The position numbers and the translations under genes are program-made. The notes under the pieces are model-generated. The model saw only the letters and a list, made by a program, of their open reading frames with translations. It did no database searches and was not told the origin of the DNA. From Microbacterium sp. W4I4 (GTDB taxonomy: Bacteria; Actinomycetota; Actinomycetes; Actinomycetales; Microbacteriaceae), in contig NZ_JAUSXT010000001.1 in assembly GCF_030816235.1 (NCBI RefSeq), positions 3,771,515 to 3,835,514 on the forward strand: a stretch of DNA of 64,000 bases, read 5' to 3'. Below, in pieces: positions 1 to 64,000 of this stretch (its first letter is position 1; the number at the start of each line of letters is the position of its first letter).

Positions 1-735
1 AGCACCGACCAGCTCCGCGAGGTGACCATCGAACGCGGCTGGTCCGCACACGCCGAGGGCTCTGCGCTGATCAGCTTCGGCGGCACCAAGGTGCTGTGCA
101 CCGCGTCGTTCACCAACGGCGTGCCGCGCTGGCTGACAGGCAAGGGGAAGGGGTGGGTCACCGCCGAGTACGCGATGCTGCCGCGGGCCACCAACAGCCG
201 CAACGACCGCGAGAGCGTGAAGGGCCGGATCGGCGGGCGCACGCACGAGATCTCCCGCCTGATCGGCCGCGCCCTGCGCGCCGTCGTCGACACCAAGGCT
301 CTGGGCGAGAACACGATCGTCATCGACTGCGACGTGCTGCAGGCCGACGGCGGCACGCGCACCGCCGCGATCACGGGCGCCTACGTCGCCCTCGCGGATG
401 CGATCGAGTGGGGCCGCGAGAAGAAGTTCATCGGCAAGAACTCCACCCCGCTGCTGGACACGGTCGCCGCGGTCTCGGTCGGCATCATCGACGGCGAGCC
501 CATGCTCGACCTGGCATACGTCGAGGACGTGCGCGCCGAGACCGACATGAACATCGTCGTCACCGGCCGTGGGCTGTTCGTCGAGGTGCAGGGAACTGCC
601 GAAGGGGCGCCGTTCGACAAGCGCGAGCTGGATGCGCTGCTCGAGCTGGGTGTGAACGGCTGCGCCTCGCTCAAGGAGCAGCAGCTGGCGGCGCTGGCGG
701 GCGCTTCGACAGGCTCAGGGTCCCAGGTTCGATGA
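1..735 (+). CDS. rph: Ribonuclease PH, 5'-truncated by the window edge
   Basis: RNase PH is a phosphorolytic 3'-5' exoribonuclease that trims the 3' ends of tRNA precursors. The reading frame is open from base 1, and the first residues ([14 protein letters not shown]) match the part of the family just after the start, so only a few N-terminal residues are missing. An internal GTG at 22 is not the true start. Family hallmarks are the ATNSRNDRE stretch, the [12 protein letters not shown] helix and the [14 protein letters not shown] segment. The last eleven residues ([11 protein letters not shown]) do not look like normal RNase PH and are encoded by a short repeat-like sequence. The stop overlaps the rdgB start as ATGA, which implies translational coupling. 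Confidence 0.95.
704..720 (+). repeat. Short repeat-like tag at the rph 3' end
   Basis: The 17 bases CTTCGACAGGCTCAGGG resemble a short sequence I remember as scattered between genes in Microbacteriaceae. Here it falls inside the last codons of rph and supplies an unusual Ser/Gly-rich tail. Only one copy was noticed in this window, so its repeat status is recall, not something shown here. Confidence 0.3.
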
Positions 736-1325
736 AGGTCGTCCTCGCCACGCACAATCCGCACAAGGTCGCCGAGTTCCAGCAGATCGTCGCGGCCACG
801 CGCCCCGATCTCGAGGTCGTCGGCTACGACGGGCCCGAGCCGGTCGAGGACGGCGTGACGTTCGCCGCGAATGCGCTGATCAAGGCGCGCGCGGCCGCCG
901 CCCATACGGGGCTGGCGGCGCTGGCCGACGACTCCGGCATCTGCGTCGACGTGCTGGGCGGCTCGCCCGGTGTGTTCTCGGCCTACTGGGCCGGGCAGAA
1001 GAAGGATGCCGTCGCCAACCTCGAACTGCTGCTGGACCAGCTGCACGACGTCGCCGACCCGCACCGCACCGCGCAGTTCCACTCCACGATCGCGCTGGTG
1101 ACGCCCGACGGCACCGAGCGGACCGTCGTCGGGATCTGGCCGGGACGGCTCGCGAAGGAGGCGTCGGGGGAGGGCGGCTTCGGCTACGACCCGATCTTCA
1201 TCCCGGATGGTCAGGATCCGGCATCCGAGCGCACCGTCGGTCAGTTCACGGATGCCGAGAAGCAGTCCGAGTCGCACCGCGCCCGGGCCTTCCAGGCGCT
1301 CATTCCGCTGCTCGCCGCACTCTGA
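732..1325 (+). CDS. rdgB: RdgB/HAM1 non-canonical purine NTP pyrophosphatase
   Basis: RdgB hydrolyses dITP, dXTP and ITP to the monophosphates, keeping deaminated purines out of nucleic acids. The 197-residue product has the usual length. It shows the N-terminal nucleotide-binding motif [10 protein letters not shown], the ADDSGI loop, the GGFGYDPIF segment and the C-terminal SHRARAF motif. The ATG at 732 overlaps the rph stop by four bases and gives the normal family N-terminus (MKVVLATHN). The rph-rdgB pair is common in actinobacteria. A perfect 30-base palindrome follows the stop and is the likely terminator. Confidence 0.95.
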
Positions 1326-1332
1326 CGAAGAC

Positions 1333-1362
1333 GCGGTCACGGAGCTCGAGCTCCGTGACCGC
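1333..1362. terminator. Perfect palindrome between convergent genes
   Basis: Arms 1333-1347 and 1348-1362 are exact 15-base reverse complements with no spacer, centred on GAGCTC. The element lies between rdgB (+) and the DUF1772 gene (-), so it could end transcription from both sides. There is no clear U-tract. Confidence 0.7.
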
Positions 1363-1376
1363 AGTGGCCGTCCTTC

Positions 1377-1820
1377 TCAACGAGCGAGGGCGAGCAGGAC
1401 GAAACCTGCGATGAGGACGGCGACGCGGACGTAGTGATACCGATCCCACCGACGCATCTGCTGCTTCCAGTCCGCGGGCCTGTTCTCGGGCGTCCACATC
1501 TTGCCGCGGTTGTTGATCGGGACAAGCAGTACGACGGACATGATCACGCTGAGCAGCAGCATCGCCGCGCCGGCGATGATGAACGCGGTACCGTCTCGAC
1601 CCCAGGCGATGAGCGCCCAGATCACGCTCAGCACCAGCGAGCCGATGTACCAGAACGGCATCAGGGCGCCGAGCATGCGGCCGCCGTGGGAGCGGCCGAG
1701 CTGGTTGCTGTCGTCGGGGAGGGCGTTGAAGATGCGGCTGAGGATGAAGGCGACGGAGAACTCGACGCCGACAAGGATGCCGACGACCACGATCGTGGCG
1801 ACCTCGAAGACAGTGATCAT
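1377..1820 (-). CDS. DUF1772-type integral membrane protein
   Basis: A 147-residue protein with about four hydrophobic helices: an N-terminal VATIVVVGILVGVEF helix, two central ones, and a C-terminal helix before LALAR. The WDRYHYVR segment before the last helix and the overall plan fit the DUF1772 (anthrone-oxygenase-like) membrane family, whose bacterial role is mostly unknown. An AAAGGAG ribosome binding site precedes the ATG. The gene is divergent from a TetR regulator across an 86-base gap with repeated CTAG-containing palindromes. That arrangement suggests it is the regulator's target. Substrate or function cannot be read from the sequence. Confidence 0.75.
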   Translation of the reverse strand: MITVFEVATIVVVGILVGVEFSVAFILSRIFNALPDDSNQLGRSHGGRMLGALMPFWYIGSLVLSVIWALIAWGRDGTAFIIAGAAMLLLSVIMSVVLLVPINNRGKMWTPENRPADWKQQMRRWDRYHYVRVAVLIAGFVLLALAR

Positions 1821-1832
1821 GATGCTCCTTTT

Positions 1833-1898
1833 TCTAGTGCTGCTAGATGTGCGTTCGACGCTAGCATGATCGACGCTCGAAAATCTATCGATGCTAGA
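1833..1898. promoter_or_regulatory. Divergent promoter region with TetR operator candidates
   Basis: Three related CTAG elements lie between the divergent genes. TCTAG-5-CTAGA is at 1833-1847, GCTAGC at 1860-1865, and the imperfect palindrome TCTATCGATGCTAGA at 1884-1898. The last one overlaps the regulator's -10 box (TAGAAT, 1895-1900), which ends six bases before its ATG. Repressor binding here would block both directions. The assignment is inference from position and symmetry. Confidence 0.55.
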
Positions 1899-1906
1899 AT
1901 CGGGGC

Positions 1907-2485
1907 ATGTCTGTACAGGATCGCAAGCAGCGTGCGCGGATGGATCGAGAGCGGCTCATCGTGTCGACGGCGCGCGAGATCGCTGAGCAGGAGGGCTGGG
2001 ACGCCGTCACGACCCGGCGTCTCGCGGAGCGCATCGAGTACAGCCAGCCCGTGCTCTACAGTCACTTCCGCGGCAAGCGGGAGATCGTGGGCGCCGTTGC
2101 GCTGGAGGGTTCGAGGGAACTGGCTGCGGCGGTCAGGGCCGCTGCGGCGGGTGCAGTCACTGCACATGACCGCGTAGCGGCCCTCACGCGTGCCTATCTC
2201 GACTTCGCCACCAGGAACCCGGCGGTCTACGACGCGATCTTTCAACTCGACGGAGGCCTGGCATTCGCCCAGGAAGACACCCCGGAGCCGTTGAAGGATG
2301 CTTTCGCCGCGCTTCAGGACAACATCGCCGATCTCGCAGGCGAGAACGTGTCCTCCGGGCTGCTCACGGAGGTGTTCTGGGCCGCGCTGCATGGTCAGGT
2401 CACGCTGTCGCGGGCGGGCAGGCTTCCCTCTGAAGGCGTCGAGGCCCGGATCGAACTGCTCGTAGATCGCTTCACTGACGTCTGA
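1907..2485 (+). CDS. TetR/AcrR-family transcriptional regulator
   Basis: A 192-residue one-component regulator. The N-terminal helix-turn-helix covers about residues 13-60, with the typical pattern LIVSTAREIAEQEGWDAVTTRRLA followed by YSHFRGKREIV, where the YxHFxxK signature ends the DNA-binding domain. The C-terminal ligand domain has AYLDFATRNPAVYDAIF and FWAALHGQVTL, as in TetR proteins with the WHG-type C-terminal domain. The ATG is preceded by TAGAAT at a six-base gap, suggesting a leaderless mRNA. It probably represses itself and the divergent DUF1772 gene through the CTAG palindromes. The ligand is unknown. Confidence 0.85.
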   Translation: MSVQDRKQRARMDRERLIVSTAREIAEQEGWDAVTTRRLAERIEYSQPVLYSHFRGKREIVGAVALEGSRELAAAVRAAAAGAVTAHDRVAALTRAYLDFATRNPAVYDAIFQLDGGLAFAQEDTPEPLKDAFAALQDNIADLAGENVSSGLLTEVFWAALHGQVTLSRAGRLPSEGVEARIELLVDRFTDV

Positions 2486-2537
2486 AGCCGGTGACGCCAT
2501 CCGGCATCGCGATGCTGGCCGCACCGTGGCAGGGAGT

Positions 2538-2554
2538 CTCTGCTCACGGCAGAG
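2538..2554. promoter_or_regulatory. PopR-type operator upstream of the clpP pair
   Basis: The sequence CTCTGCTCACGGCAGAG contains TCTGCT-CAC-GGCAGA. This differs at one base from TCTGCC-3N-GGCAGA, the palindrome I recall for Streptomyces PopR upstream of clpP3-clpP4. It lies 55 bases before the first clpP start. A second, related palindrome lies upstream of the PopR-like gene at 4262-4284. The match to the Streptomyces site is from memory; the symmetry and the shared 3-base spacing are seen directly. Confidence 0.6.
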
Positions 2555-2608
2555 CCGCTCTGAGCGGATTCGCGTGCCCGGATCTCGACGGCGGCGCACG
2601 CTGGAGGC

Positions 2609-3253
2609 ATGACCGAAGAGAAGACCACCGCACAGTTCGGCCCCGAGGCACGTCGAGCCCTGTTCCACGATCGGGTGCTCGTGCTCGACGGCGAACTCGA
2701 TGATGACAACGGCACGCTGCTGATGACGCAGTTGCTGGCGCTGTCCGCCGAGGACCCCGTCGCCGACATCGCCCTCTGGATCCACTCACCTGGCGGCTCC
2801 GTGCCGTCGATGCTGGGGATCCGCGACATCATGAATCTGATTCCGAACGATGTGGCCACGCTCGCACTGGGAACCGCGGCCAGCGCCGGTCAGTTCCTGC
2901 TCTCGGCCGGCACGAAGGGCAAGCGTCGCGCTCTGCCGCACGCACGGATCCTCATGCATCAGGGCTCCGCGGGCATCGGCGGGTCGGCCGGTGAGCTCGA
3001 GACGCAGGCCGACGACCTCCGACACGTGCGCGACACCGTGCTCGGTCTCATCGCACAGGACACCGGTCAGCCGATCGAGCGCGTCTTCACCGATTCGCTG
3101 CACGACCGCTGGTACACGGCGGCGCAATCCGAGGAGTACGGATTCATCGACGAGATCGTCGACTCCATCACGCAGATCTCGCCCCGCAGAAGGCAGCGGA
3201 TCGGACTCGGATCGGATGCCGCGGAACTCGCTCAGGCAGGACAGCACTCATGA
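2609..3253 (+). CDS. ClpP-family protease subunit, complete catalytic triad
   Basis: A 214-residue ClpP-fold serine protease subunit, expected to form heptameric rings with a Clp ATPase. The catalytic serine sits in TAASAGQ (about Ser92), the histidine in LMHQ (His117) and the aspartate in FTDSLHDR (Asp162), all at canonical spacing, so it should be active. GGEWTEEYG-like C-terminal features are replaced by EEYGFIDEI. The ATG has a GGAGG site just upstream. The next clpP-like gene starts four bases before this stop, so the two are co-translated. With the nearby PopR-like regulator this resembles the conditional clpP3-clpP4 system of Streptomyces rather than the housekeeping clpP1P2 pair, which usually lies beside clpX. 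Confidence 0.9.
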   Translation: MTEEKTTAQFGPEARRALFHDRVLVLDGELDDDNGTLLMTQLLALSAEDPVADIALWIHSPGGSVPSMLGIRDIMNLIPNDVATLALGTAASAGQFLLSAGTKGKRRALPHARILMHQGSAGIGGSAGELETQADDLRHVRDTVLGLIAQDTGQPIERVFTDSLHDRWYTAAQSEEYGFIDEIVDSITQISPRRRQRIGLGSDAAELAQAGQHS

Positions 3254-3846
3254 CCGGTTACACCATCCCCAACGTCATCGCCCAGCATCCGCGGGGCGAG
3301 CGGATCATGGATGTCTACTCGCACCTGCTCGCGGAGCGCATCATCTACCTCGGCACGGGCATCGACGCGGGCGTCGCGAACGCCCTGATCGCCCAGCTGC
3401 TGCACCTCGACTCGGACAACCCGGACTCCGGCATCCAGCTCTATGTGAACAGCGAGGGCGGCGATCCGGGAGCGGCGCTCGCGATCTACGACACGATGCG
3501 CCATATCCGTCCGGCGGTGGCCACAACCGTGGTCGGTCAGGCGATCGGTCCGGCGGCACTGCTCGCGGCGGCTGGAACGCCGGGCCAGCGTGCGGCGCTC
3601 GAACACGCCCGCATCGTCCTGCACCAACCGGCGGGGCAGTCGCGCGGGGCGATCCCCGACCTCATCCTCGCGGCTGATGAGGTGGTGCGGGTGCGCTCCG
3701 ACATGGAGCTTATCCTCGCCCGCCACACAGGCCGGTCGGTCGCCGAGCTGCGTGCCGACACCGACCGGGACCGCGTGTTCACCGCACCCGCCGCCCTGGA
3801 GTACGGCCTGATCGACACGGTGATGGGCGAGCGGTCCACGCCGTGA
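3250..3846 (+). CDS. ClpP-like subunit lacking the catalytic serine
   Basis: A 198-residue ClpP paralogue. The fold motifs are kept: VNSEGGDPGAALAIYDTM, the histidine in VLHQP (His125) and the aspartate in RADTDRDR (Asp170). The active-site block normally written GQAASMGA reads GQAIGPAA, putting glycine (about Gly100) where the nucleophilic serine belongs. It should therefore be proteolytically dead. It overlaps the active ClpP gene upstream by four bases. A structural or regulatory role in a mixed tetradecamer, like cyanobacterial or plastid ClpR, is the simplest inference. The frame is intact with normal codon use, so it is not an obvious pseudogene. Confidence 0.9.
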   Translation: MTGYTIPNVIAQHPRGERIMDVYSHLLAERIIYLGTGIDAGVANALIAQLLHLDSDNPDSGIQLYVNSEGGDPGAALAIYDTMRHIRPAVATTVVGQAIGPAALLAAAGTPGQRAALEHARIVLHQPAGQSRGAIPDLILAADEVVRVRSDMELILARHTGRSVAELRADTDRDRVFTAPAALEYGLIDTVMGERSTP

Positions 3847-3871
3847 GGGGCGCTGCGCGCGGCCGGACGTC

Positions 3872-4225
3872 TCAGGCGGCGAGTGCGAACGCGCCGCGAA
3901 CGGCGGACACGGCAGCGGATGCCGGTGCCGCGGCCGCGCGCAGCTGATCGGTCACGTCGCTGGCGAGCTCGATGAGCGTGGTGTCCAGTGCGCCGGCGAT
4001 GGCGGCGATCATCTCACTGGACGGCTCCTTGAGGCCGCGCTCGACCTCCGAGAGGTACTGGGGTGAGACGCCCGCCGTCGCGGCGGTCTCGCCGAGGGTC
4101 TCCTCGCGCTCGAGGCGCCGCCGACGCATCTGCGCACCGAGCATCTCGCGCCAGAGCGGTTCGGGCTCGACCTGCGGGCGGTGCGGCGACGTCGAGGCAG
4201 CGGGGAACGGGATCATCTCGGCCAT
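3872..4225 (-). CDS. PopR/ClgR-type helix-turn-helix regulator
   Basis: A 117-residue XRE-type DNA-binding protein. The helix-turn-helix occupies roughly residues 30-85 and contains SPQYLSEVERGLKEPSSEMI, very close to the YLSEVERGxKExSSE core of actinobacterial ClgR and PopR, which control clp genes. The protein ends in ALAA, resembling the ssrA tag and the C-terminal alanines I recall as needed for ClpP-dependent turnover of PopR. It is convergent with the clpP pair. TACCGT lies five bases before the ATG, and a perfect palindrome (4262-4284) sits just upstream of the expected -35. Feedback control of the clpP operon and of itself is inferred. Confidence 0.85.
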   Translation of the reverse strand: MAEMIPFPAASTSPHRPQVEPEPLWREMLGAQMRRRRLEREETLGETAATAGVSPQYLSEVERGLKEPSSEMIAAIAGALDTTLIELASDVTDQLRAAAAPASAAVSAVRGAFALAA

Positions 4226-4261
4226 GGTTCACGGTAACGCCGTCCGCCGACGCCGCGACAG

Positions 4262-4284
4262 CCGTTCTGCTCAGAGCAGAACGG
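4262..4284. promoter_or_regulatory. 23-bp perfect palindrome, PopR-type operator
   Basis: Arms 4262-4272 and 4274-4284 are exact 11-base reverse complements around a single A. The core TCTGCT-CAG-AGCAGA has the same 6-3-6 layout as the site upstream of clpP. It abuts the expected -35 region of the PopR-like gene (-10 TACCGT, complement of 4231-4236), consistent with autoregulation. Confidence 0.6.
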
Positions 4285-4377
4285 GCTCGGGCGTGCCCGC
4301 GCCTTCCATGCCTCGTCCCGCAGTTTCCGGCCCGCGAGTCGTGGACCAGGGCACAGCACGCGAGTATCGTCGGCTCG

Positions 4378-5163
4378 GTGGACTACGAGGACGGACGCTC
4401 CGGCGGAGCAGCCCAGCTGTATTACCAGTGGCACGGGCGAGCCGGGGACGAGCCGCCGCTGCTCCTCGTGCACGGCGGCGGATCCACGATCGAGTCCAAT
4501 TGGGGTGCGCTGATCCCGGCGCTCGCGGGAACACGTCGCATCCTCGCCGTCGAGCTGCAGGGTCATGGACGCACCCCCACAGGGTCCGGCCCGGCGTCCT
4601 TCGAGCGCTCGGCGGACGACCTCGCGGCGCTGCTGATCGAACTCGACACGGGGCCGGTGCACGTGCTCGGTTTCAGCAACGGCGGTCAGGTGTCGCTGCA
4701 GCTGGCGATCCGGCATCCCGAGCGGGTGGCCCGACTCATCGCCGCCTCGGCGCCTTTCCGGAGGGACGGAATGATCGACGGATTCTGGGACGCCATGGCG
4801 ACGAGTGGATTCGCGGACATGCCCGAGGTGTATCGGCAGGCCGACATCGACGTGAGCGGAGATGTCGCGCACGCGGAGCGGATGTTCGCGCTGGATCGCG
4901 ATCTCATGACCGGATTCCACGACTTCCCGGATGACTCGCTGGCGACCATCGTCGCCCCCACACTCGTGGTCGCCGGTGACAGGGACGTCATCACACGTGA
5001 CCATGCGGTGGCCCTCGCCGCGCTTGTTCCGGGTGCGCGGCTGCTCATCGTGCCCGGTGGACACGGCGACTATCTGGGCGAGGCATTCGCCGCGGACGGC
5101 GACCTCCGAGCGATGTCGCGAGCACTGCCGCTGCTGACCGGGTTCCTCGACGACGAGTTCTGA
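4378..5163 (+). CDS. Alpha/beta hydrolase
   Basis: A 261-residue alpha/beta-hydrolase-fold enzyme of unknown substrate. It has the oxyanion-hole motif LVHGGGST, the nucleophile elbow GFSNGG with the expected catalytic serine, the acidic residue in VAGDRDVIT, and the catalytic histidine in PGGHGDY near the C-terminus. The reading frame is open further upstream, but GTG at 4378 is preferred because TATCGT ends seven bases before it and the fold begins directly after. Esterase, lipase or haloperoxidase-like activity is possible. Nothing in the neighbourhood fixes the role. Confidence 0.8.
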   Translation: MDYEDGRSGGAAQLYYQWHGRAGDEPPLLLVHGGGSTIESNWGALIPALAGTRRILAVELQGHGRTPTGSGPASFERSADDLAALLIELDTGPVHVLGFSNGGQVSLQLAIRHPERVARLIAASAPFRRDGMIDGFWDAMATSGFADMPEVYRQADIDVSGDVAHAERMFALDRDLMTGFHDFPDDSLATIVAPTLVVAGDRDVITRDHAVALAALVPGARLLIVPGGHGDYLGEAFAADGDLRAMSRALPLLTGFLDDEF

Positions 5164-5190
5164 TCCGCGTGCCGAGTCGCGGCGTGCCGC

Positions 5191-5205
5191 GAATGATTCT
5201 CATCC
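5191..5205. promoter_or_regulatory. Zur/Fur-like box upstream of the CDF exporter
   Basis: GAATGATTCTCATCC is an imperfect 6-3-6 inverted repeat (ATGA-TTC-TCAT core). AATGATTCTCAT differs by one base from the AATGATTTTCAT core I recall for actinobacterial Zur sites. It is centred about 67 bases before the start, which suits an upstream activator site more than a repressor site. In Streptomyces coelicolor the CDF exporter gene zitB is activated by Zur. Confidence 0.4.
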
Positions 5206-5264
5206 CCATTCCCAACTGGACGGGATCAGGCTCCACCGGCGTGCTTCCGGCCTAGCCTGGAGTC

Positions 5265-6185
5265 ATGCACGATCACGCACCCGTCTCCGGAGGCATCCGC
5301 GATGCCGGCCACCGGCGTCTGCTGACCGTCTCGCTGTCGCTGACCGTCGTCGTGATGATCGTGCAGGTCGTCGGTGCGATCCTCTCGGGGTCCCTGGCGC
5401 TGCTGGCCGACGCCGCCCACATGTTCACCGACGCGTCGGCGCTGGTGATCGCACTGATCGCGACCGCTGTCGCGGCCCGCCCCGCCGACGACCGGCGCAC
5501 CTTCGGCTATCAGCGCGCGGAGGTGTTCGGCGCCCTCATCAACGCCGTCATCCTCAGCGTGCTCATGGTGGTCGTCGCGATCCAGGGCGTCCAGCGGCTG
5601 ATGGACCCGGGCGAGGTCGACGTCGCCGGGCCCCTGATGCTGGTCGTCGCCGTGGTCGGCATGGTCGCGAACGCGATCTCGATGTGGCTTCTGAGTCGCG
5701 CGCAGCGCACGAGCATCAACGTGCGCGGCGCGTATCTCGAGGTCATGGGCGACCTGATCGGCTCGGTGCTGGTCATCGTCGCCGCGATCGTGATCGTCAC
5801 CACGGGGTGGATGCCCGCCGACGCGATCGCCTCGCTGCTCATCGCCGTGATGATCCTGCCGCGCGCGATCTCGCTGCTGCGCGAGGTGTTCTCGGTGCTC
5901 GCGGAATCGGCGCCCAAAGGCATGTCGGTGACCGAGATCCGCGACCACCTGAAGCGGTATCAGGGGGTGGTCGACGTGCACGACGTGCACGTGTGGCAGC
6001 TCACTCGTGGAGCGCCCGTGTTCACCGCGCACGTCACCGTCGACTCCGCGCTGTTCGCCGCCGGGCGCTCGGCGGAGCTGCTGGCCGAGCTGCAGAACTG
6101 CCTGGCCGAGCACTTCGACGTGGAGCACTCCACTTTCCAGCTGGAGCCCGCGGGCCACGACGACTGCGAGGCCACGCACGCCTGA
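5265..6185 (+). CDS. CDF-family zinc/cation efflux transporter
   Basis: A 306-residue cation diffusion facilitator with six predicted transmembrane helices and a cytoplasmic ferredoxin-like C-terminal domain. Helix 2 carries the metal-site motif ADAAHMFTD. Helix 5 has YLEVMGDLIGS, with Glu where many CzcD proteins have His. The C-terminal domain contains DVHDVHVWQLTRG and ends in a His/Asp/Glu tail. It exports Zn(II) or related ions by proton antiport. TAGCCT six bases before the ATG suggests a leaderless mRNA, and a Zur-like box lies upstream. Confidence 0.9.
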   Translation: MHDHAPVSGGIRDAGHRRLLTVSLSLTVVVMIVQVVGAILSGSLALLADAAHMFTDASALVIALIATAVAARPADDRRTFGYQRAEVFGALINAVILSVLMVVVAIQGVQRLMDPGEVDVAGPLMLVVAVVGMVANAISMWLLSRAQRTSINVRGAYLEVMGDLIGSVLVIVAAIVIVTTGWMPADAIASLLIAVMILPRAISLLREVFSVLAESAPKGMSVTEIRDHLKRYQGVVDVHDVHVWQLTRGAPVFTAHVTVDSALFAAGRSAELLAELQNCLAEHFDVEHSTFQLEPAGHDDCEATHA

Positions 6186-6207
6186 AACTGCGTCGTCCGT
6201 CGGAGCG

Positions 6208-8670
6208 TCAGGCCTCGCGCCGCACCTCGGCAGGGGACTTGTCGGGGCGCAGCCCGCGCCAGCGCGAGTGGCGGAGGATGCCGCCGGGTGTCCAGTCCGC
6301 GAACTCCACCTCGCCGACGAGCTCGGGACGCACCCACAGGGCGTCCCGCGCCTCCGGCCGTGGCACGCCCTCCGCGGGCGCCTCGTCAGTGCGCAGCAGG
6401 TCGAGACGCGCGCTCAGATCGCGCAGCATCCGGTCGGTGAAACCGGTGCCCACCTTCCCGACGTACTGCAGTGCGCCCGCGTCGTCGGGCACGGCGAGGA
6501 GCAGAGAGCCGATGGTGCCGCCGCGGTCGCCCTTGCCCGGCCGGATGCCGATGATCACGACCTCCTGGGTGCGGGTGTTCTTCAGCTTCAGCCACGCCGA
6601 GCTGCGCGCGCCGGGGCGGTACCCGGAGTCGGGATCCTTTGCGACGACGCCCTCCAGCCCGTGCTGCCTGCTCATCTCCACCGCGGCGTCGACGTCGTCG
6701 AAGACGGGTGGCACCTGCACCGGGTCTTCGAGGTCGGATGCGAGCTGCTCGAGCAGCTCGCGACGCTGCCGCAGCGGCATCCGGGTCAGGTCGTGGCCGT
6801 CCAGATGCAACAGGTCGAACAGCATGTATACGATCGGGGTGCGCACGACCTCCCGCTCGATGTCGCGGCCCTTGGTGAGGTGCATCCGGTTCTGCAGGCG
6901 CGTGAAGCTCGGCCTGCCCTGCGCGTCGAAGGCGACGATCTCGCCGTCGACGACGGCATCGGTGGCGGGCAGGTGCGGGGCGCCGTCGGCGGTGAGCTCG
7001 GGGTAGCGCGCGGTGATGTCCGTGCCGCTGCGCGCACGCAGCGTGAAGCTTCCGTCAGCCCAGGTGCCGATCGCGCGGATGCCGTCCCACTTGATCTCCG
7101 CCCAGGCATCGGCGCCGCGTGCCACGCCCATACTGCCGGTCTCCGCCAGCATGGGGGAGTACGACGCGGGCCGCTCTGCGGCCGTGGCGGCCTCGGTCGG
7201 AGCGGACTCAGGAAGATCGGAACGCGGGGTGGCGGGCCCACGCGCCCCGGAGGCTCCGGCCGACGCGGAGCGGCGGGTGGCGTGGGGCGTGGGGACCATC
7301 CGGTGCAGCAGCCACTGGGACTTCTCGCCCTCGCCGCCGGTGCGGATCAGCGCCAGGCGCGCGGAGCCCAGCCGCCCACCGGCCTGACCGGTGAACGTGC
7401 CGATCACCTCGTCGTCGCGCCACTTCTCCAGCGCGACGACGCCGGTGTCCCACACGGTCATGGAACCCGCACCGTATTCGCCACGGGGGATCTCGCCCTC
7501 GAAGTCCAGATACTCCATCGGATGCGGCTCAGTCATCACCGCCAGATGATTGCGATCGGTGGACTCCGGGATGCCCTTGGGCACCGCCCAGCTGATGAGC
7601 ACGCCGTCGCGCTCGATGCGCAGGTCGCAGTGCAGGCTGCTCGCGTGATGCTCCTGGATCACGAAGCGCGGGTCGCCTCCGGGGGCGATGTATGCCGTGC
7701 GCGGCATCGGCTCCGGTGTCTTGGCCGCATCGCGTTTGGCGAGATAGGCGGCCAGCGCCGAGCTCGGCGGCGCGAGGGCCGCAAGGGGGTCGATCCCGGC
7801 ATCCATCCGCTCCAGCACTTCCTCGAACTCGAGGTGACGCAGCTCGGGATCGTCCAGCTCCTCCCACGTGCGGGGGGCCGCCACCCAGGGGCGGGCGCGC
7901 CCGCGCAGCGAGTAGGGGGCGATGGTCGTCTTGGAGGCGCTGTTCTGGCTCCAGTCGATGAACACCTTGCCGCCGCGCGCCGACTTGGCCATCGTGCCCG
8001 TCGCGAGGTCGGGATGATCGGCCTCGATCAGCCGGGCGAGCTCCTTCGCGACCGCGGAGACGTCGTCGCTGGTCTGCCGGCCTGTGCCGTCGTCGGAGGT
8101 GGGCAAACGGGCGTACAGGTGGATGCCCTTGCTGCCGCTGGTCACCGGCATCGGCTCCAGCCCCATCCCGGTGAGGATGCCGCGAGCCACTCGCGCCACC
8201 TCGGCGCACTGCGCGAGCCCGACACCCGGCCCGGGATCCAGGTCGAGTACCAGCCGGTCCGGCTTTCCCCGCCCGCCGGAGTGCGTGAATCGCCATTGCG
8301 GCACGTGCAGTTCGAGAGCGGCGATCTGCGCGAACCATGCCAGGGTCGCCGCGTCATCGGCGAGCGGATACTCCTTCGGACCGTCGGAGTGCTCGATCGG
8401 CATCCGCCGCACCCAGTCCGGCGCGCCCTGCTCGAGCTGCTTCGTGAAGAAGCTCTCAGCGGGAGCATCCGCTGTACCGACGCCGTCCACCCAGCGCTTG
8501 CGAGTCACCGGGCGACCGCGCAGGTGCGGCAGCATGACGGGCGCGATCCGCGAGTAGTAGGAGAGGATCTCGCCCTTGGTCGTGCCCGCGTCGGGGTAGA
8601 CGACCTTCTCGAGATTGGTGACGCGCAGACGGCGGCCGTCGACCTGCACGACCTGCCCGCTCGCTGCCAT
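6208..8670 (-). CDS. ligD: Multifunctional NHEJ DNA ligase LigD (Pol-PE-Lig)
   Basis: An 820-residue three-domain enzyme that repairs double-strand breaks with Ku. Order: polymerase/primase domain (about 1-300, metal motif LVLDLDPGPGV and TSGSKGIHLYARL), 3'-phosphoesterase domain (about 325-450, with QEHHASSLHCDLRIERDG), an Ala/Pro linker, then the ATP-dependent ligase domain. The ligase begins at EIKWDGIRA, whose lysine is the adenylation site, and ends with an OB-fold. This order matches mycobacterial LigD. A longer frame starts at 8697, but ATG 8670 is preferred because TACTCT (complement of 8677-8682) lies six bases upstream. Divergent from ku with 68 bases between the starts. Confidence 0.95.
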   Translation of the reverse strand: MAASGQVVQVDGRRLRVTNLEKVVYPDAGTTKGEILSYYSRIAPVMLPHLRGRPVTRKRWVDGVGTADAPAESFFTKQLEQGAPDWVRRMPIEHSDGPKEYPLADDAATLAWFAQIAALELHVPQWRFTHSGGRGKPDRLVLDLDPGPGVGLAQCAEVARVARGILTGMGLEPMPVTSGSKGIHLYARLPTSDDGTGRQTSDDVSAVAKELARLIEADHPDLATGTMAKSARGGKVFIDWSQNSASKTTIAPYSLRGRARPWVAAPRTWEELDDPELRHLEFEEVLERMDAGIDPLAALAPPSSALAAYLAKRDAAKTPEPMPRTAYIAPGGDPRFVIQEHHASSLHCDLRIERDGVLISWAVPKGIPESTDRNHLAVMTEPHPMEYLDFEGEIPRGEYGAGSMTVWDTGVVALEKWRDDEVIGTFTGQAGGRLGSARLALIRTGGEGEKSQWLLHRMVPTPHATRRSASAGASGARGPATPRSDLPESAPTEAATAAERPASYSPMLAETGSMGVARGADAWAEIKWDGIRAIGTWADGSFTLRARSGTDITARYPELTADGAPHLPATDAVVDGEIVAFDAQGRPSFTRLQNRMHLTKGRDIEREVVRTPIVYMLFDLLHLDGHDLTRMPLRQRRELLEQLASDLEDPVQVPPVFDDVDAAVEMSRQHGLEGVVAKDPDSGYRPGARSSAWLKLKNTRTQEVVIIGIRPGKGDRGGTIGSLLLAVPDDAGALQYVGKVGTGFTDRMLRDLSARLDLLRTDEAPAEGVPRPEARDALWVRPELVGEVEFADWTPGGILRHSRWRGLRPDKSPAEVRREA

Positions 8671-8738
8671 GGGGACAGAGTAGTCGGCCGAGGTCAATCC
8701 CTCTGGCCGGAACGGCTGTGACTGGCGATACTGGGGGG

Positions 8739-9605
8739 ATGAGGAGCATCTGGAAGGGCGCAGTGACCTTCGGCCTGGTGAATGTGCCGGTCAAGGTGTA
8801 TTCGGCGATCGAGGACCATGACATCTCGCTGCACCAGGTGCATGACGAGGACGGCGGGCGCATCCGCTACCAGCGCGTCTGCGAGATCGACGGCAAGCCC
8901 GTCGCATACGCGGACATCGACCGCGCCTATGTCGACGACGACGGGCAGACGGTCGTGCTCACCAAGAAGGATCTCGAGGCGCTGCCGGCAGAGAAGAGCC
9001 GGGAGATCGACGTGGTGGAGTTCGTGCCCACCGAGCAGATCGACCTGATGATGCTGGACCGGCCGTACTATCTGGAACCCGACTCCAAGTCGCCGAAGGC
9101 GTACGTGCTGCTGCGCAAGACGCTCGAGCAGACCGACCGCACCGCGATCGTGCGGTTCACGCTGCGGCAGAAGACGCGCTTGGCGGCGCTGCGCGTGCGG
9201 GGCGATGTGCTGGTGCTGCAGACGCTGCTGTGGGCCGACGAGGTGCGCGAGGCGGCGTTCCCCGCGCTGGATGAGGACGTGAAGATCAGCAAGAAGGAGC
9301 TGGAGCTCGCGTCATCGCTGGTCGACAGCTACTCCAGCGACTTCGAACCGGAGTCGTTCGTCGACGAGTACCAGAAGGAGCTGCGGACCCTCATCGACGC
9401 GAAGATCGAGGCCGGTGAGACCTTCGACGTGTCCGAGACCTTCGCCGAGGAGGGCGAGGGCACCGGCGGCGAGGTCATCGACCTGATGGAGGCGCTGCGC
9501 GCCAGCGTGGAGAAGTCGAAGGCCGCACGCAAGGACGCAGGACAGAAGGCCGATGCCGAGCCGGCGGACAAGAAGGCAGGCGGAAAGAAGAAGAAGGCAA
9601 GCTGA
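8739..9605 (+). CDS. ku: Non-homologous end-joining protein Ku
   Basis: A 288-residue bacterial Ku homodimer subunit that binds DNA ends and recruits LigD. It starts with the standard MRSIWKGAVTFGLVNVPV and keeps the RIRYQRVCEIDGKPV and VLQTLLWADEVR segments of the ring-forming core. The C-terminus after about residue 250 is a Lys/Ala-rich tail ending in KKKK, as in other actinobacterial Ku proteins, where it promotes DNA binding and sliding. ATG 8739 is chosen over upstream in-frame starts because it matches the family and follows GATACT by six bases. Divergent partner of ligD. Confidence 0.95.
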   Translation: MRSIWKGAVTFGLVNVPVKVYSAIEDHDISLHQVHDEDGGRIRYQRVCEIDGKPVAYADIDRAYVDDDGQTVVLTKKDLEALPAEKSREIDVVEFVPTEQIDLMMLDRPYYLEPDSKSPKAYVLLRKTLEQTDRTAIVRFTLRQKTRLAALRVRGDVLVLQTLLWADEVREAAFPALDEDVKISKKELELASSLVDSYSSDFEPESFVDEYQKELRTLIDAKIEAGETFDVSETFAEEGEGTGGEVIDLMEALRASVEKSKAARKDAGQKADAEPADKKAGGKKKKAS

Positions 9606-9613
9606 GCCCGGTT

Positions 9614-10390
9614 CTAGTGGTTGCCGTCGCCGTCCAGGTCGGGTGCGCGGTCGAAGACCTCGGCGTCGAGCTGCAGGTTCTGCGCCTCGACGGCATCCGT
9701 CTCGAGGTCGCCGCCCGCGGCGGCCGCCTTCTTGGCCTTGTGACGCTCGACGAGGTAGTGCCAGAGCGTGACGACGGCGGTGCCGCCGACGGCCAGCAGC
9801 AGGATGATGTCGATGTAGTCGACGACGAGGTCGCGGATCCACGGGATGTAGGCGATCAGGTAGCCGAACATCGTGAGGCCGAAGCCCCAGAGCACCGCGC
9901 CGATGAGGTTGTAGAGCGAGTAGCGCTTCCAGGGCATGTGCCCCACGCCCGCGGCCACCGGCGCGAAGGTGCGCACGATCGGCACGAAGCGGGCGAGGAT
10001 GATCGTGATGCCGCCGAAGCGCTCGAAGAACGCGTTGGTGCGCTCGACGTTCTTACGGCTGAACAGGCCCGATTCCTTGCGCTCGAACACCGCCGGCCCG
10101 CCCTTGTGACCGATGAAGTACCCGACCTCGCCGCCGACGAAGGCGGAAAGGCCGATCAGCAGCGCGACGACCCAGATGTTCAGGCCGAAGATATCGCTGG
10201 TGTGCGTCAGCAGACCAGAGATCACCAGCAGCGTGTCGCCGGGCAGCAGGAAGCCGATCAGCAGACCCGTCTCAGCGAAGACGATGAAGCACACCACGAA
10301 CAGGGCCCAGGCGCCGGCGCCCTGGATGATGTTGGCAGGATCGAGCCAGGGGATGAGCGCAGTCGGCGCCTGAATCAGCGAGTGAAGCAA
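9614..10390 (-). CDS. DedA-family membrane protein
   Basis: A 258-residue DedA/VTT-domain membrane protein. Signature segments are FAETGLLIGFLLPGDTLL in the first half, then GGxVGYxxGHKGG-like FVGGEVGYFIGHKGG, and the ARFVPIVRTFAPVAAGVGHM motif with conserved arginines. DedA proteins are implicated in lipid carrier flipping and envelope homeostasis. Five to six hydrophobic segments precede a charged C-terminal tail with several Asp and Glu. The start is TTG at the complement of 10388-10390. No good ribosome site is visible, so the exact start is uncertain. Convergent with ku with only eight bases between stops. Confidence 0.88.
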   Translation of the reverse strand: MLHSLIQAPTALIPWLDPANIIQGAGAWALFVVCFIVFAETGLLIGFLLPGDTLLVISGLLTHTSDIFGLNIWVVALLIGLSAFVGGEVGYFIGHKGGPAVFERKESGLFSRKNVERTNAFFERFGGITIILARFVPIVRTFAPVAAGVGHMPWKRYSLYNLIGAVLWGFGLTMFGYLIAYIPWIRDLVVDYIDIILLLAVGGTAVVTLWHYLVERHKAKKAAAAGGDLETDAVEAQNLQLDAEVFDRAPDLDGDGNH

Positions 10391-10440
10391 GGGGGATCCC
10401 GTCGTTCGTTATTCGGCGGTGGGGGGAAGGAAGCCGGAGT

Positions 10441-10521
10441 GCGGGAGATGGGACTTGAACCCACACGCTCGAAAGCACAGGAACCTAAATCCTGCGTGTC
10501 TACCAATTCCACCACTCCCGC
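10441..10521 (-). tRNA. tRNA-Leu (anticodon UAG)
   Basis: On the minus strand an 81-base cloverleaf is complete. It has acceptor stem GCGGGAG/CTCCCGC, a D-arm containing GGTAGACAC, an anticodon stem CAGGA/TCCTG enclosing loop TTTAGGT (anticodon TAG), a long class II variable arm with a hairpin, and a T-arm GTGGG-TTCAAGT-CCCAT. The long variable arm and the anticodon both identify leucine. CCA is not encoded. Confidence 0.95.
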
Positions 10522-10635
10522 GCGTGCTCAAGTCTATCGATGCGGGCGTTCGGGATTTCCGTAGATCTGCTGAGCGTGCGCAACCTCTGTGGATAACTTT
10601 GACGGGCATCTGGCGGACTCTGCCAGGATGCCTGC

Positions 10636-11778
10636 GTGAGTCATCCGTCTCTAGTCGTCGCCGAGAGGGTTCGTCGGCGACTGCGCCTCGAGCACACCGA
10701 TCCGTCCTCGCATCCCGACGAGGCGCGGCACATCGCGCAGACCGAGGTGCGCCGCCACAACGACCTCGCGCTGCAGCGCGGCGAGGCGATGATCGATGAC
10801 GAGGCGGCGCTCGTGCGCGACGTGCTGGCATCCGTGTCGGGATTCGGAGCGCTCCAGCCGCTGCTGGACGATCCTGAGATCGAGGAGATCTGGCTGAACG
10901 GGCCCGACCGCATCTTCATCGCGCGCGGCGGCACCACCGAGCGGGTGGACATGCGCCTGACGGATGCCATCGTGCGCGATCTGGTGGAGCGGATGCTGCA
11001 GGCCACGGGTCGCCGTGTCGACGTCAGCCAGCCGTTCGTCGACGCCTCCCTGCCGGACGGTTCGCGCCTGCACGTGGCCATCGCGGACGTGGTCCGCGGC
11101 TCCTGGGCGGTGAACATCCGCAAGTTCCTGACGCAGCACCGCACGCTGGAGTCGCTGATCGCCCAGGGATCGGTTCCGCGGGACTTGGCCGATCTGCTGC
11201 ACCGGGCGCTGCTCGACGGGCGCAGCATCATCGTGTCCGGCGCGACCCACGCGGGAAAGACCACGCTGCTGGGGGCGCTGCTGGCATCCGTCGCCGACAA
11301 GCAGCGCATCGTGACCGTCGAGGAGACGTTCGAGCTCGCCGTGGACGGCCCCGATGTCGTGGCGCTGCAGGGTCGGCAGGCCAGCCTGGAGGGCACCGGT
11401 GAGATCACTCTGCGCCGACTTGTGAAGGAGGCGCTGCGCATGCGCCCCGACCGCATCGTCGTCGGCGAGGTGCGCGATGCCGAGGCGCTGGACCTCGTGC
11501 TCGCATTGAACACAGGAGTTCCCGCGGCCGGAACCATCCATGCGAACTCCGCCGACGAGGCTCTCGACAAACTCGCGCTGCTTCCGCTGCTCGCCGGACG
11601 CAACATCGATCGCTCGTTCATCGTGCCGGCGCTCGCCACGTCGATCTCCTACGTCGTGCACTGCCGGCGCGAGGCGGACGGGTCCCGTCGGATCGTCGAG
11701 GTGATCGCACCGACGGGCGAGGTCGTCGACGGGCGCATCGTGACGACCCCGGTCTACCGAGCAGACGAGACCGCATGA
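10636..11778 (+). CDS. tadA: TadA/CpaF-type secretion ATPase
   Basis: A 380-residue GSPII_E-family ATPase that powers assembly of Flp/Tad pili or a related type II-like secretion machine on the inner membrane face. It has an N-terminal helical domain, Walker A GATHAGKTT, the aspartate-box EETFEL, Walker B-type RMRPDRIVVGEVR and the His-box GTIHANS. The start is GTG; CAGGAT lies six bases upstream and TTGACG further up, so the mRNA may be leaderless. It is the first gene of a tightly coupled cluster. The cluster has no CpaE/Ssd-like ATPase ahead of it; a tRNA lies upstream instead. Confidence 0.92.
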   Translation: MSHPSLVVAERVRRRLRLEHTDPSSHPDEARHIAQTEVRRHNDLALQRGEAMIDDEAALVRDVLASVSGFGALQPLLDDPEIEEIWLNGPDRIFIARGGTTERVDMRLTDAIVRDLVERMLQATGRRVDVSQPFVDASLPDGSRLHVAIADVVRGSWAVNIRKFLTQHRTLESLIAQGSVPRDLADLLHRALLDGRSIIVSGATHAGKTTLLGALLASVADKQRIVTVEETFELAVDGPDVVALQGRQASLEGTGEITLRRLVKEALRMRPDRIVVGEVRDAEALDLVLALNTGVPAAGTIHANSADEALDKLALLPLLAGRNIDRSFIVPALATSISYVVHCRREADGSRRIVEVIAPTGEVVDGRIVTTPVYRADETA

Positions 11779-12632
11779 CCCTGCTGATCGGGGCACTGCT
11801 CGGGGCGGGGCTGCTGCTGTGCGCATCGCCCTGGCTGTGGCCGGCGCACGAGCGTGTGCCGAAGCCGCCGAAGCGCGGCCGCTTGAGGAGACTTCTCGAA
11901 GAATCCGGTCATGCGCGCTCCTCGGAGCGGACACTCGTGGTCGTCATGGTCGCGATCGGTCTGGTCGCGGCGGCTCTGGTCTGGCTGATCACCACGCTGG
12001 CGCTGCTCGCCCTGATGGCGGGGATCGCCGGCGCCGCCGCACCCGTGCTGTACCTCCGCGGCCGACGGCTCCGACTGCGCAAGGCGCGCAGGCAGCTGTG
12101 GCCCGACGTCTGCGATCTGCTGGTCGCGGCGATCCGCGTGGGACTCTCGCTGCCTGATGCCGTGGCCAGCCTGGCGGATTCCGCTCCACCGGCGATCCGG
12201 CCCGCGTTCGCGGTCTTCGCGCGTGACCTGCGCGCCACCGGGCGCTTCGAGACGAGCCTGGACCGACTGAAGGACACCCTCGCCGACCCGATCGCCGACC
12301 GCATCGTCGAGACGCTGCGCATGGCACGCCAGGTCGGCGGCACCGAGCTGACCGGCGTGCTGCGCGCCCTGTCGGCGTCGGTGCGAGCGGATGCCGCGCT
12401 GCGCGGCGAGGTGGAGGCCCGTCAGTCGTGGATCCGCGGTGCGGCTGTGCTGGGAGCCATCGCGCCCTGGGTGATCCTCGCTCTGCTCGCCATGCGGCCG
12501 GAGGGGCGCGACGCCTATGCGAGCCCCGAGGGAATGCTGGTGATCGTGATCGGCGCGATCGTCTCGGTGATCGCCTACCGGATCATGCTGCGCATCGGCC
12601 GACTTCCCGAGCCTGCGAGGTGGTTCGGATGA
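11775..12632 (+). CDS. tadB: TadB-type integral membrane platform protein
   Basis: A 285-residue type II secretion system F-domain protein, the inner membrane platform paired with TadA. It has hydrophobic helices near the N-terminus (MTLLIGALLGAGLLLCASP) and at about residues 52-95, a cytoplasmic T2SSF domain with LLVAAIRVGLSLPDAVASLA, and two C-terminal helices. Its ATG overlaps the tadA stop as ATGA, and tadC starts in the same way at its own stop. Confidence 0.88.
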   Translation: MTLLIGALLGAGLLLCASPWLWPAHERVPKPPKRGRLRRLLEESGHARSSERTLVVVMVAIGLVAAALVWLITTLALLALMAGIAGAAAPVLYLRGRRLRLRKARRQLWPDVCDLLVAAIRVGLSLPDAVASLADSAPPAIRPAFAVFARDLRATGRFETSLDRLKDTLADPIADRIVETLRMARQVGGTELTGVLRALSASVRADAALRGEVEARQSWIRGAAVLGAIAPWVILALLAMRPEGRDAYASPEGMLVIVIGAIVSVIAYRIMLRIGRLPEPARWFG

Positions 12633-13567
12633 CTGCCATCACCGATGTCGCGCTCGCCGTGCTGCTCGGCGGAACCTTCGCCCTGGGCGTGCTCGGGGTG
12701 CTGTCCGCGCTGCCGCGGTGGGGTGCGGTGCCGCTGGATCGCCGCATCGCCCCGTATGTCCGCGACGTGGTCCCCGACGAGGCGCTGCCCGCCGGCATCC
12801 TGCCTCGGGTGGGTGTGCTGCCCGTGCAGGGCAGGCGGATGTGGGATCGCGTGCGCGCGGTGTTCGAGCGCGTCATCGGCGGTGGGGACGCGCTCGCGCA
12901 GCGGCTCGCTCAGGCCGGATCAGTTCAGACTCCGGCCGCGTTCCGTGGACGTCAGCTGGCCTGGGGCATCGGCGGTCTCGTCGCCGGAGCGGTCGTCGTC
13001 GTGGCGATGGCGATCACCGGACGGATGTCGCCGCCCGCGGTGCTGCTGCCGCTCATCGCGGGCGCCGCTGCCGCGGTCATGTACGACATGCAGCTGACCG
13101 CACGCGCCAACGCACGACGGGCGCGCCTCGCCGAGGAGCTGCCGACGACCCTGGAGTTCCTGGCGCTCTGCCTCTCGGCGGGGGAGTCCCTCCTGGATGC
13201 GCTGCGCCGCGTGTCGGGGATCGGAACCGGGCAGCTCACGCACGAACTGCGTCAGGCCGTGCTGGCGGTGCACACCGGCTCTCCGCTCGCCGACGCGCTC
13301 GGTGAGACCGCCACCCGTCTGCAGCTGCCCGGACTGTCGCGAGCGGTCGACCAGATCGTCGCCGCGCTGGAGCACGGCGCCCCGCTCGCCACGGTGCTGC
13401 ACTCGCAGGCGGCGGACGCCAGGGACGAGGCCAAGCGCGTGCTGATCGAGCAGGCCGGGCGCAAGGAGATCACGATGCTCCTGCCACTGGTGTTCCTCAT
13501 CCTCCCGATGAGCGTGCTCTTCGCCGTCTATCCAGGACTCTTCATCCTCCGGCTCGGCCTCGGCTGA
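12629..13567 (+). CDS. tadC: TadC-type integral membrane platform protein
   Basis: A 312-residue second T2SSF-domain platform protein. The F domain contains LEFLALCLSAGESLLDALRRV and LPGLSRAVDQIVAALEHGAPL. It ends with the hydrophobic MLLPLVFLILPMSVLFAVYP helix typical of TadC. The frame is open further upstream, but ATG 12629 overlaps the tadB stop as ATGA and gives the expected N-terminal membrane helix. It probably forms a heterocomplex with TadB over the TadA hexamer. Confidence 0.88.
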   Translation: MTAITDVALAVLLGGTFALGVLGVLSALPRWGAVPLDRRIAPYVRDVVPDEALPAGILPRVGVLPVQGRRMWDRVRAVFERVIGGGDALAQRLAQAGSVQTPAAFRGRQLAWGIGGLVAGAVVVVAMAITGRMSPPAVLLPLIAGAAAAVMYDMQLTARANARRARLAEELPTTLEFLALCLSAGESLLDALRRVSGIGTGQLTHELRQAVLAVHTGSPLADALGETATRLQLPGLSRAVDQIVAALEHGAPLATVLHSQAADARDEAKRVLIEQAGRKEITMLLPLVFLILPMSVLFAVYPGLFILRLGLG

Positions 13568-13588
13568 GCCCCGACACAAGGAAACGAC

Positions 13589-13786
13589 ATGACCACGATC
13601 AGAAGATGGTTCACCGCAGGCAGGACGCTTGGAGAGGATCTGGCCGAGGACGAACGCGGAGATGTCCCCGGCTGGGTGCTCGTGACCTTGATGACAGCCG
13701 CGCTCGTGGTGGTCATCTGGGCCGTCGCCGGACCCGCCCTGGTGAACCTGTTCGAGCAGGCCATCTCCCGCGTCTCCGGCATCTGA
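13589..13786 (+). CDS. Small Flp-like prepilin candidate
   Basis: A 65-residue protein with a charged N-terminal leader, then GDVPGWVLVTLMTAALVVVIW and further hydrophobic residues. This is the layout of Flp/type IVb prepilins: a short basic leader, a cleavage-site glycine, an N-terminal hydrophobic helix, and a very small mature protein. Position directly after tadC and an AAGGAAAC site before the ATG support a structural pilin role. No classical Flp Glu-Tyr pair is present after the helix start, so the assignment rests on context and shape. Confidence 0.7.
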   Translation: MTTIRRWFTAGRTLGEDLAEDERGDVPGWVLVTLMTAALVVVIWAVAGPALVNLFEQAISRVSGI

Positions 13787-13795
13787 CCGGTCGGC

Positions 13796-14197
13796 ATGCC
13801 CGCCCCGTCACCGCTCGCCGATGAGCGCGGATCCAGCCCTGTCGAGTTCGTGCTCGTCGGTGCGCTGCTGACCGCGCTCACACTTGCGGTGCTGCAGGTC
13901 GCGTTCGCGATCTACGTGCGCAACGTGGTGCACGACGCGGCCGTGGAGGGCGCGCACTACGCGGCGCTCGCCGACACGGACATCGCCGAGGGAGCGGACC
14001 GCACGCGTGCGGTCATCGGCAGAGCCATCGGGTCGGGATACGCCGAGGAGGTTGCGATCGGCCAGGATAGCGCGCTGGGGCACGAGAGCGTCGTGGTGCG
14101 CGTCCGCACCACCTTGCCGGTGCTGGGACTGATCGGCGTGCCGTACGGGATGGAGGTGGAGGCCCGTGCGCCCGTCGAATCGTTCGAGGATGACTGA
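13796..14197 (+). CDS. TadE-like minor pseudopilin
   Basis: A 133-residue TadE-like protein. The N-terminal DERGSSPVEFVLVGALLTALTLAVLQVAFAI includes the conserved Glu at position five of the putative mature protein, followed by a membrane helix and YVRNVVHDAAVEGAHYAA, as in TadE/TadF proteins. It is probably a minor pilin or assembly factor outside the membrane. It follows the pilin candidate closely and overlaps the next gene by eight bases. Confidence 0.8.
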   Translation: MPAPSPLADERGSSPVEFVLVGALLTALTLAVLQVAFAIYVRNVVHDAAVEGAHYAALADTDIAEGADRTRAVIGRAIGSGYAEEVAIGQDSALGHESVVVRVRTTLPVLGLIGVPYGMEVEARAPVESFEDD

Positions 14198-14639
14198 CCG
14201 CCTGCTCGCCGACGAGACCGGTTCCGCGGCGCTGGAGTTCATCACCGTCGGGGTGCTGCTGCTCGTGCCGCTGGTGTATCTCGTGCTCGCGCTCGGCGCC
14301 ATCCAGGAGCAGACGCTGGGCGCCGAGGCCGCAGCCCGGCACACGGCACGGGTGATCGGTCAGGCGCCGAATGCCACCACGGCCGCCGCCCATGGTGATG
14401 CCGTGCTCGCGAACACAGTCCGCGAGTACGGGATGGATGCGGATGCCGTCGACGTGCAGATCACGTGCCGACCTGCGACGGCCGCGTGCCCGGCCGCGGG
14501 AAGCACAGTGATCGTCACCGTCACCACCCGGGTGAGTCTGCCCTTCATGCCGCCGATCTTCGGCCTCGATCGGATCGCCGCGATCCCCGTCGAGGCGCAG
14601 TCCGCGCAGAAGACCTCGAGGCTGTGGGGGAGCAGCTGA
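14190..14639 (+). CDS. Second TadE-like protein
   Basis: A 149-residue protein with the same plan: DETGSAALEFITVGVLLLVPLVYLVLALG (Gly-Ser...Glu motif plus helix), then GAEAAARHTARVIGQAPN. It probably has two extracytoplasmic cysteines (TCRPATAACPA) that could form a disulfide. The ATG at 14190 gives the better start; an upstream GTG at 14166 would add eight residues overlapping the previous gene. The stop shares one base with the next start (TGATG). Confidence 0.78.
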   Translation: MTDRLLADETGSAALEFITVGVLLLVPLVYLVLALGAIQEQTLGAEAAARHTARVIGQAPNATTAAAHGDAVLANTVREYGMDADAVDVQITCRPATAACPAAGSTVIVTVTTRVSLPFMPPIFGLDRIAAIPVEAQSAQKTSRLWGSS

Positions 14640-15070
14640 TGCTGTTCCACAGGCTCCGAGATCTCGCCGATGACGAGGACGGCAGCATCCTCCCGCTGGT
14701 CCTCGGCTACGTGCTGCTGGCCATCGCGGTGATCTTCGTCTGCGTCTCTGCGACCGACCTGTACATCGCGCAGAAGAGACTGGACTCGCTGGCCGACGCG
14801 GCCGCGCTCGCCGGAGCTGACGGGTTCACCCTCGAGGTCGCCGGCGACGGCGTGCAGGCGGAGCTGACCGACGCGGGCGTGCGCGAGCAGGCGGATGCCG
14901 TGGTCGCCGCGATCGCTCAGGATGCCCGGATCGTGTCGGCGAGAACTCCGGACGGGGTCTCCGCGCGGGTCACGGTCGCTGCCTCCTGGCATCCGCCGCT
15001 GTTCTCGCCGTTCGTCCCCGACGGCGTGCCGCTGGAGGCGACGGCGACCACCCGCACCGCGCTGCGGTGA
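14639..15070 (+). CDS. TadG/TadE-related pilus assembly protein
   Basis: A 143-residue protein with an N-terminal DEDGSILPLVLGYVLLAIAVIFVCVSATDLYIAQKRLDSLADAAALAGADG segment. A Gly/Ser-type leader is followed by a membrane helix and the DxAxxxAADAAALAGA pattern of helicase/TadG-like secretory proteins in actinobacterial Tad clusters. It is the last gene of the cluster and its stop is eight bases from the convergent MFS gene. No prepilin peptidase or outer membrane secretin gene is present here. Confidence 0.72.
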   Translation: MLFHRLRDLADDEDGSILPLVLGYVLLAIAVIFVCVSATDLYIAQKRLDSLADAAALAGADGFTLEVAGDGVQAELTDAGVREQADAVVAAIAQDARIVSARTPDGVSARVTVAASWHPPLFSPFVPDGVPLEATATTRTALR

Positions 15071-15078
15071 GGCGGGCG

Positions 15079-16344
15079 CTACTCCGGCTTGCGGGGCAGG
15101 TACTTCGGCGTCCAGCGCAGGAACCCGATGGCGCCCACCAGCGCGACCACGCCCATCAGGCCGGTCGCCAGAGACAGGGAGAACGCCGCGGTGATCGCGG
15201 AGACGGCCACCGGGGCGGCCGCACCGCCGGCATCCGTCAGCGTCCGCCACGACCCCAGGAACGCCGCGGGATCGCGTTCGGGCGCCAGGTCGGCGCCGAA
15301 AGTGAGCAGGATGCCGCTGGAGAGACCGTTGCCGACACCCAGGACGGCGGCGAACGTGCCGTACCAGAGCATCGCGGAATCGAGGTCGTGCGTGAACGAC
15401 AGCGCCACGAACCCCAGACCCATCAGCGAGAGGGCGGGCATGGCGGCCCAGATGCGCCCGAACCGGTCCATCACCTGGCCGCTCGCATAGAACAGGGCGA
15501 AGTCGATCGCTCCGGAGATGCCGACCACCAGCGCTATGGTCGTGGCATCCAGACCCAGCGAGACGCCCCACAGCGGCAGGATGACCTGCCTGGCCGAGCG
15601 CACCGCCGACAGGCAGGCGGCCGAGATGCCGAGCCGGGCGAGAACCGTCCGGTACGCCCACATCGTGCGGAACACGCCGCGCTGATCGGCCACGGGGATC
15701 GAGCCGGTGACCACCTCGCCGGTGTCCTCGGCCACCGCGGCCCCTGTGGGCTTGAGCAGTGCGGGAATCGTGCGCTCCGGGTCGGGCCCGAACAGCACCA
15801 GCACCACCAGCACGGCCACGCAGGCCAGTAGGAACCAGACCGTCGACAGCTCCGTGCCGGTCAGGCTGATGAGACCCGCGGCGACGAACGGTCCCACGAA
15901 CACGCCCAGGCGGAAGCATCCGCCCAGCAGAGACAGCAGCCGCGCCCGGAAGCGGATCGGAACGCGGGTGGTCATGAACGCGTGCCTGGCCAGACCGAAC
16001 GCGGCCGCGCAGAAGCCCAGGACGAACACCGCGGCGGTCAGCAGCAGCAGCGACGACGCCATTAGCATCCCGACGCCGGCGAGCATCGCGGCAAGACCCG
16101 CGTAGACCATCGTGAACCGCTCGCCGATCTTCGACACCAACCAGCCCGACGGGATGTTGCCGCACAGCTGGCCGATCACCAGCGCCGACGTCACCAGCGC
16201 GGCCAGCGGGACATCCGCCCCCAGCTCGGTGGCGAACACCGGGATCAGCGGGATCACGGCGCCTTCACCGAGGGCGAACAGGATCGTCGGGAAGTAGACC
16301 ATCGGTCCGAACTGCCTGATGACCTTGCCGACGCTTTCGTTCAC
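15079..16344 (-). CDS. MFS transporter
   Basis: A 421-residue major facilitator with about twelve transmembrane helices and a central cytoplasmic loop near residues 195-220. The first half has VIGQLCGNIPSGWLVSKIGERF, a variant of the MFS loop 2-3 signature, and GLARHAFMTTRVPIRFRARLLSLLGG after helix 4. The family includes drug and metabolite exporters; the substrate cannot be assigned. GTG is the start, with TAGCGT (complement of 16351-16356) six bases upstream. It is divergent from prfB. Confidence 0.85.
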   Translation of the reverse strand: MNESVGKVIRQFGPMVYFPTILFALGEGAVIPLIPVFATELGADVPLAALVTSALVIGQLCGNIPSGWLVSKIGERFTMVYAGLAAMLAGVGMLMASSLLLLTAAVFVLGFCAAAFGLARHAFMTTRVPIRFRARLLSLLGGCFRLGVFVGPFVAAGLISLTGTELSTVWFLLACVAVLVVLVLFGPDPERTIPALLKPTGAAVAEDTGEVVTGSIPVADQRGVFRTMWAYRTVLARLGISAACLSAVRSARQVILPLWGVSLGLDATTIALVVGISGAIDFALFYASGQVMDRFGRIWAAMPALSLMGLGFVALSFTHDLDSAMLWYGTFAAVLGVGNGLSSGILLTFGADLAPERDPAAFLGSWRTLTDAGGAAAPVAVSAITAAFSLSLATGLMGVVALVGAIGFLRWTPKYLPRKPE

Positions 16345-16406
16345 ACGCCCACGCTAACGCGATGCCGCGCAGAAACTGCGCAAGCGGCACGATAGGCTGA
16401 ACCGAC

Positions 16407-17516
16407 ATGTTCGAACTCGATCTCTCCGCCGACATCCAGGCCCTGCGACACACGTTCGGCGACATCCGCGAGGTCGTCGACGTCGAATCCCTGCGCAAGG
16501 ACATCGCGCGCCTCAGTGAGGAAGCCGGGGTCCCCGATCTGTGGGACGACCCCGAGCAGGCTCAGAAGGTGACGAGTGCGCTCAGCCACAAGCAGGCCGA
16601 CCTCAAGCGCGTCACCGACGTCGACAGCCGCCTCGACGACCTCGAGGTGCTCGTCGAGCTCGCCGTCGAGATGGAGGACGAGGAGTCGGCCGCCGAGGCG
16701 CGCCGCGAACTCGCCTCGCTGACCGAGACGATCAACCAGCTCGAAGTGCAGACCCTGCTGGACGGCGAGTACGACGAGCGCAACGCGATCATCACGATCC
16801 GCTCGGGTGCCGGCGGCGACGACGCCACCGACTTCGCCGAGATGCTCATGCGCATGTACCTGCGCTGGGCCGAGCGCCACAAGTACCCCGCGAAGGTGAT
16901 GGACACCTCGTACGCCGAGGGCGCGGGCATCAAGTCGGCGACCTTCGAGATCGCGGCGCCCTACGCGTTCGGCACGCTCTCCGTCGAGGCCGGCACGCAC
17001 CGCCTCGCCCGCATCAGCCCGTTCGGCTCCGCCGACAAGCGCCAGACGTCCTTCGCGGCCGTCGAGGTCATCCCGCTGATGGAGGAGGCCACCGAGGTCG
17101 AGATCCCCGAGGGTGACATCCGCGTGGACGTCTTCCGCTCCTCGGGCCCGGGCGGCCAGTCCGTCAACACCACGGACTCCGCCGTGCGCCTGACACACCT
17201 TCCGACCGGCATCGTCGTCTCGATGCAGAACGAGAAGTCGCAGATCCAGAACCGTGCGGCCGCGATGCGCGTACTGCAGACCCGCCTGCTGCTGCAGCAG
17301 AAGGCGGAAGAGGCGGCGAAGAAGAAGGAGCTCGCGGGAAACATCACCGCCAGCTGGGGCGACCAGATGCGCTCGTACTTCCTCTACGGCCAGCAGCTCG
17401 TCAAGGACCTGCGCACCGGCCACGAGTCCGGCAACCCGGCGAACGTCTTCGACGGCGATCTCGACGACTTCATCTCGGCGGGCATCCGCTGGCGCAAGCG
17501 CAAGGAAGAGGACTGA
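16407..17516 (+). CDS. prfB: Peptide chain release factor 2
   Basis: A 369-residue RF2 that releases peptides at UGA and UAA codons. It has the SPF anticodon-like tripeptide in RISPFGSADKR, the catalytic GGQ in SSGPGGQSVNTTDSAVRLTHLPTG, and the usual coiled-coil N-terminal domain. The gene is one continuous frame from ATG; there is no in-frame UGA programmed-frameshift site as in Escherichia coli prfB. TAGGCT eight bases before the start points to a leaderless mRNA. A strong hairpin follows. In actinobacteria prfB is often next to ftsE-ftsX-smpB, as here after one intervening gene. Confidence 0.96.
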   Translation: MFELDLSADIQALRHTFGDIREVVDVESLRKDIARLSEEAGVPDLWDDPEQAQKVTSALSHKQADLKRVTDVDSRLDDLEVLVELAVEMEDEESAAEARRELASLTETINQLEVQTLLDGEYDERNAIITIRSGAGGDDATDFAEMLMRMYLRWAERHKYPAKVMDTSYAEGAGIKSATFEIAAPYAFGTLSVEAGTHRLARISPFGSADKRQTSFAAVEVIPLMEEATEVEIPEGDIRVDVFRSSGPGGQSVNTTDSAVRLTHLPTGIVVSMQNEKSQIQNRAAAMRVLQTRLLLQQKAEEAAKKKELAGNITASWGDQMRSYFLYGQQLVKDLRTGHESGNPANVFDGDLDDFISAGIRWRKRKEED

Positions 17517-17535
17517 GCCTCATCCGCCATCGACA

Positions 17536-17564
17536 AGGGCCCAGGAGCAATGCTCCCGGGCCCT
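17536..17564. terminator. Hairpin between prfB and the DUF2510 gene
   Basis: Arms 17536-17548 and 17552-17564 (AGGGCCCAGGAGC and GCTCCCGGGCCCT) pair with one mismatch around an AAT loop. It lies between convergent stops and could act in both directions. Confidence 0.8.
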
Positions 17565-17583
17565 CGTCGTGCGGCTGATCCGA

Positions 17584-18648
17584 CTACTGCGTGAGGCAGG
17601 CGTCCTCGGCCTCGGTGACGGCCTGCTGCACCTCCGCGTCATCGCCGGACTGGCCGGTCGAGAGGTCCCACAGGGTCTCATCCGACAGGTCGGAGTCGTA
17701 CAGGTGCTGGCCGATGCAGGCGGCGACGTCCGGCTCGGTGTACTGCTCGAAGCCGTCCTGACCCAGGGCGAGCAGGGTGTACCCGGCGGTGATCATCTCG
17801 GGCGAAGGGCGGTCCATGGACTCGAACGCGTCGGTCGACAGCGGGGTGGGGAAGCTCGACGGCAGATCCTGCACCATCGCGGTGGCCGCGGAGATCAGCA
17901 GCACCACGACCAGCACGATGCCGCCGATGATCCCGCCCACGACCGACAGCGCGGCGCCGGTGATCCCCGGCCACTTCTGCGTGCCCTTCTTGAACAGCGC
18001 GATGATCGAGATGACGAGCGCGGCGAAGAGCACCACCAGCCCCGGGATCACGGTGAACAGCGTGGGGATGCAGGAGAGGATCGTTCCCAGCAGGGCCAGG
18101 CCGAGCCCGATGAACCCGAGCACGGACACCGTCTTCGGGCTCTGCGGAGCGGCAGCGTAGGCCGGCGCCGCGTAGGCGGGAGCCATGTACGCGGGGTTTC
18201 CCGCGGTCGGCGCCGCGTACGCAGGAGCGACGGGAGCGGTGGGAGACGCGGGCGGCGCGTAGGCCGGCGCCGTCGGGGCCTCGTAGGCGGGTGCCGCGAA
18301 CGCGGGCGCCTCGTACGCGGGTGCCTCGTACGACGGGATCGACGCCTCGGGCGCTTCCTCCGTCGTACCCTCGGACGGCGCGCTCGCGCGGGGGATCTCG
18401 TCCCGGCGGGCCGTCGCGTCGAGATCGAACTCCTCGGAGGCGTCGGCCGCGGCATCCGTCTCCGCCGCTGACTCAGCACGCGCCTCAGTCGTCGCATCCG
18501 TCTCAGCAGCGGCGACCGGGGTCTCCGCAGCATCAGCTGGAGCAGGCGGTGCCGGCTCCGCCGGAGCGAAGTGCTCGGTCCATTGCGCGCCGTCCCACCA
18601 GCGCTGTCGGCCTGAGCCGTCGTCGTACCAACCAGCAGGAACAGTCAT
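17584..18648 (-). CDS. DUF2510-domain membrane protein with a Pro-Ala-Tyr repeat
   Basis: A 354-residue protein. Residues 1-25 form a DUF2510 motif (GWYDDGSGRQRWWDGAQWTEHF), common at the N-terminus of actinobacterial envelope proteins. A long acidic Ala/Glu linker and a PAY-type low-complexity stretch (repeated APAY, about residues 110-170) follow. Then come two or three membrane helices of the DUF4190 type and a C-terminal extracytoplasmic domain with paired cysteines (AACIGQ, EDACLTQ). ATG at the complement of 18648 is chosen because an AGAGGG site precedes it and DUF2510 starts there. No enzyme motif is visible; a signalling or envelope role is only a guess. Confidence 0.75.
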   Translation of the reverse strand: MTVPAGWYDDGSGRQRWWDGAQWTEHFAPAEPAPPAPADAAETPVAAAETDATTEARAESAAETDAAADASEEFDLDATARRDEIPRASAPSEGTTEEAPEASIPSYEAPAYEAPAFAAPAYEAPTAPAYAPPASPTAPVAPAYAAPTAGNPAYMAPAYAAPAYAAAPQSPKTVSVLGFIGLGLALLGTILSCIPTLFTVIPGLVVLFAALVISIIALFKKGTQKWPGITGAALSVVGGIIGGIVLVVVLLISAATAMVQDLPSSFPTPLSTDAFESMDRPSPEMITAGYTLLALGQDGFEQYTEPDVAACIGQHLYDSDLSDETLWDLSTGQSGDDAEVQQAVTEAEDACLTQ

Positions 18649-18828
18649 GGCGCCCTCTTCGTCGTGTCTGTCCGCGTGCGGTGACGCGAACCCCCTCATG
18701 GCGCGATCCGCGCCCCTACGTGTATATCAGGCGCGGTGGACGCGTGCGTGACCGCGGGCGCCGTCGGCTTCACCCGGGGGAGTGTCGCTGGTCCCCGGAT
18801 CGGAAGCCGCGCTTAGGCTCGAATGGCC

Positions 18829-19884
18829 ATGATCAGGTTCGAGAACGTCACCAAACGCTATCGCGGCACCAAACGACCTGCGCTCTCCGATGTCGACTTC
18901 AACGTCGAAGCCGGAGAGTTCGTGTTCCTCGTGGGAGCCTCGGGCTCCGGCAAGTCGAGCTGCCTGCGACTCATCCTCCGCGAGGACGTGCCCACGACGG
19001 GTCGCGTCGCCGTGCTCGGGCGCGATCTGCGCTCGCTCGCCAACCGCAAGGTGCCCTATTTCCGCCGCCACATCGGGTCGGTGTTCCAGGACTTCCGACT
19101 GCTGCCGTCGAAGACCGTCTACCAGAACGTCGCCTTCTCGCTGCAGGTGATCGGCTCATCCCGCGGTTTCATCCAGCAGGCCGTCCCCGAGGCGCTCGCA
19201 CTGGTGGGCCTGGACGGCAAGGCCAAGCGGATGCCGCACGAGCTGTCCGGCGGTGAGCAGCAGCGCGTCGCGATCGCCCGTGCCATCGTGAACCGTCCGA
19301 AGGTGCTGCTCGCCGACGAGCCGACCGGAAACCTCGACCCCGCCACGTCGGTGGACATCATGCAGCTGCTCACGCGCATCAACGCCGGCGGCACGACCGT
19401 GGTGATGGCCACGCACGAGGCAGGATTCGTCGATCAGATGCAGCGGCGCGTGATCGAGCTGAAGGAAGGCGTCATGGTGCGCGACGAGCTGGGAGGCGGC
19501 TACGGCGACACCTCCAGCATCCCGCGGCTGACGCCCGAGGCCGTCCCCGGCGCCGCCGTCGCGGCCGCCCGCACCGCCGTGCAGGAGGTGCAGCGGCAGA
19601 CCGTCGCGATCACGACGGTGAATCCGGATGCCGCCGCGCGGCCCGCCCGTGCGGATGTCGTACCGCCCGCCCCTGCGGAATCCCCTGCAGATGCATCCGC
19701 GGACATCCAGCCCGAGTCTGCCGCGGAGTCGCCCGCTCCCGCGGAGGCCGCGGCCCCTGCGCAGGCGCCCGCCGCGCCGCGCACGAACCCGATCTTCATC
19801 CCTGACGTTCAGGTCGATGAGCTGGGAGTGGCCGATCGCCTGGGCCTCTCCGACGATGACGAGGAAGTGGGGCCCACCTCGTGA
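18829..19884 (+). CDS. ftsE: Cell division ABC-type ATPase FtsE with long C-terminal tail
   Basis: FtsE is the ATPase of the FtsEX complex that activates peptidoglycan hydrolases during division. The first 225 residues are a standard Fts[12 protein letters not shown], Walker [11 protein letters not shown]-loop FQDFRLL, signature [14 protein letters not shown], Walker [14 protein letters not shown] and the H-loop ATHEAG. A roughly 125-residue Ala/Pro/Glu-rich extension then ends in an acidic DDDEE segment; ordinary FtsE stops near residue 230. ATG 18829 is preferred to ATG 18823 because TAGGCT lies nine bases upstream. It overlaps ftsX by four bases. Confidence 0.95.
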
Positions 19885-20795
19885 GGATCGGACTCGTGAT
19901 CGGCGAGGCCCTGCTGGGTCTGCGCCGCAATCTCTCCATGGTGATCTCGGTCGTGCTCGTCACGTTCGTGTCACTCACCTTCGTCGGCGCCGCCGTACTC
20001 ATGCAGACGCAGATCAGCACGATGCGCGCCTACTGGGGCGAGAAGGCAGAGGTGACGGTCTACATGTGCTCGCCGCTGTCCACCTCCCCGAACTGCATCG
20101 GCGGAGAGGCCAGCCAGGACCAGATCGACAAGGTCGAGCAGTCGCTCAAGGGCGACGCGCTCGCCCCGCTGATCACCTCCGTGACCTTCCAGAGCAAGGA
20201 GGACGCGTTCCAGGACATCGTCGACCAGCTCGGCGAGGAGCAGGCCAGCGTGATCGGCGTGGACAACACCTCGGTCGACTTCCGCGTCACCATGAAGGAC
20301 CCGCAGCAGTCCGAGGTGATCAGCGAGGCCTTCGGCGGCGAAGCCGGTGTGGAGGCCGTGAAGGACCAGCGCAAGCTGCTCGATCCGCTGTTCTCCGCGC
20401 TGACGGTGGCGACCTACATCGCCGTCGGCGTCGCGGCCCTCATGCTCATCGCCGCAGTGCTGCTGATCGCGACGACGATCCGGCTGTCGGCGTACGCCCG
20501 ACGCAAGGAGATCGGCATCATGCGGCTGGTGGGCGCCTCGAACAGCTCCATCCAGACGCCGTTCGTGCTCGAGGGAGTGTTCGCGGCGCTGCTGGGCTCC
20601 GCGCTCGCGAGCTTCGCGGTGCTGGCCGGCGTGCGCTTCGGGGTCGAGGGATACCTCGCCGAGCGCGTGCCGTTCATGCGACCCCTGGTCGGCATGCAGG
20701 AGGCGGCGTTCGTCGTCCCGGTGCTGATCGGCATCGGTGTGCTGCTGGCGGCGCTGTCGGCCGGATTCGCCATCCGGCGGTGGCTGCGCACGTAG
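19881..20795 (+). CDS. ftsX: Cell division protein FtsX
   Basis: A 304-residue permease-like partner of FtsE. It has an N-terminal helix ([23 protein letters not shown]), a large extracytoplasmic domain of about 130 residues with two cysteines (YMCSP, NCIGG) that could bond, and three C-terminal helices. The [14 protein letters not shown] coupling motif precedes helix 3. The extracytoplasmic loop would contact a cell wall hydrolase, as mycobacterial FtsX does with RipC. The GTG start overlaps the ftsE stop. Confidence 0.95.
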
Positions 20796-20852
20796 CCGCG
20801 GTCGTCCCCGCCCGTTATATGCTTATGGGCTGTCTGTCGTCAGGAGAACAAC

Positions 20853-21329
20853 ATGCCCAGGGAACGCGGGGAGAAGGTCGTCGCGACCAACCGTCGCGCG
20901 CGTCACGACTTCAACCTCGAGAAGTCGTACGAGGCGGGCCTCGTGCTCACCGGCACCGAGGTCAAGTCGCTGCGTCAGGGACGCGCGAACCTCAGTGACG
21001 GGTACGCGTTCATCAAGGGCGGCGAGGCGTTCCTGGATTCCGTGCACATCCCGGAGTACTCGCAGGGGCACTGGACCAACCATTCCGCGAAGCGCGTGCG
21101 CAAGCTGCTGCTGCACCGCGAGGAGATCAGCAAGCTCGAGCACGCCGTCTCGGCCGGCGGCTACACGCTGATCCCGCTGAAACTGTACTTCTCCGACGGG
21201 CGCGCCAAGGTCGAGATCGCACTGGCCAAGGGCAAGCGCGAGTTCGACAAGCGTCAGACGCTGCGCGAGCGCCAGGACACCCGCGAGGCCGAGCGCGCCA
21301 TGCGGACCCGCAACCGCACGGGCGAGTAG
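20853..21329 (+). CDS. smpB: SsrA-binding protein SmpB
   Basis: A 158-residue tmRNA-binding protein needed for trans-translation rescue of stalled ribosomes. Motifs are NRRARHDFNLEKSYEAGLVLTGTEVKSLR, the PEYSQGHWTNHSAKRVRKLLLH block, and the basic C-terminal tail that reads as a helix in the mRNA channel. An AGGAGAAC site precedes the ATG. ftsEX-smpB order is typical for actinobacteria. No ssrA gene follows within this window. Confidence 0.96.
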   Translation: MPRERGEKVVATNRRARHDFNLEKSYEAGLVLTGTEVKSLRQGRANLSDGYAFIKGGEAFLDSVHIPEYSQGHWTNHSAKRVRKLLLHREEISKLEHAVSAGGYTLIPLKLYFSDGRAKVEIALAKGKREFDKRQTLRERQDTREAERAMRTRNRTGE

Positions 21330-21357
21330 CCCGCCGACAGGATCAGGGGAGTAATCC

Positions 21358-22890
21358 TCAGACCTCGCGCAGCTCCCGCTTGAGGATCTTGCCGCTCTGA
21401 TTGCGCGGCAGCGCGTCGATGAAGCGCACGGCCTTGGGCACCTTGAACGAGGTCAGTCGATCCTTCACGTGAGCGATGAGCTCGTCGGCCGTGAGCGACG
21501 CCGCGGGCTTCAGCACGACGCACGCCACGATCGCCTCGATCCATTTCTCATCGGGCACGCCGATCACCGCGACCTCGGCCACATCAGGGTGCGTGTAGAT
21601 CGCGTCCTCCACTTCGCGGGAGGCCACCATGATGCCGCCGGTGTTGATGGCATCCTTGATGCGGTCGACGACCGTCAGGTAGCCGGCTTCGTCGCGGACC
21701 ACGAGGTCGCCGGAGTGGAACCAGCCGTCGCGGAAGGCCTCTGCCGTCTCCTCGGGCTTGTCCCAGTAGCCCTGGGCCAGCTGCGGTGAGCGGTACAGCA
21801 CCTCACCGGCCTCCCCGTCGGGAACGTCGGCGCCGTTCTCGTCGACGACGCGGGTCTCCACGAACAGGATGGGGCGACCGGCGGATGCGGGGCGCTCCTC
21901 GTGCTCCTCGGGGCGCAGCACCGTGGCCAGCGGTCCGATCTCGGACTGGCCGAAGCAGTTGTAGAACCCGAGGTCCGGGTAGCGCTCGCGCAGTCGGTTC
22001 AGCACCGTGACCGGCATGATCGACGCCCCGTACTGCGCCTTGACCAGCGACGACAGATCCGCGCTGTCCAGGTCGGGGTGGTTCGCCAGCGGCACCCACA
22101 CGGTCGGCGCCAGGAACAGCGACCCGATCCGCTCCTCGCCGATGGTGCGCAGGATGCGGGAGATGTCGGGCGCGGGAAGCAGCCGGATCGTCGCGCCGAT
22201 CGCGAGGTACGGGAGCATGAAGACGTGCATCGCCGCCGAGTGGTACAGCGGCATGCAGATCAGCGGCGCGTCATCCGGCTTCTGGTCCAGTGCCACGATC
22301 ACCGCGGAGTACTCCGCCACGAGCGCCGCGTGCGTGAGCATCGCGCCCTTCGGCTGCGAGGTCGTGCCCGACGTGTACAGCAGCTGGACCAGGCTCTCGC
22401 CGTCCACATCCGTGGGAAGGTCGACCACGTCGCCGGCGCCGGCGCGCTGCAGGAACGAGCCGTCCTCGTCGCGCAGCACGTCGACGAGCTCCACAGCGGT
22501 GTCGGCGTGCACCGCGTCGAAGTGCTCGCGCAGCTGCGGATCGACCAGCGCGGCTCTCGCCCCGGACTGGGCGATCAGGTAGGCGAGCTCGGCGCCGTGC
22601 AGTGCGTAGTTCACCGGCACGTGGACGAGTCCGGCGCGGGCGATGGCCAGGAAGGCGATGACGTAGGCATCCGAGTTCGTGCCGTACGTGACCACCCGTT
22701 CGCCCGCATTCAGACCGCGTCCGCGCAGGTCGGCCGCGCCGCGGCTGACCGCGTCGTCGAGCTCCCGGTAGGTCCAGTCCCGCCCCTCGAAGCGGAGTGC
22801 GACGGTGCCGGGCGTGCGTGCGGCGCTGCGTCGGAGGACTCCGTCGACGGTGTTGGTTCGCCAGGGCTGAGGTACGGACGTCGTCGTCAT
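21358..22890 (-). CDS. Fatty-acid-type acyl-CoA synthetase (AMP-forming)
   Basis: A 510-residue ANL-superfamily adenylating enzyme that activates a carboxylate to acyl-AMP and then acyl-CoA. The P-loop motif is LLYTSGTTSQPKGAMLTH, followed by FGQSEIGPL, GWFHSGDLVVRDEAGY, and the catalytic lysine motif NQSGKILKREL at the C-terminus. The overall form fits long-chain or medium-chain acyl-CoA ligases; substrate size is unknown. TAGCGT is six bases before the ATG. It lies downstream of the S9 peptidase on the same strand with only 26 bases between, so the two may be co-transcribed. Confidence 0.88.
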   Translation of the reverse strand: MTTTSVPQPWRTNTVDGVLRRSAARTPGTVALRFEGRDWTYRELDDAVSRGAADLRGRGLNAGERVVTYGTNSDAYVIAFLAIARAGLVHVPVNYALHGAELAYLIAQSGARAALVDPQLREHFDAVHADTAVELVDVLRDEDGSFLQRAGAGDVVDLPTDVDGESLVQLLYTSGTTSQPKGAMLTHAALVAEYSAVIVALDQKPDDAPLICMPLYHSAAMHVFMLPYLAIGATIRLLPAPDISRILRTIGEERIGSLFLAPTVWVPLANHPDLDSADLSSLVKAQYGASIMPVTVLNRLRERYPDLGFYNCFGQSEIGPLATVLRPEEHEERPASAGRPILFVETRVVDENGADVPDGEAGEVLYRSPQLAQGYWDKPEETAEAFRDGWFHSGDLVVRDEAGYLTVVDRIKDAINTGGIMVASREVEDAIYTHPDVAEVAVIGVPDEKWIEAIVACVVLKPAASLTADELIAHVKDRLTSFKVPKAVRFIDALPRNQSGKILKRELREV

Positions 22891-22916
22891 GCCCTTACGC
22901 TAGTCGCCTCTGCGGG

Positions 22917-24809
22917 TCAGGCCGGCGCGAACCCGAACGTCTCGCCGAGAAAGCGCAGCTCGGTCTCCAGAGACGAGACGATCGTCTCCGCCCGGCGGAA
23001 GCCGTGGCCCTCACCCGGGTACAGCACGTACTCGTGCGGGATGCCGCGGGCCTCGAGCGCATCGCGGATGGCCTCGGACTGCGAAGGCGGCACGACCCGG
23101 TCGTCCTCGCCCTGCAGCAGCAGCACCGGCACATCGATGCGCTCGGCGTGCGTGAGCGGTGACCGTTCGATGTAGACGGCCTCGGCCTCGGGAAGCGGGC
23201 CGACCAGGCCGTTCAGGTAGAACTTCTCGAAGTCGTGGGTGTCGGATGCCAGCATCCGCAGATCCGCGACGCCGTACCGGCTGATGCCGGCGCCGAACGC
23301 GCCGCCGCGCACCAGTGCGCTGAGCACGGTCCAGCCGCCCGCCGAGCCGCCGCGGATAGCGATGCGGCGCGGGTCGGCGAGACCGGCATCCGCCAGTCCT
23401 CGGGCCGCGGCGATCACGTCGTCGACATCGACGACTCCCCACTGGCCGTTCAGTCGCTCGCGGTACGCGCGTCCGTAGCCGGTGGATCCGCCGTAGTTCA
23501 CGTCGAGCACACCGATGCCGCGGCTCGTCCAGTACGCGTAGGCGGTGGATGCCGCACCCGACACGTGCGCGGTGGGCCCGCCGTGCACCATCACGATGTA
23601 CGGCGGCAGCTCGCCGTCGGGCGCGGTCGCGCCCGGGTTCGTCGGGCGGTAGTCGAAGGCGTGCACCGCGCCGTGCGGGCCGTCGAAGGTGATCGGTCGG
23701 GCCACCGGGATCCAGTCGGTGTCGATGGGCTCGCCGCCGCTGATCGCGGTGATCTCGCCGCTGTCGACGTCGACGCACCACAGGCCCCGGGCGACGTCTG
23801 CGCCCGCGCCGGAGATCAGCACCCGGACACCGGAGACGTCGTCGATGCTCGCCTCGCCTGTCACGGGAACATCCAGAACGCGCTCGTTCCCGGTGGCCGG
23901 GTCGATCAGGACGACCTCGTCCGCGCCGTTCGTGCGCACCGCGACGATCCGGCCGTCATCGAGCACGCCGTACCAGCGGTTGCCCAGCACCCACAGGCCG
24001 CCGCCGGTGTCGGCATCCGCGACGGCGGCGACCTCGGAGCCCACGGCCCGCGATGCCGGCTCGCCGGCATCCTTATCCGGTGTCGACGTGAATTCCGCGC
24101 GCCAGAGATTCCAGCGCCCCGTCCGGTCGTCGAGATACAGCAGAGACTCGTCATCGATCCAGCTCGGCTGGAGTCCGGCCGCGGTGCCGACCGACCACGC
24201 GGCCGAGCCGTCCTGGCTGCGGATGCGGATGTGTGCGCGCTCCCACGGCATCTGCATCCCGCTCCATGCGACGAACGCCAGATGCTGACCGTCCGGCGAC
24301 AGTGCAGGGTGCGCCACGAAGTGCCGTCCCTGATCCCACACCTGCACCGCCGCTTCGTCGTCCGCGGCAGAGCCGTCCAGCGGGATCTCCACGATCGCCC
24401 GCACATGCTCCGCCGCGCGCAGATCCTCGCGCACGGCGAACAGCCGCCCCTGCTGCAGGGTCAGCCCGCCGTACTGCGGGCCCGGGGCGGTCAGCGGTTC
24501 CGGAATGCCGCCGCGCGGCATCCGGTGCACCCGCTGGTCTTCGGCGTTCACGAAGAACAGCGTGCCCTCGGCATCCGCCGTCCAGGCCCCTCCGCCGTAC
24601 TCGTGCACCCGGGAGCGCGCATTCCACGGCTCCGGCAGGATCTCGGACCCCGACGAGCTGCGCACCGTGACGCGTCCGCCCTGCGAGGGCACCGACTCGC
24701 CCCACCAGATCTCGTCGCCGACGAAGCGGGCGCCGTCGATGCGCGGGGCGGACTGGGACACGTCTTCGGCCGAGAGCGGCGAGGGCCAGGAACCGTAGGG
24801 CATGCTCAT
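22917..24809 (-). CDS. S9-family prolyl oligopeptidase-like serine peptidase
   Basis: A 630-residue protein with an N-terminal beta-propeller (roughly residues 40-370) and a C-terminal alpha/beta-hydrolase peptidase domain. The nucleophile is in IRGGSAGGWTVLSAL, the acid in LQGEDDRVVPPSQ and the histidine in YPGEGHGFRR. VNYGGSTGYGRAYR is typical of dipeptidyl-peptidase and acylaminoacyl-peptidase-like S9 enzymes. No signal peptide is evident, so it is probably cytoplasmic peptide turnover. ATG at the complement of 24809 is chosen because TAGGCT lies six bases upstream; the frame is open 18 codons further. Confidence 0.9.
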   Translation of the reverse strand: MSMPYGSWPSPLSAEDVSQSAPRIDGARFVGDEIWWGESVPSQGGRVTVRSSSGSEILPEPWNARSRVHEYGGGAWTADAEGTLFFVNAEDQRVHRMPRGGIPEPLTAPGPQYGGLTLQQGRLFAVREDLRAAEHVRAIVEIPLDGSAADDEAAVQVWDQGRHFVAHPALSPDGQHLAFVAWSGMQMPWERAHIRIRSQDGSAAWSVGTAAGLQPSWIDDESLLYLDDRTGRWNLWRAEFTSTPDKDAGEPASRAVGSEVAAVADADTGGGLWVLGNRWYGVLDDGRIVAVRTNGADEVVLIDPATGNERVLDVPVTGEASIDDVSGVRVLISGAGADVARGLWCVDVDSGEITAISGGEPIDTDWIPVARPITFDGPHGAVHAFDYRPTNPGATAPDGELPPYIVMVHGGPTAHVSGAASTAYAYWTSRGIGVLDVNYGGSTGYGRAYRERLNGQWGVVDVDDVIAAARGLADAGLADPRRIAIRGGSAGGWTVLSALVRGGAFGAGISRYGVADLRMLASDTHDFEKFYLNGLVGPLPEAEAVYIERSPLTHAERIDVPVLLLQGEDDRVVPPSQSEAIRDALEARGIPHEYVLYPGEGHGFRRAETIVSSLETELRFLGETFGFAPA

Positions 24810-24904
24810 GGGCTCGAGCCTATCCACGCCGCCGCATCGACACACTTCGTCAGCGGCTGACACACGGCGTCACACAGCGTGCGCCGGGCGGCATCCGCGT
24901 TCTA

Positions 24905-24971
24905 CCTTGCTGAGACACCCTCGGCCGTGCAGCGCAGCCGACCCGGATCACAGATCAGCAAGGAGACAGCG
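24905..24971 (+). promoter_or_regulatory. metF leader able to sequester its ribosome binding site
   Basis: CCTTGCTGA at 24905-24913 is an exact reverse complement of TCAGCAAGG at 24955-24963, and the latter contains most of the AAGGAG ribosome site of metF. Between them TCGGC (24921-24925) can pair with GCCGA (24937-24941). The fold would hide the start signal. It does not match a SAM or SAH riboswitch consensus I can recall. Regulation is inference. Confidence 0.45.
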
Positions 24972-25940
24972 ATGAGCCCTGTGCCGTTCTCCAGCACTGT
25001 GCCGTTCTCCTTCGAGCTGTATCCGCCGCGCTCCGCCGAGAGCACCCGCGCGCTGCACGACACCATCGACCGTCTCGCTGCGGCTGGACCCGACTTCCTC
25101 TCCGTCACATACGGCGCCGGCGGTTCCACCGGCGGCCGCTCGCTGGACGTGCTGCGCTACATCCGCAGCCACACCGCCGTGGAGCCGCTCGCGCACCTCA
25201 CCTGCGTGGGCAACACGTATGCCGGTGCCGCACGGCTCATCCGGGAGTTTCTGGATGCCGGCATCCTCAGCTTCCTCGCCCTGCGCGGCGACCCGCCCGC
25301 CGGGCACCGGGAGGGCGAGCCGTTCCTCGGCGACCTGGAGAGCTCGGCCCAACTGGCGCAGCTGATCGACCGTGTCCAGGCAGAGCGCGCGCCGTACGAG
25401 GAGTCTCCGGTGCCCGGCAACCCGGGGGCGGTGCGCGTCGCACCCCGCCGCAAGGTGAGCATCGCGGTCGCCGCGTTCCCGAACGGGCATCCGCGCTCTG
25501 CCTACTCCAGCCAGCACGTCGATGCGCTCCTCGCCAAGCAGGCGGCAGGCGCCACCCTCGCGATCACGCAGCTGTTCTTCCACCCGGACCACTACCTGGC
25601 CTTCGTCGAGCGCGCGCGCCGCGCGGGAGTGACCATCCCGATCCTGCCCGGCATCATGCCGATCACCTCGCCCGCCCGCCTCGCGCGCGTGCTCGAGCTG
25701 ACCGGCGAGGAGCTGCCCGGCGAGCTGTCGGTCGCCCTCGACATCGAGCCGACGGCCGAAGGACGCCGCCAGGTCGGCATCGACTGGGCCGCCGACCTCG
25801 CCCGCGACGTCGTCGCCGGGGGAGCGCCCGGAGTCCACCTCTACGCCTTCAACCAGCACGAGACCGTGCTGGATGTGCTCTCGCAGGCCGGCATCGTGCC
25901 CGAACTGCAGCTGTCCCGTTCATCGAAAGGAACATCATGA
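24972..25940 (+). CDS. metF: Methylenetetrahydrofolate reductase
   Basis: A 322-residue MTHFR-fold enzyme that reduces 5,10-methylene-THF to 5-methyl-THF, the methyl donor for methionine synthase. Features are FSFELYPPRS at the N-terminus (catalytic Glu region), SVTYGAGGST, HLTCVGNT, the FAD-site block FLALRGDPP and ITQLFFHPDHY. ATG 24972 follows an AAGGAG site at seven bases. Its stop overlaps the metE start as ATGA, so both methyl-transfer steps are coupled. The leader upstream can fold over the ribosome site. Confidence 0.93.
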   Translation: MSPVPFSSTVPFSFELYPPRSAESTRALHDTIDRLAAAGPDFLSVTYGAGGSTGGRSLDVLRYIRSHTAVEPLAHLTCVGNTYAGAARLIREFLDAGILSFLALRGDPPAGHREGEPFLGDLESSAQLAQLIDRVQAERAPYEESPVPGNPGAVRVAPRRKVSIAVAAFPNGHPRSAYSSQHVDALLAKQAAGATLAITQLFFHPDHYLAFVERARRAGVTIPILPGIMPITSPARLARVLELTGEELPGELSVALDIEPTAEGRRQVGIDWAADLARDVVAGGAPGVHLYAFNQHETVLDVLSQAGIVPELQLSRSSKGTS

Positions 25941-28249
25941 CCGCCTTCCCCACCGGGACGATCCTCGGCTACCCCCGCATCGGACGCCGCCGCGAGCTGA
26001 AGAAGGCGGTCGAGGCGTTCTGGGCCGGCCGCATCGACGAGAGCACCCTTGAGCAGACGTCCGCAGAGCTGCGGGCCGCGAGCCGCGAACGCCTTGCCGA
26101 GCTCGGTCTGGGACGCGACGACTCCTCGATCCCCGAGTCGTTCTCCTACTACGACCAGGTGCTCGACGCCGCCGTCACGGTCGGCGCGATCCCCACCCGC
26201 TTCGAGGACCTCCGCGAGGCGGACGGCACGATCGGTCTGCCCGCGTACTTCACCGTCGCCCGCGGCGAGGGAGATCGCGCGCCTCTGGAGATGACGAAGT
26301 GGTTCGACTCGAACTACCACTACCTGGTGCCCGAGATCGGGCCCGAGACCACCTTCTCGCTGTCCAGCGACCGCCTCGTGCGCCAGGTGACCGAGGCTGC
26401 TGACGCCGGCCTGCGCACCCGTCCGGTGATCGTCGGACCGGTCACGCTGCTCGCGCTGGCGAAGGCCTCGGACGACGCTCCCGAGGGCTTCGACCCGCTC
26501 TCGCGTCTGGATGACGTCCTGCCCGTCTACGTCGAGCTGCTGGCGAAGCTGAAGTCCGCCGGCGCCGAGTGGGTCCAGATCGACGAGCCCGCACTGGTCA
26601 GCGAATCGCTGCCGGCATCGACGGCGCAGCTGGCGGATGCCGCACAGCGCGCCCTCGCCGTGCTCGGCGGATCCGCCGATCGCCCCGCGATCTTCGTCGC
26701 GGCCCCGTACTCGGACCTCGGCGACACCCTCGCGGTGCTCGCCGCCGCTCCCATCGAGGCCATCGGCGTCGACCTCGTGCGCGGTGCGGTTCCCGCCTCC
26801 CTCCCCGACCTCGGCGGCAAGACGCTCGTCGGCGGCGTCGTCGACGGACACAACATCTGGCGCGGCGACCTGGACGGGGCCTTCGCGAAGCTCGAGGCGC
26901 TGCGTGCCCTCGGCGCGACCGCGGTCGCGGCATCCACCTCCACATCGCTGCTGCACGTGCCGCACGACGTGCAGGACGAGACGAAGCTCGACGCACGTCT
27001 GGTCTCCTGGCTGGCCTTCGCCGACCAGAAGGTCGGACAGATCGTCACCCTCGCACGCGGTCTCGCCGAAGGGCGCGCGGCGGTCGAGGACGAGCTGTCC
27101 GCGGCGTCCGCCGCCCTGGCGGACCGTCAGGATGCACCGGGCGTGCGCGACGGCTCGGTGCGTCAGCGTGCCCTCGCCGAGGCGGACTTCTCCCGCGATG
27201 CGTACGAGGTGCGCGAGAGCGCTCAGGAGGCGCTGAACCTGCCCGCGCTGCCCCTGACCACCATCGGCTCCTTCCCGCAGACCGCCGACATCCGCCGTGC
27301 CCGCGCCCAGTTCGGTCGTGGCGAGGTGCCGAAGGACGACTACGAGGCGTTCCTGCGCTCTGAGATCGACCGCGTCGTCGCCCTGCAGGAGGACCTCGGC
27401 CTGGACGTGCTCGTGCACGGCGAGGCCGAGCGCAACGACATGGTGCAGTACTTCGCGGAGAACCTCGACGGCTTCGCGGTCACCGAGAACGGCTGGGTGC
27501 AGTCGTACGGATCCCGCGCGACCCGTCCCTCGATCCTCTGGGGCGACGTCTCGCGTCCTGCGCCGATCACGGTGAGCTGGGCCGCATACGCGCAGTCGCT
27601 CAGCGTCAAGCACGTCAAGGGCATGCTGACCGGCCCGGTCACGATCCTCGCGTGGTCGTTCGTCCGCGACGACCAGCCGCTCGGAGACACGGCCAACCAG
27701 GTGGCGCTGGCCCTGCGCGACGAGATCGCCGACCTCGAGGCCGCGGGCATCGCGATCATCCAGGTCGACGAGCCGGCGCTGCGCGAGCTGCTGCCGCTGA
27801 AGAAGGCCGACCAGCCCGCGTACCTGGACTGGTCGGTGGGGTCGTTCCGCCTGGCCACCGGCGGTGCGGCAGCGGCCACGCAGATCCACACGCACCTCTG
27901 CTATTCGGAGTTCGGCGTGGTGATCGACGCGATCCGCGCCCTGGATGCCGACGTCACCTCGATCGAGGCGGCGCGCAGCCGCATGGAGGTCGTCGCCGAC
28001 ATCGCGCACCACGGCTTCGACCACGGCATCGGACCCGGCGTCTACGACATCCACTCGCCGCGCGTGCCCGGCGTCGCCGAGATCGAGGCGCTGCTGCGCC
28101 GCGCGGTCGACGAGCTGCCGCTGCGACAGCTGTGGGTCAACCCGGACTGCGGTCTGAAGACGCGCGGATACGACGAGACCGTCGCCTCGCTGCGCAACAT
28201 CGTCGAGGCGACGCACCGCGTCCGTGAGGACATCGCCGTCCCGGCCTGA
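25937..28249 (+). CDS. metE: Cobalamin-independent methionine synthase
   Basis: A 770-residue MetE that transfers a methyl group from 5-methyl-THF-polyglutamate to homocysteine. It has the duplicated barrel: N-terminal [21 protein letters not shown], and a C-terminal catalytic half with [36 protein letters not shown] (zinc His and Cys) and [13 protein letters not shown] (second zinc Cys). Length is normal. It is translated from an ATG overlapping metF and ends at a 15-bp hairpin shared with lexA. Confidence 0.97.
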
Positions 28250-28262
28250 GCGCCGATGACAG

Positions 28263-28306
28263 GAGAACGCCCTCCCCGTGCCACTTGGCCAGGGGAGGGC
28301 GTTCTC
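28263..28306. terminator. 15-bp hairpin between metE and lexA
   Basis: GAGAACGCCCTCCCC (28263-28277) and GGGGAGGGCGTTCTC (28292-28306) are exact reverse complements with a 14-base loop. The position between convergent stops suggests a two-way terminator. Confidence 0.85.
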
Positions 28307-28322
28307 GCATGCGGGGGAGGCG

Positions 28323-28937
28323 TCAGACGGCGCGCAGCACCGCCACGACCTTGCCGAGCACCACGGCCTCATCGCCGAGGATCGGCTCGAACGCCGAGTT
28401 GCGGGGGAGCAGCCACGTGTGCCCGTCACGACGGCGGAAGGTCTTCACCGTGGCCTCGCCGTCGATCATCGCAGCGACGATCTCGCCGTTCTCGGCGGTG
28501 TTCTGCGTGCGCACCACGACCCAGTCGCCATCGCAGATCGCGGCGTCGATCATCGACTCGCCGCTCACGTTGAGCATGAACAGGTCGCCCTTGCCCACGA
28601 GCTGACGGGGGAGCGGGAAGATCTCCTCGACCTGCTGATCGGCGGTGATCGGCACGCCCGCCGCGATCCGCCCCACCAGAGGCACCAGGGCTGCATCGCC
28701 CACGGCGGGCCCGGTGTCGGCGGGATTCTCGGTGCTGGTGCCCGGAAGGTCGATCAGCACCTCCATGGCACGGGTCTTGCCCGGGTCGCGGCGCAGGTAG
28801 CCGCTGAGCTCCAGCTGGCCCAGCTGGTGCGTGACGCTGGAGAGCGACTTGAGGTTCACGGCGTCGCCGATCTCGCGCATGCTCGGCGGGTAGCCGTGCC
28901 GGGCGATCGAGGTCTGGATGACCTCCAGGATCGCCAT
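28323..28937 (-). CDS. lexA: SOS repressor LexA, start region frame-broken
   Basis: LexA represses DNA-damage genes and self-cleaves when RecA filaments form. This 204-residue frame has the winged helix ([26 protein letters not shown]), the cleavage site IAAG (about Ala93-Gly94), catalytic Ser128 in SGESMID and Lys165 in ATVKTF. ATG 28937 is the first start available in this frame, but it cuts into helix 1 and has no good ribosome site. The better start is ATG at the complement of 29010, with AAGGAG upstream, one base out of frame. Removing one G from the G6 run at 28995-29000 joins them into a normal 228-residue LexA beginning [13 protein letters not shown]. Confidence 0.9.
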
Positions 28938-29010
28938 CTGCTTCGCGCTGAGACTCTTGCGCCGACGGGTGCGCGGAGCCTCGGATGCGGGAGAGGGGGG
29001 TGTCGCTCAT
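28938..29010 (-). other. lexA: Displaced 5' end of lexA
   Basis: On the minus strand ATG at 29010 with AAGGAG seven bases upstream starts a frame that fails to reach LexA. The LexA frame itself runs back through KSLSAKQ and TRRRK to a stop at 29007-29009. A single extra base in the G6 run (28995-29000) explains both observations. It may be a sequencing error or a real mutation. Confidence 0.7.
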
Positions 29011-29164
29011 CTGGTGCTCCTTCATGCGGTCCAGCCGGTGCCGATCCGCGTCCCCGCGGGCATCCGGTTCGAATGTCGGTGGCCCATGGTGGGCTGTCCT
29101 TATCGAAACCGTATCCGAGTTTTCTCGGAAAACGGAAGATTCGTTCGAGCGTGTCGACAGATTC

Positions 29165-29180
29165 TCGACCGGATGTTCGA
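29165..29180. promoter_or_regulatory. LexA (SOS) box
   Basis: TCGACCGGATGTTCGA matches 11 of the 12 defined positions of the actinobacterial SOS box TCGAAC-4N-GTTCGA. A weaker half-matching copy ending in GTTCGA lies at 29187-29202. The site lies between lexA and the divergent LysM gene, so it probably controls both. Confidence 0.8.
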
Positions 29181-29187
29181 AGAATTC

Positions 29188-29217
29188 TTGACAGATGTTC
29201 GATATCGAAGATACATT
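29188..29217 (+). promoter_or_regulatory. Promoter of the LysM gene
   Basis: A consensus -35 TTGACA (29188-29193) and a -10-like TACATT (29212-29217) are separated by 18 bases. The weaker SOS half-site overlaps the -35 and the main box lies eight bases upstream of it. This is about 100 bases before the LysM gene start. Confidence 0.55.
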
Positions 29218-29317
29218 CGGAACGTAGCTTCGCATCCGGCTTCCCCGGCCGGATGCCGGATGCGAAAGCTGCACCACTTCCGCCGGTGGGACGGCGGGGA
29301 ACCCAGAGGAGCCTCAC

Positions 29318-29704
29318 ATGAGCACCATCAGCATCCAGAGCCCCGCGATCCTTCGCGACGCCACCGGTGTCTCCGGGCGTTCGATGCGTCGGACCACACT
29401 GCGGCTGACGGTGCGCGGGCGCCGCGTCCTCGCCGCAGCCGCCGCCGCCCCGCTGGCAGCCGGCATCGCCTTCTCCGTGCTGGCCGGCGGGTCCGCACTC
29501 GCCTCTGGCGAGCAGGGCGCACCGGTGTCCTTCGAGACAGTGACCGTGATGCCGGGCGACACCCTGTGGTCCATCGCGGCCGCGGCTGCTCCCGACGTCG
29601 ACCCGCGCGACGTGATCGATGACATCATGCGGTTGAACAACCTCAGCGGCGGCACCATCCAGGCGTACTCGTCGATCGCGATCCCCACCGAGTACTCGCA
29701 CTGA
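29318..29704 (+). CDS. LysM-domain protein divergent from lexA
   Basis: A 128-residue exported protein. A basic N-terminus (RRTTLRLTVRGRR) precedes an Ala-rich membrane or signal helix (about 40-65). A single LysM peptidoglycan-binding domain follows (TVTVMPGDTLWSIAAAAAP ... IMRLNNLSGGTIQ ... IAIPTEY). Several Gram-positives place a small LysM protein divergent from lexA as an SOS-induced division inhibitor: YneA in Bacillus, and Rv2719c/ChiZ in Mycobacterium. The SOS box and promoter in the gap support the same role here. The function is inferred from domain plus context. Confidence 0.8.
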   Translation: MSTISIQSPAILRDATGVSGRSMRRTTLRLTVRGRRVLAAAAAAPLAAGIAFSVLAGGSALASGEQGAPVSFETVTVMPGDTLWSIAAAAAPDVDPRDVIDDIMRLNNLSGGTIQAYSSIAIPTEYSH

Positions 29705-29780
29705 CGCTTCTGCAGGCTCAGCCGACCTGTCGCTCGTCATCCGGAGGCCGGTGACGGCCGCTCGCTCTACGATGGGAAGG

Positions 29781-30863
29781 GTGACCTCCCTCGACGAGCT
29801 GCCCCTCCGCGACGACCTTCGCGGGCTCACCCCCTACGGCGCGCCGCAGGCGCCTCTGCCGGTGGCGCTGAACGTCAACGAGAACACGCATGCCGTTCCC
29901 GAGGCCGTGGTCGGCGAGATCCTGGATGACGTCGCCATCGCGCTCAGCGATGTCAACCGCTACCCCGACCGTGAGTTCACCCGACTGCGTGAGGCGTTCG
30001 CCGACTACCTCGGCCACGGGCTGACCGCAGCGCAGATCTGGGCGGGCAACGGTTCGAACGAGGTGCTCCAGCACATCATGCAGGCGTTCGCCGGCCCCGG
30101 GCGCACGGCATTCGGCTTCGCCCCCACTTACTCGATGTACCCCCTGATCACCCAGGGCACCGGCGCTGCGTGGGTCGCCGGCACACGCGAGGGCGACTAC
30201 TCGATCACCGCGGAAGACGCCGCAGCCCAGGTCCGGGCCGTGGCCCCCGACGTCGTGCTGCTGTGCTCGCCGAACAATCCGACCGGCACACCGCTCGGAC
30301 TCGACGTCGTCGAGGCCGTCTACGACGCCGCCCCCGGCATCGTGATCGTGGACGAGGCCTACCACGAGTTCGCGCCGAAGGAGGCGCAGTCGGCGCTCAC
30401 CCTGCTCGAGGGGCGCCCGCGGCTGGCCGTCTCGCGCACCATGAGCAAGGCGTTCGCCTTCGCCGGTGCCCGCGTCGGCTATCTCGCGGCCGATCCGGCC
30501 TTCATCGACGCCCTGCGCCTGGTGCGGCTGCCTTACCACCTCAGCGCGCTGACCCAGGCCGCCGCGACCGCCGCACTGCGCAACGCCGGCGTCATGCTGC
30601 AGATGGTGGACGAGATCGTCGTGCAGCGCGAACGCATCTCGGCATCGCTCGAGGCGCTCGGCTACCAGCCTCATCCGTCCTGGTCGAACTTCGTCCTCTT
30701 CGGCGGCGTCGCCGACCCGAAGGCCGTCTGGCAGGCGCTGTACGACCGCGGTGTACTGATCCGCGATGTCGGCATCCCCGGCCATCTGCGCGTCACGGCC
30801 GGCACCGAAGCCGAGTCCTCCGCATTTCTCGAAGCCCTCGCGTCGATAGGATCACCCTCATGA
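29781..30863 (+). CDS. hisC: Histidinol-phosphate aminotransferase
   Basis: A 360-residue PLP-dependent class I/II aminotransferase converting imidazole-acetol phosphate to histidinol phosphate. It has LNVNENTH at the N-terminus, [19 protein letters not shown] and the PLP lysine motif [20 protein letters not shown] 29781 is chosen over an upstream ATG because TACGAT ends seven bases before it and the family N-terminus ([13 protein letters not shown]) follows. The stop overlaps hisB by four bases. hisD, often directly upstream in actinobacteria, is absent here. Confidence 0.93.
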
Positions 30864-31477
30864 GCGACCCCCGCACCAGCCCTCGCACCGCGCAGCGCAC
30901 CCGCAGCACGTCCGAGTCCACCGTCGAGGTCGAGGTGAACCTCGACGGCACCGGCCGCAGCGAGATCAGCACCTCGGTGCCGTTCTTCGACCACATGCTG
31001 ACCGCGTTCGCGAAGCACTCGCTCACCGACCTCACCGTCCGCGCCACCGGTGACACGCACATCGACGCGCACCACACCGTCGAGGACATCTCGATCGTGC
31101 TCGGTCAGGCCATCCGCGACGCCCTCGGCGACAAGTCGGGCATCTCGCGCTACGGCGACGCCCTCGTGCCGCTGGACGAGGCTCTCGCGCAGGCCGTCGT
31201 GGACATCTCCGGACGCCCCTTCCTCGTGCACGAGGGCGAGCCCGCCGGGTTCGAGTTCCACCTCATCGGCGGACACTTCACCGGCTCGCTGGTGCGGCAC
31301 GTGTTCGAGGCGATCACCTTCCACGCCGGCCTCACGGTTCACGTGCGCGTGATCGGCGGACGTGATCCGCACCACATCGCCGAGGCCGAGTTCAAGGCCT
31401 TCGCGCGCGCGTTCCGGCAGGCCAAGTCCCTGGATCCCCTCGTCGAGGGCATCCCGTCCACGAAGGGCGCCCTGTGA
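30860..31477 (+). CDS. hisB: Imidazoleglycerol-phosphate dehydratase
   Basis: A 205-residue monofunctional IGPD. The metal-binding repeats are [13 protein letters not shown] and [11 protein letters not shown] in the first half, then the symmetric [12 protein letters not shown] and [16 protein letters not shown] in the second. It dehydrates imidazole glycerol phosphate using Mn(II). The phosphatase domain of enterobacterial HisB is absent, as expected. ATGA overlap with hisC, and a GTGA overlap with hisH. Confidence 0.96.
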
Positions 31478-32112
31478 CGCGTGCACCCCGTGTCGTCGTC
31501 TTCGACTACGAGTCGGGCAACGTGCACTCCGCCGTCAAGGCGCTGGCCGCGGCCGGAGCGGATGTCGAACTGACCGGCGACCGCAAGGCCGCACAGGAGG
31601 CCGACGGGCTGTTCGTCCCCGGCGTCGGCGCCTTCGCCGCCGTCGCGGCCGCGCTGCGGGCGCACGGCGGCGACGAGATCATCGGACGCCGCCTCGCGGG
31701 CGGACGTGCGGTGCTCGGCGTCTGCGTCGGCATGCAGGTGCTGTTCGAGCACGGCGTCGAGCGCGGCTCTGACACGGTGGGGCTGGGGGAGTGGCCGGGC
31801 ACGGTCACCGAGCTGAACGCCCCGGTACTGCCGCACATGGGCTGGAACACCGTGGAGTCCGGCGAGGGCAGCGTGCTGTTCCGCGGGGTCGAGGGGGAGC
31901 GCTTCTACTTCGTGCACTCCTTCGCCGCGACCTCCTGGGATCTGGACGTGATCGCGCCGTTCCACCAGCCCGCGCTGACCTGGGCGACGCACGGCGAGCG
32001 CTTCCTCGCCGCAGTTGAGAACGGCCCGCTCTCGGCGACCCAGTTCCACCCCGAGAAGTCCGGCGAAGCCGGCATCCACCTGCTCCGCAACTGGGTGGAA
32101 TCCCTCGCCTGA
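31474..32112 (+). CDS. hisH: Imidazole glycerol phosphate synthase, glutaminase subunit
   Basis: A 212-residue class I glutamine amidotransferase that supplies ammonia to HisF. The catalytic cysteine is in GVCVGMQ, the histidine and glutamate in QFHPEKSG, and VPGVGAF forms the oxyanion region. HisF is not in this window. The GTG start overlaps the hisB stop. Confidence 0.95.
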
Positions 32113-32243
32113 CCGGCTGATCCGTCGACGGCACGCACCGGCGGTCGGTCACACGGGGTTCCTCGTGTTGAACCCTGCATCGGGGCGGACTAGTCTCAGG
32201 AATCGTGTTCGCACGCAGCGGCCATCCCCGAACCAAGGACGTC

Positions 32244-32990
32244 ATGAACGACTTCGCGCAGTCTCCCTCGCTGATCCTCCTCCCCGCGGTCGACGTCGCG
32301 GGCGGAAAGGCGGTCCGCCTCACGCAGGGTGAGGCCGGTACGGAGACCAACTACGGCGACCCCGTCGACGCCGCCGGTGAGTGGGTCGACCAGGGCGCCC
32401 AGTGGATCCACCTCGTCGATCTGGATGCGGCCTTCGGGCGCGGCAGCAACGCCGGCATCCTGCGCAAGGTCATCAAGCAGTACCGCGGGGTGAACATCGA
32501 GCTCTCCGGCGGCATCCGCGACGACGCCACGCTGGAGGCGGCGCTGGAGTCCGGCGCGAACCGCATCAACCTCGGCACCGCGGCGCTGGAGAACCCCGAG
32601 TGGGCGGCCGATGTCATCAGCCGCTACGGCGAGGCTGTCGCAGTGGGGCTCGACGTGCGCGGCACCACGCTCTCGGCGCGCGGCTGGACGAAGGACGGCG
32701 GCGACATCTGGGAGGTGCTGGAGCGCCTGGAGGAGGCCGGCTGCAGCCGCTACGTCGTCACCGACGTCACGAAGGACGGTACGCTGCGCGGACCGAACCT
32801 CGACCTTCTGCGCGAGATCACCTCGCGAACTCCGAAGCCCGTGATCGCCTCGGGTGGCGTCTCGAGCCTCGATGACATCGCGGCCCTGCGTGAGCTGGTG
32901 CACCTGGGCGTCGAGGGCGCCATCGTCGGCAAGGCTCTGTACGCCGGGCAGTTCACCCTGGCAGAGGCGCTGGATGTCGCGGGCGACTGA
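32244..32990 (+). CDS. priA: Phosphoribosyl isomerase HisA/PriA
   Basis: A 248-residue TIM-barrel isomerase. [21 protein letters not shown] with its catalytic aspartate, [14 protein letters not shown], and [15 protein letters not shown] with the second aspartate are typical of actinobacterial PriA, which serves both histidine (HisA) and tryptophan (TrpF) synthesis. The double role is family knowledge, not visible here. ATG 32244 with AAGGAC upstream gives the usual N-terminus. A promoter-like TAGTCT (32191-32196) precedes it, so this part of the operon may also have its own transcript. Confidence 0.92.
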
Positions 32991-33837
32991 CGACTCCTCC
33001 GATCACGCGCACGGCACCGATCACGCGCACGGTACCGATCACGCGCACGGTACCGATCACGCGCACGGTACCGATCACGCGCACGGTACCGATTCCGCCG
33101 GGGTGCCCTGGGCCGGACGCACGTTCCAGGCCAACCCCGGCTCCGGTGACGACGGCTCCGCAGACCCCGCCCTGCTCGACGCGCTGCTGCGCTTCCGGTC
33201 GGGCGACGGCTCGCAGGTCGAGGTCGTCGACGCGTTCCGCTCTGCACGCGTGCTCGTCCCGCTGGTCGCCGAGAAGGGCGACGAGGGTGTGGGTCCCACG
33301 GGCTTGAAGGTCGACAAGACGCAGGAGCTCTCGATCGTCACGGTCTCCGGCCCCGACGGTCGCCGCGTCCAGCCGGCGTTCTCGTCGGTGGACACGATGC
33401 GCCGGTGGGATGCCGCAGCGCGGCCGATCCCGGTCGAGGCGATCCGCGTGGCGCTGTCGGCGTCGAGCGAGGAGACCGACCTGATCGTGCTCGATCCGGC
33501 CTCCGACACCGAGTTCGTGCTGCGCCGCCCCGCGGTGTGGGCGATCGCGCAGGAGCAGCCCTGGGAGCCGAGCTTCCTCTCGCCCGAGGTCTTCACCGCG
33601 CTGCGCGAGAGCATCGGTCACGAGTTGGCCGTCATCGACGTCGCGGTGGCGCCGGGGGATCCGGATGCCAGGATGCACGGCCCCGAGCTGATCGTCACCC
33701 TCGAGCTGATCGACGGCCTGGACCGCGAGACCCTGGACGCCGTGCTCGCCCGCCTCGCCCAGCGCTGGGCGGCCGATGACCGCATGGCCGTGCTGGTCGA
33801 CTCCCTGACCGTGAAGCTCACCCGCTCGGCAGGCTGA
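32974..33837 (+). CDS. SseB-like protein with an N-terminal DHAHGT repeat
   Basis: A 287-residue protein overlapping the priA end by 17 bases. After MSRATDDSS it has five copies of the hexapeptide DHAHGT. An SseB-type domain follows (about residues 45-150: [26 protein letters not shown], then [19 protein letters not shown]) and then an SseB C-terminal-like half with [19 protein letters not shown]. SseB-like genes often sit by hisA in actinobacteria with no known role. The histidine-rich head could bind metal, but this is only suggested by composition. Confidence 0.8.
33001..33090 (+). repeat. Five-copy 18-bp in-frame tandem repeat
   Basis: Five head-to-tail copies of GATCACGCGCACGGTACC; copies 1 and 2 are near-identical variants with GGCACC or GGTACC endings. 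The unit is a multiple of three and encodes DHAHGT. Copies are almost identical, pointing to recent slippage expansion. Confidence 0.97.
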
Positions 33838-33864
33838 GCAGGGTCAGCCCGCTATGGTCGTGGC

Positions 33865-34272
33865 ATGCGCAGACTGCTCGCGGTGATCACTCTCGTGCTG
33901 TCCGGCACGCTGACGACCGCGTGCATGCAGCCGTTCGCCGACGTCTGCCCCGCGATCGGCTACGTCACCGGACTGCAGGTGGATGCCACCGGCATCACGG
34001 ACGCGACATGGGTGCAGTTGTGCGCGGACGAAGCCTGCTCTCCGCTGCCGGGGGAGACTGAGTCGACCGACATCCGGATCGGCGTGAACGAGGACGATGG
34101 CATCTGGGCCTTCTCGTTCCTGAGCATCGAGATGCCAGATGACGTCACGATCCGGGCCACGGATGCCGATGGCGCCGTGCTGCAGGAATCCGAGCACCAC
34201 ATCGACTGGGCTCACTCTACGGAGCGCTGCGGCGGCCCGTCGACCGCAGAGCCGATCGTGCTGGTTCCCTGA
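33865..34272 (+). CDS. Small lipoprotein
   Basis: A 135-residue protein with a short lipoprotein signal peptide: MRRLLAVITLVLSGTLTTAC, where TTAC is the lipobox and Cys20 the lipidation site. The mature part has paired cysteines (DVCPAIG, QLCADEACSP, ERCGGPS) that may form disulfides. No enzyme motif is recognised. TATGGT lies six bases before the ATG, suggesting a leaderless mRNA. It is conserved-hypothetical at best; exported and membrane-anchored. Confidence 0.8.
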   Translation: MRRLLAVITLVLSGTLTTACMQPFADVCPAIGYVTGLQVDATGITDATWVQLCADEACSPLPGETESTDIRIGVNEDDGIWAFSFLSIEMPDDVTIRATDADGAVLQESEHHIDWAHSTERCGGPSTAEPIVLVP

Positions 34273-34315
34273 CCCGCGCTGCCCTCATCAAGGTCACACG
34301 CAGACGCGAGGCGGA

Positions 34316-34403
34316 GGCCGGGAGGTTCCCGGAGCGAGCATCGGGGAGGGACCCGCGCAGCGGGAGGGGCACCCGCTCTGCGAGCGCAGGGAACCTCCCG
34401 GCC
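34316..34403. terminator. Long-armed inverted repeat between convergent genes
   Basis: GGCCGGGAGGTTCCC (34316-34330) and GGGAACCTCCCGGCC (34389-34403) are exact 15-base reverse complements. The 58 bases between can form further small hairpins (for example CCCGC-GCA-GCGGG). It separates the lipoprotein gene (+) from the DUF1844 gene (-) and may end transcription both ways, but its loop is longer than in the other terminators. Confidence 0.55.
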
Positions 34404-34420
34404 GTAGCCGGCAAGCGGGG

Positions 34421-34807
34421 TCAGGTGACCGGCCCGGTCCACTTCTCGCCGGGGCCCTTGCCGATGGCGTCCTGGATGGGGGAGGCCTCGCGGAACGCGA
34501 GCTGCAGGGAGCGCAGGCCGTCGCGCAGCGGGCTGGCGTGCGCGCTGCTGATCTCCGGGGCGCCCGCCGTGATCAGACCGGCGAGGGCGTTGATGAGCTT
34601 GCGCGCCTCGTCGAGGTCCAGCTGCGCGTTCGGGTCGTCGGCCAGGCCCAGCTTCACGGCGGCCGCGCTCATCAGATGGACGGCGGTCGTGGTGATCACC
34701 TCGACGGCGGGCACGTCGGCGATGTCGCGGGTGGCAGCGGTCGCGGCTTGCTCCTGCTCCGCCCAGCGCTCGTGGCGGTCATCGGCGTGCTCAGCAGGAA
34801 TCGTCAC
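34421..34807 (-). CDS. DUF1844 family protein
   Basis: A 128-residue protein of the DUF1844 family, recognised by IADVPAVEVITTTAVHLMSAAAVKLGL and DLDEARKLINALAGLI. The function is unknown; the gene is commonly found next to infC in actinobacteria. GTG at the complement of 34807 gives the normal family length; the frame is open upstream into the infC leader but has no better start. It is divergent from infC. Confidence 0.85.
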   Translation of the reverse strand: MTIPAEHADDRHERWAEQEQAATAATRDIADVPAVEVITTTAVHLMSAAAVKLGLADDPNAQLDLDEARKLINALAGLITAGAPEISSAHASPLRDGLRSLQLAFREASPIQDAIGKGPGEKWTGPVT

Positions 34808-34824
34808 TTCGGGATGCTTTCTGG

Positions 34825-34989
34825 TAGACTTCTGCGGGCTTCGGAGCTTCGTGTTCCGAATCGAAAGAGGATTCATTCCCACCCGCGCTTGCCGTTCCAG
34901 GCTACCGGGTTCCACACCCCGCCGGACTCCGGTGGAATGGGTGTCACAAGCCGGTGCATCTGAACGCATCGGCGGGTGGGGAGACTCTG
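34825..34989 (+). promoter_or_regulatory. infC promoter and structured leader
   Basis: A -10 box TAGACT (34825-34830) precedes a leader of about 150 bases. CCCACCCGC (34878-34886) can pair exactly with GCGGGTGGG (34972-34980), which overlaps the GTGGGGAG ribosome site before the AUU start at 34990. infC-rpmI-rplT leaders are classic targets of L20 or IF3 feedback. The pairing is seen; the control is inferred. Confidence 0.5.
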
Positions 34990-35673
<684 letters not shown>

Positions 35674-35746
35674 GCCGCCCCACAGCTCCCGCCTCGTGCG
35701 GGTCACCCACCGTCGCCAACCTAGGCGCCACACGAAGGAAGAGAAG

Positions 35747-35941
35747 ATGCCGAAGCAGAAGACCCACTCGGGTGCGAAGAAGCGCTTCAAGATCACCGGC
35801 AGCGGAAAGCTGAAGAAGCAGCAGGCCGGCATGCGCCACAACCTCGAGCACAAGTCGAGCCGCCGCACGCGTCGCCTGAACCAGGACCAGGTTCTCTCCA
35901 AGGCGGACACCAAGGTCGCCAAGAAGCTTCTCGGTCGCTGA
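35747..35941 (+). CDS. rpmI: 50S ribosomal protein L35
   Basis: A 64-residue basic ribosomal protein. [22 protein letters not shown] is the typical L35 N-terminus, and [16 protein letters not shown] follows. GAAGGAAGAGAAG precedes the ATG. It lies between infC and rplT as in most bacteria. Confidence 0.97.
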
Positions 35942-35973
35942 GCGCTCGAACGTACGAATAGGAATACAGGAAA

Positions 35974-36360
35974 ATGGCTAGAGTCAAGCGCGCGGTAAAC
36001 GCGCACAAGAAGCGTCGCGTCATCCTCGGACGCGCCTCGGGTTACCGTGGCCAGCGTTCGCGTCTTTACCGCAAGGCGAAGGAGCAGGTCACCCACTCGC
36101 TCGTCTACGCGTACCGGGACCGCCGCAAGCGCAAGGGCGACTTCCGCCGTCTGTGGATCCAGCGCATCAACGCCGCTGCCCGCCAGAACGGCATCACGTA
36201 CAACCGCTTCATCCAGGGTCTGGGTCTCGCGGGCGTGCAGGTCGACCGTCGCATGCTCGCCGACCTGGCCGTGACCGACGCCGCGGTGTTCACGTCGCTC
36301 GTCGAGATCGCGAAGAAGGCTCTTCCCTCGGACGTCAACGCTCCGAAGGCCGCTGCCTGA
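35974..36360 (+). CDS. rplT: 50S ribosomal protein L20
   Basis: A 128-residue L20 with the basic N-terminal extension [38 protein letters not shown] and the globular [27 protein letters not shown] domain. L20 helps 50S assembly and may feed back on the operon leader. A strong hairpin follows at 36378-36413. Confidence 0.97.
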
Positions 36361-36377
36361 TCGATCTGATCCGATCC

Positions 36378-36413
36378 GAGACGGGCGTCTCCCCCCGGGG
36401 AGGCGCCCGTCTC
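36378..36413 (+). terminator. Terminator of infC-rpmI-rplT
   Basis: Arms 36378-36392 and 36399-36413 (GAGACGGGCGTCTCC and GGAGGCGCCCGTCTC) form a 15-bp stem with one G-U pair and a six-base loop. It ends shortly before the promoter of the following methyltransferase. Confidence 0.85.
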
Positions 36414-36463
36414 GTCGTCTGCGGCCCCTCTGGACTCATCAGTTCCCCCTCTAGACTGAGGGC

Positions 36464-37264
36464 GTGCTCGAGAATCCCCGCTCACCCCGAGTCCGTGCCG
36501 TCGCGAAGCTGACCAAGCGCAGTGCGAGGACCGAGACCGGTCTCTTCCTGCTGGAAGGGCCGCAGTCCGTCCGCGAGGCGCTCAACTACCTGCCCGCCGC
36601 GATCGTCGAGCTCTTCGCGACCCCGACGGCCTGGGACAAGCATTCCGACGTCCGCGCGCTGGCGGCGGAGATCGACCTCGAGGTCGAGTTCGTCACCGAG
36701 AGCGTGCTTTCGGCCATGGCCGACACCGTCACGCCGCAGGGGATCATCGCGGTGGCTCGTCAGACTCCGACCTCGGTGCGCGACATCTTCGCGGCATCCC
36801 CGCGCCTGATCGCCATCTGCGAGGAGGTCCGGGATCCCGGCAACCTCGGCACGATCATCCGCGCCGCGGATGCGGCGGGAGCGGATGCCGTGGTGCTGAC
36901 CGGCCGGACCGTCGATCCGTACAACCCGAAGGTGGTCCGCTCCACCACCGGTTCGCTGTTCCACCTTCCGATCTCGGTCGGGGGAGACCTGGCCGATGTG
37001 ATCACCCGTGCGCAGGGGGCGGGGATGAAGGTGCTCGCCGCCGACGTGAAGGGCGATGACCTGCTGGATGCCAGGGCTGCGGGTGTGCTCGCCGAGCCCA
37101 CCGCCTGGCTCTTCGGCAACGAGGCGCACGGGCTCGACGACGACGTGCTCGGTCTCGCCGACCATGCGCTGCGACTGCCGATCTTCGGCAGGGCCGAGTC
37201 CCTGAACCTCGCGACCGCGGCGAGCGTGTGCCTGTACGAGAGCGCATTCGCCCAGCGCGCCTGA
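36464..37264 (+). CDS. SpoU/TrmH-family RNA 2'-O-methyltransferase
   Basis: A 266-residue SPOUT-class methyltransferase. An N-terminal substrate-binding domain (ETGLFLLEGPQSVREAL) precedes the trefoil-knot catalytic domain with motif 1 EEVRDPGNLGTIIRAADAAG, motif 2 WLFGNEAHGL and motif 3 LPIFGRAESLNLATAASVCLYE. It probably methylates a ribose in 23S rRNA or tRNA (TsnR/RlmB-like); the target base is not readable. TAGACT is six bases before GTG. In many actinobacteria this gene links rplT to pheST; here gluABCD and the gluconate genes separate them. Confidence 0.9.
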   Translation: MLENPRSPRVRAVAKLTKRSARTETGLFLLEGPQSVREALNYLPAAIVELFATPTAWDKHSDVRALAAEIDLEVEFVTESVLSAMADTVTPQGIIAVARQTPTSVRDIFAASPRLIAICEEVRDPGNLGTIIRAADAAGADAVVLTGRTVDPYNPKVVRSTTGSLFHLPISVGGDLADVITRAQGAGMKVLAADVKGDDLLDARAAGVLAEPTAWLFGNEAHGLDDDVLGLADHALRLPIFGRAESLNLATAASVCLYESAFAQRA

Positions 37265-37350
37265 GTCGCGAGCGCGTGCGGTTCGGTTACGAATAGGTAA
37301 AGTCTGCCGGACGTCCTCGGAGCGTCCTGGCCCTGCTCTAGTGTTGAGGA

Positions 37351-38100
37351 ATGGCAGAGAGCAGAGACGCCCTCGTGGTCGTCGAGAACGTGCAGAAGCA
37401 CTACGGCGAGTTCCAGGCGCTGAAGGACATCAACCTCACCGTCGACAAGGGCGAAGTCGTCGTCGTCATCGGGCCCTCGGGGTCCGGCAAGTCGACGCTG
37501 TGCCGCACGATCAACCGTCTCGAGACGATCACGAGCGGTGAGATACGGATCGACGGCAAGACGCTTCCGGCGGAGGGCAAGGGCCTGGCCAACCTGCGGG
37601 CCGAGGTCGGCATGGTCTTCCAGTCGTTCAACCTGTTCGCGCACCTGACGATCCTCGAGAACGTCACGCTCGGACCGATCAAGGTGCGCGGTCTGAAGAA
37701 GGCGGATGCCGAGAAGGAGGCGATGGCGCTGCTGGAGCGCGTCGGCGTCGCGCAGCAGGCCTCCAAGCTCCCCGCACAGCTCTCGGGCGGACAGCAGCAG
37801 CGTGTGGCGATCGCCCGCGCACTCGCCATGCACCCGAAGGTGATGCTGTTCGACGAGCCGACCAGTGCCCTGGACCCCGAGATGATCAACGAGGTCCTCG
37901 ACGTCATGGTCGGCCTCGCCAAGGAGGGGATGACGATGATCGTCGTCACCCATGAGATGGGCTTCGCGCGAAAGGCCGCGAACCGTGTGGTCTTCATGGC
38001 CGACGGGCAGGTCGTCGAAGAGGCGACGCCCGAGGACTTCTTCCTGCATCCGAAGAGCGACCGGGCCAAGGACTTCCTGTCCAAGCTCCTCACCCACTGA
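37351..38100 (+). CDS. gluA: Glutamate/polar amino acid ABC transporter ATPase
   Basis: A 249-residue ABC ATPase of the polar amino acid (HisP/GlnQ) class. It has Walker [13 protein letters not shown]-loop [11 protein letters not shown], signature [14 protein letters not shown], Walker [14 protein letters not shown] and H-loop VTHEMGFAR. With the next three genes it matches gluABCD order of Corynebacterium glutamate uptake; the substrate is inferred from that order and family. TAGTGT ends six bases before the ATG. Confidence 0.92.
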
Positions 38101-38131
38101 CCTGCAACCACAGCACACGAAGGAGAAACCC

Positions 38132-39043
38132 ATGCGACGCACACGAGCACTCGCAGGTATCGGCATCGCGACGGTGGCGCTTCTCGCGCTCACCGCCTGC
38201 AACAGCGGCAGCCCGTCCAATCCGGGCGGCGGCGGTACGGACGGCGACGGCGGCGGCGACGCCGCCCTGTTCGAGGTCGCCAAGGATGTCAAGGTCGACG
38301 GCAGCCCGACCTTCGAGAAGATGACCGAGGCCGGCGGCGTCACGATCGGCGTGAAGGAGGACCAGCCCGGTCTCGGCTTCCTCGACGCCACGACCGGTGA
38401 GCGCAGCGGCTTCGACATCGACATCGCCCGCTGGATCGCGGCATCCCTCGGCTTCGACGAGAAGCAGATCACGTTCAAGCCGATCGCCTCGGCCAACCGT
38501 GAGCAGTCGATCGTGAACGGCGACATCGATTACTACGTCGGCACCTACTCGATCAACGACAAGCGCAAGGAGCAGATCGACTTCGCCGGTCCGTACTTCA
38601 TCACCGGTCAGGGCCTGCTCATCCGCAAGGACGACCCGGACGCGACCAAGCTCGAGGACTTCGCCGGCAAGACGGTGTGCTCCGCGACCGGCTCCACGCC
38701 GATCCAGAACATCAAGGCGAACTTCCCCGACATCAAGACCCAGGAGTACGACCTGTACTCCGCGTGCGTGCAGGACCTGATCGACAAGAAGGTCGACGCG
38801 GTCACCACCGACCAGGCCATCCTCATCGGCTACGCGTCGATGTACCCGGACGAGGTCAAGGTCACCGGCGGCCTGTTCACCGAGGAGCGCTACGGCGTCG
38901 GCCTGGCGAAGGGCGATGACGCGCTGCGCGCGCACATCAACAAGCTCTTCACCGATGGCGGCGACGTCTGGCAGAAGATCTTCGACAAGAACCTCGGCAA
39001 GTCCGGGATCAAGGTCGAGCAGCCCGAGGTCGACGCGTACTGA
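38132..39043 (+). CDS. gluB: Amino acid-binding lipoprotein (GluB-like)
   Basis: A 303-residue extracytoplasmic solute-binding protein of family 3. The signal ends in the lipobox LTAC (Cys24), followed by a Gly/Ser/Asp linker. The binding domain starts at GVTIGVKEDQPGLGFLDATTGERSGFDIDIARWIA and has SINDKRKEQIDFAGPYF. ATG 38132 has an AGGAG site; the frame is open upstream over gluA but this start gives the signal peptide. A strong hairpin lies just after the gene. Confidence 0.92.
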   Translation: MRRTRALAGIGIATVALLALTACNSGSPSNPGGGGTDGDGGGDAALFEVAKDVKVDGSPTFEKMTEAGGVTIGVKEDQPGLGFLDATTGERSGFDIDIARWIAASLGFDEKQITFKPIASANREQSIVNGDIDYYVGTYSINDKRKEQIDFAGPYFITGQGLLIRKDDPDATKLEDFAGKTVCSATGSTPIQNIKANFPDIKTQEYDLYSACVQDLIDKKVDAVTTDQAILIGYASMYPDEVKVTGGLFTEERYGVGLAKGDDALRAHINKLFTDGGDVWQKIFDKNLGKSGIKVEQPEVDAY

Positions 39044-39050
39044 TCGCCAT

Positions 39051-39080
39051 CCGGGGCGGCTCCTGCGGGAGCCGCCCCGG
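39051..39080 (+). terminator. Intra-operon hairpin between gluB and gluC
   Basis: CCGGGGCGGCTCC (39051-39063) and GGAGCCGCCCCGG (39068-39080) pair exactly over 13 bases with a TGCG loop. It lies inside an operon, so it may be a partial terminator or a 3' stabiliser that raises binding-protein levels above the permeases. Confidence 0.65.
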
Positions 39081-39103
39081 ACATTCCAGAGAGGGGAGGG
39101 CGC

Positions 39104-39760
39104 GTGGACGTCATCTTCGGCAACCTCGACCTGTGGGGCGAGGCCATCGGGAACACCCTGCTGGTCTTCTTCCTCGGCGGGATCATCGCGCTCGTGCTCG
39201 GCGTGATCGTCGGCGCGATGCGGGTGTCACCCGTGCCGATCGCACGCGCGGTGGGCACGGCGTACGTGAACATCATCCGCAACACCCCGCTGACCCTCGT
39301 CTTCTTCTTCTTCGTCTTCGGGTACCCGCAGCTCGGGCTGCCCGACCTCTCGAACACGACGCTCGGCGTCCTCGCGATCGGCATCTACACGGCCACCTAC
39401 GTGGCCGAGGTGCTGCGCGCCGGTATCAGTACGGTTCCGGTCGGCCAGGCTGAGGCGGCCCGCGCCATCGGCCTGCCGTTCGGCCAGGTCATGACGCTCG
39501 TGATCCTGCCGCAGGCGTTCCGCTCGGTGGTGCCGCCGATGATGAGCGTGTTCATCGCGCTGCTGAAGAACACCACGGTCGCCGCCGGCTTCTCGATCGC
39601 CGAGCTCGCCGCACTGCGCGCCACGATCAACGACGCGCCTGGACGACCCGGAAACCCGATGGAGGTCCTGCTCTGGGTCGCCGTCGTGTTCGTGGTGCTC
39701 GTTCTGGCGATGAGCGCCGTCCAGCGCCATCTCGAGAACCGATGGAGGATCGCACGATGA
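39104..39760 (+). CDS. gluC: Amino acid ABC transporter permease (GluC-like)
   Basis: A 218-residue HisM-family permease with about five transmembrane helices. The EAA loop is EAARAIGLPFGQVMTLVILPQAFRSVVPPM. The NIIRNTPLTLVFFFFVFG segment is typical of polar amino acid permeases. GTG start with GAGGGGAGGG upstream. Its stop overlaps the next permease as ATGA. Confidence 0.92.
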   Translation: MDVIFGNLDLWGEAIGNTLLVFFLGGIIALVLGVIVGAMRVSPVPIARAVGTAYVNIIRNTPLTLVFFFFVFGYPQLGLPDLSNTTLGVLAIGIYTATYVAEVLRAGISTVPVGQAEAARAIGLPFGQVMTLVILPQAFRSVVPPMMSVFIALLKNTTVAAGFSIAELAALRATINDAPGRPGNPMEVLLWVAVVFVVLVLAMSAVQRHLENRWRIAR

Positions 39761-40692
39761 GCTCCGTACTCTACGACGTTCCCGGTCCCCGGGCCATCGC
39801 GCGCAACCGCATCCTCGCGGTCATCACGGTCGTCGTGGTCGCCGCGGCCATCGGCTTCGTCGTCTACCGCATGGCGGTGATGGGGCAGTTCGCACCGCAG
39901 AAGTGGTACGTCTTCTCCTTCAGCAACGTGTGGATGAGCATCATCAAGGCGCTGGGCCAGACGCTGGGGGCATTCGCCCTCGCCGCTGTGCTGAGTCTGA
40001 CGCTCGGCTTCGTGCTCGCGATCGGGCGGCTCTCCGAGCACGCCTGGGTGCGGGTGCCGGTGACGATCATCACCGAGCTCTTCCGTGCAGTGCCGGTGCT
40101 GGTCTTCATGATGCTGCTGTACTACGGTCTTCCCGTCGTCGGGATCAAGATGGATCCGTACTGGGCGGTCGTGCTCGGCCTGATGGTCTACAACGGGTCG
40201 GTGCTCGCCGAGGTGCTGCGTGCCGGCATCGAATCGCTTCCCCGCGGCCAGAAGGAAGCCGGTTACGCGATCGGCCTGCGCAAGGCCGGCGTGATGCAGC
40301 TCATCCTTCTGCCGCAGGCCATCCGCGCCATGCTTCCCGTGATCGTCGCGCAGCTCGTGGTGACGCTCAAGGACACCGCGCTCGGCTTCATCATCACCTA
40401 CCCGGAACTGCTGTACTACGCCAAGCTGCTCAGCTCGCAGCAGGGCCGGCCGATCCTGCAGTCCGCGTTCGTCATCGGAGGCATCTACATCGTGCTCTGC
40501 CTGATTCTGTCGGGCATCGCGAAGTGGCTGGAGATCCGCACGCGCCATTCGCCGAAGCTGAAGGGCTATACGCCGGATGCCGGTGGCGGAGATCCGCGGA
40601 TCCACGGCGGTTCGACCGTCACCGAGGTCATCGCCATGCAGCGCGCCGGCGGCAAGTTCGACGCGGGCGGAGGGGTCGGGCCGACCGTCTGA
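39757..40692 (+). CDS. gluD: Amino acid ABC transporter permease (GluD-like)
   Basis: A 311-residue second permease. It has an N-terminal helix (RILAVITVVVVAAAIGFVVY), the TELFRAVPVLVFMMLLYYGLPVVG segment, the EAA loop KEAGYAIGLRKAGVMQLILLPQAIRAMLPVIVAQ, and a longer hydrophilic C-terminal tail. It forms the membrane pore with GluC. ATG 39757 overlaps gluC; an upstream in-frame ATG at 39742 is less likely. A 14-bp terminator follows. Confidence 0.92.
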   Translation: MSSVLYDVPGPRAIARNRILAVITVVVVAAAIGFVVYRMAVMGQFAPQKWYVFSFSNVWMSIIKALGQTLGAFALAAVLSLTLGFVLAIGRLSEHAWVRVPVTIITELFRAVPVLVFMMLLYYGLPVVGIKMDPYWAVVLGLMVYNGSVLAEVLRAGIESLPRGQKEAGYAIGLRKAGVMQLILLPQAIRAMLPVIVAQLVVTLKDTALGFIITYPELLYYAKLLSSQQGRPILQSAFVIGGIYIVLCLILSGIAKWLEIRTRHSPKLKGYTPDAGGGDPRIHGGSTVTEVIAMQRAGGKFDAGGGVGPTV

Positions 40693-40717
40693 CCGGCATC
40701 ACTCCCGGAGGGGCGAC

Positions 40718-40748
40718 GGGCCGGGGCATCCACAGGATGCCCCGGCCC
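40718..40748. terminator. Terminator after gluABCD
   Basis: GGGCCGGGGCATCC (40718-40731) and GGATGCCCCGGCCC (40735-40748) are exact 14-base reverse complements with an ACA loop, between convergent gluD and the gluconate kinase gene. Confidence 0.9.
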
Positions 40749-40760
40749 TCTGCGTGAGAG

Positions 40761-42266
40761 TCAGCTCGCGATGACCGCGTCGTACAGGTCGCCGAAGCGG
40801 GCGCGCAGGTCGTCGTAGTACTGCTTCTGCGCGGTATCCGGTTCCGTCAGGTCCGTCTCGGGGATCGTCGCGAGCGGATGCTCCGCCTGCAGCACCGAGA
40901 GGGCCAGGGCGGCAGCACCCCGCATGGTCACCCGCTTGACGTCCACGACCTGCACCGGGAAGCCGAGCGCCTGCGCGACCGGGCTCATGAACCCGGGGAA
41001 GGCGCCGGTCACGCCGCCCGACGCGATCACTCGGGTGATGCCGGGGTTCACCTCGAGCAGCTGCTCGAACACCCGGGCGTAGGAGACGGCGATGCCCTCG
41101 ACGGCCCCGCGCCAGAGCTCACGGGGCCCTGACGCCGAGGAGATGTCAGCGAACACGGCGCGCGCGTCCCCGGCCCAGCCCGTGGCGCGCTCACCGGTGA
41201 GGAACGGCAGCACGAGGGGCGTGCCCTCGGCCGGCGCGGCGCGCAGCAGCTCGTCGATCTCGTCGTACGACAGCGGAGCCAGGGTGCTCTGCAGCCACAG
41301 GGTGACGCGTCCGACATCGTTCAGAGCGCCACCGACGATGGACTGCGAGCGGGACACGCGGTACGCCCACAGGCCGGGTGGGAGCACTTCAGGGGTGCCG
41401 TCCACGATCACTCGGATCGCACCGGACGTCGCCGCCGACATCGCCGCCGTGGTCGGCTCGTCCGCGCCGACGCCGATGTTGGAGGCGTAGCCGTCCGGGA
41501 CGGCGGGGAACCAGGCGGCGCCCTCCAGCGCCGGCCAGCGGCGGGCGACCTCAGAGGAGACGTCGGTGATCGGGTCGGCCGGGTCGACGATGGGCGCGAA
41601 GCGGCTGCGATCGACGCCGACGGCCTCGAGCAGCTCGTCGTCCAGCTCGCAGGTGTGGCGGTTGAGGATGCCTGCCCACGCCATCGTCGACGTCGCCGCG
41701 CCCTCGATGCCGGCGAGCTTCGCGTAGACGTACTCGCCGAGCGAGAGGAATTTCGCGGTGCGGGCGAACTCGTCCGGGAACTCGTCCTGCAGCCACAGCA
41801 TCCGCGGCGGGTGATAACTGGTGTGCAGGCGTGCGCCGATGCGCTGGTGCACGGCCGTCTCGTCCAGCTGTTCGCGCAGCCTCGCCAGATGAGCGGAGGA
41901 GCGGGAGTCCGCGTAGGTGAAGCAGGGCGTGAGCGCGTCGCCATCGGCATCCACGCACACCAGCGACGAGGCGAACGTGTCCATCACGACAGCGCGCACA
42001 AGTCCCGGATCGACGCCCTTCAGTGCGCCGTCGATGACCTCGGCGACCTCGGCCACGATCTGGTCGGCATCGACCTCGGCCGTGCCGTCCGCCGCCTCGG
42101 TGAACGCGTGGTCGGCCTTCACGAGATGCTTCTTGACGGGCCGCGCATAGGCGTCGTACAGACATCCGCGGGTGGACCCCGACCCGATGTCGATCGCCAG
42201 CACGTAGGGGGCCGGCGCGGATGCGAGCTGGATGCTCTCCGTGGTCGGGATCTGCACGTCGGTCAT
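40761..42266 (-). CDS. gntK: FGGY-family carbohydrate kinase, probable gluconokinase
   Basis: A 501-residue sugar kinase of the FGGY fold. It has the N-terminal phosphate loop LAIDIGSGSTRGCLYD, the catalytic aspartate region TYADSRSSAHL, and the C-terminal VIASGGVTGAFPGFMSPVAQALGFPV ATP-binding block. It would phosphorylate gluconate to 6-phosphogluconate; that substrate is inferred from the divergent GntP permease and the length and motifs of actinobacterial gluconokinases. Other aldonates or polyols are possible. Start ATG at 42266, with -10 TAGGAT about 40 bases upstream. Confidence 0.82.
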   Translation of the reverse strand: MTDVQIPTTESIQLASAPAPYVLAIDIGSGSTRGCLYDAYARPVKKHLVKADHAFTEAADGTAEVDADQIVAEVAEVIDGALKGVDPGLVRAVVMDTFASSLVCVDADGDALTPCFTYADSRSSAHLARLREQLDETAVHQRIGARLHTSYHPPRMLWLQDEFPDEFARTAKFLSLGEYVYAKLAGIEGAATSTMAWAGILNRHTCELDDELLEAVGVDRSRFAPIVDPADPITDVSSEVARRWPALEGAAWFPAVPDGYASNIGVGADEPTTAAMSAATSGAIRVIVDGTPEVLPPGLWAYRVSRSQSIVGGALNDVGRVTLWLQSTLAPLSYDEIDELLRAAPAEGTPLVLPFLTGERATGWAGDARAVFADISSASGPRELWRGAVEGIAVSYARVFEQLLEVNPGITRVIASGGVTGAFPGFMSPVAQALGFPVQVVDVKRVTMRGAAALALSVLQAEHPLATIPETDLTEPDTAQKQYYDDLRARFGDLYDAVIAS

Positions 42267-42304
42267 GCTCTCGCACCTCGTTCTTCGGTTCGCGGTCCTC
42301 GTCG

Positions 42305-42324
42305 ATCCTATCGGCGAGTATCGT
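42305..42324. promoter_or_regulatory. Back-to-back promoters of gntK and gntP
   Basis: TAGGAT on the minus strand (complement of 42305-42310) and TATCGT on the plus strand (42319-42324) are -10-like boxes only eight bases apart. The two genes must share regulatory sites. No GntR-type regulator gene is in the window. Confidence 0.4.
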
Positions 42325-42374
42325 GTGCGATGCGGTTCGGGTCCTCAGTGATCGGCCGCAGTGAGGAGCAAGTC

Positions 42375-43784
42375 ATGAATGCACTCGCCAGCGGGGCTGC
42401 CGTCCTGCACGCGGCAACGGCAGCGGCAGCCGAAGCGACGAAACCCGCCGCGGGCACCGCGCAGCTGATCATCGCCGCCGTCGTCTCGATCGCACTCATC
42501 GTCGTGCTGATCGTGTGGGTGAAGATGCATCCGTTCTTCGCCCTGATGCTCGGCGCCGCCGCGATGGCACTCGCCGCGAACATCGGTTTCGAGCACGCCT
42601 TCACGTCGTTCTCCACCGGACTCGGCTCGACAGTGGGCGGCGTCGGAGTGCTGATCGTCCTCGGCGCGGTCATCGGCAGGTTCCTGACCGAGTCAGGCGG
42701 CGCCGACGAGATCGTCGACACGATCCTCGCGAAGACGCCGGTCAAGCGCCTCACGTGGGCGATGGCTTTCGCCGCCTTCATCATCGGAATCCCGCTGTTC
42801 TTCGAGGTCGGCGTCGTCCTGCTGATCCCGATCGTGATGCTGGTGGCCCGACGTGCCAAGCTGCCCGTCATCCTCATCGGCATCCCGGCCCTCGCCGGCC
42901 TCTCCGCACTGCACGGCCTGGTGCCGCCGCACCCCGGACCCCTCATCGCCATCGAGGCGCTGCACGCCAACCTGGGACTCACTCTCGCCTTCGGCCTTCT
43001 GGTCGCCATCCCGACCGTGATCATCGCCGGTCCCGTGCTCGCCAGGCCGATGGCACGGTGGGTGCCCGTGGAGGCATCAGGCAAGCTGCTCGCACCGGTC
43101 ACCGAGAACGAGGGCAGGCGCCCTGCGTTCGGCATCGCGCTGTCGGTCGTGCTGCTGCCGGTCGTGCTGATGCTGCTGATGACCGTGGTCACCGCGATGG
43201 GCCTCGACGGCAGCATCCTGGGCAAGATCCTCATCTTCGTCGGCACGCCTCTGCAGGCGCTGCTGATCACCTCGCTCTACGCGATGATCGTGCTCGGCAC
43301 CGCGCTCGGGCGCAGCATGAGCGAGGTCGCCAAGATCACCGGCGACGCCTTCGCCCCGATCGCCTCGATCCTGCTGATCGTGGGCGCCGGCGGCGGCTTC
43401 AAGCAGACCCTGGTCGACTCCGGTGTCGGCGAGGTGATCGGCAACGGCATCGCCGGATCCGGCGTGCCGCTGCTCGTGGCCGGCTGGCTTGTCGCCGTCG
43501 TCATCCGCCTCGCCACCGGTTCCGCGACCGTGGCCACGATCACCGCGGCGGGCATCATGGCGCCGCTGGTCGGCGACCTCAGCAGCACCCACGTCGCACT
43601 GATGGTGCTCGCGATCGGCGCCGGCTCCGTGTTCCTCTCGCACGTCAACGACGCCGGATTCTGGCTGGTGAAGGAGTACTTCGGACTCACCGTCGGACAG
43701 ACGTTCAAGACCTGGAGCCTCATGGAGTGCGCCGTCTCGGTCGTGGGGCTGGCCGGCGTCCTCGTGCTGGGCCTGATCGTCTGA
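42375..43784 (+). CDS. gntP: GntP-family gluconate permease
   Basis: A 469-residue gluconate:H+ symporter-family protein with about twelve to fourteen helices. Features include VKMHPFFALMLGAAAMALA, the SGGADEIVDTIL segment, PLFFEVGVVLLIPIV and the GSATVATITAAGIMAPL block, all typical of GntP. The ATG at 42375 has a GAGGAG site; the open frame extends back over gntK but this start gives the usual N-terminus. Divergent from the kinase, forming one uptake-activation unit. Confidence 0.9.
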   Translation: MNALASGAAVLHAATAAAAEATKPAAGTAQLIIAAVVSIALIVVLIVWVKMHPFFALMLGAAAMALAANIGFEHAFTSFSTGLGSTVGGVGVLIVLGAVIGRFLTESGGADEIVDTILAKTPVKRLTWAMAFAAFIIGIPLFFEVGVVLLIPIVMLVARRAKLPVILIGIPALAGLSALHGLVPPHPGPLIAIEALHANLGLTLAFGLLVAIPTVIIAGPVLARPMARWVPVEASGKLLAPVTENEGRRPAFGIALSVVLLPVVLMLLMTVVTAMGLDGSILGKILIFVGTPLQALLITSLYAMIVLGTALGRSMSEVAKITGDAFAPIASILLIVGAGGGFKQTLVDSGVGEVIGNGIAGSGVPLLVAGWLVAVVIRLATGSATVATITAAGIMAPLVGDLSSTHVALMVLAIGAGSVFLSHVNDAGFWLVKEYFGLTVGQTFKTWSLMECAVSVVGLAGVLVLGLIV

Positions 43785-43805
43785 CGCACGGAACCGCCGT
43801 GTCCA

Positions 43806-43834
43806 CCGGCGCGGGAGCGCTGCTCCCGCGCCGG
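43806..43834 (+). terminator. Terminator of gntP, abutting the pheS promoter
   Basis: CCGGCGCGGGAGC (43806-43818) and GCTCCCGCGCCGG (43822-43834) form a perfect 13-bp stem with a GCT loop. The pheS -10 box TAGACT begins at the next base (43835-43840), so terminator and promoter touch. Confidence 0.85.
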
Positions 43835-43848
43835 TAGACTCGATTCTC

Positions 43849-44898
43849 GTGTCAGACTCTCCCGAAACACCCCAGATCACCCCGGAGGCGGTGGAGTCCG
43901 CCGTCGACGCCGCACTCGTGGCGATCGCGGCGGCATCCGATACCGCAGAGCTGAAGGCCGCCCGCGCCGCGCACGTCGCCGAGGGCTCGCCACTGGCCGT
44001 GCTGAACGCCTCGATGCGTCAGGTCGCTCCCGAGCACAAGGCCGCATTCGGCAAGCTCGTCGGACAGGGCCGGGGCAAGGTCACGCAGGCGCTCGCCACC
44101 AAGGAGGCCGAGCTCGCCGAAGCAGAGATCGCCGCACGCCTGGAAGCGGAGCGCGTCGACATCACCGCCGTCGCCTCGCACTCGCGCGTCGGCGCCCGTC
44201 ATCCGATCTCCCTCATGCAGGAGCAGATCAGCGACATCTTCGTCGGGATGGGCTGGGAGATCGCGGAGGGCCCCGAGCTCGAGCACGAGTGGTTCAACTT
44301 CGATGCGCTGAACTTCGACGAGGACCATCCCGCGCGCCAGGAGCAGGACACGTTCTACGTCGATCCCGTCTCCCGCCATCTCGTGATGCGCACGCACACC
44401 AGCCCGGTTCAGGTGCGCTCGATGCTCGACCGCGAACTGCCGATCTACGTGCTCTGCCCCGGGCGCGTGTACCGCACCGACGAGTTCGATGCGACGCACC
44501 TGCCGGTGTTCACGCAGTTCGAGGGGCTCGTCATCGACAAGGGCATCACGATGGCGCACCTGAAGGGCACCCTCGACCACGTGGCCAAGCAGATGTTCGG
44601 AGCCGAGGCGAAGACCCGGTTCCGCACGAACTACTTCCCGTTCACCGAGCCCTCCGCGGAGCTCGACCTGTGGCACCCCACTTTCAAGGGCGGGGCGCGC
44701 TGGATCGAGTGGGGCGGATGCGGGATGGTCAACCCCAACGTGCTGCGCGCGGCGGGCATCGACCCCGAGGTGTACAGCGGGTTCGCGTTCGGCATGGGCG
44801 TCGAGCGTGCGGTGATGTTCCGCAGCGATGTGAAGGACATGCGCGACATGGCCGAGGGTGATGTGCGCTTCAGCGAGCAGTTCGGGATGGTGGTGTGA
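43849..44898 (+). CDS. pheS: Phenylalanyl-tRNA synthetase alpha subunit
   Basis: A 349-residue class II aminoacyl-tRNA synthetase subunit. It has the N-terminal coiled coil that binds tRNA, motif 1 (HPISLMQEQISDIFVGMGWEI), motif 2 (VLCPGRVYRTDEFDATHLPVFTQFEGLVID) and motif 3 (AFGMGVERAVMFR). GTG start eight bases after TAGACT, suggesting a leaderless mRNA; no attenuator leader is seen. The stop shares a base with pheT. Confidence 0.97.
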   Translation: MSDSPETPQITPEAVESAVDAALVAIAAASDTAELKAARAAHVAEGSPLAVLNASMRQVAPEHKAAFGKLVGQGRGKVTQALATKEAELAEAEIAARLEAERVDITAVASHSRVGARHPISLMQEQISDIFVGMGWEIAEGPELEHEWFNFDALNFDEDHPARQEQDTFYVDPVSRHLVMRTHTSPVQVRSMLDRELPIYVLCPGRVYRTDEFDATHLPVFTQFEGLVIDKGITMAHLKGTLDHVAKQMFGAEAKTRFRTNYFPFTEPSAELDLWHPTFKGGARWIEWGGCGMVNPNVLRAAGIDPEVYSGFAFGMGVERAVMFRSDVKDMRDMAEGDVRFSEQFGMVV

Positions 44899-47405
44899 TG
44901 CGCGTTCCGCTTTCCTGGCTGCGCGAGTACGTCGAGGTCGCAGCGGATGCGACGCCGGAGGACGTCCTGGCGTCCTTCGTGTCGGTCGGCTTCGAAGAGG
45001 AGGACATCCACCGCTTCGAGATCTCCGGTCCCGTCGTCGTCGGGCAGGTCCTCGAGCTCACCCCCGAGCCGCAGAAGAACGGCAAGACCATCAACTGGTG
45101 CCAGGTGGATGTCGGCGAGGCGAACGGCGGCATCCGCGGCATCGTCTGCGGCGCGCACAACTTCGTCGTCGGCGACAAGGTCGTCGTGACCCTGCCCGGC
45201 GCGGTGCTGCCAGGGCCCTTCCCGATCGCCGCTCGCAAGACCTACGGACACGTCTCCGACGGCATGATCGCCTCGGCTCGCGAGCTGGGCCTGGGCGACG
45301 AGCACGACGGCATCATCGTGCTCTCCACGCTGGGACTCGACCCCGAGGTCGGCACGGATGCCATCGGCCTGCTGCACCTGGACGATGTGGCCGTCGAGAT
45401 CAACGTCACCCCCGACCGCGGCTACGCGTTCTCGCTGCGCGGTGCGGCACGCGAGTACTCGCACGCCACCGGAGCCGAGTTCCGCGACCCGGGCGTGCGC
45501 GACTTCGCCGAGCTGCAGCCCGGCTCCGGCTTCGCGATCACGGTCGACGACCGCAGCCCCATCCGCGGCAACGTCGGCGCCCGCGAGTTCGTCGCGCGCG
45601 TCGTGCGAGGAGTGGACCCGTCCCGGCCCACGCCGCCGTGGATGATCGCCCGACTGGGCCTTGCAGGCATGCGCTCGCTGGGCGTGCTCATCGACATCAC
45701 CAACTACGTGATGCTCGAGCTCGGCAACCCGATCCACGGCTACGACCTCGACAAGCTGCAGGGCGGCATCGTCGTGCGCCGCGCGACCGAAGGCGAGCGG
45801 ATGACGACGCTCGACGGACAAGAGCGCGCGCTGCACACCGAGGACCTGCTCATCACCGACGGCTCCGGCCCGATCGGCCTCGCCGGTGTCATGGGCGGCG
45901 GCGCCACCGAGATGAGCGGCACCACCCGCAACGTGCTCATCGAGGCGGCCTCCTTCGACCCGATCACGATCGCTCGGTCGGCCCGGCGGCACAAGCTGCC
46001 GAGCGAGGCGTCCAAGCGCTTCGAGCGCGGCGTCGACCCGCTGATCCCGTTCGTCGCCGCCCGCCGTGTCGCCGACCTGATGGTCGAACTCGCCGGCGGC
46101 ACGCTCACCGACGAGGGCGGTGCGCTGTACGCCGACGTGGACATCGCCGGCATCGACCTGCCCCGCGGCTTCACGCAGGGCCTGATCGGCGTCGACTACA
46201 CCGATGGCGAGATCACCGGCGCCCTCGAGATGGTCGGCGCGGAGATCACCTCCGTCACCGACACCGGATGGCATGTCATCCCGCCCAGCTGGCGTCCCGA
46301 CCTCACCGACAAGTGGACGCTCGTGGAGGAGGTCGCGCGCATCCACGGGCTCGACCGCATTCCGTCCGTGCTGCCCACCCCGCCGTCCGGACGCGGCTAC
46401 ACCGCTCTGCAGCAGGGACGCAAGCGCGTCGCGGACGCCCTTGCCGCGGCCGGTTTCATCGAGACCCCGGCGTTCCCGTTCACCACTGAGGAGCAGAACG
46501 ACCTGCACGGCTCCGCCGCGGGAGAGCACCAGCCCAGCATCCGTCTGGCGAACGCGCTCGACGGGCAGGCGCCGTACCTGCGGCGTTCGCTGGTGCCGGG
46601 CCTGCTGCAGACCGCGCACCGCAACATCTCCCGTGGGCTCGTGGACCTGGCGATCTTCGAGACCGGCGCCGTCTTCGCCCCTGAGGAGGGCGTCGGCTAC
46701 GGCACCGACTTCATCCCGCCGATGGCGCAGCGCCCGAGGGCGGAGACCCTGGACGCGCTGAACGCGGCGATCCCGCCGCAGCCTCGTCACGTGGCGGTGC
46801 TGCTCACCGGCAACGCCGTACCGCGCCAGCCGGGCCGTGCGGCCGAGCACGCGAGTCTCGGCGACGCGCTGGACGCGGTGCGCGTGATCGGCGTCGCGGC
46901 CGGCGTCGGCATCGACGTCGCGCAGACGCAGCGTGCCGCGCTGCACCCGGGGCGCGCGGGCGTCCTCAGCGTGCGCGGCGAGGAGGTCGGCTACGTCGGC
47001 GAACTGCATCCGCAGGTGTCGGCGGATGCCGATCTGCCCGGACGCGCCATCGTGCTGGAGCTCGACCTCGACCGCGTGCTGACTCTGGCGGGGGAGCGGG
47101 TCGTCGCGGCATCGCTGTCGACCTTCCCGGCCGCCACGCAGGACGTGTCCCTGGCAGTGGATGCCGGGATCGCGGCATCCGAGGTTCGTACGGCGCTCGT
47201 CGAGGGTGCGGGCGAACTGCTCGAGTCGGCGACCCTGGTCGACGACTACCGTGGCACCGGACTCGATGAGGGGCAGAAGAGCCTGACGTTCGCGCTGCGA
47301 TTCCGCGCCGCCGACCGCACTCTCACCGCGGCGGAGGCGACCGACGCGAAGCTCGCCGGGGTGGCGGTGGCCGCCGAGCGCTTCGGCGCCGCCATCCGCG
47401 ACTGA
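44898..47405 (+). CDS. pheT: Phenylalanyl-tRNA synthetase beta subunit
   Basis: An 835-residue beta subunit with editing activity. N-terminal tRNA-binding (EMAP-like) domain, B5 domain, B3/4 editing domain (about residues 210-370, including MLELGNPIHGYDLDKL), a catalytic-like fold with RRSLVPGLLQTAHRNI, and the C-terminal FDX-ACB domain (STFPAATQDVSLAV ... LVDDYRGTGLDEGQKSLTFALRF). ATG 44898 overlaps the pheS stop by one base; a GTG three bases earlier is less likely. A 14-bp terminator follows. Confidence 0.97.
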   Translation: MRVPLSWLREYVEVAADATPEDVLASFVSVGFEEEDIHRFEISGPVVVGQVLELTPEPQKNGKTINWCQVDVGEANGGIRGIVCGAHNFVVGDKVVVTLPGAVLPGPFPIAARKTYGHVSDGMIASARELGLGDEHDGIIVLSTLGLDPEVGTDAIGLLHLDDVAVEINVTPDRGYAFSLRGAAREYSHATGAEFRDPGVRDFAELQPGSGFAITVDDRSPIRGNVGAREFVARVVRGVDPSRPTPPWMIARLGLAGMRSLGVLIDITNYVMLELGNPIHGYDLDKLQGGIVVRRATEGERMTTLDGQERALHTEDLLITDGSGPIGLAGVMGGGATEMSGTTRNVLIEAASFDPITIARSARRHKLPSEASKRFERGVDPLIPFVAARRVADLMVELAGGTLTDEGGALYADVDIAGIDLPRGFTQGLIGVDYTDGEITGALEMVGAEITSVTDTGWHVIPPSWRPDLTDKWTLVEEVARIHGLDRIPSVLPTPPSGRGYTALQQGRKRVADALAAAGFIETPAFPFTTEEQNDLHGSAAGEHQPSIRLANALDGQAPYLRRSLVPGLLQTAHRNISRGLVDLAIFETGAVFAPEEGVGYGTDFIPPMAQRPRAETLDALNAAIPPQPRHVAVLLTGNAVPRQPGRAAEHASLGDALDAVRVIGVAAGVGIDVAQTQRAALHPGRAGVLSVRGEEVGYVGELHPQVSADADLPGRAIVLELDLDRVLTLAGERVVAASLSTFPAATQDVSLAVDAGIAASEVRTALVEGAGELLESATLVDDYRGTGLDEGQKSLTFALRFRAADRTLTAAEATDAKLAGVAVAAERFGAAIRD

Positions 47406-47417
47406 CGTCGTCCGTCC

Positions 47418-47455
47418 GAGACCCCTCCCGACCCCTGTGGATCGGGAGGGGTCTC
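47418..47455 (+). terminator. Terminator of pheST
   Basis: GAGACCCCTCCCGA (47418-47431) and TCGGGAGGGGTCTC (47442-47455) pair exactly over 14 bases. The next promoter (TAGAGT, 47460-47465) lies five bases on. Confidence 0.9.
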
Positions 47456-47471
47456 GTCGTAGAGTCGGGGG

Positions 47472-47900
47472 ATGAGCGACTATCAGGTGACCGAGATCGG
47501 TGCGCTGGAAGACTGGCGGACCTTCCACGGCGGCTTCGACGAATCGCGGTCTCGCGACGGCCGTCGCGTCGTCGATCACGAACTGACGATGCAGTACATC
47601 GGCATGACCGCCAACGCCCTCGTGCCTGGCGAGGAGGCCGGATACTGGCACGTGCACGAGAAGATCGAGGAGATGTACGTGTTCCTCGGGGGTCGTGGCC
47701 AGATGGGGCTGGACGACGATGTCGTGGATGTCGCGGAGGGAACCGTCGTGCGCGTGGGACAGGGCGTCTGGCGAACCTGGCGCGCACTGCCGGACAGCCC
47801 CGGCGAGCTGCGCTGGCTGTGCATCCGCGCTGGCGGCGAGAGCCTGCCGCACCTGCCCGATGACAGCAGGCGCGGACCGGATCGCCCGATGCCCTGGTGA
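47472..47900 (+). CDS. Cupin-domain protein
   Basis: A 142-residue single-domain cupin. The first cupin motif is GYWHVHEKIEEMYVFLGGRGQMGL, with metal-ligand histidines and glutamate. The second is weaker around EGTVVRVGQGVWRTWRALPDSPGELRWLCI, where the usual histidine is replaced, so metal binding may be incomplete. The substrate is unknown. TAGAGT ends six bases before the ATG. It stands alone between pheST and the epimerase gene. Confidence 0.8.
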   Translation: MSDYQVTEIGALEDWRTFHGGFDESRSRDGRRVVDHELTMQYIGMTANALVPGEEAGYWHVHEKIEEMYVFLGGRGQMGLDDDVVDVAEGTVVRVGQGVWRTWRALPDSPGELRWLCIRAGGESLPHLPDDSRRGPDRPMPW

Positions 47901-47954
47901 CCTGCGCTTCGCTGTCGGCTGATTCGCTTCCGTCCGGCGCCTGATCGTGCTGGC

Positions 47955-48947
47955 ATGGGCGTCATGACTCAGGTGCTGGTGCTCGGTGGAACAGGATGGC
48001 TCTCGGGACGGATCGCCGAGCGCTGGCGGGATGCCGGTGCGCGCGTCACCTGCGTGGCGCGAGGCGACCGGCCGGCACCGGAGGGCACGGTGCTCGTCCG
48101 CGGAGATCGGGACCAGGGCGCCTACGACGCTCTGATCGGGCAGCACTGGGACGAGGTCGTGGACATCTCCTCGACGGCGCGGCACGTGCGCGAGGCCGTC
48201 GCGGCGCTCGGCGACCGCGCCGGGCACTGGACCTACGTGTCGTCCATGTCCGTGTACGACGAGGACGAGACCATCGGACTCGACGAGACCGGGCGCCTGC
48301 TCGCGCCGGCTCAGGACGGCGACGAGTACGACTACGGTCGCGAGAAGGTCGCGGCCGAGCAGGCGGTGCGCACCCTGGGCGAGCGCGCGTTCATCGTCCG
48401 TCCCGGTCTCATCACCGGGCCCGGCGATCCGAGCGACCGATTCGGCTACTGGGCGGCGGCCGCAGACCGTGCCGGAACAGGGCCGATCCTCGTCCCGGAG
48501 CGCGGCGATCGGTACGTGCAGGTCATCGACGTCGACGACCTCGCCGACTTCCTCGTCGTCGACGGGCGGCAGGGCGTGGTCAACGCCAACGGCGACGTCC
48601 ATCCCTTCCTGGACGTGCTGGAGCGCATCCGAGCGCTCGTCGGGCACACCGGCGAGCTGGTCGAGGCGCCGGACGCCTGGCTCGAGGAGCACGGGGTGCG
48701 GTACTGGATGGGGGAGCGCTCCCTGCCGCTGTGGCTGCCCGCCGACATGCCCGGTTTCACCCGGCGCCGCAACGACGGCTACCGCGCGGCCGGCGGCGCG
48801 GTGCGATCGCTCGATGAGACGATCCGCCGGGTGCTCGACGACGAACGGGCGCGGGGTGTGGACCGTGAGCGTCGCGCAGGGCTGTCCCGCAGCGACGAAC
48901 TGGAGCTGATCGACGCATTGCGCGGCCAGGGGGCGCACGCTCGCTAG
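47955..48947 (+). CDS. NAD(P)-binding epimerase/dehydratase-like protein
   Basis: A 330-residue extended short-chain dehydrogenase-like protein. It has the nucleotide-binding VLVLGGTGWLSGRIAERW at the N-terminus, VVDISSTARHV and WTYVSSMSVYD, and the YxxxK pair as DYGREKVAAE, so a catalytic tyrosine and lysine are present. The substrate is unknown. A weaker in-frame ATG is at 47964. Its stop codon TAG is part of the next -10 box (TAGACT, 48945-48950). Confidence 0.82.
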   Translation: MGVMTQVLVLGGTGWLSGRIAERWRDAGARVTCVARGDRPAPEGTVLVRGDRDQGAYDALIGQHWDEVVDISSTARHVREAVAALGDRAGHWTYVSSMSVYDEDETIGLDETGRLLAPAQDGDEYDYGREKVAAEQAVRTLGERAFIVRPGLITGPGDPSDRFGYWAAAADRAGTGPILVPERGDRYVQVIDVDDLADFLVVDGRQGVVNANGDVHPFLDVLERIRALVGHTGELVEAPDAWLEEHGVRYWMGERSLPLWLPADMPGFTRRRNDGYRAAGGAVRSLDETIRRVLDDERARGVDRERRAGLSRSDELELIDALRGQGAHAR

Positions 48948-48954
48948 ACTCGCA

Positions 48955-49033
48955 GCCAGTGACACGGGGTGCCGCATCCGCGGCTGAGAACAGACCCGTC
49001 GAACCTGATCTAGTTCGTACTAGCGAAGGGATG
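48955..49033 (+). ncRNA. TPP riboswitch (THI element)
   Basis: The thiamine pyrophosphate aptamer is recognised by ACGGGGTGCC, CGGCTGAGA, the ACCCGTCGAACCTGATCTAGTT core and TACTAGCGAAGGGA, in the usual order. It starts right after a TAGACT promoter and ends just before thiM, so it probably controls translation start or early transcription of thiM and the fusion gene behind it. Confidence 0.95.
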
Positions 49034-49038
49034 TCGCA

Positions 49039-49899
49039 ATGAGCGATACGCCATGCCTGCCCGCCGAAGGGCGCCCGTCCACCGATGTCGCGGCGTCCGC
49101 CGCCCAGTTGCTGAGCCGACTGCGGTCCGCACCGCCGCTCACGCACTGCATCACCAACTCCGTGGTGACCGGATTCACCGCGAACGTGCTGCTCGCGCTG
49201 GGGGCGGCGCCGGCGATGGTCGACATCGTCGATGAGTCCGGGATGTTCGCCGCCGCGGCATCCGGGCTGCTGATCAACCTCGGAACACCGACGCCCGAGC
49301 AGCGCGCCGCGAGCCGCGAAGCCGCGCGGGGAGCGGTCGCGGCCGGAACACCCTGGGTTCTCGACCCCGTCGCGATCGGCGCTCTGCCCGTGCGCACACG
49401 GCTCGCGGGCGAGCTGGTCGCACTGCGGCCCACCGCGATCCGCGGCAATGCCTCTGAGATCCTCGCGCTGGCGGGCCTCGGCGACGGCGGACGCGGTGTC
49501 GACGCCACCGACACTCCGGATGCCGCGGCCGCCGCGGCACGCGCACTCGCCGCGCGCTGGGGGAGCACGGTCGCCGTGTCCGGCCCGGTCGATCTGATCA
49601 CCGATGGGCGCCGCGTCATCCGCATCGCCAACGGCGACGCCCTGCTGACCCGGGTCACCGGTGGCGGCTGCGCGCTCGGCGCCGTCATGGCCTCGTTCCT
49701 CGGCGCCGCCCGCGGCAGCGGCACAGACGTCCTCACCGCGGTCGCGGCGGCGTCTCTGGTGTACACCGTGGCCGCCGAACGCGCCGCGGCGACCGCACCC
49801 GGACCGGGCAGCTTCGCGGTGGCACTGCTCGACGCGCTCGATGCGGTCGACTCCGACGAGATCCTCGCCGCAGCACGGGTCGAGGAGGTCGCGCCGTGA
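49039..49899 (+). CDS. thiM: Hydroxyethylthiazole kinase
   Basis: A 286-residue ribokinase-like enzyme that phosphorylates salvaged 4-methyl-5-(2-hydroxyethyl)thiazole. It has [28 protein letters not shown] at the N-terminus, the SGLLINLGT segment, [12 protein letters not shown] and the anion-hole block [18 protein letters not shown]. Controlled by the TPP riboswitch. Its stop overlaps the thiE-thiD-tenA gene by four bases. Confidence 0.95.
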
Positions 49900-52019
49900 A
49901 CAGCGACATCTCACTGCATCTCGTGACCGATGCCGCACTCTGCGGCGAACGCGGCGTCGTCGCCACGGTCGACGCCGCTGTCGCCGGTGGCGTCGCGGTC
50001 GTGCAGCTCCGCGACAAGACGGCGACCGATGCCGAGACGGTGGACCTGCTCGTGCAGCTCTCGCAGATCATCGACGGTCGCGCCCTGCTCGTGGTGAACG
50101 ACCGGCTGCCTGCGGTCATCGACGCCCGCGCGCGGGGCGCACGCGTCGACGGGGTGCATCTCGGGCAGTCGGACATCTCCGTCGAGCGCGCGCGTGCCCT
50201 GCTGGGACCGGATGCCCTCATCGGACTCACCGCGAACACTCCCGCGCATCTCGACGCTCTGCGCGCCCTGCCGGAGGGGACCGTCGACTACATCGGCGTC
50301 GGAGTCATCCGACCGACCTCGACGAAGCCCGATCATCCGCCGGCACTCGGCGTCGACGGATTTCGTGCGCTCGCCGCATCCAGCCCTGTCCCCGCCATCG
50401 CCATCGGCGGAATCGGCCGGGACGACGTCGCAGCGCTCCGCGATGCCGGTGCGGCAGGCGTCGCCGTGGTGTCGGCGCTGTGCGCCGCCGATGACCCGCA
50501 GATCGCGGCGCGCGCGTTCCGTCGTGAATGGCGACGGGACAGGCCGCCGAGAGTGCTGAGCATCGCCGGCAGCGACCCGTCCGGCGGGGCGGGCATCCAG
50601 GCCGATCTGAAGTCCATCGCCGCCCACGGCGGCTACGGGATGGCGGCGATCACGGCGCTGACCGCGCAGAACACCCGCGGCGTGAGCGGCGTGCACGTGC
50701 CCCCGGCGTCGTTCCTGCGCGCGCAGCTCGACGCGCTCGCCTCCGACATCGACATCGACGCGGTGAAGATCGGGATGCTGGCGGATGCCGAGATCATCCG
50801 CACCGTCAGCGACTGGCTCACCGCCCACCGGCCGGACACCGTCGTGCTCGACCCGGTGATGGTGGCCACCAGCGGAGACAGGCTGCTGGATGTCGACGCC
50901 GAGACGGCGCTGCTCGAGCTCGCGCGCCAGGCGGATCTGCTCACCCCGAACCTCGGCGAACTCGCCGTGCTCGCCGGGCGTCCTCTCCACACGTGGGCCG
51001 ACGCCCTCGTCGCGGCGCAGGAGGTGGCGGCGCTCACCGGGGCGCTCGTGCTCGCCAAGGGCGGTCACCTGCCGGGCGATGAGACACCGGACGCCCTGGT
51101 CGGCTCGGCCGGCGTTCTCGCCGAGTACCGTGGACGGCGCATCGAGACGACCAGCACGCACGGCACCGGATGCTCGCTCTCCTCGGCCCTCGCCGCCACG
51201 CGCGCCCGGGGCATGGACTGGGTGCAGGCAGTGGAGCACTCGCGGGCGTGGCTGCGCGAATCGCTGAGCGCAGCCGATGCGCTCGACGTCGGTCGCGGTC
51301 ACGGCCCCATCAGTCACTTCGCCGGGCTGTGGCAGCGCGGCGGACTGGCCGCACGGCCCCACGCGGATGCCGTCCGCGAGGACTGGTGGAGCGGCATCGC
51401 CGACATCCGGCGGGACATCGACGACCTGCCCTTCATCCGCGGGCTCGCCGACGGCACCCTGAGCCGTGAGCGTTTCCTGAGCTACCTCGCGCAGGACGCC
51501 CTGTATCTGCAGGAGTACGCCCGTGTGCTCGCCGAGGCCGCGCGGCTCGCACCCACCCCGCAGGAGCAGGCGTTCTGGGCGGCATCCGCGCAGGGCGCCA
51601 TCGCGGGAGAGGTCGAGCTGCATGCGTCCTGGATCACGCCGGGCGCCGGCGTCTCGGCGACGACGTTCGCCGCTGCGGCCGACGCCACCACCACGGCTTA
51701 CCTGGATCATCTGCGTGCCGTGGCGTTCGGCGGGGACTACGCCGTGCTCATCGCCGCGCTGCTCCCGTGCTTCTGGCTGTACACCGACCTGGGGGTGCGC
51801 CTGCAGGCGGGGGAGTTCGGCGATCGGACGCACGATCCGCGGCATCCGTACTCGTCGTGGCTGGCCACCTATGCGGATCCGGCGTTCGCCGCCGCATCCG
51901 AGCACGCGATCGGTCATGTGACGCGGGCGGCGGCGCAATCGGACGAGGATCGGCGCCGACGCATGCATCGGGCGTTCGCCGCATCGGCCGCGCACGAGCG
52001 GGCGTTCTTCGACCGGTGA
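49896..52019 (+). CDS. thiED: ThiE-ThiD-TenA trifunctional fusion
   Basis: A 707-residue fusion. Residues about 1-213 are thiamine-phosphate synthase ThiE ([39 protein letters not shown]). About 218-475 are HMP/HMP-P kinase ThiD ([47 protein letters not shown]). About 490-707 are TenA-type thiaminase II ([33 protein letters not shown] with the cysteine expected to be catalytic). Together with ThiM it joins salvaged pyrimidine and thiazole to thiamine phosphate. ThiC, ThiG and ThiS are not here, so this cluster serves salvage and late steps. Confidence 0.95.
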
Positions 52020-52025
52020 CGGGAC

Positions 52026-52050
52026 CGAGGGCATGTGACGCCCTCGATTT
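52026..52050 (+). terminator. Terminator of the thiamine operon
   Basis: CGAGGGC (52026-52032) and GCCCTCG (52040-52046) form a 7-bp stem with a 7-base loop, followed by ATTT. It ends at the -35 box of the next promoter. Confidence 0.7.
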
Positions 52051-52078
52051 GCGGATGCGGCGGAATCGGCGCTACTGT
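52049..52078 (+). promoter_or_regulatory. Promoter of the Arg-rich leader ORF
   Basis: TTGCGG (52049-52054) and TACTGT (52073-52078) are separated by 18 bases. TACTGT ends six bases before ATG 52085, the spacing seen for other leaderless starts in this window. Confidence 0.55.
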
Positions 52079-52084
52079 CACGGC

Positions 52085-52162
52085 ATGCCTTCGGTCGCCT
52101 CGCTCCCGCTCCACTCGAGCGTCGCAGACGTGCGCCGACGCCGCCTCGGCCGCCGATTCTAG
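52085..52162 (+). CDS. Candidate arginine attenuation leader peptide
   Basis: A 25-codon ORF not preceded by any gene but by its own promoter. It reads MPSVASLPLHSSVADV and then RRRRLGRRF before TAG, so six of the last nine residues are arginine (codons CGC CGA CGC CGC ... CGC CGA). An Arg-dense tail just before the stop, 103 bases upstream of argC, is the classic form of an amino-acid attenuator. GCGTCG (52119-52124) can pair with CGACGC (52136-52141) over the first Arg codons, and GGTCGCC (52093-52099) with GGCGACC (52162-52168) past the stop. argC also has its own -10 box, so attenuation is a proposal, not shown. Confidence 0.6.
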   Translation: MPSVASLPLHSSVADVRRRRLGRRF

Positions 52163-52192
52163 GCGACCCCGCGCAGCCTGAGCCGTCGTGGC

Positions 52193-52265
52193 TCGAGGTC
52201 GAAGCCGGTGTCGCCGCCCCGGCCAGGCCCGTCATCGGGCGCACCTCGACCGTTAAGGTAGAACC
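52193..52265 (+). promoter_or_regulatory. Structured argC upstream region and argC promoter
   Basis: TCGAGGT (52193-52199) pairs with ACCTCGA (52243-52249). Inside are GCCGG/CCGGC (52204-52208 with 52219-52223) and GCCCG/CGGGC (52227-52231 with 52236-52240). TAAGGT (52254-52259) lies six bases before the argC ATG, marking a leaderless argC start. There is no U-tract, so any termination would need to be of another kind. Confidence 0.45.
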
Positions 52266-53321
52266 ATGACGTATTCCGTCGCCGTCTCCGGCGCATCCGG
52301 CTATGCGGGAGGCGAGATACTGCGGATCCTCGCAGCTCACCCCGACATCGAGATCCGCACCGTCACCGCGCATTCCAACGCAGGACAGCCGCTGATCGAG
52401 CACCAGCCGCATCTGCGCTCGCTGGCGCACCTCACCCTGCAGGACACCACTCCGGAGATCCTCGCCGGGCACGACATCGTGTTCCTCGCCCTGCCGCACG
52501 GCCAGTCCGGGCAGTACACGGATGCCCTGGGCGACACCCCGTTGGTCATCGACGCCGGCGCCGACCACCGGCTCACCTCCCAGGACTCCTGGGACGCCTT
52601 CTACGGCGGCGCATTCCACGAGCCGTGGGCCTACGGTGTGCCTGAACTGCTCACCGACTCGGGTGCCAAGCAGCGCGAGGTGCTGCGCACCGCGACGCGC
52701 ATCGCCGCGCCCGGCTGCAACGCCTCGACGGTGAGCCTCAGCCTCGCTCCCGGCGTCGCCGCCGGTGTGATCGACCCCTCCGACATCGTCAGCGTGCTGG
52801 CTGTCGGCCCCTCGGGGGCGGGCAAGAGCCTGAAGACCAACCTGCTCGCATCCGAGGTCCTCGGCACCGCCAATCCCTACGCGGTGGGCGGCACGCACCG
52901 GCACATCCCCGAGATCAGGCAGGCGCTCGCCGCGGCCTCCGGGGTCGCCGGCGAGAGCATCCGCATCTCGTTCACTCCGGTGATCGTGCCGATGGCGCGG
53001 GGCATCCTCGCGACCTCCACCGCGCCCATCGCCGAGGGCGCCACCGACGTGCAGATCCGCGACGCATGGCAGAGCGCCTACGGCGACGAGACCTTCGTGC
53101 ACCTGCTGCCCGAGGGGCACTTCCCCCGCACGGCGGACGTGCTGGGTGCGAATACCGCACTCATGGGCCTGGCGATCGACCGGGCGGCGAACCGCGTCGT
53201 CGTGGTGACCGCCGTCGACAATCTCGTCAAGGGGACCGCCGGCGCCGCCGTGCAGTCCATGAACCTCGCGCTGGGCCTCCCCGAGGACCGCGCCCTCACC
53301 GTGAACGGAGTGGCGCCGTGA
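52266..53321 (+). CDS. argC: N-acetyl-gamma-glutamyl-phosphate reductase
   Basis: A 351-residue NADPH-dependent reductase of the linear arginine pathway. It has the nucleotide-binding [17 protein letters not shown], the catalytic cysteine block [16 protein letters not shown], and [13 protein letters not shown] 52266 lies six bases after TAAGGT. First gene of argC-J-B-D-F-H; all junctions overlap by four bases, so the operon is translated as one coupled unit. Confidence 0.96.
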
Positions 53322-54475
53322 GCGTGACCGCACCCCAGGGATTCGAAGCAGCCGGCGTCGCCGCAGGGTTGAAGAGCACAGGCAAGTCCGACGTCGCCGT
53401 CGTCGTCAACCGCGGCCCCCGCAAGGTCGGCGCGGCCGTGTTCACCACCAACCGGGCCAAGGCCAACCCGATCCTGTGGTCGCAGCAGGTCATCGCCGAC
53501 CGCACGGTCGAGGCGATCGTGCTGAACTCCGGCGGGGCGAACTGCTTCACCGGCGCGTTCGGCTTCCAGACCACGCACCTCACCGCGGAGAAGACCGCTG
53601 AGCTGCTCGGCGTGAGCGCAGGCGACATCCTGGTGTGCTCGACCGGTCTGATCGGCACCGGCGACGAGGTGTTCCGCGGCAAGGTGCTCGACGGCGTCGA
53701 GCAGGGCATCGCCGCGCTCAGCATCGACGGCGGGACCGCCGCCGCCGAGGCGATCATGACCACAGACACGGTCTCGAAGACCGCGGTGGTCGCGCAGGGC
53801 GGCTGGACGATCGGCGGCATGGCCAAGGGTGCGGGAATGCTCGCGCCGGGACTCGCGACCATGCTGGTCGTCATCACCACGGATGCCGACCTGGAGGCCT
53901 CCGAGGCGGATGCCGCGCTGCGCAGGGCCACCAACGTGAGCTTCGACCGCCTCGACTCCGACGGCTGCATGTCCACCAACGACCAGGTCACGCTCCTGGT
54001 GAGCGGTGCCAGCGGCATCCGCCCCGACCTCGACGACTTCACCGCCGCGCTCACCGAGCTCTGCCGTGAGCTGGCGCAGAAGCTGCAGACGGATGCCGAG
54101 GGCGCCAGCCACGACATCACGATCGAGGTCAAGAACGCCGCCACCGAGGAGGAGGCCGTCGAGGTCGGACGGTCCGTGGCACGCAACAACCTCTTCAAGG
54201 CCGCGATCTTCGGCAACGACCCGAACTGGGGCCGCGTGCTCGCCGCCATCGGCACCACGAGCGCGCAGTTCGACCCCTACGACGTGGACGTGTCGATGAA
54301 CGGCGTGCGTGTCTGCTCGGCGGGCGGTCCCGACCGCCCCCGCGAGGACGTGGACCTCACCCCGCGCGCCATGCACCTCGAGATCGACCTGAAGGCCGGC
54401 GACATCACGGCCACGATCCTCACCAACGACCTGACCCACGATTACGTGCAAGAGAACAGCGCCTACGCCTCATGA
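53318..54475 (+). CDS. argJ: Bifunctional ornithine acetyltransferase ArgJ
   Basis: A 385-residue ArgJ that transfers acetyl groups from N-acetylornithine to glutamate, closing the acetyl cycle; many members also make N-acetylglutamate from acetyl-CoA. The autocleavage site is in [16 protein letters not shown], where cleavage occurs before the Thr. [16 protein letters not shown] and [13 protein letters not shown] are typical. GTG 53318 overlaps the argC stop; the frame is open far upstream but those starts lie inside argC. Confidence 0.96.
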
Positions 54476-55371
54476 CGGATCTGCAGGACACCGCACCCGA
54501 GGAGGCCGCCGTCAAGGCCGCCACCCTCATCGAGTCGCTGCCGTGGCTGAAGCGCTTCCGCGACCAGATCGTCGTGGTCAAGTACGGCGGCAACGCCATG
54601 GTCAGCGAAGAGCTGCAGGACGCCTTCGCCCAGGACATCGCCTACCTGCGCTACGTCGGCGTGCAGCCGGTGGTCGTGCACGGCGGCGGCCCGCAGATCT
54701 CTCAGATGCTGGACCGTCTCGCGATCCCCAGCGAGTTCAAGGGCGGCTACCGCGTCACCAACACCGAGGCGATCAGCGTGGTGCGGATGGTGCTCACCGG
54801 GCACGTCAACCCCACGCTCGTCGCGAAGATCAACTCGCACGGGCCGATCGCCACAGGGCTCAGCGGTGAGGACGCCGGCCTGTTCGGCGGGCGTCGTCGC
54901 GGCGTGATCGTCGACGGCGAGGAGGTCGATCTCGGCCGCGTCGGCGACGTCGTCCAGGTCGACCCGACCCCCGTGATCGATCACCTGACCGCCGGGCGCA
55001 TCCCCGTGGTCTCCTCGATCGCCCCCGATCTCGACCACCCCGGTCAGTCGCTGAACGTCAACGCCGATGCCGCGGCCGCGGCGCTCGCCATCGCGCTGGG
55101 CGCACGCAAGCTCGTCATCCTCACCGACGTCCCGGGGCTCTACGCCGACTGGCCGAACCGCGAGTCGCTCGTCTCGCACATCACCTCCAGCGCACTCACC
55201 GAGATGCTGCCCTCGCTGGAGTCGGGGATGATCCCGAAGATGCGCGCCTGCCTCGACGCCGTCGAGAACGGCGTGGATGCCGCGGCCATCATCGACGGGC
55301 GGGTGCCGCACTCGGTGCTCGTCGAACTGTTCACCAGCAAGGGAATCGGCACGGAAGTGGTCGCACAATGA
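54472..55371 (+). CDS. argB: Acetylglutamate kinase
   Basis: A 299-residue amino-acid-kinase-family enzyme phosphorylating N-acetylglutamate. It has VVKYGGNAM, the glycine-rich [23 protein letters not shown] and [11 protein letters not shown]. Length and N-terminal extension fit the arginine-inhibited hexameric form. ATGA overlaps on both sides. Confidence 0.96.
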
Positions 55372-56569
55372 ACGACTGGAACGACGACGCGGCACGCGAT
55401 CTGATGAGCCTGGGCGGGCGCCTCGCGCTGCTCACGCACGGCGACGGCTCCTGGGTCTACGACGCCGACGAGAACCGGTACCTGGACTTCCTCGGCGGCA
55501 TCGCCGTGAACTGCCTCGGCCACGCCCACCCCGTGTTCGTGGAGGCCGTCTCGCGTCAGGCCGCCACGCTGTCGCACGTGTCGAACTACTTCGCGACCCC
55601 CGGTCAGCTCGAGCTCGCCGCGCGTCTGAAGCGCCTGGCCGGCACCGGGGAGCAGGGACGGGTGTTCCTGGCGAACTCGGGCACCGAAGCGAACGAGATG
55701 GCGATCAAGCTGGCGCGCCTGCACGGTCAGCCATCCGGTCGCACCACGATCCTCGTCCTGGACGGCGCCTTCCACGGTCGCACCATGGGCACGCTGTCGC
55801 TGACGCCGAAGGCCATGTACCGCGACCCGTTCCTGCCGGCCGTGCCCGACGTGGTCACCGTGCAGCACTCGCTCGAGAGCCTCGAGGCGGCCTTCGCCGC
55901 AGGCGGCGTGGCTGCGATGATCGTCGAACCCATCCAGGGCGAGGCGGGTGTCGTCGAGTTGCCCGAGGGATTCCTCGCCCGGGCTCGCGCCCTCGCCACC
56001 GCGCACGATGCGATGCTCATCCTCGATGAGGTGCAGACCGGTTCCGGGCGCACCGGGGAGTGGTTCGCCTTCCAGCGCGAGGGGATCGTGCCGGACGCCA
56101 TCACGCTGGCCAAGAGCATCGGCGCCGGCTTCCCGCTCGGCGCGCTGATCACGTTCGGCGCCGCCAGCGATCTGTTCTACCCCGGCACCCACAACTCCAC
56201 CTTCGGCGGCAACCCGCTGGCCAGTGCCGTGGCGAACGCCGTCCTCGGCCACATCGAGGACGAGCACCTCCTCGAGAACGTGACGGCCAGGGGAGCCCAG
56301 CTCCGCGAGGGCGTCGCGGGGCTCCCGCTGGTCGAGGGCACCACCGGTGCGGGACTGCTGATCGGCATCCGCCTGTCCGCCCCGGTCGCCGCCGAGGTGC
56401 GCGAAGCCGCGCACGAGCGCGGACTGATCATCAACGCGCCCACCGCCGATGTGATCCGCATCGCACCCGCTTTCACCATCGGCGATGCCGAGGTGGCCGA
56501 GTTCCTCACGCTCTTCCGCGCTGCACTCGACACCGTCGCATCCGCACACGACACCATGGAGACCCCCGC

Positions 56570-56573
<4 letters not shown>
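55368..56573 (+). CDS. argD: Acetylornithine aminotransferase
   Basis: A 401-residue class III PLP aminotransferase. It has [20 protein letters not shown], the [15 protein letters not shown] block, [17 protein letters not shown] and the PLP lysine in [16 protein letters not shown]. It converts N-acetylglutamate semialdehyde to N-acetylornithine. ATGA overlaps with argB and argF. Confidence 0.96.
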
Positions 56574-58935
<2,362 letters not shown>

Positions 58936-58942
58936 CAGCTTG

Positions 58943-59002
58943 CACTGATAAGACGAGAACATCAGAGAAATTCTTATGTTCTCCAATTATCAGTGATACC
59001 CT
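58943..59002 (+). promoter_or_regulatory. satD promoter with a nested 53-bp palindrome
   Basis: CACTGATAA (58943-58951) pairs with TTATCAGTG (58987-58995), and AGAACAT (58956-58962) with ATGTTCT (58976-58982), all exact, in a locally AT-rich tract. TACCCT (58997-59002) ends six bases before the satD ATG, so the palindrome covers the -35 region. It looks like a strong operator, possibly for SatD's own helix-turn-helix. Confidence 0.7.
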
Positions 59003-59008
59003 GATGTC

Positions 59009-59653
59009 ATGACCGTCGCCGTGACAGCCGACATCATCGGCTCCCGACAGCTCCCCGACAGAGCTGCCGCGCAGCGTGCGTTCGATGCGGCGATCGCCCG
59101 GGTCGAACGTGATCTGCCCGTATCGGTGCGCGGGCTGCGTCCGACCGTCGGAGACGAGCAGCAGGCGGTCTACCCGACCCTCGAGGCGGCCCTCGGCTCC
59201 GTGCTGCTTCTGCGACTGGCGCTGCCCGACGGGGTGGAGTTCCGGTACGGGATCGGGATCGGCGATGTCGGATCCGTCCCCTCCGCGGCCGCCGCGGAGG
59301 GCATCCCGGACGGGCCCGGCTGGTGGGCGGCACGCAGCGCCATCGAGCAGCTGCAGACGCTGCAGAAGCGCACCGCACCGCAGGCGCGCACCTGGATCGT
59401 CGCCCACGAGAGCGCCGAGGACGCGGATCCGGATGCCGTGCGCTGGGCCAACGCCTACCTGCTGGCCAGAGACGAGCTCATCGGCGCGATGAGCGAGCGC
59501 ACCCGCAGGCTCACCTACGGGCGCTGCCTCGCACGCACGCAGGCGGAGCTCGCCGCCGACGAGGGCATCACGCAGTCCGCGGTATCGCAGGCGCTGTCCT
59601 CCTCGGGGGCGGGAAGCATCGTGGAGGGCTACCGACTGCTCGGGCTGGGCTGA
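59009..59653 (+). CDS. SatD-family protein with C-terminal helix-turn-helix
   Basis: A 214-residue protein. VTADIIGSRQLPDR at the N-terminus and the LRPTVGDEQQAVYPTLEAAL and RYGIGIGDV segments match SatD-type proteins, a poorly characterised family. The C-terminus has TQAELAADEGITQSAVSQALSSSGAGSI, a clear helix-turn-helix. It could act as an autoregulator binding the palindrome at its promoter. Function beyond that is unknown. The following minus-strand membrane protein gene is convergent. Confidence 0.75.
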   Translation: MTVAVTADIIGSRQLPDRAAAQRAFDAAIARVERDLPVSVRGLRPTVGDEQQAVYPTLEAALGSVLLLRLALPDGVEFRYGIGIGDVGSVPSAAAAEGIPDGPGWWAARSAIEQLQTLQKRTAPQARTWIVAHESAEDADPDAVRWANAYLLARDELIGAMSERTRRLTYGRCLARTQAELAADEGITQSAVSQALSSSGAGSIVEGYRLLGLG

Positions 59654-59681
59654 GCGCCCCGGGCCGAGCTCCGGGCCGAGC

Positions 59682-60266
59682 TCAGATCAGGGCGAGACGG
59701 ATGACGGTGCCGATCGCGCCTGACCAGAGCAGGCTGGCGAGCGTGCCGATGATGAAGCGCTCGCGCGCTTCGGACTCGGCCAGCTCCGGGAAGCGGCCGA
59801 TGCCCTTCACCGCGATGATCGCGGCGATGGCCTCGGGGAAGCCGACCGCGATCGCGACGACGGTGCAGATGCGCTCCAGATAGCCGATCACCGTGCCGCC
59901 GCGCATCAGCGTCCGCGCATGAGCGGGGTCGGCATCGTGCGCGGCGATGATCAGGATGCCGCCGTCCTCGGTCTCGCGGACACGCTTGCCGGTGGCGATG
60001 TCGAGCGCCCGCCGGGTGAAGGGGTTGCCGCCTATCGTGGCCGCCGCGAAGCCCAGCACCGTCAGCGGGATGCCGAGCAACGGCGTCGCCGCGGGCGGCA
60101 GCACGATCACGATGGTCACGGCAGCGGCGACCAGCACGCCGGCCACGGCCATCACGGCCGTGGTGGGCTTGCGCACGTTCGCCAGTGACAGCACCAGCAC
60201 CACGAGCAGAACCGCGATGATGGCGCTGGACAGGACCGCGGAGAAGAAGGGGTCGACGAACGTCAT
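59682..60266 (-). CDS. Integral membrane protein near SatD
   Basis: A 194-residue protein with about five hydrophobic helices (AVLSSAIIAVLLVVLVLSLANV, MAVAGVLVAAAVTIVIVLPPAA, TVLGFAAATIGGNPFTRRAL, and two near the C-terminus). A short hydrophilic loop carries DGGILIIAAHDADPAHAR. Genes of this kind are often found next to satD-like genes in actinobacteria, so a joint role is plausible. No known family motif is recognised. ATG at the complement of 60266; 60278 is an alternative four codons earlier. Confidence 0.65.
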   Translation of the reverse strand: MTFVDPFFSAVLSSAIIAVLLVVLVLSLANVRKPTTAVMAVAGVLVAAAVTIVIVLPPAATPLLGIPLTVLGFAAATIGGNPFTRRALDIATGKRVRETEDGGILIIAAHDADPAHARTLMRGGTVIGYLERICTVVAIAVGFPEAIAAIIAVKGIGRFPELAESEARERFIIGTLASLLWSGAIGTVIRLALI

Positions 60267-60341
60267 GGCGCCCAGCATGGCACGGGCATCCGACGTCACG
60301 ACGGAACGGGCCACGCGATCCGCGCTGATAGCCTGGAGCGC

Positions 60342-61643
60342 GTGTCGAATACTGATCTGACGACCGCCGCACCGGCGCTCGACCCCACGTTCGAGAACGT
60401 GTGGGATGAGCTGCTGTGGCGCGGCCTCGTCCACGTGTCCACCGATCAGGAGGCGCTGCGCGCCCTTCTCGCCGGGGACCCGATCACGTATTACTGCGGC
60501 TTCGACCCGACCGCACCCAGCCTGCACCTCGGCAACCTCGTGCAGCTGCTGCTGCTGCGCCGGATCCAGCTCGCCGGGCACAAGCCGCTCGGGCTGGTCG
60601 GCGGCTCGACGGGACTCATCGGCGACCCCCGCCCCACCGCGGAGCGCACGCTGAACACGCGCGAGACCGTGGAGGAATGGGTCGGCCGACTGCGCGCCCA
60701 GGTGGAGCGCTACCTCAGCTTCGAGGGCGACAACGCCGCCCGGATGGTGAACAACCTCGACTGGACGGCGCCGATGTCGGCGATCGACTTCCTGCGCGAG
60801 ATCGGCAAGCACTACCGTGTGGGCACGATGCTGAAGAAGGACGCCGTCGCCGCGCGCCTGAACTCGGATGAGGGCATCAGCTACACGGAGTTCAGCTACC
60901 AGATCCTGCAGGGCATGGACTTCCTGGAGCTGCACCGCCAGTACGACTGCGTGCTGCAGACCGGCGGAAGCGACCAGTGGGGCAACCTCACCAGCGGCAC
61001 GGATCTGATCCGTCGCGCGGAGGGCGTCTCCGCGCATGCCATCGGCACGCCGCTGATCACCAACAGCGACGGCACCAAGTTCGGCAAGAGCGAGGGCAAC
61101 GCGATCTGGCTGGATGCCGAGATGTGCAGCCCGTACCGGATGTACCAGTTCTGGCTGTCGACCGCGGACGGCGACGTGATCGAGCGGCTGAAGATCTTCA
61201 CGTTCCTCACCCGCGCCGAGATCGAGGAGTACGCGGGGCTGGTGGAGTCGGAGCCGTTCCGCCGCGCCGCCCAGAAGCGCCTCGCCCTCGAGGTGGTCGC
61301 GACCGTGCACGGTCTGGACGCGGCGGCCGCGGTGATCGCGGCATCCGATGCGCTCTTCGGGCAGGGCGACCTGTCGACGCTGGATGCGGCCACCCTGCGC
61401 TCCGCGCTCGAGGAGCTGCCGAACGCGACCGTCGAGGCCGGCACGCCGGTGGCGGACGCACTCGTCGCGACCGGCCTGGTCTCGAGCGTGTCGGAGGCGC
61501 GTCGCGCCATCTCGCAGGGCGGCGTCACCCTCGACGGGGAGCGCGTGGCCGACGACACCGTGTCGGTGCAGGGGACCCTGCCCGGCGGCGTGTCCGTGCT
61601 GCGTCGCGGCAAGAAGACGCTGGCCGGCGTCTTCCTCACCTGA
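60342..61643 (+). CDS. tyrS: Tyrosyl-tRNA synthetase
   Basis: A 433-residue class I synthetase. It has the CGFDPTAPSLHLGN block (HIGH-type HLGN), TGGSDQWGN, the KMSKS-type KFGKSEGNAIWLD, and a C-terminal S4 RNA-binding domain (VSEARRAISQGGVTLDGERVADD). The GTG start lies seven bases after TAGCCT, suggesting a leaderless mRNA; no T-box leader is present. Confidence 0.97.
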   Translation: MSNTDLTTAAPALDPTFENVWDELLWRGLVHVSTDQEALRALLAGDPITYYCGFDPTAPSLHLGNLVQLLLLRRIQLAGHKPLGLVGGSTGLIGDPRPTAERTLNTRETVEEWVGRLRAQVERYLSFEGDNAARMVNNLDWTAPMSAIDFLREIGKHYRVGTMLKKDAVAARLNSDEGISYTEFSYQILQGMDFLELHRQYDCVLQTGGSDQWGNLTSGTDLIRRAEGVSAHAIGTPLITNSDGTKFGKSEGNAIWLDAEMCSPYRMYQFWLSTADGDVIERLKIFTFLTRAEIEEYAGLVESEPFRRAAQKRLALEVVATVHGLDAAAAVIAASDALFGQGDLSTLDAATLRSALEELPNATVEAGTPVADALVATGLVSSVSEARRAISQGGVTLDGERVADDTVSVQGTLPGGVSVLRRGKKTLAGVFLT

Positions 61644-61658
61644 TCCGGCGGGCACCGG

Positions 61659-62492
61659 ATGCCGTTCACGCCCAGCCATGCCGTCGTGGCGCTGCCGTTC
61701 GTGCGCACGCCGCTGGTGCCGGCGTCCATCGCGATCGGCGCCATGACGCCGGATCTGCCGCTGTTCCTGCGCGGCACCGGACTGTCGTACGGGTTCACGC
61801 ACCAGCCGACGAACATCGTCTGGACGGCGCTGATCGCGTTCGTGCTTCTGCTGGTGTGGCGCACCGTGCTGCGGCCGGCGCTGGTCGCGCTCGCGCCCGA
61901 TGCCCTGGCCGCGCGACTGCCGGAGGAGTGGCGGACCACAGGGCCTGGCGCGGCGCTCGACGTCGTGGTCCCGCGCCGAAGGTTCGGCGACGTGGTGCTG
62001 TTGGCGGTGTCGCTGCTGATCGGGGTGCTCTCGCACATCGTCTGGGATCTGTTCACGCACGAGGGACGGTGGGGCGTCGAGACCTTCCCGATCCTGCAGC
62101 AGGCGTGGGGTCCGATGCTCGGCTACAAGTGGGTGCAGCACGGCTCGAGCGCTCTCGGCCTGCTGATCCTCGCCGTGTACGCGCTGCTGTGGCTGAAGCG
62201 AGCCGAGGCTGTGCGGCGCGCGCGGCCGCTTCCCGTGTGGCTGCGGTGGTCCTGGTATCTGACGCTCCCGGCGTTCCTGATCGCGGCGTGGCTGCTCGGG
62301 CTGGCAGTGTACGGACCTCTGACGGAGGCCTTCACGCTGCAGCACCTCGCCTATCGGACCCTGCCGGCCGCATCCGGCCTCTGGGGCGGGATGACGGTGC
62401 TGCTGTGCGTGGGGATCGTGCTCACCACTCGGGCGCGTCTGCTCCCCACGGACGAGGAGCGGCGAACAGCTCAGGAGCACCCGGCCAGGTGA
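61659..62492 (+). CDS. DUF4184-family membrane protein
   Basis: A 277-residue membrane protein starting MPFTPSHAVVALPF, the DUF4184 signature, with several helices and the SHIVWDLFTHEGRWG motif in the middle (His, Asp and His together could bind metal or catalyse). DUF4184 resembles the LexA-type or YdjM-like metal-dependent hydrolase family by shape only. Function is unknown. Its 3' end overlaps the minus-strand CoA-transferase gene by 71 bases. Confidence 0.78.
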   Translation: MPFTPSHAVVALPFVRTPLVPASIAIGAMTPDLPLFLRGTGLSYGFTHQPTNIVWTALIAFVLLLVWRTVLRPALVALAPDALAARLPEEWRTTGPGAALDVVVPRRRFGDVVLLAVSLLIGVLSHIVWDLFTHEGRWGVETFPILQQAWGPMLGYKWVQHGSSALGLLILAVYALLWLKRAEAVRRARPLPVWLRWSWYLTLPAFLIAAWLLGLAVYGPLTEAFTLQHLAYRTLPAASGLWGGMTVLLCVGIVLTTRARLLPTDEERRTAQEHPAR

Positions 62493-63741
62493 CCGCCGGC
62501 ACCACGGTCGTCACCTCGGCCCCCGCGACGTCGAAGCGCTGAGTGCGCACCGGGGCCTCCGGCATCGGCACCGGTTCGGCGCGCGGCATCCCGAGCAGTT
62601 CGGCCGCGACGCGACGCAATGACGTGCGCACGTACCAGCCGCCGCCCTCCTCGGCACGCCGACGCAGCGCCGCCGTGATCCCCGACGCCAGCAGGTAGCC
62701 GGCCGAGTGGTCCAGCGCCTGCGCGGGAAGCGCACCCGGCGTGACCCCGTCGGCGGACTCGATCCACGAGATCCCGCAGTCGGCCTGCACGATGCTGTCG
62801 AAGCCGCGCGGCGAGTCCGCGCCCGGCCAAGCGCTCAGCTGCGCGATGACCAGGTGCGGATGCCGCGCCGCCACCTGTGCAGGGTCGAGGCCCAACCGGT
62901 GCGTTCCACTCGGCCGGTATCCGAGCACGAGGACGTCCGCGTCGGCGAGGAGCACCTCGAAGCGGGCGCGATCCGCGGCGATGTCGAGCAGCGCGGAGCG
63001 CTTGCCGTGGCCGGTGTCCAGATGCTGCTGTGCGATCTCCGGGCGATCGGGTGGATCGATGCGCAGAACATCGGCGCCGGCGAGAGCGAGGGTTCGCGTG
63101 GCCACCGGGCCGGCGAGGACGCGGGTGAGGTCGAGCACCCGGACGCCCATGAGCGGGAGGGCGGCATCCGTGGGGAGCGTGCGTCGTGAGGACTCGACCG
63201 ACCGGGCGAGGGAGATCAGCGGGAGCCGCCGCAGCGCGGCATCCGTCTCGGGATCCTCGGGTCGCACGTCGACGCAGATGCCCCCTGCCGCGGTGATGGC
63301 AGCTGCTGCACCTCCGGCAGCCGTCGAGCCGAGGGCGGAGGCCAGCTCATCGGGGCCGGCGTCCGGAGAGAGTCCGAGAGCAGCCCGCAGCGCGGTCGCG
63401 TGGTGCGGGTAGTTGGCGTGCGTGCGCACCCAGCCGTCGGATGTGCGCCAGAACCCGGACAGCGGTGACCACACCTCGGGTGCATGACCGTCGATGCGCA
63501 GGTATCGATCGCTCCGGTACGCGGCGGCGATGCGATCGGGAGTGGGGGAGATGGGGCGATCGGATGCCAATGCGGCACCCGCCACCGCGACGCTGCACCA
63601 GGCGAGCTCTCCGACGTCGAGGCGGGAGGGCAATGGCACATCGCGCGGGGCAAGCGCTTCCGAGCCGTCGGGCCGGAGCCCGAGCTCGCCGAGCAGGCGG
63701 GCGAGAAGCCCGGAATCACGCGGATCCGACGTATGCGTCAT
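62422..63741 (-). CDS. CaiB/BaiF-family (class III) CoA-transferase
   Basis: A 439-residue protein of the class III CoA-transferase family. LPLMGVRVLDLTRVLAGPVATRTLALAGADVLRIDPP is the characteristic nucleotide-binding-like block; DTGHGKRSALLDIA and ADVLVLGYRPSGTHRLGLDP follow. The first 190 residues are a partial N-terminal copy of the fold. The substrate is unknown. ATG at the complement of 63741 is preferred because TAGGGT lies seven bases upstream; longer open frames run to 63864. Confidence 0.85.
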   Translation of the reverse strand: MTHTSDPRDSGLLARLLGELGLRPDGSEALAPRDVPLPSRLDVGELAWCSVAVAGAALASDRPISPTPDRIAAAYRSDRYLRIDGHAPEVWSPLSGFWRTSDGWVRTHANYPHHATALRAALGLSPDAGPDELASALGSTAAGGAAAAITAAGGICVDVRPEDPETDAALRRLPLISLARSVESSRRTLPTDAALPLMGVRVLDLTRVLAGPVATRTLALAGADVLRIDPPDRPEIAQQHLDTGHGKRSALLDIAADRARFEVLLADADVLVLGYRPSGTHRLGLDPAQVAARHPHLVIAQLSAWPGADSPRGFDSIVQADCGISWIESADGVTPGALPAQALDHSAGYLLASGITAALRRRAEEGGGWYVRTSLRRVAAELLGMPRAEPVPMPEAPVRTQRFDVAGAEVTTVVPAVTWPGAPELFAAPRPWGADAPEW

Positions 63742-64000
63742 GGGGGAGACCCTACGCCGCAGCCGGGTTCCGCGCGGCGCCCGAGCACCCGCGACACGCC
63801 CGGGATGCCGTCCGGATTTGCCGGATCCCGGGGATCCACGTAAATTATTACTTGTTCGCCCCAAGCGGTTGAGCGGAAGGCCCGAAGGGCCTGGCTCCCC
63901 ACCAAGAGGCGAACGACAATCCTCATCTTCCTCTGACGGAAACGTTGGTGTAAGGTAAGGAGTCCGGCTCCGGTCAGGCTGCTCGTCAGCCCCGGTTCCG
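63742..64000. other. Intergenic end region with a foldable element
   Basis: No gene is recognised. 63823-63837 is the near-palindrome GGATCCC-G-GGGATCC. GTTCGCC (63854-63860) pairs with GGCGAAC (63908-63914), enclosing GAGC/GCTC (63871-63874 with 63894-63897) and the hairpin AGGCCC-GAA-GGGCCT (63878-63892), so a rod-like RNA is possible. TAAGGT at 63952-63957 may be a -10 for a plus-strand gene beyond the window. An AT-rich tract precedes the fold. The window ends before any start can be judged. Confidence 0.5.

Follow-up and report, generated by a model that had tools for sequence, protein, structure and literature searches.

What controls the arginine operon in a bacterium in which the customary arginine repressor cannot be found? 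In bacteria, control of arginine synthesis is usually ascribed to ArgR, and the question is raised by the window analysed here, a 64,000-nucleotide stretch of a 3.84 Mb genome whose nearest argC loci come from Microbacterium. Pfam assignments across positions 52266–58935 give the gene order argC, argJ, argB, argD, argF, argH, bearing out the operon argCJBDFH that an initial sequence-only reading had placed downstream of a short Arg-rich ORF. Its first gene, argC, occupies 52266..53321 on the plus strand (PF01118/PF22698). Within the window, pheT (44898–47399) lies 4.9 kb upstream of argC, and the interval between them (47400–52019) holds a TPP riboswitch (48955–49048, RF00059) along with genes for a hydroxyethylthiazole kinase and a ThiE-ThiD-TenA triple fusion (49896–52019).

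Two sets of relatives were used for comparison. Of 516 confirmed argC loci, the best 80, mostly Microbacterium, form the close set together with the window itself (81 sequences). The family sample comprises 120 Microbacteriaceae genomes from 78 genera. Of these, 116 carry argC and 110, the own genome included, were examined upstream of it, the six weakest matches being left out. A search with the N-terminal domain model of ArgR (PF01316) finds no match in the own genome or in any of the 120 family genomes, and ArgR control, named as usual for bacteria in the sequence-only reading, therefore looks unavailable in this family. At the level of the order, PF01316 is present in 268 of 297 genomes, and among the misses listed (20 of 29) all 20 are Microbacteriaceae. 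Sites resembling an ArgR box, sought with a pattern written from outgroup sequences and the general ArgR motif, occur before argC in 0/110 family genomes and 0/81 close sequences, versus 17 of 20 order relatives outside Microbacteriaceae, where by eye they mostly lie over the argC -10.

The region upstream of argC contains instead a 25-codon ORF (52085..52162, plus strand; MPSVASLPLHSSVADVRRRRLGRRF), running from ATG to TAG and ending 103 nt before argC, with six Arg among its final nine residues; translation, conservation and a shuffle test support its assignment. The hexamer TACTGT (52073..52078, plus strand) is positioned as a -10 element six bases 5′ of the leader ATG, a spacing that suggests a leaderless start, in which transcription would begin at the ATG itself. 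A -35-like TTGCGG (52049..52054, plus strand) lies at a spacing of 18 nt from this -10, and in 75 of the 81 close sequences a TTG is placed 15–26 nt upstream of the -10. The corresponding TANNNT box is separated from the leader ATG by 6 nt in 76 and 7 nt in 5 of the 81, leaders having been selected by this box, and it takes the form of 16 different hexamers across the set. Scanning with a strict sigma-70 consensus brings up no promoter at the leader, the ORF has no match in Pfam, and a search of 51900–52400 against Rfam 15 returns nothing up to E 1. The ORF, its own -35/-10 pair, the six-base spacing and the Arg run had all been claimed from the letters of this one sequence; each is confirmed, and the TANNNT box 6 or 7 nt from the leader ATG is conserved in 81/81. 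The absence of a U-tract terminator also holds up on comparison, a run of T4 or longer being absent from the leader–argC interval in all 137 leaders, and the G+C-rich hairpin followed by a U-tract that marks a classical intrinsic terminator is not found before the first gene.

A lack of conservation in close relatives had been named beforehand as grounds for refuting an attenuator, and the candidate withstands this check. All 80 best loci and the window have, before argC, an ORF rich in Arg that follows a TANNNT box and starts 132–213 nt from argC. The N-terminus of the leader drifts across the close set while the Arg run is kept, with RR...RR in 80/81 leaders and RRR-x(1-4)-RR in 69/81. Among the family genomes, a leader is found upstream of argC in 60/110, 57 by script and three by eye (G020, G029 and G090, which are clear but beyond the script's limits). 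Since Arg codons are GC-rich, short Arg-rich ORFs arise easily in DNA of this kind, and a chance ORF could be imagined on that ground. Conservation already refutes this explanation, to which next to no probability is assigned: under a stricter filter the leader is recovered in 81/81 sequences versus a mean of 0.1 (maximum 1) over 20 rounds of dinucleotide shuffling, the codon phase is fixed in 137/137 leaders, and only 3 of 2548 tiles from both strands of the window pass, all three being the argC leader ORF. Requiring in addition the stop-side motif described below leaves 76/81 leaders versus 0 in shuffles, and the wider family set gives 55/109 versus 0.35. Genome-wide, one exact pattern of the element matches at argC and at one opposite-strand site, the reversed control giving one match; no second Arg leader is seen by eye ahead of argG. 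Judged by sequence comparison, the leader before argC is real, conserved and arginine-specific. It is not the sole solution in the family, because 44/110 genomes have neither the leader nor the pheT-tail form discussed below, and ArgR was not found in the family either; at argC, these 44 show a -10-like box only (26), a Shine-Dalgarno-like motif (9) or neither (9).

The codon usage of the leader provides insight into what might be sensed. Codons were numbered backwards from a CGA that is nearly invariant (136 of 137 leaders, 81 close and 56 wider). In the window this codon belongs to Arg run 2 (CGC CGA; 52151..52156, plus strand), and the proposed stall site is Arg run 1 (CGC CGA CGC CGC; 52133..52144, plus strand), where Arg is kept through synonymous changes. 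At codons -5, -6 and -7, Arg occurs in 106, 111 and 108 of the 137 leaders; position -4 has it in 62. The Arg codons at -5 to -7 are spelled CGC, CGT or CGA in varying order, and CGG accounts for only 3 of 325. Retention of Arg with synonymous exchange is what would be expected of an Arg sensor. One tRNA-Arg isoacceptor decodes CGU, CGC and CGA, and the low frequency of CGG fits sensing of that single tRNA. Of the Arg codons in the argC genes of the 80 loci, 31% are CGG and 2.8% CGA, versus 2.9% and 31% in the 81 close leaders and 7.2% and 24% in the 56 wider ones. Avoidance of CGG is not general, however, since it spells 14 of the 62 Arg codons at -4 and reaches 7% in the wider leaders. The fixed CGA beside the stop looks like a constraint on the RNA.

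An RNA element is found beside the stop codon. The TAG at 52160–52162 leads straight into region 2 (GGCGACCCC; 52162..52170, plus strand), which begins in the stop codon and forms the 5′ arm of a helix with region 3 (GGTGTCGCC; 52207..52215, plus strand), a pairing also present in the single-sequence minimum free energy fold. The motif CG-N6-GGCG followed by a complementary stretch occurs in all 146 loci (81 close, 59 wider leaders and 6 pheT tails), the complementary stretch ending 24–58 nt past the 12-nt segment of region 2; for L046 and G008, region 3 was set by hand. Helix statistics were collected from 106 distinct pairs, with region 3 picked as the best helix and relatedness not modelled. 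Within these limits, 86% of cells are paired versus a shuffle mean of 81% (maximum 83%), double-changed cells number 61 versus 30 (maximum 42), and further pair types 25 versus 17 (maximum 21). Positions 1–4 are nearly invariant, and position 5 is unpaired in 20/106. Registers slid by one or two bases are paired in only 28–43% of cells, although double-changed cells still number 36 at +1 and 56 at +2, with 20 and 22 further types, respectively; it is therefore the pairing percentage, rather than the double-changed count alone, that singles out the register. Compensation is illustrated by G044 (GGCGTCGTC with GACGACGCC) and by L056 and L067 (GGCGGGTCGC with GCGGCCCGCC), and L045 gives a further example of the helix (GGCGACGCC with GGCGTCGCC). 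Taken singly, the sequences are less distinctive, at most 1 of 20 shuffles reaching the helix in only 107/146, and the stability of the window leader is not unusual (z -0.89). The several alternative stems that had been noted around the Arg codons and stop reduce to one covarying helix that is conserved across the family. A helix between run 1 and region 3, averaging 6.8 bp versus 5.9 in shuffles, was rejected as a conserved element because it is weak.

The placement of the stop codon relative to this helix bears on how a terminating ribosome might affect it. The stop overlaps region 2 in 102/137 leaders, and lies 10–16 nt past the region 2 start in 26 and 19–28 nt past it in 9, while the RNA element stays in place. 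Estimated from the general size of a ribosome footprint, a terminating ribosome would shield region 2 in the 102 and the 26 leaders but only partly in the remaining 9, which fit such a model less well because the ribosome would sit partly beyond region 2.

Between region 3 and the argC start lies a spacer (52216..52253, plus strand) that is C-rich and G-poor throughout the family and whose base composition makes it a candidate Rho loading site. C exceeds G in all 146 leader or pheT-tail loci, versus 11 of 44 family genomes in a non-leader control stretch that is often coding DNA; the spacer averages 44% C and 23% G, and a similar place in the 44 element-free genomes 32% and 36%. A composition rich in C and poor in G is characteristic of RNA on which Rho loads, and a rho gene is present. 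From these two observations Rho is the preferred candidate for the output step, an assignment that is possible but still doubtful.

How argC itself is started decides between several readings of the locus. The hexamer TAAGGT, with AAGG at 52255..52258 (plus strand), had been read as a leaderless -10 box of argC, and on that basis argC could be expressed from its own promoter with the leader of little effect. Consistent with this, TAAGGT or TAGGGT stands 6 nt (55 sequences) or 7 nt (26) before the ATG in the close set, a leaderless-type spacing, the largest group of non-leader family genomes (26/44) has only a -10-like box at this place, and 41 of the 66 genomes with a leader or pheT tail are compatible with either reading. 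The hexamer is, however, fixed in 80/81 close loci, unlike the leader -10 with its 16 forms, and in 16 of the 66 genomes the Shine-Dalgarno-like core is kept while TANNNT is lost (examples are AAAAGGAAC, GAAGGCCCC and CCAAGGAAG), versus 2 in which the reverse holds and 7 that show neither. TAAGGT is therefore better read as a Shine-Dalgarno sequence, probably its main role, with a double role possible, and control of argC by its own promoter alone is improbable. A Shine-Dalgarno-like motif precedes argC in 57/66 leader or pheT-tail genomes versus 9/44 others (Fisher p 4e-12). This association would also suit translational attenuation, in which translation of the leader opens or closes a structure hiding the argC Shine-Dalgarno, an architecture proposed for the actinobacterial LEU element of leuA (PMC1262725, in its treatment of that element). 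Folding of the 81 leaders with the ribosome blocked at run 1 or at the stop speaks against it, the Shine-Dalgarno being unpaired to 0.46 and 0.47, respectively, with openness rising in 16 and falling in 16 of the 81; the lack of a consistent effect led to rejection of Shine-Dalgarno sequestration. Nor does region 3 keep a constant distance from argC, the two being 36 to 81 nt apart in the close set. Translational attenuation is accordingly viewed as unlikely, though less so than a self-sufficient argC promoter.

A further reading places the signal in the peptide. When arginine is present, the arginine attenuator peptide of fungi brings the ribosome to a halt, and an Arg-rich peptide might do the same here; an R-x-R-R-like pattern is common near the leader C-terminus. 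Such nascent-peptide arrest is nevertheless very improbable: over the 14 codons up to the CGA no non-Arg residue is kept in more than 48/137 leaders (among the top four residues listed), the CGA is fixed at the nucleotide level, which points to RNA, and the rarity of CGG at -5 to -7 points to tRNA supply.

The best reading is thus ribosome-mediated arginine attenuation of argCJBDFH without ArgR, which is considered probable, and the ORF itself is very likely an Arg-sensing leader. The arginine attenuator leader peptide put forward in the sequence-only reading gains support from conservation, the Arg run and the covarying helix. The ORF, Arg run, 2:3 helix, C-rich spacer and lack of a detectable ArgR, all seen by comparison, may be joined in a scheme in which the leader peptide gene gauges arginine supply through ribosome speed. 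When charged tRNA-Arg is plentiful, the ribosome would reach the stop codon and, by its position, cover region 2; the 2:3 helix would then be blocked because region 2 is covered, leaving region 3 and the C-rich spacer single-stranded, and the operon would be turned down, most likely by Rho, at what is the weakest step of the scheme. When arginine is short, the ribosome would stall in run 1, 20–29 nt before region 2, allowing the 2:3 helix to form beside the stop codon while RNA polymerase continues into argC, which would be translated from its own Shine-Dalgarno. The 2:3 helix would accordingly represent the ON form, an assignment that is favoured with somewhat less assurance than attenuation itself. 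The direction of the response, the footprint geometry and the output step are what this scheme would add to the comparative data.

A variant of the element sheds light on its history. The end of pheT lies directly upstream of the leader or argC in 44/110 family genomes by script, including 14 of the 57 script-found leader genomes, and in G020 (L127) argC is preceded by a pheT tail as well as by a distinct Arg leader that bears the stop-side motif. In six genomes (G004, G080, G028, G095, G100 and G032) pheT is directly upstream of argC and the stop-side RNA motif lies inside the pheT end. In four of them, G004, G080, G028 and G095 (L141, L162, L178 and L185), TATGCT stands six bases before an in-frame GTG (GTG GAC), as if the PheT tail served as the leader ORF. 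The codon phase of region 2 equals that of the PheT tail (ER-F-G-A-T). Birth of the leader from the pheT 3′ end was considered and rejected, as a profile of 44 PheT tails scores the 137 leaders no better than shuffled sequences (the top leader reaches 5.9 bits, the top one of 2740 shuffled sequences 10.6). In a quickly built ArgC tree of 90 family and 20 outgroup rows, with many weak forks and root support 75, leaders turn up in each of the two large family clades; the pheT-tail forms fall inside leader-bearing groups and so, within the limits of those forks, look derived. No leader ORF is found in the 20 order relatives outside Microbacteriaceae, G165 giving a stray match to the stop-side motif. 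This distribution fits early gain of the leader followed by later losses, a single origin being left unproved by the ArgC tree. A more inclusive scenario can be put forward tentatively, and as unlikely to be correct in full: ArgR would have been lost family-wide, and a large part of the family would use a leaderless attenuator, built on Arg codons, that senses how far a single tRNA-Arg isoacceptor (the one decoding CGU, CGC and CGA) is charged and gates Rho through the stop-side hairpin, with the pheT 3′ end as leader ORF in one side branch.

Within one order, a DNA-binding repressor appears to have been replaced by a translation-based sensor, both states (ArgR and leader) persisting in families of that order. 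The 81 close and 65 wider loci constitute a natural set for leader-peptide regulation without intrinsic terminators in GC-rich actinobacteria, a question raised as well by the Cys and Leu leaders covered in PMC1262725. A search of titles and the starts of abstracts, with most subscription papers outside its scope, finds no arginine leader before Microbacteriaceae arg genes, and a term search of PMC4833913 gives no match. Seliverstov and others, in the relevant passages of PMC1262725, report no conserved RNA regulation before actinobacterial arginine operons in a set that includes Leifsonia xyli. Leader peptides of S. lividans, most of them reported to be leaderless, are described for Leu, Trp, Ile, Ala, Thr and Met in the pertinent portion of PMC8079986, arginine being unmentioned there.

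Among actinobacteria, several systems share the coding logic of the argC leader. Cys-rich leaderless short ORFs are known in mycobacteria (PMC4633059, PMC9031893; Canestrari 2020 via PMC9031893). These polycysteine ORFs, as outlined in PMC9031893, resemble the argC leader in being leaderless and actinobacterial and in repeating the product amino acid in a run, but they concern cysteine and other operons; the comparison covers the ORF. The LEU element likewise combines an actinobacterial leader with a run of product codons; in the structure put forward for it, the Shine-Dalgarno of leuA is paired with the Leu codons, and there is a pseudoknot (PMC1262725, section on LEU). In the argC leader, by contrast, it is the stop codon region that is joined, through the conserved helix, to a stretch ahead of the spacer, and pairing of leader codons with the Shine-Dalgarno is absent from an 18-sequence consensus fold. 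A LEU-type architecture was rejected on the lack of this pairing, on the difference from the own leuA leader and on the equal openness of the Shine-Dalgarno at both ribosome positions. The own genome carries, ahead of leuA (L085), a leaderless-type leader, MPLGGMLLLSCRDES, that resembles LEU element leaders. The trp attenuators of Corynebacterium and Streptomyces also couple a product codon run to a downstream helix, but the classical trp attenuators have a G+C-rich terminator with a U-tract (PMC1262725, as far as its trp section goes), and the argC leader has none.

The nearest mechanism is that of orf34 in the Salmonella speF leader, which likewise consists of a short ORF with consecutive Arg codons and a hairpin at the stop side (PMC6386406). 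Experiments described in the sections of that paper on this leader show that pausing at low arginine allows a hairpin past the stop to form and that reading on prevents it. Rho is involved at speF and is only a conjectured participant at the argC leader, and the Salmonella leader additionally employs sequestration of the ribosome-binding site, not seen at argC, and RNase G decay. The two also differ in their targets, orf34 controlling ornithine decarboxylase and the argC leader preceding arginine synthesis, and in their peptides, orf34 being a DUF2618 protein and the argC leader having no Pfam relative (PMC6386406 for the Salmonella side). A conserved run of product codons upstream of the pathway operon, as found here, probably places the locus in the broad and known kind of ribosome-mediated leader-peptide attenuation, of which, as far as sequence comparison can tell, an arginine leader before argC is a new instance.
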